Below, piece by piece: positions 1-40,379 of a stretch of DNA of 40,379 nt. Location of the stretch: assembly GCA_013373085.1 (NCBI GenBank), contig JABXIM010000137.1, positions 1 to 40,379 on the forward strand, written 5' to 3'. The position numbers were made by a program, and so were the translations under genes. A model generated the notes under the pieces. It did no database searches, was not told the origin of the DNA, and saw only the letters and a program-made list of their open reading frames with translations. The stretch comes from Oceanospirillaceae bacterium. Lineage in GTDB: Bacteria > Pseudomonadota > Gammaproteobacteria > Pseudomonadales > Balneatricaceae. Each line of letters starts with the position of its first letter. Positions within the stretch are counted from its first letter, which is position 1.

Positions 1-782
1 GGCCCCGGCCGGCGGGCGACTTCGAGGCCGTTTTCAAACACGATCAGCTCACCGGATCCGAGCGTTTCCCAGTTCTCGTTATCGGTCAGCGGCACGGTGG
101 CGATGACGGTAACGATATCCTTCGGTGTGGTTTCGTGGCAGAAGTCGACCGTCAGCTCGCAGTCCTTCAGCCGGGCCTGACCAAAGGGCGCCCGGCGCGT
201 GATCCAGGTCAGCTTGGTGGTGCAGTAGCAGAACAGGTAGTGCGACTCGGTCAGCAGCATGTTGAAGACACCGAATTCACGTAGCTGGTCGCAGAGCGCG
301 GCAATGTAGTCGCTCAGTGCCCGGATGTCCTCCGGCGGTGTGGGAAAGCGTTCACGTACCTGCCCAAGCAGCCAACAGAACGCATATTCGCTGTCGGTGG
401 TACCAACCGGGCGGTAAAACGTCAGCGGCAGATCGTAAAGCTTCTCGCTCAGCTGGCCATTATGCGCGTAAGACCAGCTCAAGCCCCAGAGCTCCCGCGA
501 GAACGGGTGGGTATTTTCCAGGCAAACCTTGCCGACGTTGGCCTGCCGGATATGACTGATAACGACATGACTCTTGAGCGGGTGGCTGCTGATAAGCCCG
601 GCGATCGCCGACTCGACGCTCGGCGCCGGGTCGTGGAAGAAGCGCACGCCGCGCCCCTCGTAGAAAGCGATTCCCCAGCCATCCCGGTGCGGCCCCGTGC
701 CACCCCCACGCTGCATCAGACCGGTAAAGCTGAAACAGATGTCCGTCGGGACATTGGCGCTCATGCCGAGCAATTCACACAT
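1..782 (-). CDS. Class II glutamine amidotransferase, YafJ-like (3' end cut by window edge)
   Basis: The start is read at 782, where the protein begins Met-Cys-Glu-Leu-Leu. Cys2 is the N-terminal nucleophile that this Ntn-hydrolase family exposes after Met removal. Further family marks follow in order: a DGWGIAF segment near residue 36, a SHIRQA motif near 72, YAHNGQL near 102, and [11 protein letters not shown] near 121. The reading frame stays open to the first base of the window, giving about 260 residues. Since E. coli YafJ is about 255 residues long, only the extreme C-terminus should be missing. A CAGGG stretch just upstream of the ATG can serve as ribosome binding site. It follows the bactofilin gene by 41 nt on the same strand and is probably cotranscribed. 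The family hydrolyses glutamine-like amides; the physiological substrate of YafJ proteins is not established. The family call is firm, the function is not. Confidence 0.88.
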
Positions 783-823
783 CGACCCTGTTCCTTTATT
801 CTGCTGCCTGGCCGGCTCCGGCG

Positions 824-1345
824 TCAGGCCTTGCCCGGATCCCGGGCGAGTATGATCCTGTCCGGCAGACTGTCGATCGCATCAACACCGAATTCCAGCA
901 CGCCGGCGGGCTTTTCCGCTACAGGCTCCGGCTTCATAACCGGTTCCGGCGTTACGTCGGGCGCCGGCGCGGCAGCCAATACCAGCGCCTCCGGCTCCGG
1001 TGAGCGCCGTTCGCCCTGGAAGCAGCCGCGCGGGTCCACCGCCAGTGTCTGGCTCAGTACCCGCGCACGTACCTTGCCGCCTGCTTCTACGTGCAGTGCA
1101 TCGCAAATTACCTCGCCTTCGAGTCTGCCACTGACATGCAGCTCGCGCGCACGCACGTGACCCTTGATCCAACCCTGCCGGCCGATGGAAATGTCATCGC
1201 TCGAATCGACTTTGCCCTCGACCGCGCCGTCGACATGGAGCCTGCCCTGAATGCAGATCTCACCGGAGACCCGATTCCCGTGGGCGATGATGGTCACGGC
1301 GCCGCGGGGAATCTTGGTGGAGGTTTTTTTCTTCAGAATACCCAT
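824..1345 (-). CDS. Bactofilin family cytoskeletal protein
   Basis: This 173-residue protein has the bactofilin core (DUF583) at about residues 18-105. The core is a run of short beta strands with recurrent glycines, seen in pieces such as [20 protein letters not shown] and GRLEGEV, which fold into a right-handed beta-helix. The N-terminus is short, polar and Lys-rich ([11 protein letters not shown]). The C-terminal third is a disordered Pro/Glu/Ala-rich tail. Bactofilins polymerise without nucleotide into filaments that position envelope enzymes. The gene upstream on the same strand encodes an M23 endopeptidase, a partnership known from Helicobacter (CcmA with Csd1) and other bacteria, so a role in cell shape or local peptidoglycan trimming is likely. 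The gene begins 121 nt after the peptidase stop. The ribosome binding site (AAGG) is weak and distant. The family assignment is secure; the shape role is inferred from the neighbour. Confidence 0.9.
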
Positions 1346-1465
1346 CGGGCGTTCGGCCTTGTCTTGTTCTTGTCACCCGTGAGGCGAAGTCGCCGCACCG
1401 GCCTGGAAAAATTCTAAACGCAATACTGCGTCACTGCACCTGAACTTTGGCCGCAACCGGCAGCG

Positions 1466-2437
1466 TCAGTTGGAGCGCAGCGCAAGATCGCCGCCCTGCC
1501 CCCGCTGGCGGCAGTTGGTCGCGGCGTGGAACTGCCCCTTGCAGATGACATCGAAAAGCGCTGCCCATTCCATATTTTCGACCTTTTCGAACAGACCGTC
1601 GAAATTGGCAATATTCCAGTTCAGGAAAGGCTCGGGGTCGATGGCGGAATAGAGTCGCCGCACCTCGTAGTGCAGATGCGGCCCGGTGGAACGGCCGCTA
1701 TTACCACTGTGGGCAACCAGGTCTCCCTTGGCCACCAGGTCGCCAGCCTTGACGTTGAGCTGATCGAGATGGGCGTAGTAGGTCTTGAAGCCGAAGTTGT
1801 GCTGCACGATCACCACCTTGCCGAAACCACTTTGACGCCCGCTGAACTCGACGATGCCATCGGCCGTGGTGTAGACCGGAGTACCACGATTGGCGGCGAA
1901 ATCGATGCCGTTGTGCATGCCTTTTTTGCGCGAGACCGGATTGACGCGCATACCGAAACGGTCGCTAATCCGCGTGCCCTGGATGGGCACCCCGTTGGGT
2001 ATGCTGTGCAACAGGAACAGTCGCTGCGCGGCGGTCGCCTTGAGCACTTCCGCCTGCTTCGGCGTATAGGTTTCGCTGGCCGGCAAGCCCAGCATCGATT
2101 CGAGGCCGCTGAGGGACTGGTCGAGACTCTCGTTCACCTCCCCCATGCGCAGGTTTTCTTCCTGCAGGGTCTCCAGTGTCGTGCTCAGCGCGTTCAGCTC
2201 CGACACGTACAACTGCTGGGTGCCGAGTATGCTTTCGTACTGATCGGACAAGGCCTGATGGTCCTCCGCCAGCACGGCCAGGTCGTCACTGGTCTTCACC
2301 AGCAGCGCATTGGAAATGAAAAAGCTGAGCACCGCCATCAACAGAAAAGCGGGCACCAGCACGCGCGCGACCTGATTCAGAGTGTACTGACGGGAACCGC
2401 GGACTGTGGTCAGGGTGACAACCAGCTTGTTTCTCAA
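1466..2437 (-). CDS. Membrane-anchored M23 family metallopeptidase
   Basis: This 323-residue protein has one N-terminal transmembrane segment at about residues 25-47. A periplasmic coiled coil follows (about 50-125), then a LytM/M23 domain at about 155-275. The zinc and catalytic motifs are intact: HNGID (Hx3D) and GPHLHYEVR (HxH), plus GHSG-like HSGNSGRSTGPH. Enzymes of this type cut the peptide cross-links of peptidoglycan in the periplasm, and coiled-coil M23 proteins often work in a complex or regulate amidases. The start codon is TTG, preceded by AGGG at a 7-nt spacing; no in-frame ATG was seen close upstream. The bactofilin downstream suggests that this is the enzyme whose position the filament controls. 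The last 40 residues have no recognisable domain. Confidence 0.9.
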   Translation of the reverse strand: MRNKLVVTLTTVRGSRQYTLNQVARVLVPAFLLMAVLSFFISNALLVKTSDDLAVLAEDHQALSDQYESILGTQQLYVSELNALSTTLETLQEENLRMGEVNESLDQSLSGLESMLGLPASETYTPKQAEVLKATAAQRLFLLHSIPNGVPIQGTRISDRFGMRVNPVSRKKGMHNGIDFAANRGTPVYTTADGIVEFSGRQSGFGKVVIVQHNFGFKTYYAHLDQLNVKAGDLVAKGDLVAHSGNSGRSTGPHLHYEVRRLYSAIDPEPFLNWNIANFDGLFEKVENMEWAALFDVICKGQFHAATNCRQRGQGGDLALRSN

Positions 2438-2562
2438 ATTACAACCCTGAAGCTCTCTGGGCCAATGTGGGGAACGCCCGCCGGGCCCGCAAAAGGCCCG
2501 GCCGAGCGTCCGTCAAATATACCCAGATTTGGCAGGAGTGTCATATTTACGCGACAAGACCC

Positions 2563-2580
2563 GCCCGGCCTGAACCGGGC
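2563..2580 (-). terminator. Hairpin directly after ppnN
   Basis: On the minus strand, GCCCGG, a 6-nt loop and CCGGGC begin immediately after the ppnN stop codon. The sequence that follows is GGGTCTTGTC, with only a weak T run. A second hairpin (CCGGGCC / GGCCCGG, 2481-2501) lies further on, before the M23 gene. Either could end ppnN transcription. There is no classical U-tract, so the call is tentative. Confidence 0.4.
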
Positions 2581-3963
2581 TCAGGCGGCGCTGTTCTCGA
2601 CACCGCTGAGACGGTAACAGGGCACGTACTCCTGATAGTCGAGCTTCATGCGTCGCTGCTCGACGAAGGAGGTAAGCAGTTCGTCCAGCGGGTCCACCAG
2701 TGCCTTCTCGCCGCAGAGCTCGAACGGCCCGTGTTCCTCGATGGCACGCACGCCCGGTTCCTTGACGTTGCCGGCAACGATACCGGACAACGCACGCCGC
2801 AGGTTCGACGCCAGGTCGCAGATCGACTGATCCTTGAACAGCCGTAACTGGGCCATGTTCTCATGCGTCGGCTCAAACGGCTGCTGGAAGATCAGCGGCA
2901 CGTTGATCTGCCAGTTGAAGTGGAAGGACTCGCTGGTCGCCTTGCGGTACTCGGTTACGTTGCGCAGCCCCTCCTGCATCCGCAGCGCCACACGCCGCGG
3001 GTCGCCGACGATGATCTCGTAGCGCGACGCTGCGGCATCGCCCAGCGTCTGGCGAATGAAACGGTCGACGGTTTCGAAGTACGCCTCGCTGCCCTCCGGT
3101 CCGGTAAAGATCAGCGGGAACGGCAGGTTATTGTTCTTTTCATGCAACAGCACCCCGAGTATATAGAGAATTTCCTCGGCGGTACCGGCGCCACCGGGAA
3201 AGACCACGATACCGTGCCCCAGCCGGATGAACGCCTCGAGACGCTTCTCGATGTCCGGCATGACCAGCAACTCGTTGACGATCGGGTTCGGCGACTCGGC
3301 GGCAATGATGCCCGGCTCCGAGATGCCGACGTAACGAGCATCGCGAATACGCTGCTTGGCGTGTGCGATAGCCGCGCCCTTCATCGGCCCCTTCATCGCG
3401 CCCGGGCCGCAGCCGGTGCAGATGTTCAGCCGCCGCAAACCGAGCTCATAGCCAACTTTCTTGGTGTACTCGTATTCTTCGTGGCCGATCGAATGGCCGC
3501 CCCAGCAGACCACCAGGTTGGGCTTGACGTGGGGCCGGAACATATCGGCATGCCGCAGGATGTGGAACACGCTATTGGTGGTCGCCCATCCCTCATCGCC
3601 GCCGACGTCATCCAGCTTGTCTACGACGTAGAGCAGGTCTCGCAATACCGAGAACAGGTGCTCGCGAATACCCTGGATGATTTCGCCATCGACGAAAGCG
3701 CTGGCCGGCGCGTTGATCAGGTCCAGCTGCAGACCGCGGTGCTTCTGACTGATGCGAATATCGAAACTCTTGTAGCGTTCGAGTACCTGCTTGGTACTGT
3801 CGAGTTCGCTGCCACAATTGAGTACTGCCAGACTGCACTGGCGGAAGAGCCGGTACAGACCGCCCTGACTTGCATCCTGCAAACGCGCCACCTCGAGGGG
3901 CGACAGCGTCGCCAGGCTGTCGAGCGGCGTTACACTGGCGGTTACGAAAGCTCCGGTGCTCAT
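2581..3963 (-). CDS. ppnN: Pyrimidine/purine nucleotide 5'-monophosphate nucleosidase PpnN
   Basis: This 460-residue LOG-family protein is of the long PpnN (YgdH) type; the E. coli protein is 454 residues. PpnN cleaves nucleoside monophosphates into base and ribose 5-phosphate and is stimulated by (p)ppGpp in E. coli. The central domain carries the LOG motifs: CTGCGPGAMKG at about residue 180 and the PGGAGTAEE phosphate-binding loop at about 255. Both flanking PpnN-specific domains are present. An upstream in-frame ATG exists at 3984, but GGGAGGTGA lies 5 nt before the ATG at 3963 and overlaps the codons after the upper start. The protein therefore most likely begins MSTGAF. The gene stands alone on the minus strand. 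The leader contains TTCCC-N7-GGGAA near 4088-4104, of unknown meaning. Confidence 0.93.
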   Translation of the reverse strand: MSTGAFVTASVTPLDSLATLSPLEVARLQDASQGGLYRLFRQCSLAVLNCGSELDSTKQVLERYKSFDIRISQKHRGLQLDLINAPASAFVDGEIIQGIREHLFSVLRDLLYVVDKLDDVGGDEGWATTNSVFHILRHADMFRPHVKPNLVVCWGGHSIGHEEYEYTKKVGYELGLRRLNICTGCGPGAMKGPMKGAAIAHAKQRIRDARYVGISEPGIIAAESPNPIVNELLVMPDIEKRLEAFIRLGHGIVVFPGGAGTAEEILYILGVLLHEKNNNLPFPLIFTGPEGSEAYFETVDRFIRQTLGDAAASRYEIIVGDPRRVALRMQEGLRNVTEYRKATSESFHFNWQINVPLIFQQPFEPTHENMAQLRLFKDQSICDLASNLRRALSGIVAGNVKEPGVRAIEEHGPFELCGEKALVDPLDELLTSFVEQRRMKLDYQEYVPCYRLSGVENSAA

Positions 3964-4180
3964 AGAGTCACCTCCCTTCAGCATCGAATTCCTGAGGTCA
4001 AAACCCGCCTCATCACTGAGAGCCCGAGACGTGCGGGAATAGCGTGTTCGATAGGCCAGGCAGCCCCGCAGCCCGGGGGGGTCACTTTCCCCAATATAGG
4101 GAATTTATCGCTGGACCACCATAACCCTTTGATAAGCGCGGCAAAAAAAGATCGCCCCCAGACGCATGGAGAGAGGAGGT

Positions 4181-4885
4181 TCAGTGCTCGAGCAGTTCAT
4201 CCACCAGTTGCGGCACCTGCACACTGGCCGGACCGTAGCGCCGCTCCTCGAAGGCACTGCCCACCCGCGATGCCTCGAGATTCAGTTCCAGGGTACGTGC
4301 GCCAGCCGCGGCCGCCGCTTCGACAAATCCCGCCGCCGGATACACATTCCCCGAGGTGCCGACAGCGACGAAAAGCGCACAGCTATCAAGCGCCCGGTAA
4401 ATGTCCTCCATACGTAACGGCATTTCACCGAACCAAACGATATCGGGTCTTAGCCCCCCGGACTCGCCGCAGCAGTCGCAACGCTGCGTCACGGAACAGT
4501 CACCCTCGATACGAAAACGCTGCCCGGAGCGTTCACAGCGAACAAACAGCAACTCGCCGTGCATATGAATGAGTCTCCGGCTGCCGGCGCGCTCATGCAG
4601 GTCGTCGATATTCTGCGTCACCAGCAGCACCTCGCCGGGGTATTCCCGCTCCAGCCGCGCCAGTGCCTGGTGCGCAGCATTGGGCTTGACGCCACCGAGC
4701 AGCTGACGGCGACGCTCGTTGTAGAAGCGATGCACCAGAACCGGGTTCCGCGCGAACGCCTCTGGCGTCGCCACGTCCTCGACCCGGTGGTTTTCCCAGA
4801 GCCCGTCCGCCGCGCGGAAAGTCTTGAGGCCGGATTCGGCCGAAATTCCCGCCCCGGTCAGTATCACGATCGACCCGTATTCCAC
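4181..4885 (-). CDS. cobB: CobB-type NAD-dependent protein deacylase (sirtuin)
   Basis: This 234-residue class III-like sirtuin starts with GTG, chosen because GGAGG lies just upstream and the Rossmann motif [14 protein letters not shown] then falls at the usual distance from the N-terminus. The NAD-binding [12 protein letters not shown], the catalytic His (in HMHGE) and the C-terminal [12 protein letters not shown] are all present. A Tyr and Arg in FYNERRRQ match the pair that gives E. coli CobB its desuccinylase activity. Cysteines for zinc are seen at FVRCERSG and CDCCGE. The enzyme removes acetyl and probably succinyl groups from lysines using NAD+. It lacks the long N-terminal extension of E. 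coli CobB. It is divergent from the PhoH-type gene at 5129. Confidence 0.92.
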
Positions 4886-5128
4886 CGTACCTCCATCGCC
4901 TCTTGCATCAGGATCACGCCCCACCGGGCTTTAACAATGCGCGCAAGCGACTGACCGGCTTGAATTTTTTTCTCAGACCGCTGTTCTCGCCTGTATTCGC
5001 GCTTCACAGTGTTTTATTGTAGGGACCAGGGACTTATTTGCAGGGTCCCATGGCCGCTGCTGTATCTCAGGCCGTTTCCGGCTTGTGCAGTAGCCCATAC
5101 ATCCAGCAGGCTGCTGAAGGATAAGCCG

Positions 5129-6517
5129 ATGAGTGCATCGAAACTCTACATTCTCGACACCAACGTACTGCTGCACGACCCCAAATGCCTGTTCGAGTTC
5201 AAGGAACAGGATATCGCCATACCGATGACGGTTCTCGAGGAACTGGATGATATCAAGGACCGCAAGAAAACCGTGGCGCAGGAAGCCCGCTACGCCATCC
5301 GAGCCATTGACAATATTCTGAGCACCGCCACCAGCCCCGAGCAGATCCTGCGGGGCGTCCGCATTCTGCACCCGTCCGACGGAGAAGACAGCCGGCTCGG
5401 CAAGCTGAGTATCTTCCCCGATCACGAACTCGCCACTCAGAAGGGATTCCTGCCGGCCGACAAGAGCAAGGACAACCAGATCATCAACTGTGCCCTGCAT
5501 CTGCAGGCCACCAACCCGCATCGCGATATCGTACTGGTCACCAAGGATATCAACATGCGCCTCAAGGCACTCGGCGCCGGGCTGTTAAAAGTCGAGGACT
5601 ATCGCACCGATCAGCTGATCTCCGACCTGGAACTGCTGCCGGCCGGCCATCAGCGCATCGAGGGCAACTTCTGGGATCGTGTCGAACAGGTCGACAGTTA
5701 TCAGGACGGCGACCGCACTTACCATCGCGTCAGCCGTGACATGCTGCCGGATACCTATCCCAACGAGTACGTGTTCGACGACAGCGGCGATTTCGCCGCC
5801 CGCACCATTTCCATCGACGACGACGGCATCGTGCTGCTGGACCTCGGGTCCGAAAGACTGATGCAGCAAAACTGCTGGGGTATCGAGCCGATCACCGTGT
5901 ACCAGGCCTTCGCGATGCAGTCGCTGCTGGACCCGACCATCGACCTCTGCCTGCTCAACGGCGCGGCGGGTTCGGGCAAGACGCTGATCGCTCTGGCCTG
6001 CGCACTCGAAATGGTGATCGAACAGAAACGCTTCAACAAGATCATCGTCACCCGGTCGACGCCGCCGGTAGCCGAGGATATCGGGTTCCTGCCCGGCACC
6101 GAGGAAGAGAAGATGACCCCCTGGCTCAGCTCGATCCACGACAACCTCGAAGCGATGCACGAGCACGACGAACGGCCTCAGAGCAGCGTCAAATATGCTA
6201 TCGAGAAGGCCAATATCCAGTTCAAGTCGCTTAACTTCATCCGTGGCCGCAGCATCCAGGACGCCGTGGTCATTGTCGACGAAGCGCAGAACCTGACGCC
6301 TCAGCAGCTCAAGACCATCATCACCCGCTGCGGCAAGGGCACCAAGATGATCTGCCTCGGCAACCTGGCGCAGATCGATTCCAACTACCTGACCCCGCTG
6401 ACATCGGGACTGACCTATATCGTCGAGCGCTTCAAGGGCTTCGAGGGCTCGGCCAATATCCACTTCGAAGGCATTTTCCGCTCCCGTCTGGCACAGTATG
6501 CCGAAGAACATCTGTAA
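5129..6517 (+). CDS. PIN domain-PhoH family ATPase
   Basis: This 462-residue two-domain protein has an N-terminal PIN ribonuclease domain (about 5-135) that opens with LDTNVLLHDP and has further acidic residues at ELDDIKD and VTKDINMR. A PhoH P-loop domain follows (about 250-460), with Walker A GAAGSGKT near residue 280 and Walker B VVIVDEAQN near 380. The ATG at 5129 is preferred over in-frame starts further upstream because the PIN fold begins there and AAGGA lies 8 nt before it. This PIN-PhoH order is that of PhoH2/YlaK proteins, reported in mycobacteria to be RNA helicase-ribonucleases. The cellular role in proteobacteria is unsettled. A hairpin follows the gene. Domain calls are firm; the activity is inferred. 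Confidence 0.92.
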   Translation: MSASKLYILDTNVLLHDPKCLFEFKEQDIAIPMTVLEELDDIKDRKKTVAQEARYAIRAIDNILSTATSPEQILRGVRILHPSDGEDSRLGKLSIFPDHELATQKGFLPADKSKDNQIINCALHLQATNPHRDIVLVTKDINMRLKALGAGLLKVEDYRTDQLISDLELLPAGHQRIEGNFWDRVEQVDSYQDGDRTYHRVSRDMLPDTYPNEYVFDDSGDFAARTISIDDDGIVLLDLGSERLMQQNCWGIEPITVYQAFAMQSLLDPTIDLCLLNGAAGSGKTLIALACALEMVIEQKRFNKIIVTRSTPPVAEDIGFLPGTEEEKMTPWLSSIHDNLEAMHEHDERPQSSVKYAIEKANIQFKSLNFIRGRSIQDAVVIVDEAQNLTPQQLKTIITRCGKGTKMICLGNLAQIDSNYLTPLTSGLTYIVERFKGFEGSANIHFEGIFRSRLAQYAEEHL

Positions 6518-6538
6518 CCCGTCAACAGCCCTTTCGGC

Positions 6539-6562
6539 GCGATGCTGCAGTCGCAGCATCGC
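6539..6562 (+). terminator. Hairpin after the PIN-PhoH gene
   Basis: GCGATGCTGC, AGTC and GCAGCATCGC form a perfect 10-bp stem with a 4-nt loop, 22 nt after the stop codon. It is followed by CGCC rather than a T run, so it is either a weak intrinsic terminator or a 3'-end stabilising hairpin. Confidence 0.5.
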
Positions 6563-6634
6563 CGCCCCGACCAAAGTATGAATTCCTCTCCCAGGCCGCG
6601 GATTCACTGGCTCCGCAGCCTCCATTTTGCCACC

Positions 6635-6649
6635 TTATAGCTGCTATAA
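6635..6649. promoter_or_regulatory. Palindrome TTATAGC-T-GCTATAA, candidate operator for mqo
   Basis: The two 7-bp arms are perfectly complementary around one central base. The site is centred about 44 bp before the -10 hexamer at 6683, a usual position for an activator dimer. I do not recognise the motif. Confidence 0.4.
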
Positions 6650-6682
6650 CGGATTTGAAGTTTCCTTCTGTCGCTCCCAGCT

Positions 6683-6688
6683 TATAAT
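6683..6688 (+). promoter_or_regulatory. TATAAT -10 element, probable mqo promoter
   Basis: This is a perfect sigma70 -10 hexamer. The only -35-like match, TTGAAG at 6655-6660, is 22 nt away, which is too far for normal spacing. That fits a promoter helped by an activator. It implies a leader of nearly 290 nt before mqo. Confidence 0.4.
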
Positions 6689-6982
6689 GCGTCGCAACTG
6701 CGAAACATAAAATTAACAGGGTTTTAACCCGACTGTAACCTGGGCGCCAGGCGCCTCAACAGAACGCGTTACAGCCAAAACCCTGACCGGTTGCAACGAC
6801 TTGCGGCCGCCTTCGCAGACAGTTTTCCGGCTGCGTCCGGGACTTGCAGACCAGGCCCCGGCAGCCATATAGCGACTAAAAAGGTAAGAGAACTCGGGAG
6901 AGCGGCAGTAGCGCAGGCGCCACAAGCGCAAAATCCCGCAGCCATCTCACCCCCATGAGCGACTAACATGGCGGAGTAAATC

Positions 6983-8539
6983 ATGACCACGAAAACGGTA
7001 GATGTGCTTCTTGTCGGTGCCGGTGCGATGAGCACGACCCTCGGTATGCTGCTCAAGCAACTGGACCCGACACTGAAAATCACCCTGGTCGAACGTCTCG
7101 ACCATGTTGCCCACGAAAGCACCGACGGCTGGAACAACGCCGGCACCGGTCACGCGGCATACTGCGAGCTGAACTATACCCCGCAGAAGCCCGACGGCAG
7201 CATCGACACCAGCAAAGCGTTCGCGATCAACTCCGCTTTCGAAGTCAGCCTGCAATTCTGGTCCTACCTGGTCGAGCAGCGCGTCCTCCCCGAACCCAAC
7301 AACTTCATCAACCCCACCCCGCACCAGAGCTTTGTCTGGGGTGAGGAAAACGTCAGCTTCCTGCGCAAGCGTTTCGAAGCGCTGAACGCCCATCCGGCAT
7401 TCGCCGACATGGAGTACAGCGAAGACCCCGACGTGCTGCGCGAATGGATGCCGCTGGTGATGCAGAGCCGCAGTGCCGACGAGGCGGTGGCCGGCACCCG
7501 CGTGCGTTACGGCTCCGACGTCGATTTCGGCTCCCTGGCCCGCTACATGACCGATCATCTCGAACAGCAGCCGGATTTCGAAGTACTGCTGAGCCGCACC
7601 GTCAGGGATCTCAAGCGCAAGTCCGACGGCAGCTGGCGCGTCAAGGTGAAAAATCACCAGACCGGCGAACGGGAAAAACTGTACGCCCGCTTCGTATTCC
7701 TCGGCGCCGGCGGCGGTGCTCTGCCGCTGCTGCAGATGTCCGGTATCGAAGAAGGCAATGGCTACGGCGGCTTCCCGGTCAGCGGCCAGTGGCTGGTGTG
7801 CAAGAAGCCCGAGATCGTCGAGCAGCATCTTGCCAAGGTGTACGGCAAGGCTCCGATCGGCGCGCCGCCGATGTCGGTGCCGCACCTGGACACCCGTATC
7901 ATCAATGGCGAAAAAGCGCTGCTGTTCGGCCCGTTCGCCGGCTTCACCACCAAGTTCCTGAAGAAAGGTTCGAAACTGGACCTGCCGAAGAGCATCAAGG
8001 CCAACAACCTCAAGTCGATGCTGTCGGTGGGCATGAACAACATGGACCTGACCCGCTACCTGATCAGCGAAGTCATGCAGTCCCACGATTCCCGGATCGA
8101 CGCACTGCGCAAGTTCTTCCCGGATGCGCGCAGCGAAGACTGGAGCCTGTCCTACGCCGGCCAGCGGGTGCAGATCATCAAGAAGGACCAGAACAACGGT
8201 GGCGGCAAGCTCGAGTTCGGTACCGAGGTGATCACCGCATCCGACGGCTCGCTCGCGGCGCTGCTGGGCGCATCTCCGGGCGCCTCGACGGCGGTCAACA
8301 CGATGATCAACATTATCGAGCGCTGCTTCCCGGAGCAGATGGCATCGGCTCAGTGGCAGAACAAGATGAAAGCGATGGTACCGTCGTACGGGCAATCGCT
8401 GGTCGAGGATCCGCTACTGCTGAAACAGGTACGCAAGCGCACGCTGTCTGTACTCAAGCTCGACCAGCTGGAAACCTCCAGCCCAAAGTCGTCTGCCGCA
8501 GCTGAACAGCCCGAATTGCGGCAGCCCCTCGCCAGCTGA
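6983..8539 (+). CDS. mqo: Malate:quinone oxidoreductase
   Basis: This 518-residue FAD enzyme oxidises malate to oxaloacetate and passes electrons to membrane quinone, bypassing NAD-linked malate dehydrogenase in the TCA cycle. The N-terminus shows the dinucleotide fold DVLLVGAGAMSTTLGMLL, followed by the Mqo signature GWNNAGTGHAAYCELNYTP at about residues 50-70. GPFAGFTTKFLKKGS (about 315) and SLSYAGQRVQIIKKD (about 390) are also family-typical, and GASPGASTAVNTM near the C-terminus belongs to the flavin site. The length matches the family (about 490-550). The protein is a peripheral inner-membrane protein with no transmembrane segment. GGAG sits 6-9 nt before the ATG. The gene appears monocistronic, with a hairpin after it. 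Confidence 0.96.
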   Translation: MTTKTVDVLLVGAGAMSTTLGMLLKQLDPTLKITLVERLDHVAHESTDGWNNAGTGHAAYCELNYTPQKPDGSIDTSKAFAINSAFEVSLQFWSYLVEQRVLPEPNNFINPTPHQSFVWGEENVSFLRKRFEALNAHPAFADMEYSEDPDVLREWMPLVMQSRSADEAVAGTRVRYGSDVDFGSLARYMTDHLEQQPDFEVLLSRTVRDLKRKSDGSWRVKVKNHQTGEREKLYARFVFLGAGGGALPLLQMSGIEEGNGYGGFPVSGQWLVCKKPEIVEQHLAKVYGKAPIGAPPMSVPHLDTRIINGEKALLFGPFAGFTTKFLKKGSKLDLPKSIKANNLKSMLSVGMNNMDLTRYLISEVMQSHDSRIDALRKFFPDARSEDWSLSYAGQRVQIIKKDQNNGGGKLEFGTEVITASDGSLAALLGASPGASTAVNTMINIIERCFPEQMASAQWQNKMKAMVPSYGQSLVEDPLLLKQVRKRTLSVLKLDQLETSSPKSSAAAEQPELRQPLAS

Positions 8540-8560
8540 GTCGGCTGACACGCCCTTCCC

Positions 8561-8590
8561 CCCGCCGGCATGCTGCAGTATGCTGGCGGG
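8561..8590 (+). terminator. Hairpin between mqo and yidD
   Basis: CCCGCCGGCAT and ATGCTGGCGGG pair over 11 bp (one G-T wobble) around an 8-nt loop, 22 nt after the mqo stop. The next bases are AAATATCC, with no T run. It probably limits read-through from mqo into yidD or protects the mqo 3' end. Confidence 0.5.
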
Positions 8591-8612
8591 AAATATCCTG
8601 TAACCATTCCCC

Positions 8613-8861
8613 ATGCGCCCACTGCTCATAGCCCTGATTCGAGGCTACCAATTGCTGATCAGCCCGCTGCTCGGCCCCCGCTGCCGTTTCTATCCGAGCT
8701 GTTCGCAGTACGGTATCGAAGCGATTCGCAGCCACGGACCGCTGCGAGGCAGCTGGCTGACGCTCAGGCGCCTGCTCAAGTGCCACCCCGGCCATCCCGG
8801 CGGATTCGATCCGGTACCGCCAGGCTGCGGCTGCGACGCCACTCAACCGAAGAAGTCGTAG
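8613..8861 (+). CDS. yidD: YidD, membrane protein insertion efficiency factor
   Basis: This 82-residue protein matches the YidD/DUF37 family: [20 protein letters not shown], then [28 protein letters not shown]. The conserved Cys residues and the amphipathic N-terminal helix are all present. YidD sits on the inner face of the membrane and helps YidC-dependent insertion. In most bacteria it lies between rnpA and yidC near the origin; here it follows mqo, and no rpmH, rnpA or yidC is in the window. Its last 19 nt overlap the end of pxpC on the other strand, so the unusual tail ([12 protein letters not shown]) is shared coding DNA. The ribosome binding site is poor. Confidence 0.92.
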
Positions 8862-9745
8862 AAAGTCCTCATCAGTGCCGCCGCCTCGTCGATTTCGACC
8901 GGGGCGAATTGTAGTTCTGTGCCGGGCCGCATCTGCGCCAGACGGTAAAGATCCAGTGGCAATAAAGTCCCCAGTATCGGATAGCCGCCGATGGTCTGTC
9001 GATCATTGAGCAACAGGATCGGCCGGCCGTCCGGCGGCACCTGCACGGCCCCCAGGGCGATTCCCTGCGACAGAATTCCGCCACGTTCCCAGGACAGCGC
9101 GGGCCCCTCGAGTCGCACGCCCATGCGGTCGCTGTCGGCACTGATGCGGTAAGGCTCGGAAAAAAAGACCTGACGCTCGGCCCCGGCAAAGTCATGGAAC
9201 TGATAACAGGGCAGGATTCGCAGCGGTCTGTCTTCAGGCTCCCGAAAACGCGGCGGCACGCACCGCAGCTGCGTCGACGGCACGCGGTCGACGGCGCATT
9301 CGAGCCGATCACCCGCAACCAGAGGGCGACCGATGCCCTCGCGCACCACCGTCGCATGGCTGCCGAAGCTGCAGGGCCCGGCAAAGCCGCCCGCCACCGC
9401 GAGGTAGGCCCTCAACCCCCTGCGGGCATAGCCGAAGCGCAGGTGGTCGCCGGCATTGATCCGGTACGACTGCCAGGGCCCGCACGGTCGACCGTTGATT
9501 TCCAGCCCCAGGTCGGCCCCGGTCAGCGCAATCCGCGTGTCAAGGCCCGCCAGCAGCTCGAGCCGTCCGAGGCTGATCTCCAGCAACGGCGCGTTCTGCT
9601 CGTTGTCGAGCAGGCGATTGGCCCAGCGCGCCGCGCGCTCGTCGAGCGGCCCCCCGGTGGTCAGCCCCAGGTGCTGGTAACCGCGCCGCCCCAGATCCTG
9701 CAGCAGCGTCAGCGCGCCGGGTTTGATGACTTCGAATCCGGTCAT
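8843..9745 (-). CDS. pxpC: 5-oxoprolinase subunit PxpC (KipA-like carboxyltransferase domain)
   Basis: This 300-residue protein has the allophanate hydrolase subunit 2-like fold. It opens with [20 protein letters not shown] and shows the family segment [20 protein letters not shown] at about 27-46. [22 protein letters not shown] and MGVRLEGP follow. With PxpA and PxpB it forms the ATP-dependent 5-oxoprolinase that opens pyroglutamate to glutamate in the cytoplasm. It is the last gene of the operon; its ATG overlaps the pxpB stop (ATGA). Its 3' end overlaps yidD by 19 nt, tail to tail. Confidence 0.94.
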
Positions 9746-10431
9746 GCCCGCACCTCGAGCAGACGGCGGTATTCTGCTTCGGCAATGGGTTCGAAGCGCA
9801 CCCGGTCACCGACCTGGATGCTAAGATAAGGCGCGGCGGACGCATCGAACAGCGTCAACGGGCAGCGCCCCAGCACATGCCAGCCGCCAGGCGTCGCCTG
9901 CGGGTAGACGGCGGTTTGCCGCTCCGCCAGAGCAACCGAGCCCGCCGGTACACTGGTACGCGGAGTATCCCGGCGCGGCGTCGCGATGCGGGGATCGACA
10001 TCGCCAAGGTAACCGAAGCCCGGGCTGAAACCGATGGCATACACACGGTACTCGGGCGAGACATGCAGGTCGATCAGTTTGGCCACCGTCATATCGTGAC
10101 GCTGCGCCAGCGTTTCGAGGTCCGGCCCGACCTGCGGGTCGTACCACACCGGCAGCGTCACCAGCCGGCCCGCACCCTGGATCGCGGCATCGGGGTTCAG
10201 GTCCTGCAACAACGACTCCAGGCGCCGGCTCAGCGCCGCGACGCTGTCGCGACGCAGGTCGAAGCTGAGCAGTATGGAGGCATAGGAGGGCACCAGGTCG
10301 ATCAGAATCGGCGCCAGCTCACGCCGGATCAGTGCGGTCGCCGCGGCAACCCGCGCCGAAGTCGCGGGGTCCGCCCGCTCCCCCAGCAGGATCAGCAGAC
10401 TGTCGACCGACGCCGGACGGATCTCAAGCAT
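9742..10431 (-). CDS. pxpB: 5-oxoprolinase subunit PxpB (KipI-like)
   Basis: This 229-residue protein of the allophanate hydrolase subunit 1/KipI family shows FSPGFGYLGDVDPRIATPRR at about 138-157 and the C-terminal GGWHVLGRCPLTLFD, both typical. The N-terminal half (SVDSLLILLGERADP) is the usual cyclophilin-like partner domain start. It joins PxpC in the 5-oxoprolinase complex; the B. subtilis homologue KipI also inhibits the sporulation kinase KinA, a role not expected here. It overlaps pxpA by 8 nt upstream and pxpC by 4 nt downstream, which indicates translational coupling. Confidence 0.94.
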   Translation of the reverse strand: MLEIRPASVDSLLILLGERADPATSARVAAATALIRRELAPILIDLVPSYASILLSFDLRRDSVAALSRRLESLLQDLNPDAAIQGAGRLVTLPVWYDPQVGPDLETLAQRHDMTVAKLIDLHVSPEYRVYAIGFSPGFGYLGDVDPRIATPRRDTPRTSVPAGSVALAERQTAVYPQATPGGWHVLGRCPLTLFDASAAPYLSIQVGDRVRFEPIAEAEYRRLLEVRA

Positions 10432-11158
10432 CGCTGATCACTCGGCGAATCTGCCGCAATACGGCGATGCCGGCCTCGTTGTCGCCGTGGACACAGAGCG
10501 TATCGGGTGTCAGCGGCAGCGGTCTGCCGTCGACCGACAACAGCTGCCCCTCACCGGCCAGGCGACGGACCTGTTCCAGTACCGCCTCGGAGTCGCGCAG
10601 CACGGCACCGGCCTGCGAGCGGGGCAGCAGCAAGCCGTCGCGGTCATACCCCCGGTCGGCAAACGCCTCGAACAGCAACTCGACGCCGACAGCGGCGGCC
10701 ATATCCCGGTAGTGATCATTACGCGCCGTCGCCTGGATCATCAGTGGCAATCCGCCACAGACGTCTTTCGCCGCCGCCATCAACGCCCGCATCAGCCGGT
10801 CGTCGCGCATCATGTCGTTGTACAGGGCGCCATGCGGCTTGACGTATGTGACCCGCATACCCCGGGACTCGGCGATCGCCTGCAGCGCCCCGACCTGATA
10901 CTGCAGCATGCAGGCCGCCTCGTCCGGAGAGCAGGCGATACTGCGCCGGCCGAAGCCAACCAGATCCGGATAGCCGGGGTGGGCCCCGACCTCAACGGCG
11001 TGCTCTCGCGCCAGCTCGACGGTGCGCGCCATCGTCAGCGGATCGGAGGCATGGAAGCCGCATGCGATATTGGCCATGTCCACCAGCGGCATCGCCTGGG
11101 CATCAAAGCCCATCGTCCAGCTTCCAAAGCTCTCGCCCATGTCACAATTCAGTTTCAC
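10424..11158 (-). CDS. pxpA: 5-oxoprolinase subunit PxpA (LamB/YcsF family)
   Basis: This 244-residue protein starts VKLNCDMGESFG, matching the family N-terminus. I therefore choose the GTG at 11158 over the TTG nine codons upstream; GGAAA is the nearest ribosome binding site and is weak. Metal and active-site regions are visible: NIACGFHASDP, EVGAHPGYPDLVGFGRR, YVKPHGALYN and CVHGDNEAG. PxpA is thought to act on 5-oxoproline first within the PxpABC complex. It is the first gene of the pxpABC operon and is divergent from the SLC5-STAC gene across about 230 nt, so control may be shared. Confidence 0.93.
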   Translation of the reverse strand: MKLNCDMGESFGSWTMGFDAQAMPLVDMANIACGFHASDPLTMARTVELAREHAVEVGAHPGYPDLVGFGRRSIACSPDEAACMLQYQVGALQAIAESRGMRVTYVKPHGALYNDMMRDDRLMRALMAAAKDVCGGLPLMIQATARNDHYRDMAAAVGVELLFEAFADRGYDRDGLLLPRSQAGAVLRDSEAVLEQVRRLAGEGQLLSVDGRPLPLTPDTLCVHGDNEAGIAVLRQIRRVISDA

Positions 11159-11389
11159 GGATAATTTCCAATCGTCAGTTAACAATCGCCGGGGTAAGGC
11201 GTTCAGTGTTACTGACAGGCCTCACGCCTCGGGCTTCACGCACTATTGTATCGCCTGCCGTAAATCCTTTGACGTCGGAAATGCACTTTTGTCTCAATCG
11301 GATAGCCGCCGGGCGCACATTGACCCCTCAGGTCCCAGCGACTATTTAGTAAAGGCACTCTTACACCGCATAGTTGGGCCTAAACGACC

Positions 11390-13633
11390 ATGTTCTCACC
11401 GCTGACGGTCACCCTCATCGTGCTCGCCTACATGGCCTTGCTGTTCGCGATTGCACAGTTTGCCGAAAAGCGGGCCGAGATCCGCGGACCCAAGACGCAC
11501 GGCCCCTGGGTCTATTCGCTGTCGCTGGCCGTCTTCGCCACTTCCTGGACGTTCTACGGCAGCGTCGGCCTGGCCAGCCAGTCGGGCCTGCTGTTCTTTG
11601 GCATCTACCTCGGCGCCCTGATCGCTATCGCCTGCTGGTGGATCATTCTCAGGCGCATGGTCGCGGCCAAGGAAACCTTTCATATCACCAGCATCGCCGA
11701 CTTCATCTCGACCCGGTATAACCGCTCCCAGCCGATCGCCGCCGTGGTAACGCTGATCGCACTGATCGGCAGCCTGCCCTACATCGCCCTGCAGCTCGAA
11801 GCGGTGATCAGCTCTTTCAACCTGATCACCGCCCGAGGCACCGAGGCAGGCGTTGGCGGCCTCACCGGTCTGCTGGTGACACTGGTGATGGCGATTTTCA
11901 CCATCCTGTTCGGTGCGCGGCGGCTGGACCCGACCGAGCGCCATCCCGGGATGGTCACGGTGCTGGCGGTGGAGTGCCTGGTCAAACTGGTTGCCTTCAT
12001 CGCTATTGGCCTGTTCGTCACGCTGTCCGTATTCGGCGGCGTCGGCGAGCTCACCGAGCGGCTGTTCGAAGGCGACCTGCAGCACCTGACCCTCGTACAC
12101 AGCGACCACGGCAACGGTTTCACCTGGCTCACCTTTATCGTGCTCAGTTTCGCCGGCGTCCAGCTGCTACCGAGACAATTCCACGTCGCGGTGGTCGAGA
12201 ATCCGGATCAACGCTACATCAAGACCGCGATGTGGGTGTTTCCGCTGTACCTGATCCTGATCAACCTCTTTGTACTGCCAATCGCCGGCGCGGGCCTCGT
12301 CAGCGGCCTTCCCGTCGCCCAGGCCGACTTCTACGTGCTGCTTGTCCCCCAACGTGCCGGCGAGGAGCTACTGACACTGCTGACCTTCCTGGGCGGCTAT
12401 TCCGCCGCCACCGCCATGGTCCTGGTCACCACCATGACCCTGGCCACCATGGCCTCGAATCACCTGCTGCTGCCGCTGCTCGAGCGCATCCCGGGGCTGC
12501 AGCGGGCACGCGGCTCGCTGCTGCAGGTGCGCTGGCTGATGATCGTGCTGATACTGCTGGCCGCGTACTGGTTCGCGGCGGAATTCGGCAGTGCCTATCT
12601 GCTGGTGACCATCGGCCTGCTGTCCTTCGCGGCGGTACTGCAATTCGCGCCGTCGATGTTCGGTGGCCTGTTCTGGGCCCGTGGCAACAGCGCCGGCGCG
12701 CTGCTGGGCCTGTGCGGCGGCTTTCTGGTCTGGTTCTACACCCTGGCCCTGCCCACGTTCGTGCGTCAGGGCTGGATCGATCCGTCATTGCTCAGTGACG
12801 GCCCCTGGGGACTGTCGCTGTTGCGGCCCGAAGCCTTGCTGGGCGTGGAAGGGCTGCCGGCGCTGAGCCACAGTGTGCTCTGGTCGATGGTCGTCAATAT
12901 CGGCCTCTACGTGCTCGCGTCGCTGGTATACGTGCCACACAAGAGCGAACGTACGTTGACCAACGAGTTTCTCGCTTCGATGCACCCCAACTCTCAGCGC
13001 TACCGCGCCCGCTCGACCGGGCTTGAAGCCTACATCGGACTGGAACCGAAAATGGCCGAGGCCGAAGCCCTGCTGACCAAGTACCTGAGCCCGGACAAGG
13101 CCTACCTGGCAGTCAACGGTATTGCCGAAGACCTGAGGCTGATCGGCAAGAGCGAGATCAGCATCATCGAACTGATCGAGTTTCATCGCATGCTCGAGCA
13201 CGTGCTCGCCGGCGCGATCGGCGCCGCCAGCGCCCACCACGCCATCGAAGCTTCGATCCGCTACAGCGACCGGGAAGCCTCCGACCTCAAGGCGCTTTAC
13301 AGCCATCTGGTCAGCGAACTCCACGGTCAGCACCTGACGACCAGGGACACCGCCTCCGGCGTCAAATCAGGAAAGTCGACAACGGACCACTACGGCATGA
13401 TCAACGAGCTGCAGCGCACCATCGAGGAACAGCAGCAGCAACTGGCCGCTCAGGAGGCACAGATTGCGAGCCTGGAAGCGAAGCTGGAGGGGCGTTACGA
13501 GGAAATCTTCAATTTCCGCCTCGAGGCACAGCGGTTACGGCAGGAAAATGAACTGCTGCGACACGAACTGGGCGCAATCCGGACATCGACGGGCAACGCC
13601 GGTGAAACGCCCGGGGGCGCCAGCAACGGCTGA
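11390..13633 (+). CDS. SLC5-STAC membrane sensor/transporter-like protein without a kinase domain
   Basis: This 747-residue protein has a sodium:solute symporter-like (SLC5) region of about 13 hydrophobic segments (residues 1-525), with FATSWTFYGSVGLAS near 45 and a conserved DFISTRYN at about 104. A helical STAC-like segment follows (about 540-650), then a Gln/Glu-rich coiled coil (about 665-735: INELQRTIEEQQQQ, RLRQENELLRHE). CbrA-type sensors continue after STAC into PAS and histidine kinase domains; here the frame ends in GGASNG with a normal TGA. There are no H, N or G boxes, and only 140 nt remain before mscS on the other strand. It is therefore a natural kinase-less form, not a frameshift. 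It may transport a solute or signal through a partner. Divergence from pxpABC makes an amino-acid-like ligand conceivable, but this is only inference. Confidence 0.85.
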   Translation: MFSPLTVTLIVLAYMALLFAIAQFAEKRAEIRGPKTHGPWVYSLSLAVFATSWTFYGSVGLASQSGLLFFGIYLGALIAIACWWIILRRMVAAKETFHITSIADFISTRYNRSQPIAAVVTLIALIGSLPYIALQLEAVISSFNLITARGTEAGVGGLTGLLVTLVMAIFTILFGARRLDPTERHPGMVTVLAVECLVKLVAFIAIGLFVTLSVFGGVGELTERLFEGDLQHLTLVHSDHGNGFTWLTFIVLSFAGVQLLPRQFHVAVVENPDQRYIKTAMWVFPLYLILINLFVLPIAGAGLVSGLPVAQADFYVLLVPQRAGEELLTLLTFLGGYSAATAMVLVTTMTLATMASNHLLLPLLERIPGLQRARGSLLQVRWLMIVLILLAAYWFAAEFGSAYLLVTIGLLSFAAVLQFAPSMFGGLFWARGNSAGALLGLCGGFLVWFYTLALPTFVRQGWIDPSLLSDGPWGLSLLRPEALLGVEGLPALSHSVLWSMVVNIGLYVLASLVYVPHKSERTLTNEFLASMHPNSQRYRARSTGLEAYIGLEPKMAEAEALLTKYLSPDKAYLAVNGIAEDLRLIGKSEISIIELIEFHRMLEHVLAGAIGAASAHHAIEASIRYSDREASDLKALYSHLVSELHGQHLTTRDTASGVKSGKSTTDHYGMINELQRTIEEQQQQLAAQEAQIASLEAKLEGRYEEIFNFRLEAQRLRQENELLRHELGAIRTSTGNAGETPGGASNG

Positions 13634-13734
13634 TTCGACGCTGCGCCTGTACTGCCCCGACAACAGAGGCAACAGGAGCAGGAGCAATACCGGCGCCGGA
13701 GGAATCTGCACCGGTTAAGCCATTCGGAATATCC

Positions 13735-13764
13735 GTTGCCGCCGGTCCCGCGACGGGCGGCAAC
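13735..13764. terminator. Bidirectional hairpin between convergent SLC5-STAC and mscS
   Basis: GTTGCCGCC and GGCGGCAAC form a 9-bp stem. After one mismatch, GTC/GAC extends it around a CCGC loop. It lies between two genes that end toward each other. T runs are absent on both sides. Confidence 0.45.
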
Positions 13765-13775
13765 ATGGCGACGGG

Positions 13776-14591
13776 TCAGTCGCCGCTCTGGTGCAGGTGC
13801 ACATCCATCTGCGGGAACGGGATACTGATGCCTTCCTCGTCGAAACGCAGTTTGACCTTCTCGTTGGTGTCCCAGAGCACAGCCCAGTAGTCGGCGCTGT
13901 TTACCCAGGGGCGCACGTTGAAGTTCACACTGCTGTCGGCCAGCGCCGCCACAGCAACCACCGGCTCCGGATCCTTCAGCACCCGCTCGTCCTGATCGAG
14001 GATTTCCAGCAGAATGTTTTTGGCCTTGCGCAGATCGGCGTCGTAGCCGATGCCGAATACCATATCGACGCGGCGAGTGGCACGCTTGGAGTAGTTGGTG
14101 ATAACGCCGCTGTAGATACCACCGTTGGGCACGATAACCTCACGGTTGTCGCCGGTGCGCATGACGGTGTTGAAGATCGAAATATGCTCGACGATGCCGG
14201 ATACGCCGCCCGCCTCGACGAAATCCCCTTCGCGGAACGGGCGGAACACGATCAGCATCACCCCGGCGGCGAAATTCTTCAGCGAGTCCTGCAACGCCAA
14301 ACCAACCGCCAGGCCAGCGGCACCGACGACAGCGATCAGCGAAGTGGTATCCACGCCGAGCTGATCGAGGGCGGCAACAATCACGACCAGCAGCAAAAGC
14401 ACACTGACGATGGAGCTGATGAAGTTGATCAGCATCTGGTCGACACGGGCTTTTGCCAGTACCCGGCCGAGCACGTTGACGACGATCTTGATGACGATAC
14501 GGCCGACGATAAAGATGGCCAGCGCCAACACAATGTTGATCGCCCAGGGAATCGCGTAAGCGTCAATATAATCGGCGTAGAGACTTTCCAT
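13776..14591 (-). CDS. mscS: MscS family small-conductance mechanosensitive channel
   Basis: This 271-residue protein has three N-terminal transmembrane helices (about 15-40, 60-80, 85-115). The pore helix TM3 has the small-residue pattern VVGAAGLAVGLALQDSLKNFAAGVML, described here by position about 90-115 and the key Ala/Gly repeats with the Gln-Asp hinge. The MscS beta domain follows (PFREGDFVEAGGVSG, VIVPNGGIYSG), and then the alpha/beta cage ending RFDEEGISIPFPQMDVHL. The length is close to E. coli MscS (286). The channel opens under membrane tension to release solutes in hypo-osmotic shock. GAGG lies 7 nt before the ATG. Confidence 0.95.
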   Translation of the reverse strand: MESLYADYIDAYAIPWAINIVLALAIFIVGRIVIKIVVNVLGRVLAKARVDQMLINFISSIVSVLLLLVVIVAALDQLGVDTTSLIAVVGAAGLAVGLALQDSLKNFAAGVMLIVFRPFREGDFVEAGGVSGIVEHISIFNTVMRTGDNREVIVPNGGIYSGVITNYSKRATRRVDMVFGIGYDADLRKAKNILLEILDQDERVLKDPEPVVAVAALADSSVNFNVRPWVNSADYWAVLWDTNEKVKLRFDEEGISIPFPQMDVHLHQSGD

Positions 14592-14959
14592 ATACGTACC
14601 TCGTGATAACAGGATTCTTCACAGAACCACTATCAAGCCTTCCTTGGGGAGGCGCCGGACAGCAATCTGTCGTGCGAGCGCGACAATTTATGACTTTGAA
14701 TGCATAAATCGACGCCCATAAGCGACATAGGATAATAAAAGACCGCATCTTCGCAATAGTCGGGGTTTCAAGAATTTTCTGGGGAACTATAATCGGGGGC
14801 CTTGGACAAACCAGGCTGCAGGATCGCGCGCCCAGTCCTGCCTTTTTCGCGGAGCCTTCGACCTTCCCGATCGCACGGACAGCGACCGGTTCGAGCCTCC
14901 CCCAGGCCCGCTTTTCAGGTGGGTATCAGGTAACCCAAGCATTAAGACCCTTCGATCCC
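14592..14959. other. Gene-free divergent region between mscS and the SH3 protein gene
   Basis: These 368 nt carry the divergent promoters of mscS and the SH3 gene. The part at 14680-14800 is visibly richer in A and T than its surroundings. A plus-strand promoter candidate is listed separately. A short GACAG-CAAT-CTGTC hairpin lies near 14665. Nothing resembling a gene was found. Confidence 0.5.
14766..14793 (+). promoter_or_regulatory. Candidate sigma70 promoter for the SH3 protein gene
   Basis: TTTCAA and TATAAT are separated by 16 nt. The -10 is a perfect match. The start codon at 14960 would leave a leader of about 160 nt. Confidence 0.4.
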
Positions 14960-15556
14960 ATGACTAGAATTCTGGACTCCCGCGGCCGCAACTGCCTGGC
15001 CGCCAGCCTCGTATTGATGACCGCCCTGCCGGTCTGCGCCAAACCCGGCCATATCGCCGATGACGTCTACACCTACTACCACAGCGGCCCGAGCAACCAG
15101 TACCGCATCATCGGCCGCATCCGCAGCGGCGAACCGGTGGAGATTCTGAAGCGCGACCAGAGCACCGATTACGTGCAGATCCGCATGGACGACGGCAAAA
15201 CCGGCTGGCTGCCGGGCGAACATGTCGCCGAAGGCCCGAGCACTCTGTCACGGCTGCCGGAGCTCGAAGCCGCCTTGACCGAGAAGCAGTCCACCACCAG
15301 CGATCAGAAGCAGGAAATCGATACCCTCAGGGCGGAGCTCGGCCGACTCAAGACCGAAAACCAGTCGTACACCGGCGAGCTGCAGACATTGAACAGCCAG
15401 ATCGACAGCCTCAACCGCCAGATCGAGAACATGGACGAAAGCAACCTGATGCGCTGGTTCACCCACGGCGGTCTGGTGGCGCTGGGTGGCGTGCTGCTGG
15501 GACTTTTGATTCCGTATTTTCCGAAAAAACGAAAGCGTCGCGACGACTGGTTCTGA
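14960..15556 (+). CDS. TIGR04211-type SH3 domain protein (YgiM-like), membrane anchored
   Basis: This 198-residue protein has a signal-like hydrophobic segment at about 12-27 ending in a CAKPG-type site. A bacterial SH3 domain follows (about 33-92: VYTYYHSGPSNQYRIIGRI, GKTGWLPGEHVAE), then a coiled coil at about 100-160. A C-terminal transmembrane helix (about 166-186) ends in a basic tail, PKKRKRRDDWF. The order signal, SH3b, coiled coil, TM is that of TIGR04211/YgiM, envelope proteins of unclear role, perhaps binding peptidoglycan. The gene is alone between divergent mscS and nsrR and ends in a strong hairpin. Confidence 0.88.
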   Translation: MTRILDSRGRNCLAASLVLMTALPVCAKPGHIADDVYTYYHSGPSNQYRIIGRIRSGEPVEILKRDQSTDYVQIRMDDGKTGWLPGEHVAEGPSTLSRLPELEAALTEKQSTTSDQKQEIDTLRAELGRLKTENQSYTGELQTLNSQIDSLNRQIENMDESNLMRWFTHGGLVALGGVLLGLLIPYFPKKRKRRDDWF

Positions 15557-15562
15557 CCCCAA

Positions 15563-15588
15563 CTGCCCCGCGCATCGCCGCGGGGCAG
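15563..15588 (+). terminator. GC-rich hairpin after the SH3 protein gene
   Basis: CTGCCCCGCG and CGCGGGGCAG form a perfect 10-bp stem with a 6-nt loop, 6 nt after the stop codon. The sequence after it is CCTGAATAAATATTC, AT-rich but without a clean T run. Confidence 0.6.
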
Positions 15589-15615
15589 CCTGAATAAATA
15601 TTCACAAACCCTAAA

Positions 15616-15647
15616 TTGCATGCCAAAATCCGGTTATCACTTACAAT
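15616..15647 (+). promoter_or_regulatory. Weak promoter candidate for nsrR
   Basis: TTGCAT and TACAAT lie 20 nt apart in an AT-rich stretch just before the gene. The long spacing makes this uncertain. Rrf2 regulators often repress their own promoters, but I could not define an NsrR box. Confidence 0.25.
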
Positions 15648-15668
15648 AACTACGGTTTTGGATGCGCC

Positions 15669-16118
15669 ATGCAACTCAATAAGCAAACCGACTACGCGGT
15701 CCGGGTACTGATTTATCTGGGCACGGCATCGGAAACGGAGCGCTGCACCGTTTCGGAAATGTCGGAAATCCTGGGCGTTTCCGCCAACAACCTTGCCAAG
15801 ATCGTCAACCGCTTTGCCAACCAGGGCATGATCACCACTGTTCGCGGTCGCAACGGTGGCATGCAGATCAAGCCGGAGACGCTGGACTACCCGCTCGGCG
15901 ACCTGGTTACCATGTTCGAGCCGGACTGCGAACTCGCGGACTGCAGCCACGCCAACTGCAACCTGGCCGAACAATGCGGCTGGCGGGACGTGCTGGCCGG
16001 ATCCCGCGAGGCCATGATCGCGCACATGAACCGTTACCGAGTACGCGATCTGCTGAAAAACCGGATCTGGCTCGAACAGGTACTCCGCCCGGAGCGGCGC
16101 CTGAACTCCAGGGTCTGA
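15669..16118 (+). CDS. nsrR: Rrf2 family Fe-S regulator, NsrR-like
   Basis: This 149-residue regulator has an N-terminal winged helix (MQLNKQTDYAVRVLIYLG, then SEMSEILGVSANNLAKIV as the recognition region). Cysteines at 92, 97 and 103 are spaced C-x4-C-x5-C, the spacing of NsrR (in E. coli C91, C96, C102) and different from IscR. NsrR binds an Fe-S cluster that nitric oxide destroys, releasing repression of NO-detoxifying genes such as flavohaemoglobin. No hmp or other obvious NO gene is adjacent. The QEGLA protein at 30279 belongs to a family annotated as modulating flavohaemoglobin expression, but it is 14 kb away. An extra Cys at 87 precedes the cluster. Confidence 0.87.
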   Translation: MQLNKQTDYAVRVLIYLGTASETERCTVSEMSEILGVSANNLAKIVNRFANQGMITTVRGRNGGMQIKPETLDYPLGDLVTMFEPDCELADCSHANCNLAEQCGWRDVLAGSREAMIAHMNRYRVRDLLKNRIWLEQVLRPERRLNSRV

Positions 16119-16177
16119 TACGGTTCCCGTCGGGATCCCGACTACCCCATAGCTGCGTTCAATGAACCCTATTGCAA

Positions 16178-16191
16178 CTGCCAATTGGCAG
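16178..16191. promoter_or_regulatory. 14-bp perfect palindrome upstream of grxA
   Basis: CTGCCAATTGGCAG reads the same on both strands and lies about 105 nt before the glutaredoxin start. It could be an operator for a dimeric regulator. I do not recognise the motif, and no clear -35/-10 pair is beside it. Confidence 0.35.
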
Positions 16192-16295
16192 CCTCGTCCA
16201 GCTGTTTGCTGAAATAGGTCCGGTCGCCGCCGCGACACCAGAAGACCGGAAACAACGGTTTGAGACCAGATCCAATGCTGGACAGGAGACTCCGA

Positions 16296-16538
16296 ATGGA
16301 ACCTATCACCATCTTTGGCCGCGAGGGCTGTGGTTACTGCCACCGCGCCGTACAGCTGTGCCAGAGCCAGGCACTGAACTATCGCTACATCGATATCCAC
16401 GCCGAAGGTATCAGCAAGGCAGACCTGGAAAAAACCATCGGCAAGCCGGTACTCACGGTGCCGCAAATTTTCAGCGGCAAACGTCATATCGGCGGTTACA
16501 CCGAATTCGCCCGAGAGGTTGCCGAACGGGCGCAATGA
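16296..16538 (+). CDS. grxA: Glutaredoxin, GrxA type
   Basis: This 80-residue dithiol glutaredoxin begins MEPITIFGREGCGYCHRA, with active site CGYC. The cis-Pro and glutathione-binding region is TVPQIFSGKRHIGGYTEF. The segment YIDIHAEGISKADLEKTIGK closely follows E. coli GrxA, whose partner includes ribonucleotide reductase. The ATG at 16296 is preferred to one twelve codons upstream because AGGAG lies 7 nt before it and the fold begins there. The protein is cytoplasmic and reduces disulphides with glutathione. It is probably cotranscribed with the 42-residue gene that follows after 61 nt. Confidence 0.9.
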   Translation: MEPITIFGREGCGYCHRAVQLCQSQALNYRYIDIHAEGISKADLEKTIGKPVLTVPQIFSGKRHIGGYTEFAREVAERAQ

Positions 16539-16599
16539 AGGCTAGTCTTAAAGACGACCCGCCGACTGCAGCGGGCGAAATCGAGGGAGGACCCCAGCC

Positions 16600-16728
16600 A
16601 TGATCACCATCGCCGTAGCCGCTCTCGCAGCTGGCGCCCTGATGCTGTTGCTCGTCCAGCGCAATCGGCCCGAAGTCCGCAAGGTGCCCATACGGGTCCG
16701 TGACGAGGACCGCAGACGCCGTCGCTAA
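16600..16728 (+). CDS. Small membrane protein, 42 residues, unknown
   Basis: The ATG is preceded by GGGAGGA at good spacing. The peptide starts MITIAVAALAAGALMLLLV, one transmembrane helix, and then becomes strongly basic, ending DEDRRRRR. The tail should stay in the cytoplasm. It ends 4 nt before the recD stop on the other strand. I know no family for it. The strong ribosome binding site and the helix-plus-basic-tail layout support it as real. Confidence 0.55.
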   Translation: MITIAVAALAAGALMLLLVQRNRPEVRKVPIRVRDEDRRRRR

Positions 16729-16732
16729 GGCG

Positions 16733-18565
16733 TTATGCCATGCCCCAGAGCCGGGCGGCCAGTCCGCTGGCCCGCTCGGTGCGTCGATCGATCACCTTCT
16801 CCAGCAATGCCTCCCGGGCGTAAAGCTCGAACAATCCCCGCGCCCGGGTGATTCCGGTATACAGCAGCTCACGCGTCAATACCGGCGCATCGTCCGGTGG
16901 CAGCAGTAACAGCACCTGATCGAACTCCGATCCCTGACTCTTGTGTACCGTCATGCCATAGACGGTTTCGTGCTCCGGCATCCGGCTCGGTAGCACCGGG
17001 CGCGGCGAACCACCCTGATCGAACCAGACCCGCAGTTCACCTGTCGCATTGGGCATGGCGATACCGATATCGCCGTTGAACAGCTCCAGCGCACGGTCGT
17101 TGCGTGTGACGATCACGGGCCGTCCGGCGTACCAGGCATTCGCCGGCCTGATCAGCCCGACGTCGCTCAACCCGCGCTCGATACGCTCGTTCAGGCCCGT
17201 GACCCCGTACGGCCCCTGGCGCAGTGCACTCAGCAGCTGGAAGCGCCCGAAGGCATTCAGTACCGCCTGCGGCGACTGCCCCGCCGCCAGCGCTTCGAGG
17301 TACCCGCGATAGCCCGCGACGCAGCGGTCGATCAACGCCTGATAGTGGCCGCTGTCGAGCCGGTGCCAGCGCACATCGCCGTAGCCGCCTTTCCAGACTT
17401 CGCGACAGCCGCTGGCATCACCGGCATTGACCGCCCTGGCGAGACACCCGATACCGCTGTCGGCACCGAAGCGGTAGCTGATGCGCAGTTGCGCCAGACC
17501 GTCGGCAATCGCTGGTGCGCCAGTGTCGCCAAGCGCCTCTGCATCGACGTCGCAGACATCGGCCAGGTACTGCGCCTGCTTGCTGCCGTAGCGCAGCTCG
17601 CCCGGCCAGCTGCAGATGTCCCCCAGCACGCTGCCGGCCTCGACCGACGCCAGCTGGTCGCGGTCGCCGATCAGGATCAGCCGCGCATGCTCCGGCAGCG
17701 CCGCCATCAGCCGCGCCATCAGCGGCAGGTCCACCATCGACGCTTCGTCGACCACCAGCAGATCCAGATGCAGCGGATTATCGGCGCCGTGACGAAAACG
17801 CCGGCTGCCCGGCAGCACCCCCAGCAGGCGATGCAGCGTCGAGGCCTCGAGCGGAATCAGCTCCGCCACACCCGTCGCCAGCGGCAACCGCCCCCGCGCC
17901 GCCGCGATCGACTCCGCCATCCGGGCCGCCGCCTTGCCGGTCGGCGCCGCCAGCCGGATCCTGGGACGGCGCCCCTCGGCCAGCTGCTGCTCGATATGCA
18001 GCGCCAGCAACTTGATCACCGTGGTCGTCTTGCCGGTACCGGGGCCGCCGCTGATGACCGCAAAACGACGGCTGACGGCGACCGCCGCCGCCACCTGCTG
18101 CCAGTCGGGCCCGCTATCGGTCGCGTCGAACAGCCGCGCCAGCGACGCCCTGACCGCACTCCGGTCCAGAGCGACCGGCTGGCACCGCCCATGCAGAAAG
18201 GCTGCCAGATCGCACTCGAAACGCCAGTAGCGGTATAGATACAACCGCCCCCGGTCGAGCACCAGCGGTGTCTCGACCGCACCGTCTCCGAGTACCCGGC
18301 CGTCGCACTGCGGAACCGCTGCCGGCACCCTTGGACGCAACAGCTCCGCGGTGTCGGGCGGCAGCAGCGCGAGCAGCCCCGGTACCGATGACAGCGGCAG
18401 GCAGACGTTGCCCCGCCCGAGCTCGAAGCTGGTCAGCGCCGCCAGCAGCAATACGCCGGCATCGCGACAGCCGCCCGACTGCTGCAGGAAATGCGCGAAC
18501 TGCACATCCAGCGGCCTCAGGCCGCCCGGGACCACCGCCTGGCGCAGTTGCATCAGAATATCCAT
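16733..18565 (-). CDS. recD: Exodeoxyribonuclease V subunit alpha, RecD
   Basis: This 610-residue superfamily 1B helicase equals the E. coli RecD length (608). Walker A ISGGPGTGKTTT lies near residue 170, Walker B LLVVDEASMVDLPLM near 270, then LIGDRDQLASVEAGSVLGD. The C-terminal motifs MTVHKSQGSEFD and LLYTGITRAR are intact. RecD is the 5'-3' motor of RecBCD, which processes double-strand breaks and degrades foreign linear DNA. Its ATG overlaps the recB stop by one base (TGATG), indicating coupled translation. It is the last gene of the operon. Confidence 0.96.
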   Translation of the reverse strand: MDILMQLRQAVVPGGLRPLDVQFAHFLQQSGGCRDAGVLLLAALTSFELGRGNVCLPLSSVPGLLALLPPDTAELLRPRVPAAVPQCDGRVLGDGAVETPLVLDRGRLYLYRYWRFECDLAAFLHGRCQPVALDRSAVRASLARLFDATDSGPDWQQVAAAVAVSRRFAVISGGPGTGKTTTVIKLLALHIEQQLAEGRRPRIRLAAPTGKAAARMAESIAAARGRLPLATGVAELIPLEASTLHRLLGVLPGSRRFRHGADNPLHLDLLVVDEASMVDLPLMARLMAALPEHARLILIGDRDQLASVEAGSVLGDICSWPGELRYGSKQAQYLADVCDVDAEALGDTGAPAIADGLAQLRISYRFGADSGIGCLARAVNAGDASGCREVWKGGYGDVRWHRLDSGHYQALIDRCVAGYRGYLEALAAGQSPQAVLNAFGRFQLLSALRQGPYGVTGLNERIERGLSDVGLIRPANAWYAGRPVIVTRNDRALELFNGDIGIAMPNATGELRVWFDQGGSPRPVLPSRMPEHETVYGMTVHKSQGSEFDQVLLLLPPDDAPVLTRELLYTGITRARGLFELYAREALLEKVIDRRTERASGLAARLWGMA

Positions 18566-21500
18566 CAGGCGGCCTCCCCTTCTGCACCGAAAAACAACGC
18601 ATCGAGCGCTTCGACCAGTGCCCGCTCGGGACGGCAGTGAAACACCCCGTTGCGGGCGCTGTCGCCGGCACGCATACCCCGCAGGAACAGATAAAAAACA
18701 CCGCCAAAATCGCGGTCGTAATCGTAGTCCGGCAACCGCTGCTGCAGCAGCCGGTGCAAGGCCAGCGTATAGAGCTGATACTGCAGGTCGTAGCGATGCG
18801 CCTGCATCGCCTGCTCCAGCGCTCCTGAACCATAGTCGTCCGGGGTACCGCCGAGATGGTTGGACTTGTAGTCAAGGATGTAATAGCGACCGCCGGCACG
18901 GAATACCAGGTCGACGAACCCCTTGAGCATCCCCTGCACCCGCTCGAACTGCAGTGCGGCGGCCGTCCTGGCCAGCGGGTCCCAACGCTGCAGCAGCAGG
19001 TTCAGCGCAGCGGCATCGACACCCGCGACCGGCAGCAAGAATTCGAGTTCGATAAGACGGTCTGCGGCACCGATATCCCGCAGCCGCAGCCCCTCATCGT
19101 TCAGGCAAGTGTCCAGTACGTTTCCGACCAGTGTCTCCAGCACTCCGCACCAGTGCTCGTCGAAGCCTTCGAGTTGCAGCCGCTGTCGGATCAGCGCCTG
19201 CAGCGGCTCGCCGCCGGCGGCGGGAAAGTCCAGTTGCTCGAACAGCCCGTGCAGGAAGGTACCGGCGCGGGCGCCCTTGGGAAAGCCGAAAATGCTCAGC
19301 TCCCCACTCGACGCAGGGTCGGACGCTTCCGCCACCACCTCGAGGTCCAGACCCGGCTGTTCCGGCAGCTCCCGGGACGACCCGTGACTGCTCAGCATCG
19401 AGTAGCTGGCGATGCGCCAGTCCCGCGGCAACGGCCCCGGGAAAACCCGGGCATGGAGAGTGGGCGGCTCGACCTCGGTCTGACGCAACGGCGTCTCGTC
19501 CTGCGGTGGCGCGCAGAGATGCATGCCCTGATGTTCGGCCAGCTCGCCGAGTATCGACGGCAGCTGCTCGCTGCTGGCGTTACCGAGCAGCAGGTAACCA
19601 AGCGCGCTCTGTGGCAGCGCACTGGCGCGACTGTTGCCCTTCTTGAGATCGCTGATGCCGAGGTAACAGGCATGCACCGAACGCGTCAGCGCCACATACA
19701 GCAGCCGCAGGTCTTCCGCCAGCCGCTCCCGCTCCGCCAAAGCCATCGCTTCGCTGCCGCCTTCAAGATCGAACACCGGCGCCGTGGTTGCGTCATCGTG
19801 GTAGAGCGCGCGGCTGGCGCTACGATGATTGACCGGAAACGGCAGCATCACCACCGGATACTCCAGTCCCTTGGACTTGTGGATAGTAATCAACGTGACC
19901 CTGTTGCGGTCGCTTTCGAGCCGCAGTTGCTGCGCATCGCCGCCCCCACCGGGGTTTAGCAGGTGCTCGCGGAAGCGGCGCATCAGCCCCGGCATGCCCT
20001 CGACCTCCTGGCTGGCCTCCTGCAGCAGCTCGGCCAGATGCAGCAGATCGGTGAGGCGCCGCTCGCCATCGGCCCGCGCCAGCAGACCGGACGCCAGATC
20101 CCGGTTTTCCAGTAGCCGGTGCATGCAGGCCAGCACACCGTATCGGTTCCAGCGCTCGTGGTAGTCGATGAACTCAGCCACCAGCGACTCCCACAGTTCT
20201 TCATCGTCGTTCAATGCCTGCAGCGCGGCGGCGTCCTGAAGCAGCAACGATGTCGCCAGGGCCGAGCGCAGATAACGCTCCTGCTGCGGCTCCTGCACCG
20301 CCTGCAGGATGCGATACAGATCCAGCGCCTCCTGGGTCGCGAAGACGCTGTCACGTCCGGACTGGTAGACCGACGGAACCTGGCGGCGGCGCAGGGCCTG
20401 CTGAACCGCCGCGGCCTCGAATCGATCGCGTACCAGCACCGCAAGATCCTGCGCCTCGAGCGGAGCGTCTCCGATACGGGCATCGCCGTTCAGCAGCCGC
20501 ACCACCTGACTGGCGCAGGCCTCGGCGAAACGGCGCAGGTAGTCGTTCTTCGCCACCGGCTCGCCGGGGCTGTGCCATATGGTCAACGCCGGCACTGCCT
20601 CGCCGTCCAGCGTCAGCGGCCGGTTGTCGGCCTTGCCGGCCGCATCGACCGGCAGGAACGGAATGTCGTCGTCATAGATGAAGGGCGCGTCATGGCCCTC
20701 GAACAGCCGGTTCACCGCCGCAATCATGGCGCTGGTCGAGCGCCAGTTGGTGCCGAGGGTGTAATGATCCGCCACCGCCCGGCGCGCCTGGATATAGGTA
20801 AAAATATCGGCACCGCGGAAGGCGTAGATGGCTTGCTTCGGATCGCCGATCATGAATAGCCCGCATTCCGGCGCCTCCCGGTACAGGCCGCTGAAAATTC
20901 GATACTGCAACGGATCCGTATCCTGGAACTCGTCGATCAGCGCCACCGGGAACTGCTCGCGGATCGCCGCTGCCAGCCGCTCGCCAACGGTCGAGTCGAG
21001 CGCCCGGCCCAGGCCCGACAGCAGATCGTCGAAGCCAAGCAGACGCAGCTGCTGCTTGTGCTGCGCCAGGCGCATCCGGACCTCGCGCAGCGCCTCGCCC
21101 AGCACCAGTTCACGCAGCGGCATCCAGCTGTCACAGAGCTGCTCGATCAGCTCGAACAACGGGTGCTCCGGCGTCGCCCCGCCCTTCTTGGTCTTTTCCC
21201 GCAATCGTCCCTGGGCGAACTTTTCCAGCACCGCGGCGAGATCCGCGTCCGGCAGCACCTGCAGCGACTCGACATAGGCGTCCACCGACGCCAGCCATGC
21301 CGGTACCGACGTCTTGCGATAGCTGTTGCCGTTGAGCCCCCCCGCCAGCAGCAGCGCCAGAAGATCGGTGTCGTTGTCGCGCCAGGCCTGCTTGAACGCC
21401 TCGACGCGCTCCACCTGGCGCTGCCATTCGACGGCCAGCTCGCGGTCGGCGTAGTCGGGCTCGAGCCGCAGGCCCTCGGTCGCCAGCAGTCCGTCGACTT

Positions 21501-22086
21501 CGGCCAACAGACGTCCCGGCTCCGGCCACAGCTGCAGCACCGCCTCCGCCAGCATCGACGGCAGGCAATAGATCCGGGTGCGCCAGTAGTCGAGCATCGC
21601 TTCGCGCCGCAGCGGCGCTTCGTCCTGCGTCAGTTCGGTCTCGAACAGACTGCCGCTCTCGAAGGCATGCTGGCGCAGCATGCGCTGGCAGAAGCCGTGG
21701 ATAGTGAAGATCGCAGCCTGATCCATGTTGCGGGCAGCATCGCCGAGAATGCGCGCCGCCTGGGCGTGATCGGTCTCCGAGGCGAGCAGGAGCCGCAGGA
21801 AGGGGTCGCTCGATTCGCCGCGCACGAACGCCTGACGCGCTTCCTGGATACGGCGGCGGATGCGGTCGCGCAGTTCTTCGGTCGCCGCCTCGGTGAAGGT
21901 CACCACCAGAATCTGGTCGACGTCCAGCGCCCGGGCGTGACGGCTGTGCCCGTCGCCGTGGCCGAGCAGCAACCGCAGGTAGAGCGCGGCGATGGTGAAG
22001 GTCTTGCCGGTGCCTGCACTGGCCTCGATCAGGCGCATGCCATGCAGCGGAAAGGTTGCGGAATCGAGCATTTTCGGTGCGGTCAC
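18565..22086 (-). CDS. recB: Exodeoxyribonuclease V subunit beta, RecB
   Basis: This 1173-residue protein matches E. coli RecB (1180). It opens with the UvrD-type Walker A EASAGTGKTFT near residue 20. LIDEFQDTDPLQYRIF (Walker B) lies near 390, GDPKQAIYAFRGAD near 415 and TIHKSKGLEYPVV near 755. The C-terminal nuclease domain keeps its metal-binding aspartates and lysine in GFVDLVF and LDYKSNHLG (about 1070-1090). RecB is the 3'-5' helicase and sole nuclease of RecBCD and loads RecA after Chi. It overlaps recC by 4 nt (ATGA) and recD by 1 nt. Confidence 0.97.
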   Translation of the reverse strand: MTAPKMLDSATFPLHGMRLIEASAGTGKTFTIAALYLRLLLGHGDGHSRHARALDVDQILVVTFTEAATEELRDRIRRRIQEARQAFVRGESSDPFLRLLLASETDHAQAARILGDAARNMDQAAIFTIHGFCQRMLRQHAFESGSLFETELTQDEAPLRREAMLDYWRTRIYCLPSMLAEAVLQLWPEPGRLLAEVDGLLATEGLRLEPDYADRELAVEWQRQVERVEAFKQAWRDNDTDLLALLLAGGLNGNSYRKTSVPAWLASVDAYVESLQVLPDADLAAVLEKFAQGRLREKTKKGGATPEHPLFELIEQLCDSWMPLRELVLGEALREVRMRLAQHKQQLRLLGFDDLLSGLGRALDSTVGERLAAAIREQFPVALIDEFQDTDPLQYRIFSGLYREAPECGLFMIGDPKQAIYAFRGADIFTYIQARRAVADHYTLGTNWRSTSAMIAAVNRLFEGHDAPFIYDDDIPFLPVDAAGKADNRPLTLDGEAVPALTIWHSPGEPVAKNDYLRRFAEACASQVVRLLNGDARIGDAPLEAQDLAVLVRDRFEAAAVQQALRRRQVPSVYQSGRDSVFATQEALDLYRILQAVQEPQQERYLRSALATSLLLQDAAALQALNDDEELWESLVAEFIDYHERWNRYGVLACMHRLLENRDLASGLLARADGERRLTDLLHLAELLQEASQEVEGMPGLMRRFREHLLNPGGGGDAQQLRLESDRNRVTLITIHKSKGLEYPVVMLPFPVNHRSASRALYHDDATTAPVFDLEGGSEAMALAERERLAEDLRLLYVALTRSVHACYLGISDLKKGNSRASALPQSALGYLLLGNASSEQLPSILGELAEHQGMHLCAPPQDETPLRQTEVEPPTLHARVFPGPLPRDWRIASYSMLSSHGSSRELPEQPGLDLEVVAEASDPASSGELSIFGFPKGARAGTFLHGLFEQLDFPAAGGEPLQALIRQRLQLEGFDEHWCGVLETLVGNVLDTCLNDEGLRLRDIGAADRLIELEFLLPVAGVDAAALNLLLQRWDPLARTAAALQFERVQGMLKGFVDLVFRAGGRYYILDYKSNHLGGTPDDYGSGALEQAMQAHRYDLQYQLYTLALHRLLQQRLPDYDYDRDFGGVFYLFLRGMRAGDSARNGVFHCRPERALVEALDALFFGAEGEAA

Positions 22087-25000
22087 GGGCGTTTCTCCGT
22101 TTCCAGATGATCGAGCAGCGGCGCGAACAGCGATTCGGTCAGCGCCAGCATCCGTTCGCGGATACTGTCGAAGTCGCCGTAGACACGGGCGATGTAGGGA
22201 TCGTCCCCTTCCCCCGGCTGGTTATAGCCACTGCTGAACACGCCCTCCGCGTCCCGCAGAGCCCTATCCGGATCCGGCTGTCTGAGCCAGGCCCAGGCGC
22301 TGTTGGGCGCGAACGGCAACGGCTCCGACAGCCCCTCGCGATAGGCCTGCAGCAGGCGCGCAAGCTCCGCCTGGGCAGCATCCGGCTGCAACGCCCGGAA
22401 GCGTGCCTGCTGCACCCCTTTCCTGCGCTCCACGCCATAGAGATGGAGCCCAAGGGTGCCGGCACTGGCACAGCCCGCCAGATGCTCGATCCAGCCGAGG
22501 AAGTGATCCCTGCCCTTGAGGCTCGCGGGCCGGTAGCGTAGCAACCGGTCGTCGCGCACGCCGTCGATCCAGCCGGTGAGCCGCAGGCCGTCGATCTGGA
22601 GGTCGATCTCGGCACGGCGGGCCGGGTGTTGCATAAGCGGCTCCAGCGCCTGCGCCAGCGGCGCAACCTCGTCGCTGAGCTGGCGGTACAGCCGGTCGCC
22701 GGCGGTGCCGACCGGCAGTCCGCCTTCGGCCCGCAGCCGCTCGGCCAGCGCCCTGCTGGCCCGCCCGTCCAGCTGCGCTGCCAGTATCCGCGACCGCAGC
22801 CCATAGCTCTCGAGGTTGTCGAGCACGAACGGTTCCTCGTCGAGGGCATCCGCGGCCAGGTCGCGGAAGCCAACCCTGAGGCGGCGCAGGAAAAAGTGGC
22901 GGCAGGGATTGCGGAAGAATGCCAGCAGCTCGTCGAGCTCCAGTGCCGAAACCGTTTCCGGCGCCAGCGGCGCGGCGCAGAACGGCGGCGCCTCGGCGGC
23001 GCCCGCGCCGGCGGCCGGCAGCCACTGCTGTGCATAGCTGAACAGCTCCGCGGAGCTGTCATCGAAGTAACGCTCGCTGTAGGCGGTCAACGGATGCTCG
23101 ACGACCAGTCTGGAGCGCAAGTTGCGGGCGCTGTCGTCGGGCGCCAGCGTCTCATCGCCGGGCAATACGAAGCCCTGTGCGCAGTATTCGAGCAGCTCGC
23201 TGACCAGCACCGACGGCACCCGCTCGCGATTGTCCTGGATCGAACGGCCAACGAAACTGATGTACAGCTGCTCCCGTGCCGACAGCAGCGCCTCGAGAAA
23301 CAGGTAGCGATCGTCGTCGCGGCGGGAGCGGTCGCCGCGCCGCGGATGGCGGGCGATCAGGTCGAACCCCATCGGCGGCAGGGTGCGCGGATAGACGCCG
23401 TCGTTCATGCCCAGCAGGCAGACGACGCGAAACGGGATCGAGCGCATCGGCATCAGGGTGCAGAAGTTGAGTGCGCCGATCATGAAGCGCTGGCCACTGA
23501 GCTCGCCGGACAGGGCCTGGGTCAGGTAATCCACCAGTATTTCGGCGTGCAGCGGCTCATCGCGGCCGGCGTCCGACAGCTCCAGCGCCAGGTTTTCCAG
23601 CGCGCGCCTTACCTGCGACAGCGCCAGTTCGTCCTGTTCGTCCGGCGCATAGCAGCGCGACAGCAGGGCATTGATCTCGACCACCCAGTCCGCCACGCTA
23701 CGCTCGCCGCGAAACAGCGCGCCAGCCTCCTCGAGCAGGTCGATAAAGTCTGCCAGCGCGCCCAGCAGCACCGCCTCGAGCCCCTCGACTTCGCTGTATG
23801 GCGCGAGGTCCTGCCACAAGCCATCGCAGTCGCCGAGGGCGAAACCCGCCAGCATGCGACGCAACCCGAAGCGCCAGCTGTTCTGCTCGAACGCCGGCAG
23901 CCCCAGCGACTCGCGCTGGCCGGCATCAAGCCCCCAGCGCACCCCGGCCTGCTCGATCCAGCCGCGCAACAGCTCAAAAGCCGCCTCGTCCAACCCGAAG
24001 CGTCGCAGCGTCGCCGGTATTTCCAGCAGGTCCAGCACGTCGGCGACGCGCAGACGGCTGTGCGGCAGTTGCAGCAGCGTCAGGAATCCCTGCAGCAGCG
24101 GGCTCTCCTGTTCCAGCGAACGGTCGGAGATCGAATAGGCAATACGTCGCTCCGCGGGCGCGCTGCCGAAAACCGCCTCGATATGGGGCGCGTAAGCGGC
24201 GACATCCGGCATCATCACGATGATATCCCGCGGCGTCAGTCCAGGGGCTGACTCGAACAGCGCCAGCAGGCGGTCGTGCAGCACTTCCAGTTCTCGCAGC
24301 GGGCTGTGGCAGCTATGCAGCTGCAGCGAGCGGTCCGTATCCGCAAGCGGTGTCTTCCAACCGGAATGGTCCGCCCCTTCGGGCTCCCGGCTGCGGTCCT
24401 CGAGCTCGAGAATATCGCGCTGTATCCGCCCCAGCAGAGTGTCGTTTTCGCCGGAGGTGTCGCCCGGCAGGTCGAAGAAATCGAACCCCGGCAGGTCCAT
24501 TTCCTGCAGCTGGTGCAGATAGTCGCGACCGAGCTTGCCCATCGATGCCAGCAGCGGATTACCGCTTTCGAGATAATCGGCGGCCGCTTCCGGTCCGCGC
24601 TCGCCGAACAGCCGCCGGTTGAGTTTGGCGAGATAGGCCGGATCGACAATATCCCCCCAGTAGTGGCGGCAGGGATTGAGGATCATCAGGTGCACATCGA
24701 CGCGCCGGCCCAGCGCCTGCAGAGCCTGCAGGTAGGTGTGCGGCAGCGCCGATATGCCGAACACGAACAGCCGCGTCGGCAGGCAGTCGGCGGGCGCGCT
24801 GCGCAACGACTCGACAAAGGCCTCCATCATGTTGGCACGATGCCAGCCGGGTTGCCCAAGGGCCTCGGTGCGCTGCTGCAGCGCCCGCCAAAGCAATGGC
24901 TGCCAGGCCTGATCGCCCAGCGGCTGCAGTGGAGACTCGCTGCGGCTCCAGGCATCGATCCAGTCCGGGCGGTAGACCAGGTACTGGTCGAATATGTCGG

Positions 25001-25394
25001 CGATCTTACCGCACAGCTGGTAGCGCTTGAACCCGGTTTCGTCCTGTTCGAGATAGTGCCGGAGCGGAGCGAACTCGGGCAACGCCAGCATGTCCGGCAG
25101 CAGTCCCATCAGCTTCCAGCACATGGCCTCCTTGCGGTACGCCGAACGCTCCGGCACATCGGGCAGCAGGCGCGCGAAGCTGTCCCAGAGAAAGGTCGCC
25201 GGCAGTGGAAACTCGACACCGGCGGCGATACCAAGGCCGCTCGCCAGCTCGAGCTTGAGCCACTGTGCCATGCCGGGGCTCTGTACCAGAATCTGCTCGT
25301 CGCGAAACGGGTCCGGCAAGGGGTCGCGTTCGATCAGCAGGACCAGCAGATCCTTGAGATTGAGCAATGAATGGGAATGGTAAATCTTCAGCAT
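22083..25394 (-). CDS. recC: Exodeoxyribonuclease V subunit gamma, RecC
   Basis: This 1103-residue protein matches E. coli RecC (1122). The N-terminus MLKIYHSHSLLNLKDLLVLL and the stretch VQSPGMAQWLKLELA are typical. PMRSIPFRVVCLLGMNDGVYPR near residue 650 lies in the inactive helicase region, and a dead nuclease-like C-terminal domain follows. RecC recognises Chi and splits the strands. It starts the recC-recB-recD operon. No ptrA gene, which sits between recC and recB in E. coli, is present. The roughly 240 nt upstream of it to 25636 contain no recognisable element beyond ordinary spacer. Confidence 0.96.
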   Translation of the reverse strand: MLKIYHSHSLLNLKDLLVLLIERDPLPDPFRDEQILVQSPGMAQWLKLELASGLGIAAGVEFPLPATFLWDSFARLLPDVPERSAYRKEAMCWKLMGLLPDMLALPEFAPLRHYLEQDETGFKRYQLCGKIADIFDQYLVYRPDWIDAWSRSESPLQPLGDQAWQPLLWRALQQRTEALGQPGWHRANMMEAFVESLRSAPADCLPTRLFVFGISALPHTYLQALQALGRRVDVHLMILNPCRHYWGDIVDPAYLAKLNRRLFGERGPEAAADYLESGNPLLASMGKLGRDYLHQLQEMDLPGFDFFDLPGDTSGENDTLLGRIQRDILELEDRSREPEGADHSGWKTPLADTDRSLQLHSCHSPLRELEVLHDRLLALFESAPGLTPRDIIVMMPDVAAYAPHIEAVFGSAPAERRIAYSISDRSLEQESPLLQGFLTLLQLPHSRLRVADVLDLLEIPATLRRFGLDEAAFELLRGWIEQAGVRWGLDAGQRESLGLPAFEQNSWRFGLRRMLAGFALGDCDGLWQDLAPYSEVEGLEAVLLGALADFIDLLEEAGALFRGERSVADWVVEINALLSRCYAPDEQDELALSQVRRALENLALELSDAGRDEPLHAEILVDYLTQALSGELSGQRFMIGALNFCTLMPMRSIPFRVVCLLGMNDGVYPRTLPPMGFDLIARHPRRGDRSRRDDDRYLFLEALLSAREQLYISFVGRSIQDNRERVPSVLVSELLEYCAQGFVLPGDETLAPDDSARNLRSRLVVEHPLTAYSERYFDDSSAELFSYAQQWLPAAGAGAAEAPPFCAAPLAPETVSALELDELLAFFRNPCRHFFLRRLRVGFRDLAADALDEEPFVLDNLESYGLRSRILAAQLDGRASRALAERLRAEGGLPVGTAGDRLYRQLSDEVAPLAQALEPLMQHPARRAEIDLQIDGLRLTGWIDGVRDDRLLRYRPASLKGRDHFLGWIEHLAGCASAGTLGLHLYGVERRKGVQQARFRALQPDAAQAELARLLQAYREGLSEPLPFAPNSAWAWLRQPDPDRALRDAEGVFSSGYNQPGEGDDPYIARVYGDFDSIRERMLALTESLFAPLLDHLETEKRP

Positions 25395-25636
25395 ATCCTG
25401 TCCCTGGTGCCGGTCCGCACCTTTGCCGGCGGCGTGGCGGCGATTGAACGGTAGTGGCGAGGTCGCGGGCGGCGGGCGAAATGAAACAGTTTACGGCCTG
25501 TAAATGACCGCCTCGGGACGCCCTCTCAAACTGACGATGGCATCACCGATCGAGCTTCCGGTGCGCCGTTAACACAGCTGTCGCAATCGGCGAGTAACGT
25601 ATCGGCCTCTACTTAATCAAGAACGGAGCCCCGGTC

Positions 25637-25813
25637 ATGCATCCGCAGATACCATCACTGTTGCCGAACCGGCCGCTGCGCGGGCATCTGCCCAGCCGCG
25701 ATCAGCGCCGCGCCCGCCTGCTCGACAAGGCCAGCCAACTTCGCCGCCAGGCACGTAACGGCAGCGATCTCTGGCTGGCGGAGCAGTACGAGATCGCGGC
25801 CGCACTCGTCTAG
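25637..25813 (+). CDS. Small Arg-rich protein, 58 residues, unknown
   Basis: The ATG has GGAG 8 nt upstream. The product (MHPQIPSLLPNRPLRGHLPS, then RDQRRARLLDKASQLRRQAR) is basic, with a predicted long helix over residues 21-57 and no membrane segment. Its stop codon TAG overlaps the stop of the 77-residue gene on the other strand by 4 nt. I know no family for it. Codon choice resembles the neighbours (G or C in third positions), supporting a real gene, but it is short. Confidence 0.5.
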   Translation: MHPQIPSLLPNRPLRGHLPSRDQRRARLLDKASQLRRQARNGSDLWLAEQYEIAAALV

Positions 25814-26043
25814 CCCGTGCCGACCCCGCTGCCGGGATCGCCGCCGTCTTCCAGATCTTCCGGTTTGACCGGCACGAACTCGCCGAACCCGGACTCCAGC
25901 GTCCAGAGCGTGCGACCCTGCTCGACCTTGATCACCCCGTCGAAACGCTGGCGCAGGTAGTCGACGGCCTCCTCGAAGGTGTCGATATCACACAGGATGA
26001 CACCGCCACGGCCGTTTTCGGTACTGAACAGATAGCTTTTCAT
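25810..26043 (-). CDS. Conserved-looking hypothetical protein, 77 residues
   Basis: AGGAGGG lies 5 nt before the ATG, one of the strongest ribosome binding sites in the window. The protein (MKSYLFSTENGRGGVILCDI) looks like a small alpha/beta domain: strand, strand, helix (TFEEAVDYLRQRF), strands (GVIKVEQGRTLWTLE). The tail is acidic and Gly-rich. There is no signal or membrane segment. It is divergent from ndh and tail to tail with the 58-residue gene. I do not recognise the family. Confidence 0.7.
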   Translation of the reverse strand: MKSYLFSTENGRGGVILCDIDTFEEAVDYLRQRFDGVIKVEQGRTLWTLESGFGEFVPVKPEDLEDGGDPGSGVGTG

Positions 26044-26167
26044 CTCGCCCTCCTAGGCCGGAAATCATCGCACAAAGGCCAACCCCAGTTCACCCGCAAT
26101 TTGATAGCTGTTTTTTCGATGAGGCGTCATATTTTATAAAATTTACGAAATAAATTTTCAAAACTGC

Positions 26168-26196
26168 TTAAGTCCTGTACAGCTTGTTGTTATGCT
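26168..26196 (+). promoter_or_regulatory. Candidate ndh promoter in an AT-rich island
   Basis: TTAAGT and TATGCT are 17 nt apart within a marked AT-rich stretch (about 26120-26205) of an otherwise GC-rich region. Transcription from here would give ndh a leader of about 125 nt containing the hairpin at 26264-26298. Confidence 0.35.
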
Positions 26197-26263
26197 AATC
26201 TCCGCCGCGCCATTCACGACCTGAATATGCCTCTGTGCGACCCGTTGCGAGCCTCAAGGAACC

Positions 26264-26298
26264 TGCGAATAAGCCTCCGGACAGGGGGGTTATTCGCA
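26264..26298 (+). promoter_or_regulatory. Long hairpin in the ndh 5' leader
   Basis: TGCGAATAA and TTATTCGCA pair perfectly over 9 bp. After one G-G mismatch, CCTCC pairs with GGGGG (one T-G wobble) around a GGACA loop. The stem ends 31 nt before the ndh ATG. There is no T run, so it resembles a leader structure or an operator more than a terminator. Confidence 0.45.
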
Positions 26299-26329
26299 GA
26301 TTTCTTAGCAACTACGAACTGAGGTTCCC

Positions 26330-27613
26330 ATGAACAAGAAAGTCGTCATCGTCGGCGGCGGAGCAGGCGGCCTGGAACTGGCCACCCGCCTCGGCCGGCG
26401 CCACGGCCGCAAGGGGCTGGACGTTACCCTGGTCGACCGCAATCAGACCCACCTCTGGAAGCCGCTGCTGCACGAAGTCGCGACCGGCTCGCTGGACGCC
26501 GGTATCGACGAACTCAGCTATCGCGCCCAGGCCACCAACAACCGCTTCAAGTTTCGTATCGGTTCGCTGCAGGGACTGGACCGAGAAAACCGCAAGGTCC
26601 ACCTCGCCCCGGTCACCGACGCCGACGGCAACGAGATTTTACCGCGCCGCTCGCTGGATTATGACCTGCTGGTACTGAGCATCGGCAGCGTGACCAACGA
26701 TTTCGGCACGCCCGGCGCCGCCGAGCACTGCGTGTTCCTCGACAGCCGCCACCAGGCGGAGCATTTCCGTCAGCAGCTGCTGCAGGCCTACCTGCGCTCC
26801 AGCAGCAATCCGGTGCCGCTGAAGATCGCCATCGTCGGTGCCGGCGCCACCGGCGTCGAACTGTCGGCGGAACTCTTCAACACCGCCCGCGAACTGACCA
26901 GTTACGGGTTCGAGAACGCCCATTCCCATCCGCTGGAAGTATCCCTGGTGGAAGCCGGGCCGCGCATCCTGCCGGCGCTGCCGGAGCGAATTGCCGGCGC
27001 CGCGCGCCAGGAGCTGGAGAAACTTGGCGTACGGGTGCGGCCGGCAACGCGCGTCCGGGAAGTCACCGCCGAGGGGATGATCACCGACGAGGACGAGCTC
27101 ATCGAAGCAGACCTGATGGTCTGGGCCGCCGGTATCAAGGCGCCTGCGGTCACGCGCGATCTTGACGGCCTGGAGACCAACGGCCGTAATCAGCTGGTGG
27201 TCAAACCGAGCCTGCAGACGACCCTGGATAAAAACATCTATGCGCTCGGCGACTGCGCCGCCTGCCCGACACCCAGCGGCGGCACGGTACCGCCGCGCGC
27301 CCAGTCCGCACACCAGATGGCCTCGCACCTGCTCAAGCATATCCGCGCCATGCTCGACGGCCAGGATATACCGGACTACGAGTACCGCGATCACGGCTCC
27401 CTGGTCTCGCTGAGCCGTTTCAGCACCGTCGGCAGCCTGATGGGCAATCTGACCCGCGGCAGCATGATGATCGAGGGCCGCATGGCGCGCCTGGTTTATA
27501 TCTCGCTGTACCGCATGCACCAGATGGCGCTCTTTGGCGTTACCAAGACCGTGCTGGTGACACTGGTCGATCGCATTAACCGGGTCATCCGCCCGCGCCT
27601 CAAGCTGCACTGA
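26330..27613 (+). CDS. ndh: Type II NADH:quinone oxidoreductase
   Basis: This 427-residue flavoprotein has the FAD fold [18 protein letters not shown] at the N-terminus, the NADH fold [17 protein letters not shown] near residue 170, and the FAD/quinone motifs [12 protein letters not shown] (about 305) and [15 protein letters not shown]. The C-terminal part has an amphipathic membrane-binding region ([20 protein letters not shown]). It oxidises cytoplasmic NADH and reduces ubiquinone without pumping protons. The length equals E. coli Ndh (434). It is monocistronic, with a perfect hairpin after the stop and a structured leader before it. Confidence 0.96.
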
Positions 27614-27619
27614 CAGTGC

Positions 27620-27647
27620 AGGGCCGCAGCCGCCCGGCTGCGGCCCT
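27620..27647 (+). terminator. Strong hairpin after ndh
   Basis: AGGGCCGCAGCC and GGCTGCGGCCCT form a perfect 12-bp stem with a GCCC loop, 6 nt after the stop. It is followed by CCCCTCC rather than T residues. Confidence 0.6.
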
Positions 27648-27805
27648 CCCCTCCGATTGCGCCGTTTCAAACCTTGTGCGAGTATCGAACAAGGCCCACC
27701 GATCGATTCCTCGAGGCGCCATGCGGATCCTACCGGCTGTCGCATATTTCGCGGCCCGTCCGGTGACCCGTCAACTCCCCGAAACAAGGACTCCGGAGTT
27801 CGACC

Positions 27806-30097
27806 ATGTACCATTCGCTATCGACGCTGACGTCGCTGGTTCAGGAAATTGCCCGCGCCGAGAATGCAGTCGCGGCGATGCATCAGATCGTCATCAAGCT
27901 GACCGAGATTTTCTCGGTGCCCGTCTGCAGCCTGTACCTCAAGTCGGCCTCGGAGGAACGTCTGGTGCTGGCGGCTACCGCGGGGCTTGCCGGAGACTCC
28001 GTAGGTCGCGTCAGCCTGGCGTTGAACGAGGGGCTGGTCGGAAAGATCGGCCGCACCCTGCACCCGCTTAACCTGGCCGACGCGCCGACCCATGACAAAT
28101 TCGTCTACATACCGGAAACCCACGAGGCCCCTTACCATCAGTTCATGGGCGTGCCGCTGATACATCTGCGCGAACTGATCGGGGTACTGGTGATCCAGGG
28201 CACCAAGCAGGACAAGTTCAGCCGCGAAGAGGAAGCCTTCATGGTGACCGTCGCCAGCCAGCTGGCCGCTACCCTGCACTCGATTCAGCGTTCCGGCGAC
28301 TGGTTGCCGCAGGGACCGACCGCGTTCGAGCACAATCGCCATGCTGGCGTCCGGGCCGCGACCGGCATCGCCTGCGGTCATCTCGAAGTGCTGCATCTCA
28401 ACCTCAATCTGCAGGACGTCAACGAGGAGCACAGCAGCGATACCGATGCGGAACTGGCACGCTTCGACGCGGCAGTCGAGTTGCTGGAGGACGAACTCAA
28501 GCTCGGCGCCTCACGTCTCGGCGACAACCTGCCGTCTGACGTCTCGAATCTCTTTTCGGTCTACCTGATGATGCTGCAAAGCCCGGAACTGCGGGACGGC
28601 GTGGTACGCCATATCCGCGGGAGCTCGAGCGCGCCCTGGGCTTTGCGCGAGTGTATTCAGGAACTGGCAGCGCACTTCGATGCCGCCGAAGACCCCTACC
28701 TGCGGGCCCGCGGCGAGGACATCCGCAACATCGGCAATCGCCTGCTGCGTCACATGCTGAGCAAGAAGCCGCTCGGCAACGGCAACGCCCGCCAGGACCT
28801 GCTGCTGGCAGGCGAGCTGATCAGCATCGCCGACCTCTCGGTCTACCACCCGGAACAGATCAAGGGCGTCATCTGTACCGGCGGTTCAGCGCTGTCGCAC
28901 ACCGGCATCGTCGCCAATGCGCTCGGTATCCCGGCAGTGATGGGCGTCACCGGAATGGACCTGAAAAAGCACGACGGCCAGCTGGCGATCATCGACGGTT
29001 ACCGCGGCGAGTGCATTACCACACCGTCCGACGCGATGCTCAACGAGTATCGTCGTCTGCAGCATGCCGACGAACAGTTCATCGACCAGCTGGCTTGCCT
29101 GCGCGAGCTGCCGGCCGAGACCCTCGACGGCGAGCGCGTCCAGCTGCTGACCAATACCGGGCTGCTGGCCGATGTCACGCCGGGCCGCAAGAACGGCGCC
29201 GAAGGAGTCGGGCTCTATCGCTCCGAAATCCCCTTCATGCTGCACGAGAACTTTCCCACCGAAGACGAGCAGTACGAGGTCTACCACCAGGTGCTGGATG
29301 CCTATGCTCCACTGCCGGTTTCGATGCGAACCCTGGATATCGGCGGCGACAAGCAACTGCCCTATTTCGAGATTAAAGAGGAAAACCCCTTTCTCGGCTG
29401 GCGCGGTATCCGCTTCACCCTCGACAACACCTCGCTACTGGTGACCCAGTTGCGCGCCATGCTGCGGGCCAACGTAGAGACCGGCAACCTACGCCTGCTG
29501 ATTCCGATGGTCAGCCGTGTCGACGAACTGCAGACCTTCATGGCCATCGTCGAGGACACGCTCGAGGAACTGCAGTCCGAGGGCTTCAACGTGGTGCGTC
29601 CGCCGATCGGGATGATGGTGGAGGTGCCGTCGGCGATACTGCTGCTGCCACGCATGCTGCCGCTGGTCGACTTCGTCTCGATCGGCTCGAATGACCTGAC
29701 CCAGTATCTGCTGGCGGTCGACCGCAACAATCCCAAGGTTTCGGCGCTGTTCGACAATCTCAACCCGGCGATGCTGGTCGCCCTGGAACAGATCGTCAGC
29801 CACTGCGAGGACAACGGCACGCCGCTGTCGCTGTGCGGCGAGATGGCGGCCGACCCGGCGGCGGTACTGCTGCTGGTCGGTCTCGGCTTGCGCACCCTGA
29901 GTCTCAGCGCCCACAGCATTCCCAAGATCAAGTGGCTGATCCGCTCGATCGAAAGCCGTGCCGCCCGCGCCCTGCTGCAGCGCGCGATGCAGCTCAGCAG
30001 CGAAGCCGAGATCCGCGAGATGCTCGGCGCCGAGCTCAAGCGCCTGGGGCTTAAGAATCTGACCGGACCCGAACCGCTGGGCAGTAGCGAAAGCTGA
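27806..30097 (+). CDS. ptsP: PtsP, phosphoenolpyruvate-protein phosphotransferase (EI-Ntr)
   Basis: This 763-residue first enzyme of the nitrogen PTS has an N-terminal GAF domain at about 15-158 that senses glutamine in E. coli. The PEP-utilising N-terminal domain follows (about 180-300). The swivelling domain carries the phosphorylated His365 in GGSALSHTGIVA, and the C-terminal PEP-binding barrel (about 420-720) has NTGLLADV, SIGSNDLTQYLLAVDRNN and Cys677 in SLCGEMAADP. It takes phosphate from PEP and passes it to NPr, then to PtsN, tying carbon/nitrogen state to potassium transport and stress responses. GGAG precedes the ATG. The usual upstream neighbour rppH is missing; ndh lies there instead. 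ptsO and ptsN are not in this window. Confidence 0.95.
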   Translation: MYHSLSTLTSLVQEIARAENAVAAMHQIVIKLTEIFSVPVCSLYLKSASEERLVLAATAGLAGDSVGRVSLALNEGLVGKIGRTLHPLNLADAPTHDKFVYIPETHEAPYHQFMGVPLIHLRELIGVLVIQGTKQDKFSREEEAFMVTVASQLAATLHSIQRSGDWLPQGPTAFEHNRHAGVRAATGIACGHLEVLHLNLNLQDVNEEHSSDTDAELARFDAAVELLEDELKLGASRLGDNLPSDVSNLFSVYLMMLQSPELRDGVVRHIRGSSSAPWALRECIQELAAHFDAAEDPYLRARGEDIRNIGNRLLRHMLSKKPLGNGNARQDLLLAGELISIADLSVYHPEQIKGVICTGGSALSHTGIVANALGIPAVMGVTGMDLKKHDGQLAIIDGYRGECITTPSDAMLNEYRRLQHADEQFIDQLACLRELPAETLDGERVQLLTNTGLLADVTPGRKNGAEGVGLYRSEIPFMLHENFPTEDEQYEVYHQVLDAYAPLPVSMRTLDIGGDKQLPYFEIKEENPFLGWRGIRFTLDNTSLLVTQLRAMLRANVETGNLRLLIPMVSRVDELQTFMAIVEDTLEELQSEGFNVVRPPIGMMVEVPSAILLLPRMLPLVDFVSIGSNDLTQYLLAVDRNNPKVSALFDNLNPAMLVALEQIVSHCEDNGTPLSLCGEMAADPAAVLLLVGLGLRTLSLSAHSIPKIKWLIRSIESRAARALLQRAMQLSSEAEIREMLGAELKRLGLKNLTGPEPLGSSES

Positions 30098-30145
30098 GGG
30101 CCGGCACCAGGGCTCGACTGCAGGTCCGCACGCAGGGTGGCATGA

Positions 30146-30166
30146 GCGCCGCAGCTGCTGCGGCGC
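30146..30166 (+). terminator. Hairpin between ptsP and the QEGLA gene
   Basis: GCGCCGCAGC, T and GCTGCGGCGC form an almost continuous palindrome, folding as an 8-9 bp stem with a tight loop, about 50 nt after ptsP. No T run follows. Confidence 0.35.
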
Positions 30167-30278
30167 CGAGTCGCCGAACGCGGTCCGTATGGGGATCTGA
30201 CAGCGCCGGAATGAATGCTGTACAGGCGGGGTAAAAGCGCCGAAAATCTCGGAACCCCCGTCAGTTCCGGAGCCATGG

Positions 30279-32267
30279 ATGCAGACCCTGACCGAAAACC
30301 AGATTCTCGAGCGCATTCACAGTCGCACTCCATTCAACGCCCGCCTGCGCGATGGCTCGCTGTGCATCCGCATCGACGAATATCTGCCGCTGGTCTGCAC
30401 CGCGCTGCATGCCGGTACCCGGATGCAGGACGACAACCTGACGCGCCTGGCCGCCGACGATCAGCAGCGCATGCAGCTTGAGGACCGCGGCAGCGACTGG
30501 CTCATCGCCCTGATGCCGATCACCCTCTGCGCCCTCGATTCACGCCTCGAGTATGACCTCAGCCTGCCGCCGGGCAAATGCGTACGCAGTGAAATCAGCG
30601 GCATACCGCTGTGGCAGCGGCCGGTCACCCAGGCCATGCGCCGCCGCGGCGAAGAGCGCCACCAGCGGATCTACCGCATCCTCGACGCGCTGTTGTGGGC
30701 CCTGGAGGAAGACCATCGCCACGTGGTGCTGTTCGATATTCACAGCTGCCCGTTCGAGGAGATGCGCGATGGCCAGAACAAGATCAACATCGCCGCCGAC
30801 GATATCGAAGGCGACCAGTGGCAACCGCTGCTCAAGCGCCTGCAGCGGCGGCTCAGCGATATCGAGCTGCCGAACCTGGCCAACCGCGTCAGCTTCGGCG
30901 AGCGCCAGCACGGCGGCGGCTACACCGCAAGCCATATCAGCGAGCATCACGGCACGGCCCTGACCATTCCGATCGAGATCCAGAAGGTGTTTCTCGACCT
31001 CAACAGCGGCCAGCCCTACCCCCTCGTTGTCGATGCCCTGCAGCACGGCCTGCACGACGTGTTGTTCGAGACCACCGCCGACGCCAGTCGCACTTTCCCC
31101 GGCCGCTCGCTGCGACGCAACGACCTGCTGCCGACGGAATTGCCGCCGGAGGTGCTGCTGGTCGACCAGGAGCTGAAAAAACTTGCCCGCGGTCTGGAGA
31201 CGCTGCTCTATATCAACCCGATCAACATGCCGGGCGAACAGCGCCGGTTCCTCAAATCCCACGGACGGCAGGCGCCACGCTTCCGCTATCGTCAGCTGCG
31301 CATCGATCCCTACGCCCATCGCGAGAAACTGTACCGCCTGCCGGTCGACGCCATCCGCGACCCTTCGCTGCGCCAGCTTTACCGCCTGGTGATCGACGCC
31401 CTCGCCGAGCGCATCGACCTGCTGGTGAGCATCGGCACCGATAGCTTCCTCTACAACTCGCTGCGCTATTACGGTGAACCGACACCCGGCGAACTGGCCA
31501 ACGCCCGTTTTCTGTTGCATGCCGCCGACCGCCCCGACGAGGTCAACGGCGAGCAGCTGAGTTCGAAGGAGATGGTGCCGCGCTTCCAGCAGCTGGCCAA
31601 CGAATGGGGGCTGAAGTGCAAGGTCGAGCTGTCGGACCGCCTGATCGCAGCGGCGATGGTCAATAACGGCCGCAAGGCGTTGCTCGTGCGACGATCGGCG
31701 AAGGTCTCGCCGGTGGAGCTGCACGCGCTGGCGCACCACGAACTCGGCGTCCATATGACCACCTCGCTCAATGCCCAATTGCAGCCGCTGGAGGTATTCT
31801 CCCTCGGCCTGCCGGGCAACACCCATACCCAGGAAGGCCTGGCGATTTTCAGCGAGTATCTCTCCGGCAACCTGACGCTAAAGCGCCTCAAGAGCCTGGC
31901 CCTGCGCGTGATCGCCGTCGACCTGATGATCCGCTACGGTGACTTCTGCCGCACCTGGCGCACCCTGGTCGAGGACTACGACGTCGAGCACGAAGAGGCT
32001 TTTCGCGTCTGCACCCGGGTCCACCGCGGCGGCGGCTTCACCAAGGACCATCTCTATCTGAGCGGCTTCCGTGACGCCCTGCAACTGTACCGCAGCCGCG
32101 ATATTCGCGGCCTGTTCATCGGCAAGACCGGCTTCGAGTTCCTCGACCTGATCGACGACCTGCTCGCCCGCGAACTGCTGGCGCCGCCGAAATACCTGCC
32201 GAAATGCCTCGAGAAGCCCGGCCAGTCGGCACCGGAGCTCGATTACCTGGTGTCCTGTATACGCTAG
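30279..32267 (+). CDS. Fusion of N-formylglutamate amidohydrolase-like domain and QEGLA (DUF1704/MATCAP-like) metallopeptidase
   Basis: This protein is 662 residues long. The N-terminal part (about 1-290) resembles N-formylglutamate amidohydrolases: LEYDLSLPPG, FDIHSCP with Asp153 and His155, GGGYTASHISEHHG and LTIPIEIQKVFLD. The C-terminal part (about 330-640) is the QEGLA family (TIGR02421, DUF1704). HExxxH lies at residues 487-492 and QEGLAIFSEY starts at 518, the zinc-ligand arrangement of the eukaryotic tyrosine carboxypeptidase MATCAP. Both motif sets look intact, so two active sites are expected; substrates are unknown. Databases call the family 'flavohemoglobin expression-modulating', with thin support. 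GGAG is 6 nt before the ATG. The stop codon TAG lies inside the end of a mobile repeat, so the true C-terminus may have been altered. Confidence 0.85.
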   Translation: MQTLTENQILERIHSRTPFNARLRDGSLCIRIDEYLPLVCTALHAGTRMQDDNLTRLAADDQQRMQLEDRGSDWLIALMPITLCALDSRLEYDLSLPPGKCVRSEISGIPLWQRPVTQAMRRRGEERHQRIYRILDALLWALEEDHRHVVLFDIHSCPFEEMRDGQNKINIAADDIEGDQWQPLLKRLQRRLSDIELPNLANRVSFGERQHGGGYTASHISEHHGTALTIPIEIQKVFLDLNSGQPYPLVVDALQHGLHDVLFETTADASRTFPGRSLRRNDLLPTELPPEVLLVDQELKKLARGLETLLYINPINMPGEQRRFLKSHGRQAPRFRYRQLRIDPYAHREKLYRLPVDAIRDPSLRQLYRLVIDALAERIDLLVSIGTDSFLYNSLRYYGEPTPGELANARFLLHAADRPDEVNGEQLSSKEMVPRFQQLANEWGLKCKVELSDRLIAAAMVNNGRKALLVRRSAKVSPVELHALAHHELGVHMTTSLNAQLQPLEVFSLGLPGNTHTQEGLAIFSEYLSGNLTLKRLKSLALRVIAVDLMIRYGDFCRTWRTLVEDYDVEHEEAFRVCTRVHRGGGFTKDHLYLSGFRDALQLYRSRDIRGLFIGKTGFEFLDLIDDLLARELLAPPKYLPKCLEKPGQSAPELDYLVSCIR

Positions 32268-32392
32268 GGGCTGTTGACGTTTGCGGATGTCCTGCCGGGA
32301 CTGTTTTCGCACAAAGCAAAGCGCGAGTTGCGTGGTTTGGTTGCGCCAAATAAGCGACGAGAAACGCCGGATTGTGCAAAAACAGCCCCTAG
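32264..32392 (-). mobile_element. MITE-like element, copy 1, complete (129 bp)
   Basis: Perfect 12-bp terminal inverted repeats, CTAGGGGCTGTT and AACAGCCCCTAG, bound the element. If GGGGCTGTT is the true end, the CTAG on each side is a 4-bp target duplication of the YTAR kind used by IS5-family elements. There is no transposase. The internal sequence recurs in the opposite orientation at 35692-35800. The first TAG is the stop codon of the QEGLA gene. Confidence 0.7.
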
Positions 32393-32400
32393 ATGGAAAA

Positions 32401-32551
32401 TCGTAGGTTGGGTCAAGCGACGCAGGAGCGGACCCAACATCCGTGCCTACCGAACAAGATCTGCACTACGATCGACATGATGGGTCCACGATGCCCGCAT
32501 CACGAGGTGGCGGAAAAATCTTACCGCCGCATCGCTTGACCCATCCTACGA
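32401..32551. repeat. Second inverted-repeat element (151 bp), different family
   Basis: The outer 23 bp at 32401-32423 (TCGTAGGTTGGGTCAAGCGA at the start) are matched in inverse at 32529-32551 with 2 mismatches. A nested pair, GGACCCAACA near 32430 and TGATGGGTCC near 32480, lies inside. The whole unit can fold into one long structure. It resembles the GTAGGTTGGGT-type repeats scattered in many gammaproteobacteria. It lies 8 nt beyond copy 1 of the other element and ends 8 nt before the next gene's stop. Confidence 0.65.
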
Positions 32552-32558
32552 CCTGCAT

Positions 32559-33290
32559 TCAATCCTTCATCTGGCTCCAGAGAATCACCGGCGGTACACG
32601 TTCGAGTATTTCGCTGCCACGGATCATCAGCACTTCGCCGGAGATCAGCGGTTGCCAGTCGCCGTCGCGACCGGGGCGGGAGGCTATTCGCAGTTCACCC
32701 GCGCCGAGACCGACGAAGAGGCCCGACAGATCCGGGTCGTCGGGACGGTGATGGCCGTGGACGAAAAGCAGTTCGCTGTCGCTGTAGAGGAAATTGGCAA
32801 GACCGAGCGGGCGCATTCGCGCCGCAAAGTCGGTGACCACCGCCAGACGCACCTCCGGCAGCGGCTTGCCGTCCAGCCAGAGCGCGCGCATGCGCGCCAT
32901 CAGCACGCAGAATGCCCGCTCCGCCACGGTCTGCCCGATCGGTGTATACGGGCCGGTCGGGTACTTGCGGCCGTCCTCCAGTCCGCTCAGCTCGCCTTCG
33001 AAAATAAACAGGTGGCTGCGTCCTTCCAGCTCGCGGGCGAATGGCTGACTGTCGGCCAGGGCGCCGTCCCCGGCAAGCGCCCGGCGGGCCAACAACAGCT
33101 TGCAGTCACGCCGGTAGCCCTGCAGAAAATGCTCGATCAGGCCGTCGCTGTGGGCATCCCGGATCAGCAGTGCATCGGGGCCGTCGTAACAGGCCAACCC
33201 CTGTAGCGGCAGATCACCGGCGGGACGCCGGATGGATTCGGGGCCCACCGGCCCCGCCTCGGTTCTGGACAGTGCGAACAACGCTGGCAA
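32559..33290 (-). CDS. Class II glutamine amidotransferase-like protein lacking the catalytic cysteine
   Basis: This 243-residue protein parallels the amidotransferase at 1-782 along its length: QGLACYDG against [19 protein letters not shown] against [23 protein letters not shown] against [28 protein letters not shown] against [16 protein letters not shown], and a late GLANFLYSDSELLF. The start is read at TTG 33290, with AAGGGA 7 nt upstream, giving MPALFALS against MCELLGMS, so the nucleophile Cys2 is Pro. A TTG at 33308 is an alternative and does not restore Cys. The Asn/Gly of the oxyanion motif (HNGQL) are also changed. It is probably a non-catalytic paralogue. A TATACT -10-like hexamer is at 33328-33333 on this strand. 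Confidence 0.72.
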   Translation of the reverse strand: MPALFALSRTEAGPVGPESIRRPAGDLPLQGLACYDGPDALLIRDAHSDGLIEHFLQGYRRDCKLLLARRALAGDGALADSQPFARELEGRSHLFIFEGELSGLEDGRKYPTGPYTPIGQTVAERAFCVLMARMRALWLDGKPLPEVRLAVVTDFAARMRPLGLANFLYSDSELLFVHGHHRPDDPDLSGLFVGLGAGELRIASRPGRDGDWQPLISGEVLMIRGSEILERVPPVILWSQMKD

Positions 33291-33461
33291 GGCAAGATCC
33301 CTTTTCAAGGCAGAGTGCAGAGCGGACAGTATACAACAGCGCCCGGCCCGCTCGGTGCTCAGAGGTTACACAGCTATCCCCGCGCGGCACAGGAACTGCC
33401 GCTCACCACTTACGGCTGACCACACAGCGCCAGCACCAGCATCGCCCATCAGCGCCTGTCA

Positions 33462-34826
33462 TCAGCCATCCCGGCCCTTGCTGATCACCCGCAGCTGGCA
33501 GAACTGGTGAAACCCCTCAACCGAGCCGTGATAGCCGTATCCGCTCTGACGGGCCCCCACCCAGGGACACTCGACAGTGCCGAAACAGCTCTTGTTGACA
33601 CCGATCATGCCGGCATCGAGGTGACGCGCCACCTGCCAGGCCTGCTCCTCGTCCTCGCCGAATACCACGGCGCCGAGACCGAACTGGGTACCGTTGGCCA
33701 GCCGCAGCGCCTCATCCAGCCCGTCATACGCCTGGATGCACATCACCGGACCGAAGGTTTCCTCGCGCATGATCGCCATGTCCGGCGTGCAATCGGCGAG
33801 AATGGTCGGCTTCACATAACGCTCGGGATGATCGTCATCACCGTAGATTCGGCGCGCCCCGGCGGCGAGCGCCGCGGCGATCTGGTCAAGCACGTGCTGG
33901 CGCTGACGTTGGTGAATCATCGGCCCCAGCCGGGCCTGCTCGTCGTGCCACGGCCCCAGGCGGTAGGCAGACGCCAGCCGCGCCACTCGCTGCTCGAAGC
34001 AGATGGATACCTGGCGGTCGACGTAAACGCGTTCGGTGGATACACAGGCCTGACCCGAATTTTCGAAGCTGTTGGCACAGGCGAACTCCGCCGCGGCGTC
34101 TAGATCGGCATCGTCCAGCACCAGCAGCGGGTCCTTGCCGCCGAGTTCCATCATCAGGCGCTTCAGTCCTGAGGCGGCGCGCGCCATGATGTCCTTGCCC
34201 GCTTCGCGCGAACCGGTAAAGGCCACCATATTGATGTCGGCCTCGACCAGCGCCCGTCCCTGCTGCTCGGTGCCCTGAACCACCTGCAACACGTTGCGGG
34301 GCAGGAAGCGGTTGAGCAGATCGGCATACGCCTGACCGGTCAGCGGCGTTTCCTCGGACGGTTTGAACAGCACGGCATTGCCGCCGAGCAGCGCCGGCAA
34401 CAGCATCCACTGCGGCATCGACATCGGGTAGTTCCAGGGACTGATCACCGCGCAAACCCCGAGCGGGTCGTAGTAGAGCGTCGACTCCGTATCCTCGTCG
34501 GCACTGAGCCTCGGCTGCAGCGCCGCCAGCGCCTGCTTGACCCGTGGTGGGATGGAGGCGGCGCAGAAGCGCACTTCGCCAATCCCCTTGCGCAGCGGCT
34601 TGCCCATTTCCTGGCTCAGCAGTTCGCCGAGGGCCTGGGCCTCCTGTTCCAGCGCCCCGGCCGCCTGCAGCAGGCAGCGACCGCGCTCCTCGACGCTGAG
34701 GTGGCTCCACTCGATCTGCGCATCGTGGGCGGCGCAGACCATGGCCGGAATCGCTTCGAGCGGAGTCGTGGGTACTTCCCCTACCGGCTCGCCTGTCGCC
34801 GGATTGAGGGAGATCAGATAGCTCAT
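33462..34826 (-). CDS. NAD(P)-dependent aldehyde dehydrogenase, succinate-semialdehyde dehydrogenase-like
   Basis: This 454-residue enzyme has the ALDH superfamily marks: the cofactor region SPWNYPMSMPQW (about 130) and KPSEETPLTG, FTGSREAGK, the general base Glu227 in MELGGKD, and the nucleophile Cys261 in ENSGQACVSTERVYV. The 34-residue spacing between base and nucleophile is standard. EETFGPV follows near 350. The pattern NPATGEP at the start and the overall length suggest the short succinate-semialdehyde dehydrogenase group, but the substrate cannot be read from sequence. GGAGGTG lies 5 nt before the ATG. It probably stands alone on this strand; no aminotransferase is adjacent to support a GABA pathway. 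Confidence 0.88.
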   Translation of the reverse strand: MSYLISLNPATGEPVGEVPTTPLEAIPAMVCAAHDAQIEWSHLSVEERGRCLLQAAGALEQEAQALGELLSQEMGKPLRKGIGEVRFCAASIPPRVKQALAALQPRLSADEDTESTLYYDPLGVCAVISPWNYPMSMPQWMLLPALLGGNAVLFKPSEETPLTGQAYADLLNRFLPRNVLQVVQGTEQQGRALVEADINMVAFTGSREAGKDIMARAASGLKRLMMELGGKDPLLVLDDADLDAAAEFACANSFENSGQACVSTERVYVDRQVSICFEQRVARLASAYRLGPWHDEQARLGPMIHQRQRQHVLDQIAAALAAGARRIYGDDDHPERYVKPTILADCTPDMAIMREETFGPVMCIQAYDGLDEALRLANGTQFGLGAVVFGEDEEQAWQVARHLDAGMIGVNKSCFGTVECPWVGARQSGYGYHGSVEGFHQFCQLRVISKGRDG

Positions 34827-34887
34827 AGCAGCACCTCCGTCAGCCTGACCTTCAGGATAGTTGCTGCCCGTCCCGCTCGCGAACCCT

Positions 34888-34921
34888 CTTCACCCGGGCT
34901 TCACACGGGAAGGGTTAGGTT
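34888..34921 (+). promoter_or_regulatory. CTTCAC-N5-CTTCAC direct repeat and -10, PAP2 promoter
   Basis: CTTCAC at 34888-34893 and again at 34899-34904, 11 bp apart, fit two OmpR-family monomers on one DNA face. Exactly 11 nt later comes TAGGTT (34916-34921), a weak -10. The second half-site covers the -35 position, as in PmrA-type activation. The same layout precedes eptA. Confidence 0.6.
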
Positions 34922-34960
34922 GGCGCTGAGTCCGGTCCGCTGCAGAGAGACAGATCCGAA

Positions 34961-35695
34961 TTGCCAACATCGACGCAAAATGTCCGTAACGACGCTGTCG
35001 CCGCCCCCACTGCCGATCTGAAACGCTTCTGGATCGGTCATGGCCTGCTGCCACTGCTGACGCTGGCCGCGCTGCAGGAGGCCATCAGTAGGTTCTCGCT
35101 GGACCTGCACCTGGCCGACTACTGGTATCGGCTGGAGGGGGGCACCTGGGCGCTGCGCAATAACTGGCTCACATCCGAACTGCTGCACCACGGCGGTCGG
35201 CAACTCAGTTTCGCGCTGCTCGGTCTGGTACTGCTGTTGCTGCTGCTATCCTGGAGCCACGCCAAGGTCGCGCACTGGCGCCGGCCGTTGGCTTATCTCG
35301 CTATCGCAGCATTGACCAGCGTGGCGCTGGTCAGTCTTGGCAAACACCTGAGCCACCAGGACTGTCCCTGGAGTCTGCTACGCTATGGCGGCGACCGCCT
35401 CTACCATCCGCTGTTCGGCGCCCCCCCCGGCAGCGATAGCGACGGCTGTTTTCCGGCCGGTCATGCCAGCGCCGGCTATGCCTGGCTGGCGTTGTATTTC
35501 GTCTGCCTCCACGGTCGCTCGAAGCGTCACCGCCTGGCGCTGCTACCCGGCCTGCTGCTCGGGCTGCTGTTCGGGCTGGCGCAGCAACTGCGAGGCGCCC
35601 ATTTTCTGTCTCACGATCTCTGGACCCTGGCGATCTGCTGGTTCAGCTCGCTGCTGCTGTACCGCTGGCTGCTGTTGCCGCATAATTCGAATTAG
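34961..35695 (+). CDS. PAP2 family membrane phosphatase
   Basis: This 244-residue protein has about six hydrophobic segments and the three PAP2 phosphatase motifs: GKHLSHQDCPW (motif 1 region, Lys), CFPAGHASAGY (motif 2, His) and LRGAHFLSHDLW (motif 3, Arg, His and Asp). Relatives remove or transfer lipid phosphates, for example on undecaprenyl pyrophosphate or lipid A. The only plausible start is TTG at 34961; no in-frame ATG or GTG was found and its ribosome binding site is poor, so the N-terminus is uncertain. The stop codon TAG is the end of a mobile repeat. Its promoter box matches that of eptA, so a lipid A or envelope phosphate role is likely. Confidence 0.87.
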   Translation: MPTSTQNVRNDAVAAPTADLKRFWIGHGLLPLLTLAALQEAISRFSLDLHLADYWYRLEGGTWALRNNWLTSELLHHGGRQLSFALLGLVLLLLLLSWSHAKVAHWRRPLAYLAIAALTSVALVSLGKHLSHQDCPWSLLRYGGDRLYHPLFGAPPGSDSDGCFPAGHASAGYAWLALYFVCLHGRSKRHRLALLPGLLLGLLFGLAQQLRGAHFLSHDLWTLAICWFSSLLLYRWLLLPHNSN

Positions 35696-35800
35696 GGGCT
35701 GTTGACGCGCCACGCAGCGTTGCTCGTTGCTTATTTGGAGCAACCAAACCGCGTAACTCGCGCCTTGCCTTGTGCGAAAACAACCTCGGCAGGACAGCTA
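35692..35800 (+). mobile_element. MITE-like element, copy 2, right end degraded
   Basis: It begins TTAGGGGCTGTTGACG, where TTAG fits a YTAR target. Long stretches are shared with the reverse strand of copy 1 (GCTTATTTGG, GCAACCAAACC, AACTCGCGC, TTGTGCGAAAACA, CGGCAGGACA), about 85% by eye. The right inverted repeat is reduced to ACAGCTAG. It supplies the PAP2 stop codon and separates that gene from the response regulator. Confidence 0.65.
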
Positions 35801-35854
35801 GGACGCACTGGAGCGTCCGTTCGAACCCGTCGCCGAAAGGGACTCCGTATCGCG

Positions 35855-36553
35855 ATGAAAGTACTGGTTGCCGATGACGACGCCAACATTCTGGCCGGTA
35901 TCGCCGATTTTCTCGAATGGCGCGGCATCGACGCCGACTGCGCCGGCACCGGCAGCCAGGTGCTGGAGCTGTGCCGCCAGAACCGCTACGACGTGCTGAT
36001 CCTCGATGTGATGATGCCTCGACTGGACGGTCTTTCGGCCTGCGAGCGGCTGCGCGAGGAGGGTTGCACGACGCCGATCCTGTTTCTCACCGCGCTGGAC
36101 ACGCTCGAGGACAAGATCCGCGGCTTCCAGGCCGGCGCCGACGACTATCTGGTGAAGCCGTTCGCGATGGCCGAACTGGTATGCCGCGTGGAAGCGCTGA
36201 GCCAGCGGATCTCGCGCCAGAAACTCAGGAAGCTGACATTCGGACCGCTGGAGCTCGACGTCGAACAGGGCACCGCGACCCGCGACGGCGTGCCGCTGGC
36301 GCTGACGCCGCTGACCTTCCGCATTCTCAGGCACCTGGTCGCCCGAGCTCCGCGCACGGTCAGTCGCGAGGAGCTCGAGCACCAGCTGTGGGGCTCGGAG
36401 CCCCCCAGCAGCGACGCCCTGCGCTCGCACCTCTACCAGTTGCGCATGCAGCTGGACAAACCCTTCCCGCACCCTATGCTCGAGACGAAACGCGGGGTCG
36501 GCTTTCGCCTGGTCGCTCCGGCGACAGGGGTGCACGATGAAACAGAAGCTTAG
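35855..36553 (+). CDS. OmpR-family response regulator of the PAP2/eptA locus
   Basis: This 232-residue regulator has a receiver domain (1-118) with acidic pocket Asp7/Asp8, phosphorylated Asp51 in LILDVMMPR, a conserved Thr in FLTALD and Lys in DDYLVKPF. The winged-helix DNA-binding domain covers about 128-225 (LALTPLTFRILRHLV, TVSREELEHQLWG, LRSHLYQLRMQL, ETKRGVGFRL). The ATG at 35855 is chosen because the receiver starts there; the frame continues upstream into the mobile repeat, where reading is not credible. The ribosome binding site is weak and distant (AAAGGGA). It overlaps the kinase gene by 17 nt. I infer that it binds the CTTCAC repeats before PAP2 and eptA. Confidence 0.93.
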   Translation: MKVLVADDDANILAGIADFLEWRGIDADCAGTGSQVLELCRQNRYDVLILDVMMPRLDGLSACERLREEGCTTPILFLTALDTLEDKIRGFQAGADDYLVKPFAMAELVCRVEALSQRISRQKLRKLTFGPLELDVEQGTATRDGVPLALTPLTFRILRHLVARAPRTVSREELEHQLWGSEPPSSDALRSHLYQLRMQLDKPFPHPMLETKRGVGFRLVAPATGVHDETEA

Positions 36554-37751
36554 CCGCAAGATCATCCTCACCGTCGGCCTGTCGACCTTTGTGCTGATGA
36601 GCCTCTACTGGTTGCTGGGCTGGCAGCTGGTCGAGCGGATCGAATATCAGAGCCGCCAGCAGTTCGTCGACTATATCGGCTCGCGAGTCGATGAGGTGCT
36701 GACCGGAAAGGTCCCGCAACAGGCGCTGCAGTTGTTCGATATGCTGACGCTGCTGCAGGCATCCGACGAGGTCCCGAGCGCCTGGCGCTCGCTGCCGGTG
36801 CCGACGACCGAGGAACTGTCCGACGAGGCGTTGCTGGTCGTGCGTCCCCATCCGCAAACCGGCGCAGCCTACTATCTCGTGCTGCACCAGCTCGATCAGG
36901 TGCTGGAAAGCCAGCAGCAGGAAGAGGTTGAAATGGGTCTGGTGCTCGGCGGCATCGCCCTGATCACCGTCGGTGCCATGGGCCTGACGCTGCTGATCAC
37001 CTGGCAGCTGACCCGGCCGATACGGCAGCTGTCCCGGCAGTTGGAACAGATCAATCCGGCGCAGCCCGCGCTGCAGCCGCTCGAAAGCGACGATGAGATC
37101 GGCTTCATGAGCCGTCAGTTCTCGACGCTGCTTCAGCGCACAGCGGATTTCATGCGCCGCGAGCGCGATTTCACCCGCTTTGCCAGCCACGAACTGCGAT
37201 CACCTGTGATGGTGGTACGCAGCTCTCTCGACCTGCTGCGCGAGACAGTACCGCCAACGCCGGTCAACAGCCGCGCTCTGAAACGTATCGACGACGCCAC
37301 GCTGCGCATGAATCAGTTGATCGAAGCCTTCCTCTGGCTCGGCCGCGAAGCCAAGCCGGCGCCGGACAGCATCGTCGACAAGGCTGCGCTCGTACGACTG
37401 CTCGAGGACCTGTTCAACACTCATCCCGATCTGCAGTCGCGCCACCTCGAGGTGACGCTTGGCGACTGTCGCTGGAAGGTACAGCCGTTCGTGCTGTCGG
37501 TCGTCATCGACAACCTGCTGCGCAATGCCCTGATTCACGGTGACGGCACGATCAGGATCAGCAGCGATGCCGCCACCCTGTCGATCTGCAACGACATCAG
37601 CGACAGCGAGCCCGGTGGCGGAGAAAGCCACGGCTACGGCCTGCTGATCGCCGAGCAGCTATGTCAGCAGGCCGGCATCGTGCTGGAGTTGACACCACAG
37701 CCGGAACGCTACTGCGCGCGTCTGCATTTCGGCGATCAGACCGGGCCCTGA
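36537..37751 (+). CDS. Sensor histidine kinase partner of the response regulator
   Basis: This 404-residue kinase has a transmembrane helix at about 9-29, a periplasmic domain of about 100 residues, a second helix at about 132-154 and a HAMP linker (TRPIRQLSRQLEQI). A HisKA domain follows with His218 in FASHELRSP, and an ATPase domain with the N box DNLLRNALIHGDG and a short, somewhat degenerate G region (ISDSEPGGGESHGYGLLIAEQL). The signal is unknown; EptA regulators often sense cationic peptides, metals or acid. AGGGGTG lies before the ATG, inside the end of the regulator gene. Its last 16 nt overlap eptA on the opposite strand. Confidence 0.93.
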   Translation: MKQKLSRKIILTVGLSTFVLMSLYWLLGWQLVERIEYQSRQQFVDYIGSRVDEVLTGKVPQQALQLFDMLTLLQASDEVPSAWRSLPVPTTEELSDEALLVVRPHPQTGAAYYLVLHQLDQVLESQQQEEVEMGLVLGGIALITVGAMGLTLLITWQLTRPIRQLSRQLEQINPAQPALQPLESDDEIGFMSRQFSTLLQRTADFMRRERDFTRFASHELRSPVMVVRSSLDLLRETVPPTPVNSRALKRIDDATLRMNQLIEAFLWLGREAKPAPDSIVDKAALVRLLEDLFNTHPDLQSRHLEVTLGDCRWKVQPFVLSVVIDNLLRNALIHGDGTIRISSDAATLSICNDISDSEPGGGESHGYGLLIAEQLCQQAGIVLELTPQPERYCARLHFGDQTGP

Positions 37752-39433
37752 GCGTCGCGCTTGCGATCCAGTGCCAGTGTAGCGGAGGCATGACGGCAAC
37801 CCTGGAAGATATCCAGCGACGGATCGTACACCCGGGTGCGGACGTTCATCAGTCCCAAAACCGAATGCGCCAGGTTGTCATGGCTGACCGCCTGCTGACG
37901 CTCGGCGCGCAGGCATTCGGTATCGACGCCGTCGCGCTGCGCCATTCCCTGCGACAGCCACATCAGGAAAGGAATATGGGTCTGCTCGGACGGCGCCAGC
38001 AGGTATGGCATGCCGTGCAGGTAAATGTTGCCCTCGCCCAGCGACTCGCCGTGATCCGACATATATAGCATGGCGCTGTCGAAACGATCCTGTCGTGCTT
38101 TCAGAAAGGCGATCACCCGACCGAGGAAGTGGTCCGTATAGAGGATGGTGTTGTCGTAGGCATTGCGGATCGACTGTTCGCTGCAGGCCTGCAACTGATT
38201 GCTGTCGCATACCGGCGTAAAGCGTTCGAAGGCCTGTGGATAACGCTCGTAGTAGGCCGGGCCATGGCTGCCCTTCTGGTGCAGCACCACCACCTTGTCG
38301 CCCGGACCGGAGCGCAGATAGTCATCGAGCGCCGTCAGCATGGTCTCGTCATAGCACTCGTGTTCGCCGCAGAACTGCGCTGCGTCGAACAGACTCGGAG
38401 GCTGCTGGTCGATCCGCTCGCAGACGCCCTTGCAGCCGGAATTGTTGTCGCGCCACAGCACTCCGATACCGGCATGGTGCAGCACATCGAGCAGATTCTC
38501 ACGATGACGCTCCAGCCCCTTGTCGTAGTCGCTGCGCCGCTTGAGCGAAAACATACACGGCAGCGATTCCGCGGTACTGGTGCCGCAGGAGGTCGTCTGG
38601 TCGAAATAGATCACCGATGCCTGCTGCAGACTGGGGTTGGTGTCGCGCTCGTAACCGCCCAGGGAGAAATTGGCCGCGCGTGCGGTTTCCCCCACCACCA
38701 GCACCAGCAGCTTGGGACGCGCATTCGGGCTCGAGGTCTCGACCACCTGCGCATCCTCGCCGACCGATTGCAGCGGCGCCGACTCGGCATCATAGGCGCC
38801 GGCCAGATAGCGGCTGCCGTAGTAGAGGTAGTTGGACGGCACCGCCAGGTTGCGGATCTGGCGATTGTTGCGGAACAGTGACGAATAATCCTTGAACAGC
38901 ACCGCCGCATTGAGACCGATCACCACCAGGCACAGCGACACCGACACCAGCACCGAACGCAACTCGCCAGCGGTTGACTGTTTGCGAATCCGAATCGCCA
39001 GCACCAGCAGCGACGGCAGCAGTCCGTACAGCAGCAAATGCAGCAGCAGCGGCAGACTGAACAGCTCGCTTGCCTCGGCGATATCGGTTTCGAAGAGATT
39101 CTGCACCATCGACTTGTCGACAAGGATGCCGTACGTCGTCATGAAGTAGGACACCATGGCGGCACTCGACAGCAGCAATACCGCCAGCGGCTTCAGCAGC
39201 GGCCTAAATCCTACCGGTGTCAGCAGCAGCAGATAAATCGCGACCATAAAAGAGAAAAAGCCGCCAACGAAGAGCAGCCGCGACAACTGGCTGCTGGCCG
39301 GCTGGCTCGATACCAGATGCCACAACGGCGTGTTGTAACAGAGCACCAGCACCAAACACAGCAGCAGGCGAAACTGTCCGGCGGACAGCACAGGGCGCAG
39401 ACGTTTCCAGCCTGCAGGCAGAGCAAGGATCAT
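37736..39433 (-). CDS. eptA: Phosphoethanolamine transferase EptA
   Basis: This 565-residue inner-membrane enzyme transfers phosphoethanolamine to lipid A, lowering surface charge and binding of cationic peptides. Five transmembrane helices occupy about residues 20-180. The periplasmic sulfatase-fold domain follows, with VVGETARAANFSLGGY (metal Glu), the nucleophile Thr at about 285 in SCGTSTAESLPCMFS, YDNTILYTDHFLG and MSDHGESLGE (metal Asp and His). Its periplasmic domain also carries several cysteines likely to form the usual disulphides. The promoter, with a CTTCAC repeat like that of PAP2, gives a leader of about 30 nt. It faces the histidine kinase gene tail to tail, overlapping by 16 nt. 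Confidence 0.94.
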   Translation of the reverse strand: MILALPAGWKRLRPVLSAGQFRLLLCLVLVLCYNTPLWHLVSSQPASSQLSRLLFVGGFFSFMVAIYLLLLTPVGFRPLLKPLAVLLLSSAAMVSYFMTTYGILVDKSMVQNLFETDIAEASELFSLPLLLHLLLYGLLPSLLVLAIRIRKQSTAGELRSVLVSVSLCLVVIGLNAAVLFKDYSSLFRNNRQIRNLAVPSNYLYYGSRYLAGAYDAESAPLQSVGEDAQVVETSSPNARPKLLVLVVGETARAANFSLGGYERDTNPSLQQASVIYFDQTTSCGTSTAESLPCMFSLKRRSDYDKGLERHRENLLDVLHHAGIGVLWRDNNSGCKGVCERIDQQPPSLFDAAQFCGEHECYDETMLTALDDYLRSGPGDKVVVLHQKGSHGPAYYERYPQAFERFTPVCDSNQLQACSEQSIRNAYDNTILYTDHFLGRVIAFLKARQDRFDSAMLYMSDHGESLGEGNIYLHGMPYLLAPSEQTHIPFLMWLSQGMAQRDGVDTECLRAERQQAVSHDNLAHSVLGLMNVRTRVYDPSLDIFQGCRHASATLALDRKRDAQGPV

Positions 39434-39469
39434 GGAGCATTGTCCCCAATACGGTGATCGTTGCGCCCT

Positions 39470-39503
39470 ACCCTAACTCTGTCTACGTGAGGCCAGTGTG
39501 AAG
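39470..39503 (-). promoter_or_regulatory. CTTCAC-N5-CCTCAC direct repeat and -10, eptA promoter
   Basis: On the minus strand, CTTCAC (39503-39498) and CCTCAC (39492-39487) are 11 bp apart. TAGGGT (39475-39470) follows after exactly 11 nt. The arrangement is the same as at 34888-34921. It fits in the 74-nt gap between the MFS gene stop and the eptA start. Confidence 0.6.
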
Positions 39504-39507
39504 CGCG

Positions 39508-40379
39508 TCAAGGCGCAGAGTCGGTTATAGCCGCGCCAGCGGGTAACCAGGTCAACAGTGCGATCAGCGCCATTGCCGTTATCACCAGCGGCAGCATCAG
39601 CCAGTTCATGTTCAGCCATCCGATGCTGGATTCCAGCCAGCCGGCAAACAGCGCCGACAGGCTGACGCAGCTGAACACCATAAACTCGTTGGCAGCCTGG
39701 GTCCGCGCCTTTTCAGCGGGACGGTATGTCCGCGTCAGGTACGAAGTGGCGCTGACGAACATGAAGCACCAGCCAACGCCCAGCAGCACCAATGCAGTCC
39801 AGAAATGCCACTCGCTCTGCCCCTGAAGATTGACGACGATGCAGCCAATCATCAGCACGCCGCCAGCCAGCATCATCACCGGCGCACTGAAACGCTGCAC
39901 CAGCCGGCCGGTGAAGAACGCCGGCACGAACATCCCCAGCACGTGCCACTGGATGACATGAGCGGAGTCGTTGAAGGCGAAGCCGCACCGGTCCATCGCC
40001 AGAGGCGTGGCGGTCATCAGCAGATTCATGACCGTGTAGCTGGTGACGCCGGCAACGACGGCAACCAGGAAAACCGGCTGGCTGAGAATACGGCCCAGCG
40101 GGCGAATGGGTTCGTCATGTCGGCTTGCGGACACGACCGGCAACCGTACGAAGGTCAGCAGCACCAGCGCCAGCCCATAGAGTCCCAGCAGCCCGACGAA
40201 AGCGCCGCTGAACGGCGTCGCGCCGATCCAGCCGCGGCTGGCGATCGCCAGGTTCGGCCCCAGCACCGCGGCGAGGACCCCACCGGCCATCACCAGTGAA
40301 ATGGCGTGGCTTTGCTGCGCTGGCGGTGCCGCCTCAACAGCGGCGAAACGGTACAGCATGCCAAAGCCGATGCCGACAC
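39508..40379 (-). CDS. Major facilitator superfamily transporter (5' end cut by window edge)
   Basis: The visible 290 residues form about eight hydrophobic helices. The frame is open to the window edge, upstream of an internal Met at 40359. PAEKARTQAANEFMVF and the preceding VSATSYLTRTYRP form the charged loop between helices 10 and 11 typical of drug-efflux-like MFS proteins. The first third of the protein, with the main MFS signature loop, lies outside the window. Substrate unknown. It ends 74 nt before eptA on the same strand; the eptA promoter box begins 5 nt before its stop in that gap. Whether it belongs to the same regulon depends on its unseen promoter. Confidence 0.82.
   Translation of the reverse strand, partial: VGIGFGMLYRFAAVEAAPPAQQSHAISLVMAGGVLAAVLGPNLAIASRGWIGATPFSGAFVGLLGLYGLALVLLTFVRLPVVSASRHDEPIRPLGRILSQPVFLVAVVAGVTSYTVMNLLMTATPLAMDRCGFAFNDSAHVIQWHVLGMFVPAFFTGRLVQRFSAPVMMLAGGVLMIGCIVVNLQGQSEWHFWTALVLLGVGWCFMFVSATSYLTRTYRPAEKARTQAANEFMVFSCVSLSALFAGWLESSIGWLNMNWLMLPLVITAMALIALLTWLPAGAAITDSAP

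Follow-up and report, generated by a model that had tools for sequence, protein, structure and literature searches.

Phosphoethanolamine transferases are the basis of polymyxin tolerance in many bacteria, and the signal that turns on the eptA genes of environmental species is therefore worth knowing. A locus of a marine Oceanospirillaceae bacterium, located in a 40,379-nt stretch of contig JABXIM010000137.1 (hereafter, the window), raises the question of whether an eptA gene and a PAP2-family phosphatase gene are governed by a single switch and, if so, to which known regulatory system this switch is related. The reading that we favor, with a probability of roughly 80%, is that of a ColRS-like lipid A remodelling module, in which a ColR-like regulator activates eptA as well as the unit comprising PAP2, the response regulator (RR), and the histidine kinase (HK) from class II promoters. 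On this reading, the bacterium has a compact gene set, complete in itself, with which to alter its cell surface, and the 2 promoters of the set share a switch sequence.

A shared box at both promoters of the module

The predicted features of the locus are as follows:

34888–34904, + strand: candidate operator 1, CTTCAC-N5-CTTCAC, promoter of the PAP2-RR-HK unit
34916–34921, + strand: predicted −10 hexamer TAGGTT, 11 nt 3′ of operator 1
34961–35695, + strand: LpxE-like PAP2-family phosphatase of 244 aa, start codon TTG (Pfam PAP2, E = 1e-12)
35855–36553, + strand: OmpR/PhoB-family response regulator, ColR-like, 232 aa
36537–37751, + strand: sensor histidine kinase, ColS/RaxH-like, 404 aa, with periplasmic ExxE motifs E33xxE36 and E129xxE132
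37736–39433, − strand: phosphoethanolamine–lipid A transferase EptA, 565 aa (NF028537, 636 bits, cut-off 500)
39470–39475, − strand: predicted −10 hexamer TAGGGT, 11 nt 3′ of operator 2
39487–39503, − strand: candidate operator 2, CTTCAC-N5-CCTCAC, promoter of eptA

The first-pass annotation of this DNA had reported a CTTCAC-N5-CYTCAC box at each of the 2 promoters, followed after 11 nt by TAGGTT or TAGGGT, and both are indeed present, with CTTCACCCGGGCTTCAC at 34888–34904 (+) and CTTCACACTGGCCTCAC at 39503–39487 (−). The boxes had also been described as flanking the RR/HK pair; the pair does lie between them, but so do PAP2 and eptA, all 4 genes being enclosed by boxes that read convergently. 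At its 3′ end, eptA shares 16 bp with the HK gene.

Taken by itself, the box was rejected as evidence, since its frequency is no higher than that of controls: with up to 2 mismatches, it has 4 matches in the window versus 5.1 expected and, with up to 1 mismatch, 37 matches in the genome (5 of them exact) versus 42 for the reversed control pattern. By contrast, the box followed by an 11-nt spacer and TANNNT matches twice in the window and in none of 100 shuffles. The genome search proposed earlier for box, spacer, and TAGG, conducted with TTCACN6YTCACN(10-12)TANNNT, returned 2 matches in 5.78 Mb, both at the module, versus 1 for the reversed control. Furthermore, among the 30 of the 37 box-only genome matches examined in context, the 2 window boxes alone are followed by.A...T at 11 nt. 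Thus, the combination of the box with a −10 element at fixed spacing is real at both promoters rather than due to chance and, at perfect-match stringency, the window pair represents the only 2 sites in the genome.

The downstream TAGG had originally been counted with the box, whereas its pattern of conservation (see below) is that of a −10 element; TAGGTT/TAGGGT behaves as a putative −10 hexamer outside the operator proper. A promoter scan of both window sites found neither a −35 element nor a sigma-70-like promoter, suggesting that the box stands in for the −35, as in class II PhoP promoters, which are predicted to be of this class and in which approximately 12 nt separate the box from the −10 (PMC3335776). 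A direct-repeat box approximately 11 to 12 nt before the −10, with no good −35, is the layout of a class II promoter of the kind activated by OmpR/PhoB-type regulators.

Conservation of the box and its spacing in related clusters

Matches to the regulator were found in 29 genomes, including its own, and wider stretches were collected from 19 of the others (20 regions), leaving out 9. The set of 17 clusters, with each genome counted once, consists of the window and loci with tblastn matches to EptA, the regulator, and the kinase; it does not include 4 betaproteobacterial loci (L107, L120, L125, and L126), which were scanned separately with a looser pattern. Both the PAP2-side and the eptA promoters carry boxes in all 12 convergent-type clusters, the window included, which bears out the proposal that PAP2 and eptA form one co-regulated module. 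A lack of boxes in relatives, which would have contradicted the first-pass annotation, is not what was observed.

The 17 clusters contain 29 promoter-proximal boxes, every one of which has.A...T (A2 and T6 of the hexamer) at spacer 11, with 23 of the 29 having the complete TANNNT; at spacers of 6 to 10 and 12 to 16 nt,.A...T occurs in at most 6 and TANNNT in at most 1 of the 29. The remaining 4 boxes in these loci, which lie elsewhere than at the promoters of PAP2 and eptA, were kept apart and served as a control, and none has.A...T at 11 nt. Another scan covered 16 loci over part of their length. The spacing is kept at 6 sites in 5 loci (L120, L125, L126, L073, and, twice, L078) and.A...T is missing at 11 nt from 7 sites in 5 loci (L169 and L170, twice each, L171, L172, and L110), whereas the scanned stretches of 6 loci (L071, L096, L106, L107, L109, and L121) hold no site. 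L106 and L109 are Vibrio relatives, with no such box in the stretch directly 5′ of the regulator gene.

Within the genus, the regulator is present in 6 of 7 genomes (its own included), each of which contains exactly 2 perfect matches, all at the module locus, versus a single match for the reversed control across the 7 genomes. The seventh genome lacks the regulator, EptA, and any perfect match. Nevertheless, one box persists there, preceding what by eye appears to be a gene remnant at the locus from which the module is gone; loss of the regulator was thus not paralleled by loss of both operators. That this box is decayed was rejected, given that both half-sites are intact and its −10, CAGGGT, retains A2 and T6. 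Allowing 1 mismatch yielded 39 matches in the 7 genomes (the 12 perfect sites and 27 others) versus 14 for the control. One of the one-mismatch sites recurs in all 7 genomes and 2 more in 3 of 7 each (3 loci, L249, L250, and L251, were inspected among the 27 matches), so that additional targets or another factor are conceivable, and a third regulon target in the genus, beyond the PAP2 and eptA promoters, is possible. In 50 genomes outside the genus, the pattern had 26 matches, 5 of them at cluster promoters, versus 35 for the control, that is, chance level, and its use as a regulon finder beyond the genus was accordingly rejected.

ColR is the closest characterized relative of the regulator

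Comparison with the genome of Pseudomonas brassicacearum identified a top match of 213 bits (the next being 136), encoded next to a divergent PAP2 gene. The reverse search retrieved the window regulator with 212 bits (next, 152), making the two reciprocal best hits; we call the Pseudomonas gene ColR based on its neighborhood, as compared with that described in PMC2689224. The window regulator matches the Pseudomonas ColR-like regulator at 44% to 45% and, in the phylogenetic tree, the two fall into a 46-row clade (SH-aLRT 99), the placement being at clade level only, with PmrA-like and PhoP-like paralogs outside it. As judged from these sequence comparisons, the nearest characterized relative is ColR rather than PmrA.

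PmrA, an OmpR-family regulator with a direct-repeat operator and TTAAG-type half-sites, was the example named in the first-pass annotation. The OmpR-family operator stands, but the kinship does not. A true PmrAB system with a divergent PmrA box, resembling the pmrCAB operons, would account for the repeat geometry and for PmrA being the top-scoring NCBIfam model for the window regulator; yet the score is 163.6 bits against a cut-off of 330, lower than those of L182 from the same genome (234) and L178 from P. brassicacearum (238), which are themselves under the cut-off and outside the ColR clade. Neither window box contains TTAAG, a difference from the classical PmrA box that had been recognized from the outset, and it is with the ColR-like gene that the regulator forms a reciprocal best-hit pair. 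PmrA was therefore rejected as the nearest relative, and we regard a PmrAB system as very unlikely.

It is also improbable, if somewhat less so, that a different OmpR-family regulator of the cell binds the boxes while the neighboring pair has other targets. The genome encodes 14 more regulators of the family (E ≤ 1e-20), a box persists in the genus genome devoid of this regulator, and a similar one-mismatch site is found in all 7 genomes. However, perfect pairs are present in the 6 genomes with the neighboring regulator and absent from the one without it, the persisting box may be a left-over of the lost module, and the half-sites agree with the published sites of ColR, the closest characterized relative. 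The slimmest chance is that the regulator represses both promoters instead of activating them. A protein bound at the −35 position could obstruct the polymerase, and ColR acts negatively on one tested Pseudomonas putida promoter, that of PP0737, but the remaining ColR-responsive promoters tested are positively affected (PMC2689224), and the lack of a −35 at both window promoters together with the fixed spacing to the −10 is as in PhoP promoters (PMC3335776). Activation by the ColR-like regulator remains the preferred reading.

Enzymes and kinase of the module

EptA is the sole protein of this genome above the family cut-off, although it scores 603 bits, under 660, on the narrower PRK11598 model. 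The PAP2 protein scores below the cut-offs of both NCBIfam PAP2_lipid_A (71.8 versus 275 bits) and the LpxF model (25.3 versus 400 bits), and a search against solved structures gave no match up to E = 1. Its residues K128, P136, P165, G167, H168, and H214 are spaced as given for Xanthomonas LpxE (PMC8306577); the protein thus combines PAP2 family membership with the catalytic residue pattern of LpxE. In the kinase, E129xxE132 directly precedes TM2, and the corresponding columns of 11 aligned kinases read E..E in 7, E..D in 3, and G..E in 1.

Proposed mechanism

We propose that the kinase probably senses excess metal through its periplasmic ExxE motifs and would phosphorylate the ColR-like regulator encoded at 35855–36553. 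The phosphorylated dimer would bind head-to-tail to the TTCAC-N6-YTCAC repeats with their 11-bp period and, with the repeats ending 11 nt before the −10, would recruit RNA polymerase by class II activation. The PAP2-side promoter would drive PAP2-RR-HK as a putative operon, yielding more enzyme and more regulator, while the opposite promoter would drive eptA convergently from the far side of the module. The LpxE-like phosphatase and EptA may jointly remodel the phosphates of lipid A. With RR and HK downstream of PAP2 on the same strand, the regulator is probably self-activating; such positive feedback would differ from P. putida, whose colR reportedly does not control its own expression (PMC2689224).

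More tentatively, and with somewhat less than even confidence, the ColR clade may have one promoter grammar, TT(C/G)AC-N6-YT(C/G)AC-N11-(−10), across Gamma- and Betaproteobacteria, narrowed in this genus to a private, self-amplifying, convergent 2-promoter regulon that can be lost as one block.

Comparison with known systems

Similar gene sets are already in print and the gene content is not new, whereas the conserved 2-promoter operator appears to be. Our literature search retrieved nothing on Marinobacterium with lipid A and phosphoethanolamine or with ColR and two-component, and the excerpt of PMC8041468 does not mention ColR. The 2-site observation can now be put to the test as an operator set in a fixed promoter architecture, and a regulon of 2 promoters at perfect match is small enough for complete study. 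Through the comparisons below, eptA-PAP2-regulator clusters found in marine bacteria are linked with ColRS/RaxRH, a metal-responsive family, rather than with PmrAB.

In Pseudomonas, as in the window, a PAP2 gene adjoins the regulator pair, and ColR footprints on and activates the promoter of this neighbor, PP0900; the ColR consensus also consists of paired TT(C/G)AC-like half-sites with an 11-bp period (PMC2689224). ColS has an ExxE metal motif just before TM2, like the window kinase (PMC4074579), and eptA of Pseudomonas aeruginosa is zinc-induced through ColRS (PMC9952513). Unlike in the window, however, PAP2 is divergent from colR, eptA is located elsewhere (PMC8306577), the published 16-bp consensus has a central T-tract that is absent from both window sites, and over 40 genes are predicted ColR targets (PMC2689224). 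The 11-nt rule does not hold either, with.A...T at this distance in none of 4 sites between colR and PAP2 in 3 Pseudomonas genomes.

The RaxRH pair of Xanthomonas adjoins lpxE and eptA, and RaxH carries two ExxE motifs, the first following TM1 and the second preceding TM2, both as in the window; but lpxE and eptA are overlapping neighbors there, whereas PAP2 and eptA flank the window pair convergently (PMC8306577). The Xanthomonas set includes arnT, which is absent between the window boxes, and the term 'binding site' does not occur in the text of PMC8306577. PmrAB/pmrCAB systems share EptA as a target and the ExxE motifs of the sensor (PMC8306577) but differ in the half-site, TTAAG-type versus TTCAC/YTCAC. 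In mcr-1-pap2 cassettes, a PAP2 gene likewise adjoins a phosphoethanolamine transferase gene, but, within the excerpt of PMC10285318, no specific regulator was found for mcr-1. Locus EGY13_RS05385 has these gene neighbors too and, like the window, a regulator pair, which is PmrAB-like in its case; its pap2 is divergent and, unlike the window eptA, EGY13_RS05385 forms one operon with its regulator pair (PMC10285318).

The two boxes and the genes between them

The first-pass annotation had placed CTTCAC-N5-CYTCAC boxes in front of the PAP2 and eptA genes as the signature of a two-promoter regulon. Both boxes are present, on opposite strands, at 34888-34904 (+; CTTCAC-N5-CTTCAC) and 39503-39487 (−; CTTCAC-N5-CCTCAC), and an 11-nt spacer separates each from a downstream hexamer, TAGGTT for the first box and TAGGGT for the second. 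Four genes lie between them.

Genes at the locus (coordinates in the window)
33462-34826, −, aldehyde dehydrogenase (ALDH), outside the boxes
34961-35695, +, PAP2, between the boxes
35855-36553, +, OmpR-family response regulator, between the boxes
36537-37751, +, histidine kinase, between the boxes
37736-39433, −, EptA, between the boxes
from 39508, −, MFS transporter, outside the boxes, with its stop 4 bp from the eptA box

The convergent kinase and eptA coding regions overlap at their 3' ends by 16 bp (37736-37751). A gap of approximately 160 bp separates PAP2 from the regulator and kinase genes behind it, all on the plus strand; in Marinobacterium sediminicola, the ORF coordinates give a 4-bp overlap instead. 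The PAP2 frame of M. sediminicola (L067:7096-7542) comprises only 148 aa, aligns to residues 45-126 of the window protein and looks shortened. In 4 same-genus stretches (L064, leader sequence 7993-8300; likewise L062, L063 and L065), an extra PAP2-like frame seems, by eye, to separate the main PAP2 gene from the box; the operator there would thus precede an additional first gene.

Promoter architecture

From 17 clusters we took, for each promoter, the box nearest to it, 29 sites in all, selecting on TTCAC-N6-YTCAC and position. Twelve clusters share the window's convergent layout and contribute two boxes apiece; in the other 5, eptA, regulator and kinase are co-directional behind one box before eptA, and 4 of these clusters have PAP2 in between. 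The claimed spacing extends to these related promoters: A2 and T6 of the hexamer 11 nt downstream (.A...T), columns that had no part in the selection, occur in all 29 sites, and the full TANNNT in 23. At spacers of 6-10 and 12-16 nt,.A...T occurs in at most 6 and TANNNT in at most 1 of the 29. Information content averages 1.60 bits per column within the box, in part through selection, versus 0.06 in the flanks. The hexamer is absent after all 4 boxes found elsewhere in these cluster loci, and neither window site was called as a sigma-70-like promoter in a promoter scan. The same arrangement has been predicted for PhoP promoters of class II, with hexamer repeats spaced by five nucleotides approximately 12 nt upstream of the −10 (PMC3335776).

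Neighborhoods combining eptA, PAP2/lpxE and a regulator pair have been published (PMC10285318 and PMC8306577). Our literature search returned no paper linking Marinobacterium to lipid A and phosphoethanolamine, or to ColR and two-component systems. The operator itself is well supported, and we found no description of it in the literature searched.

Distribution of the site

The box alone, with up to one mismatch, is not striking (37 genome matches versus 42 for the reversed control). Consistent with the proposed regulon, box, spacing and TANNNT together match twice in 5.78 Mb, both times at the module (reversed control, 1), and at the 11-nt spacing in none of 100 window shuffles. Six of the 7 genus genomes, the window genome included, carry the regulator (E ≤ 1e-40), and each has exactly two full-pattern matches, all at the module locus; the reversed pattern matches once across all 7. 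The seventh genome has no full-pattern match and no EptA match at E ≤ 1e-10, and the best match there to a ColR-like query scores 128 bits, versus 212 in the window genome.

In that genome, approximately 490 bp separate the ALDH gene (80% identical) from the MFS gene (76%), and none of PAP2, regulator, kinase or EptA was matched in the 3-kb ALDH-MFS stretch. The eptA-side box is absent, and the PAP2-side box is kept as a one-mismatch match with both half-sites intact and the hexamer CAGGGT. The hexamer's first T is likewise missing from 6 of the 29 collected sites, so its loss here does not mark the kept box as decayed. Downstream of it lies, by eye, an apparent remnant of the extra PAP2-like gene of other genus members. 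The module can be lost as one block, and the operators do not disappear cleanly alongside it.

A one-mismatch site, TTCAGGTTACTTTCAC, with a hexamer 11 nt downstream, is common to all 7 genus genomes (stretch L250:1501-1533 and equivalents), even the genome that lacks this regulator; the L250 copy occupies a gap between reading frames, and the site thus may serve another factor.

Kinship of the regulator, sensor and enzymes

The best Pseudomonas brassicacearum match to the window regulator (45%, 213 bits; next, 136) adjoins a divergent PAP2 gene and precedes a kinase gene. We infer the name ColR for it because P. putida colR has the same neighborhood (PMC2689224). In the reverse search, the top match of this protein is the window regulator (212 bits; next, 152). 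A quick tree of 68 regulators places the window protein with ColR-like rows in a 46-row clade (SH-aLRT 99; internal order unresolved), outside which lie paralogs scoring best on PmrA, PhoP and TctD models. The ColR consensus given in PMC2689224, YYNASNNYTTTTTSAC, consists of two TT(C/G)AC-like half-sites repeating every 11 bp, and the same paper reports a ColR footprint on the PP0900 promoter, PP0900 being a PAP2 gene; the window sites share the half-sites but lack the T-tract.

The kinase carries two ExxE motifs, E129xxE132 ahead of TM2 and E33xxE36 directly after TM1; both Glu of the latter occur in all 11 kinases aligned. Xanthomonas RaxH has the same two-motif arrangement (PMC8306577), and the TM2-proximal motif is the one that ColS requires for zinc and iron (PMC4074579). 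The PAP2 protein scores below the curated lipid A phosphatase cut-off and retains K128, P136, P165, G167, H168 and H214, spaced as the residues quoted for Xanthomonas LpxE in PMC8306577. EptA exceeds the lipid A phosphoethanolamine transferase cut-off, the sole such match in the window genome.

We infer each step of the following scheme. Most likely, metal excess would switch the kinase on, and the phosphorylated regulator would bind both operators, inducing PAP2, regulator and kinase and, from the opposite side, eptA. Positive feedback is likely because the regulator and kinase genes lie co-directionally behind PAP2, and strong induction could cause the two units to interfere, since they are convergent and their last genes overlap.

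The wider family

Three of the 4 betaproteobacterial clusters with an EptA match (L120, L125 and L126) carry, ahead of the regulator gene and on the strand of eptA, a TTGAC-N6-TTGAC box with.A...T at 11 nt; in L125, approximately 2 kb separate this box from the eptA match. In the fourth cluster (L107), the scanned stretch contains no site. Another stretch, L073, has one box with.A...T at 11 nt upstream of the regulator. In three Pseudomonas genomes, the interval from colR to PAP2 holds 4 sites in total, all without the 11-nt.A...T (a gene may intervene in one stretch, L172), and 6 of the 16 scanned loci have no site, which makes a universal 11-nt rule doubtful.

An order-level relative (L078) has an operator similar to the window's with different targets: of two TTTCACATCCATTTCAC boxes (TTTCAC form; 8058-8074 and 11305-11321) with.A...T at 11 nt, one precedes a unit containing the regulator pair and the other precedes other genes (by eye, a putative ABC transporter). 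In Atopomonas hussainii (L169:2792-2818), ColR-type repeats lie downstream of a ColR-like pair, and after them come a DgkA-like gene (by eye) and a gene resembling those of phosphoethanolamine transferases (26% to EptA). At a second Atopomonas regulator pair (L121:7106-7139), CTTCACGTTAGCTTGAC, 11 nt and TAGCCT stand directly before the gene downstream of the kinase.
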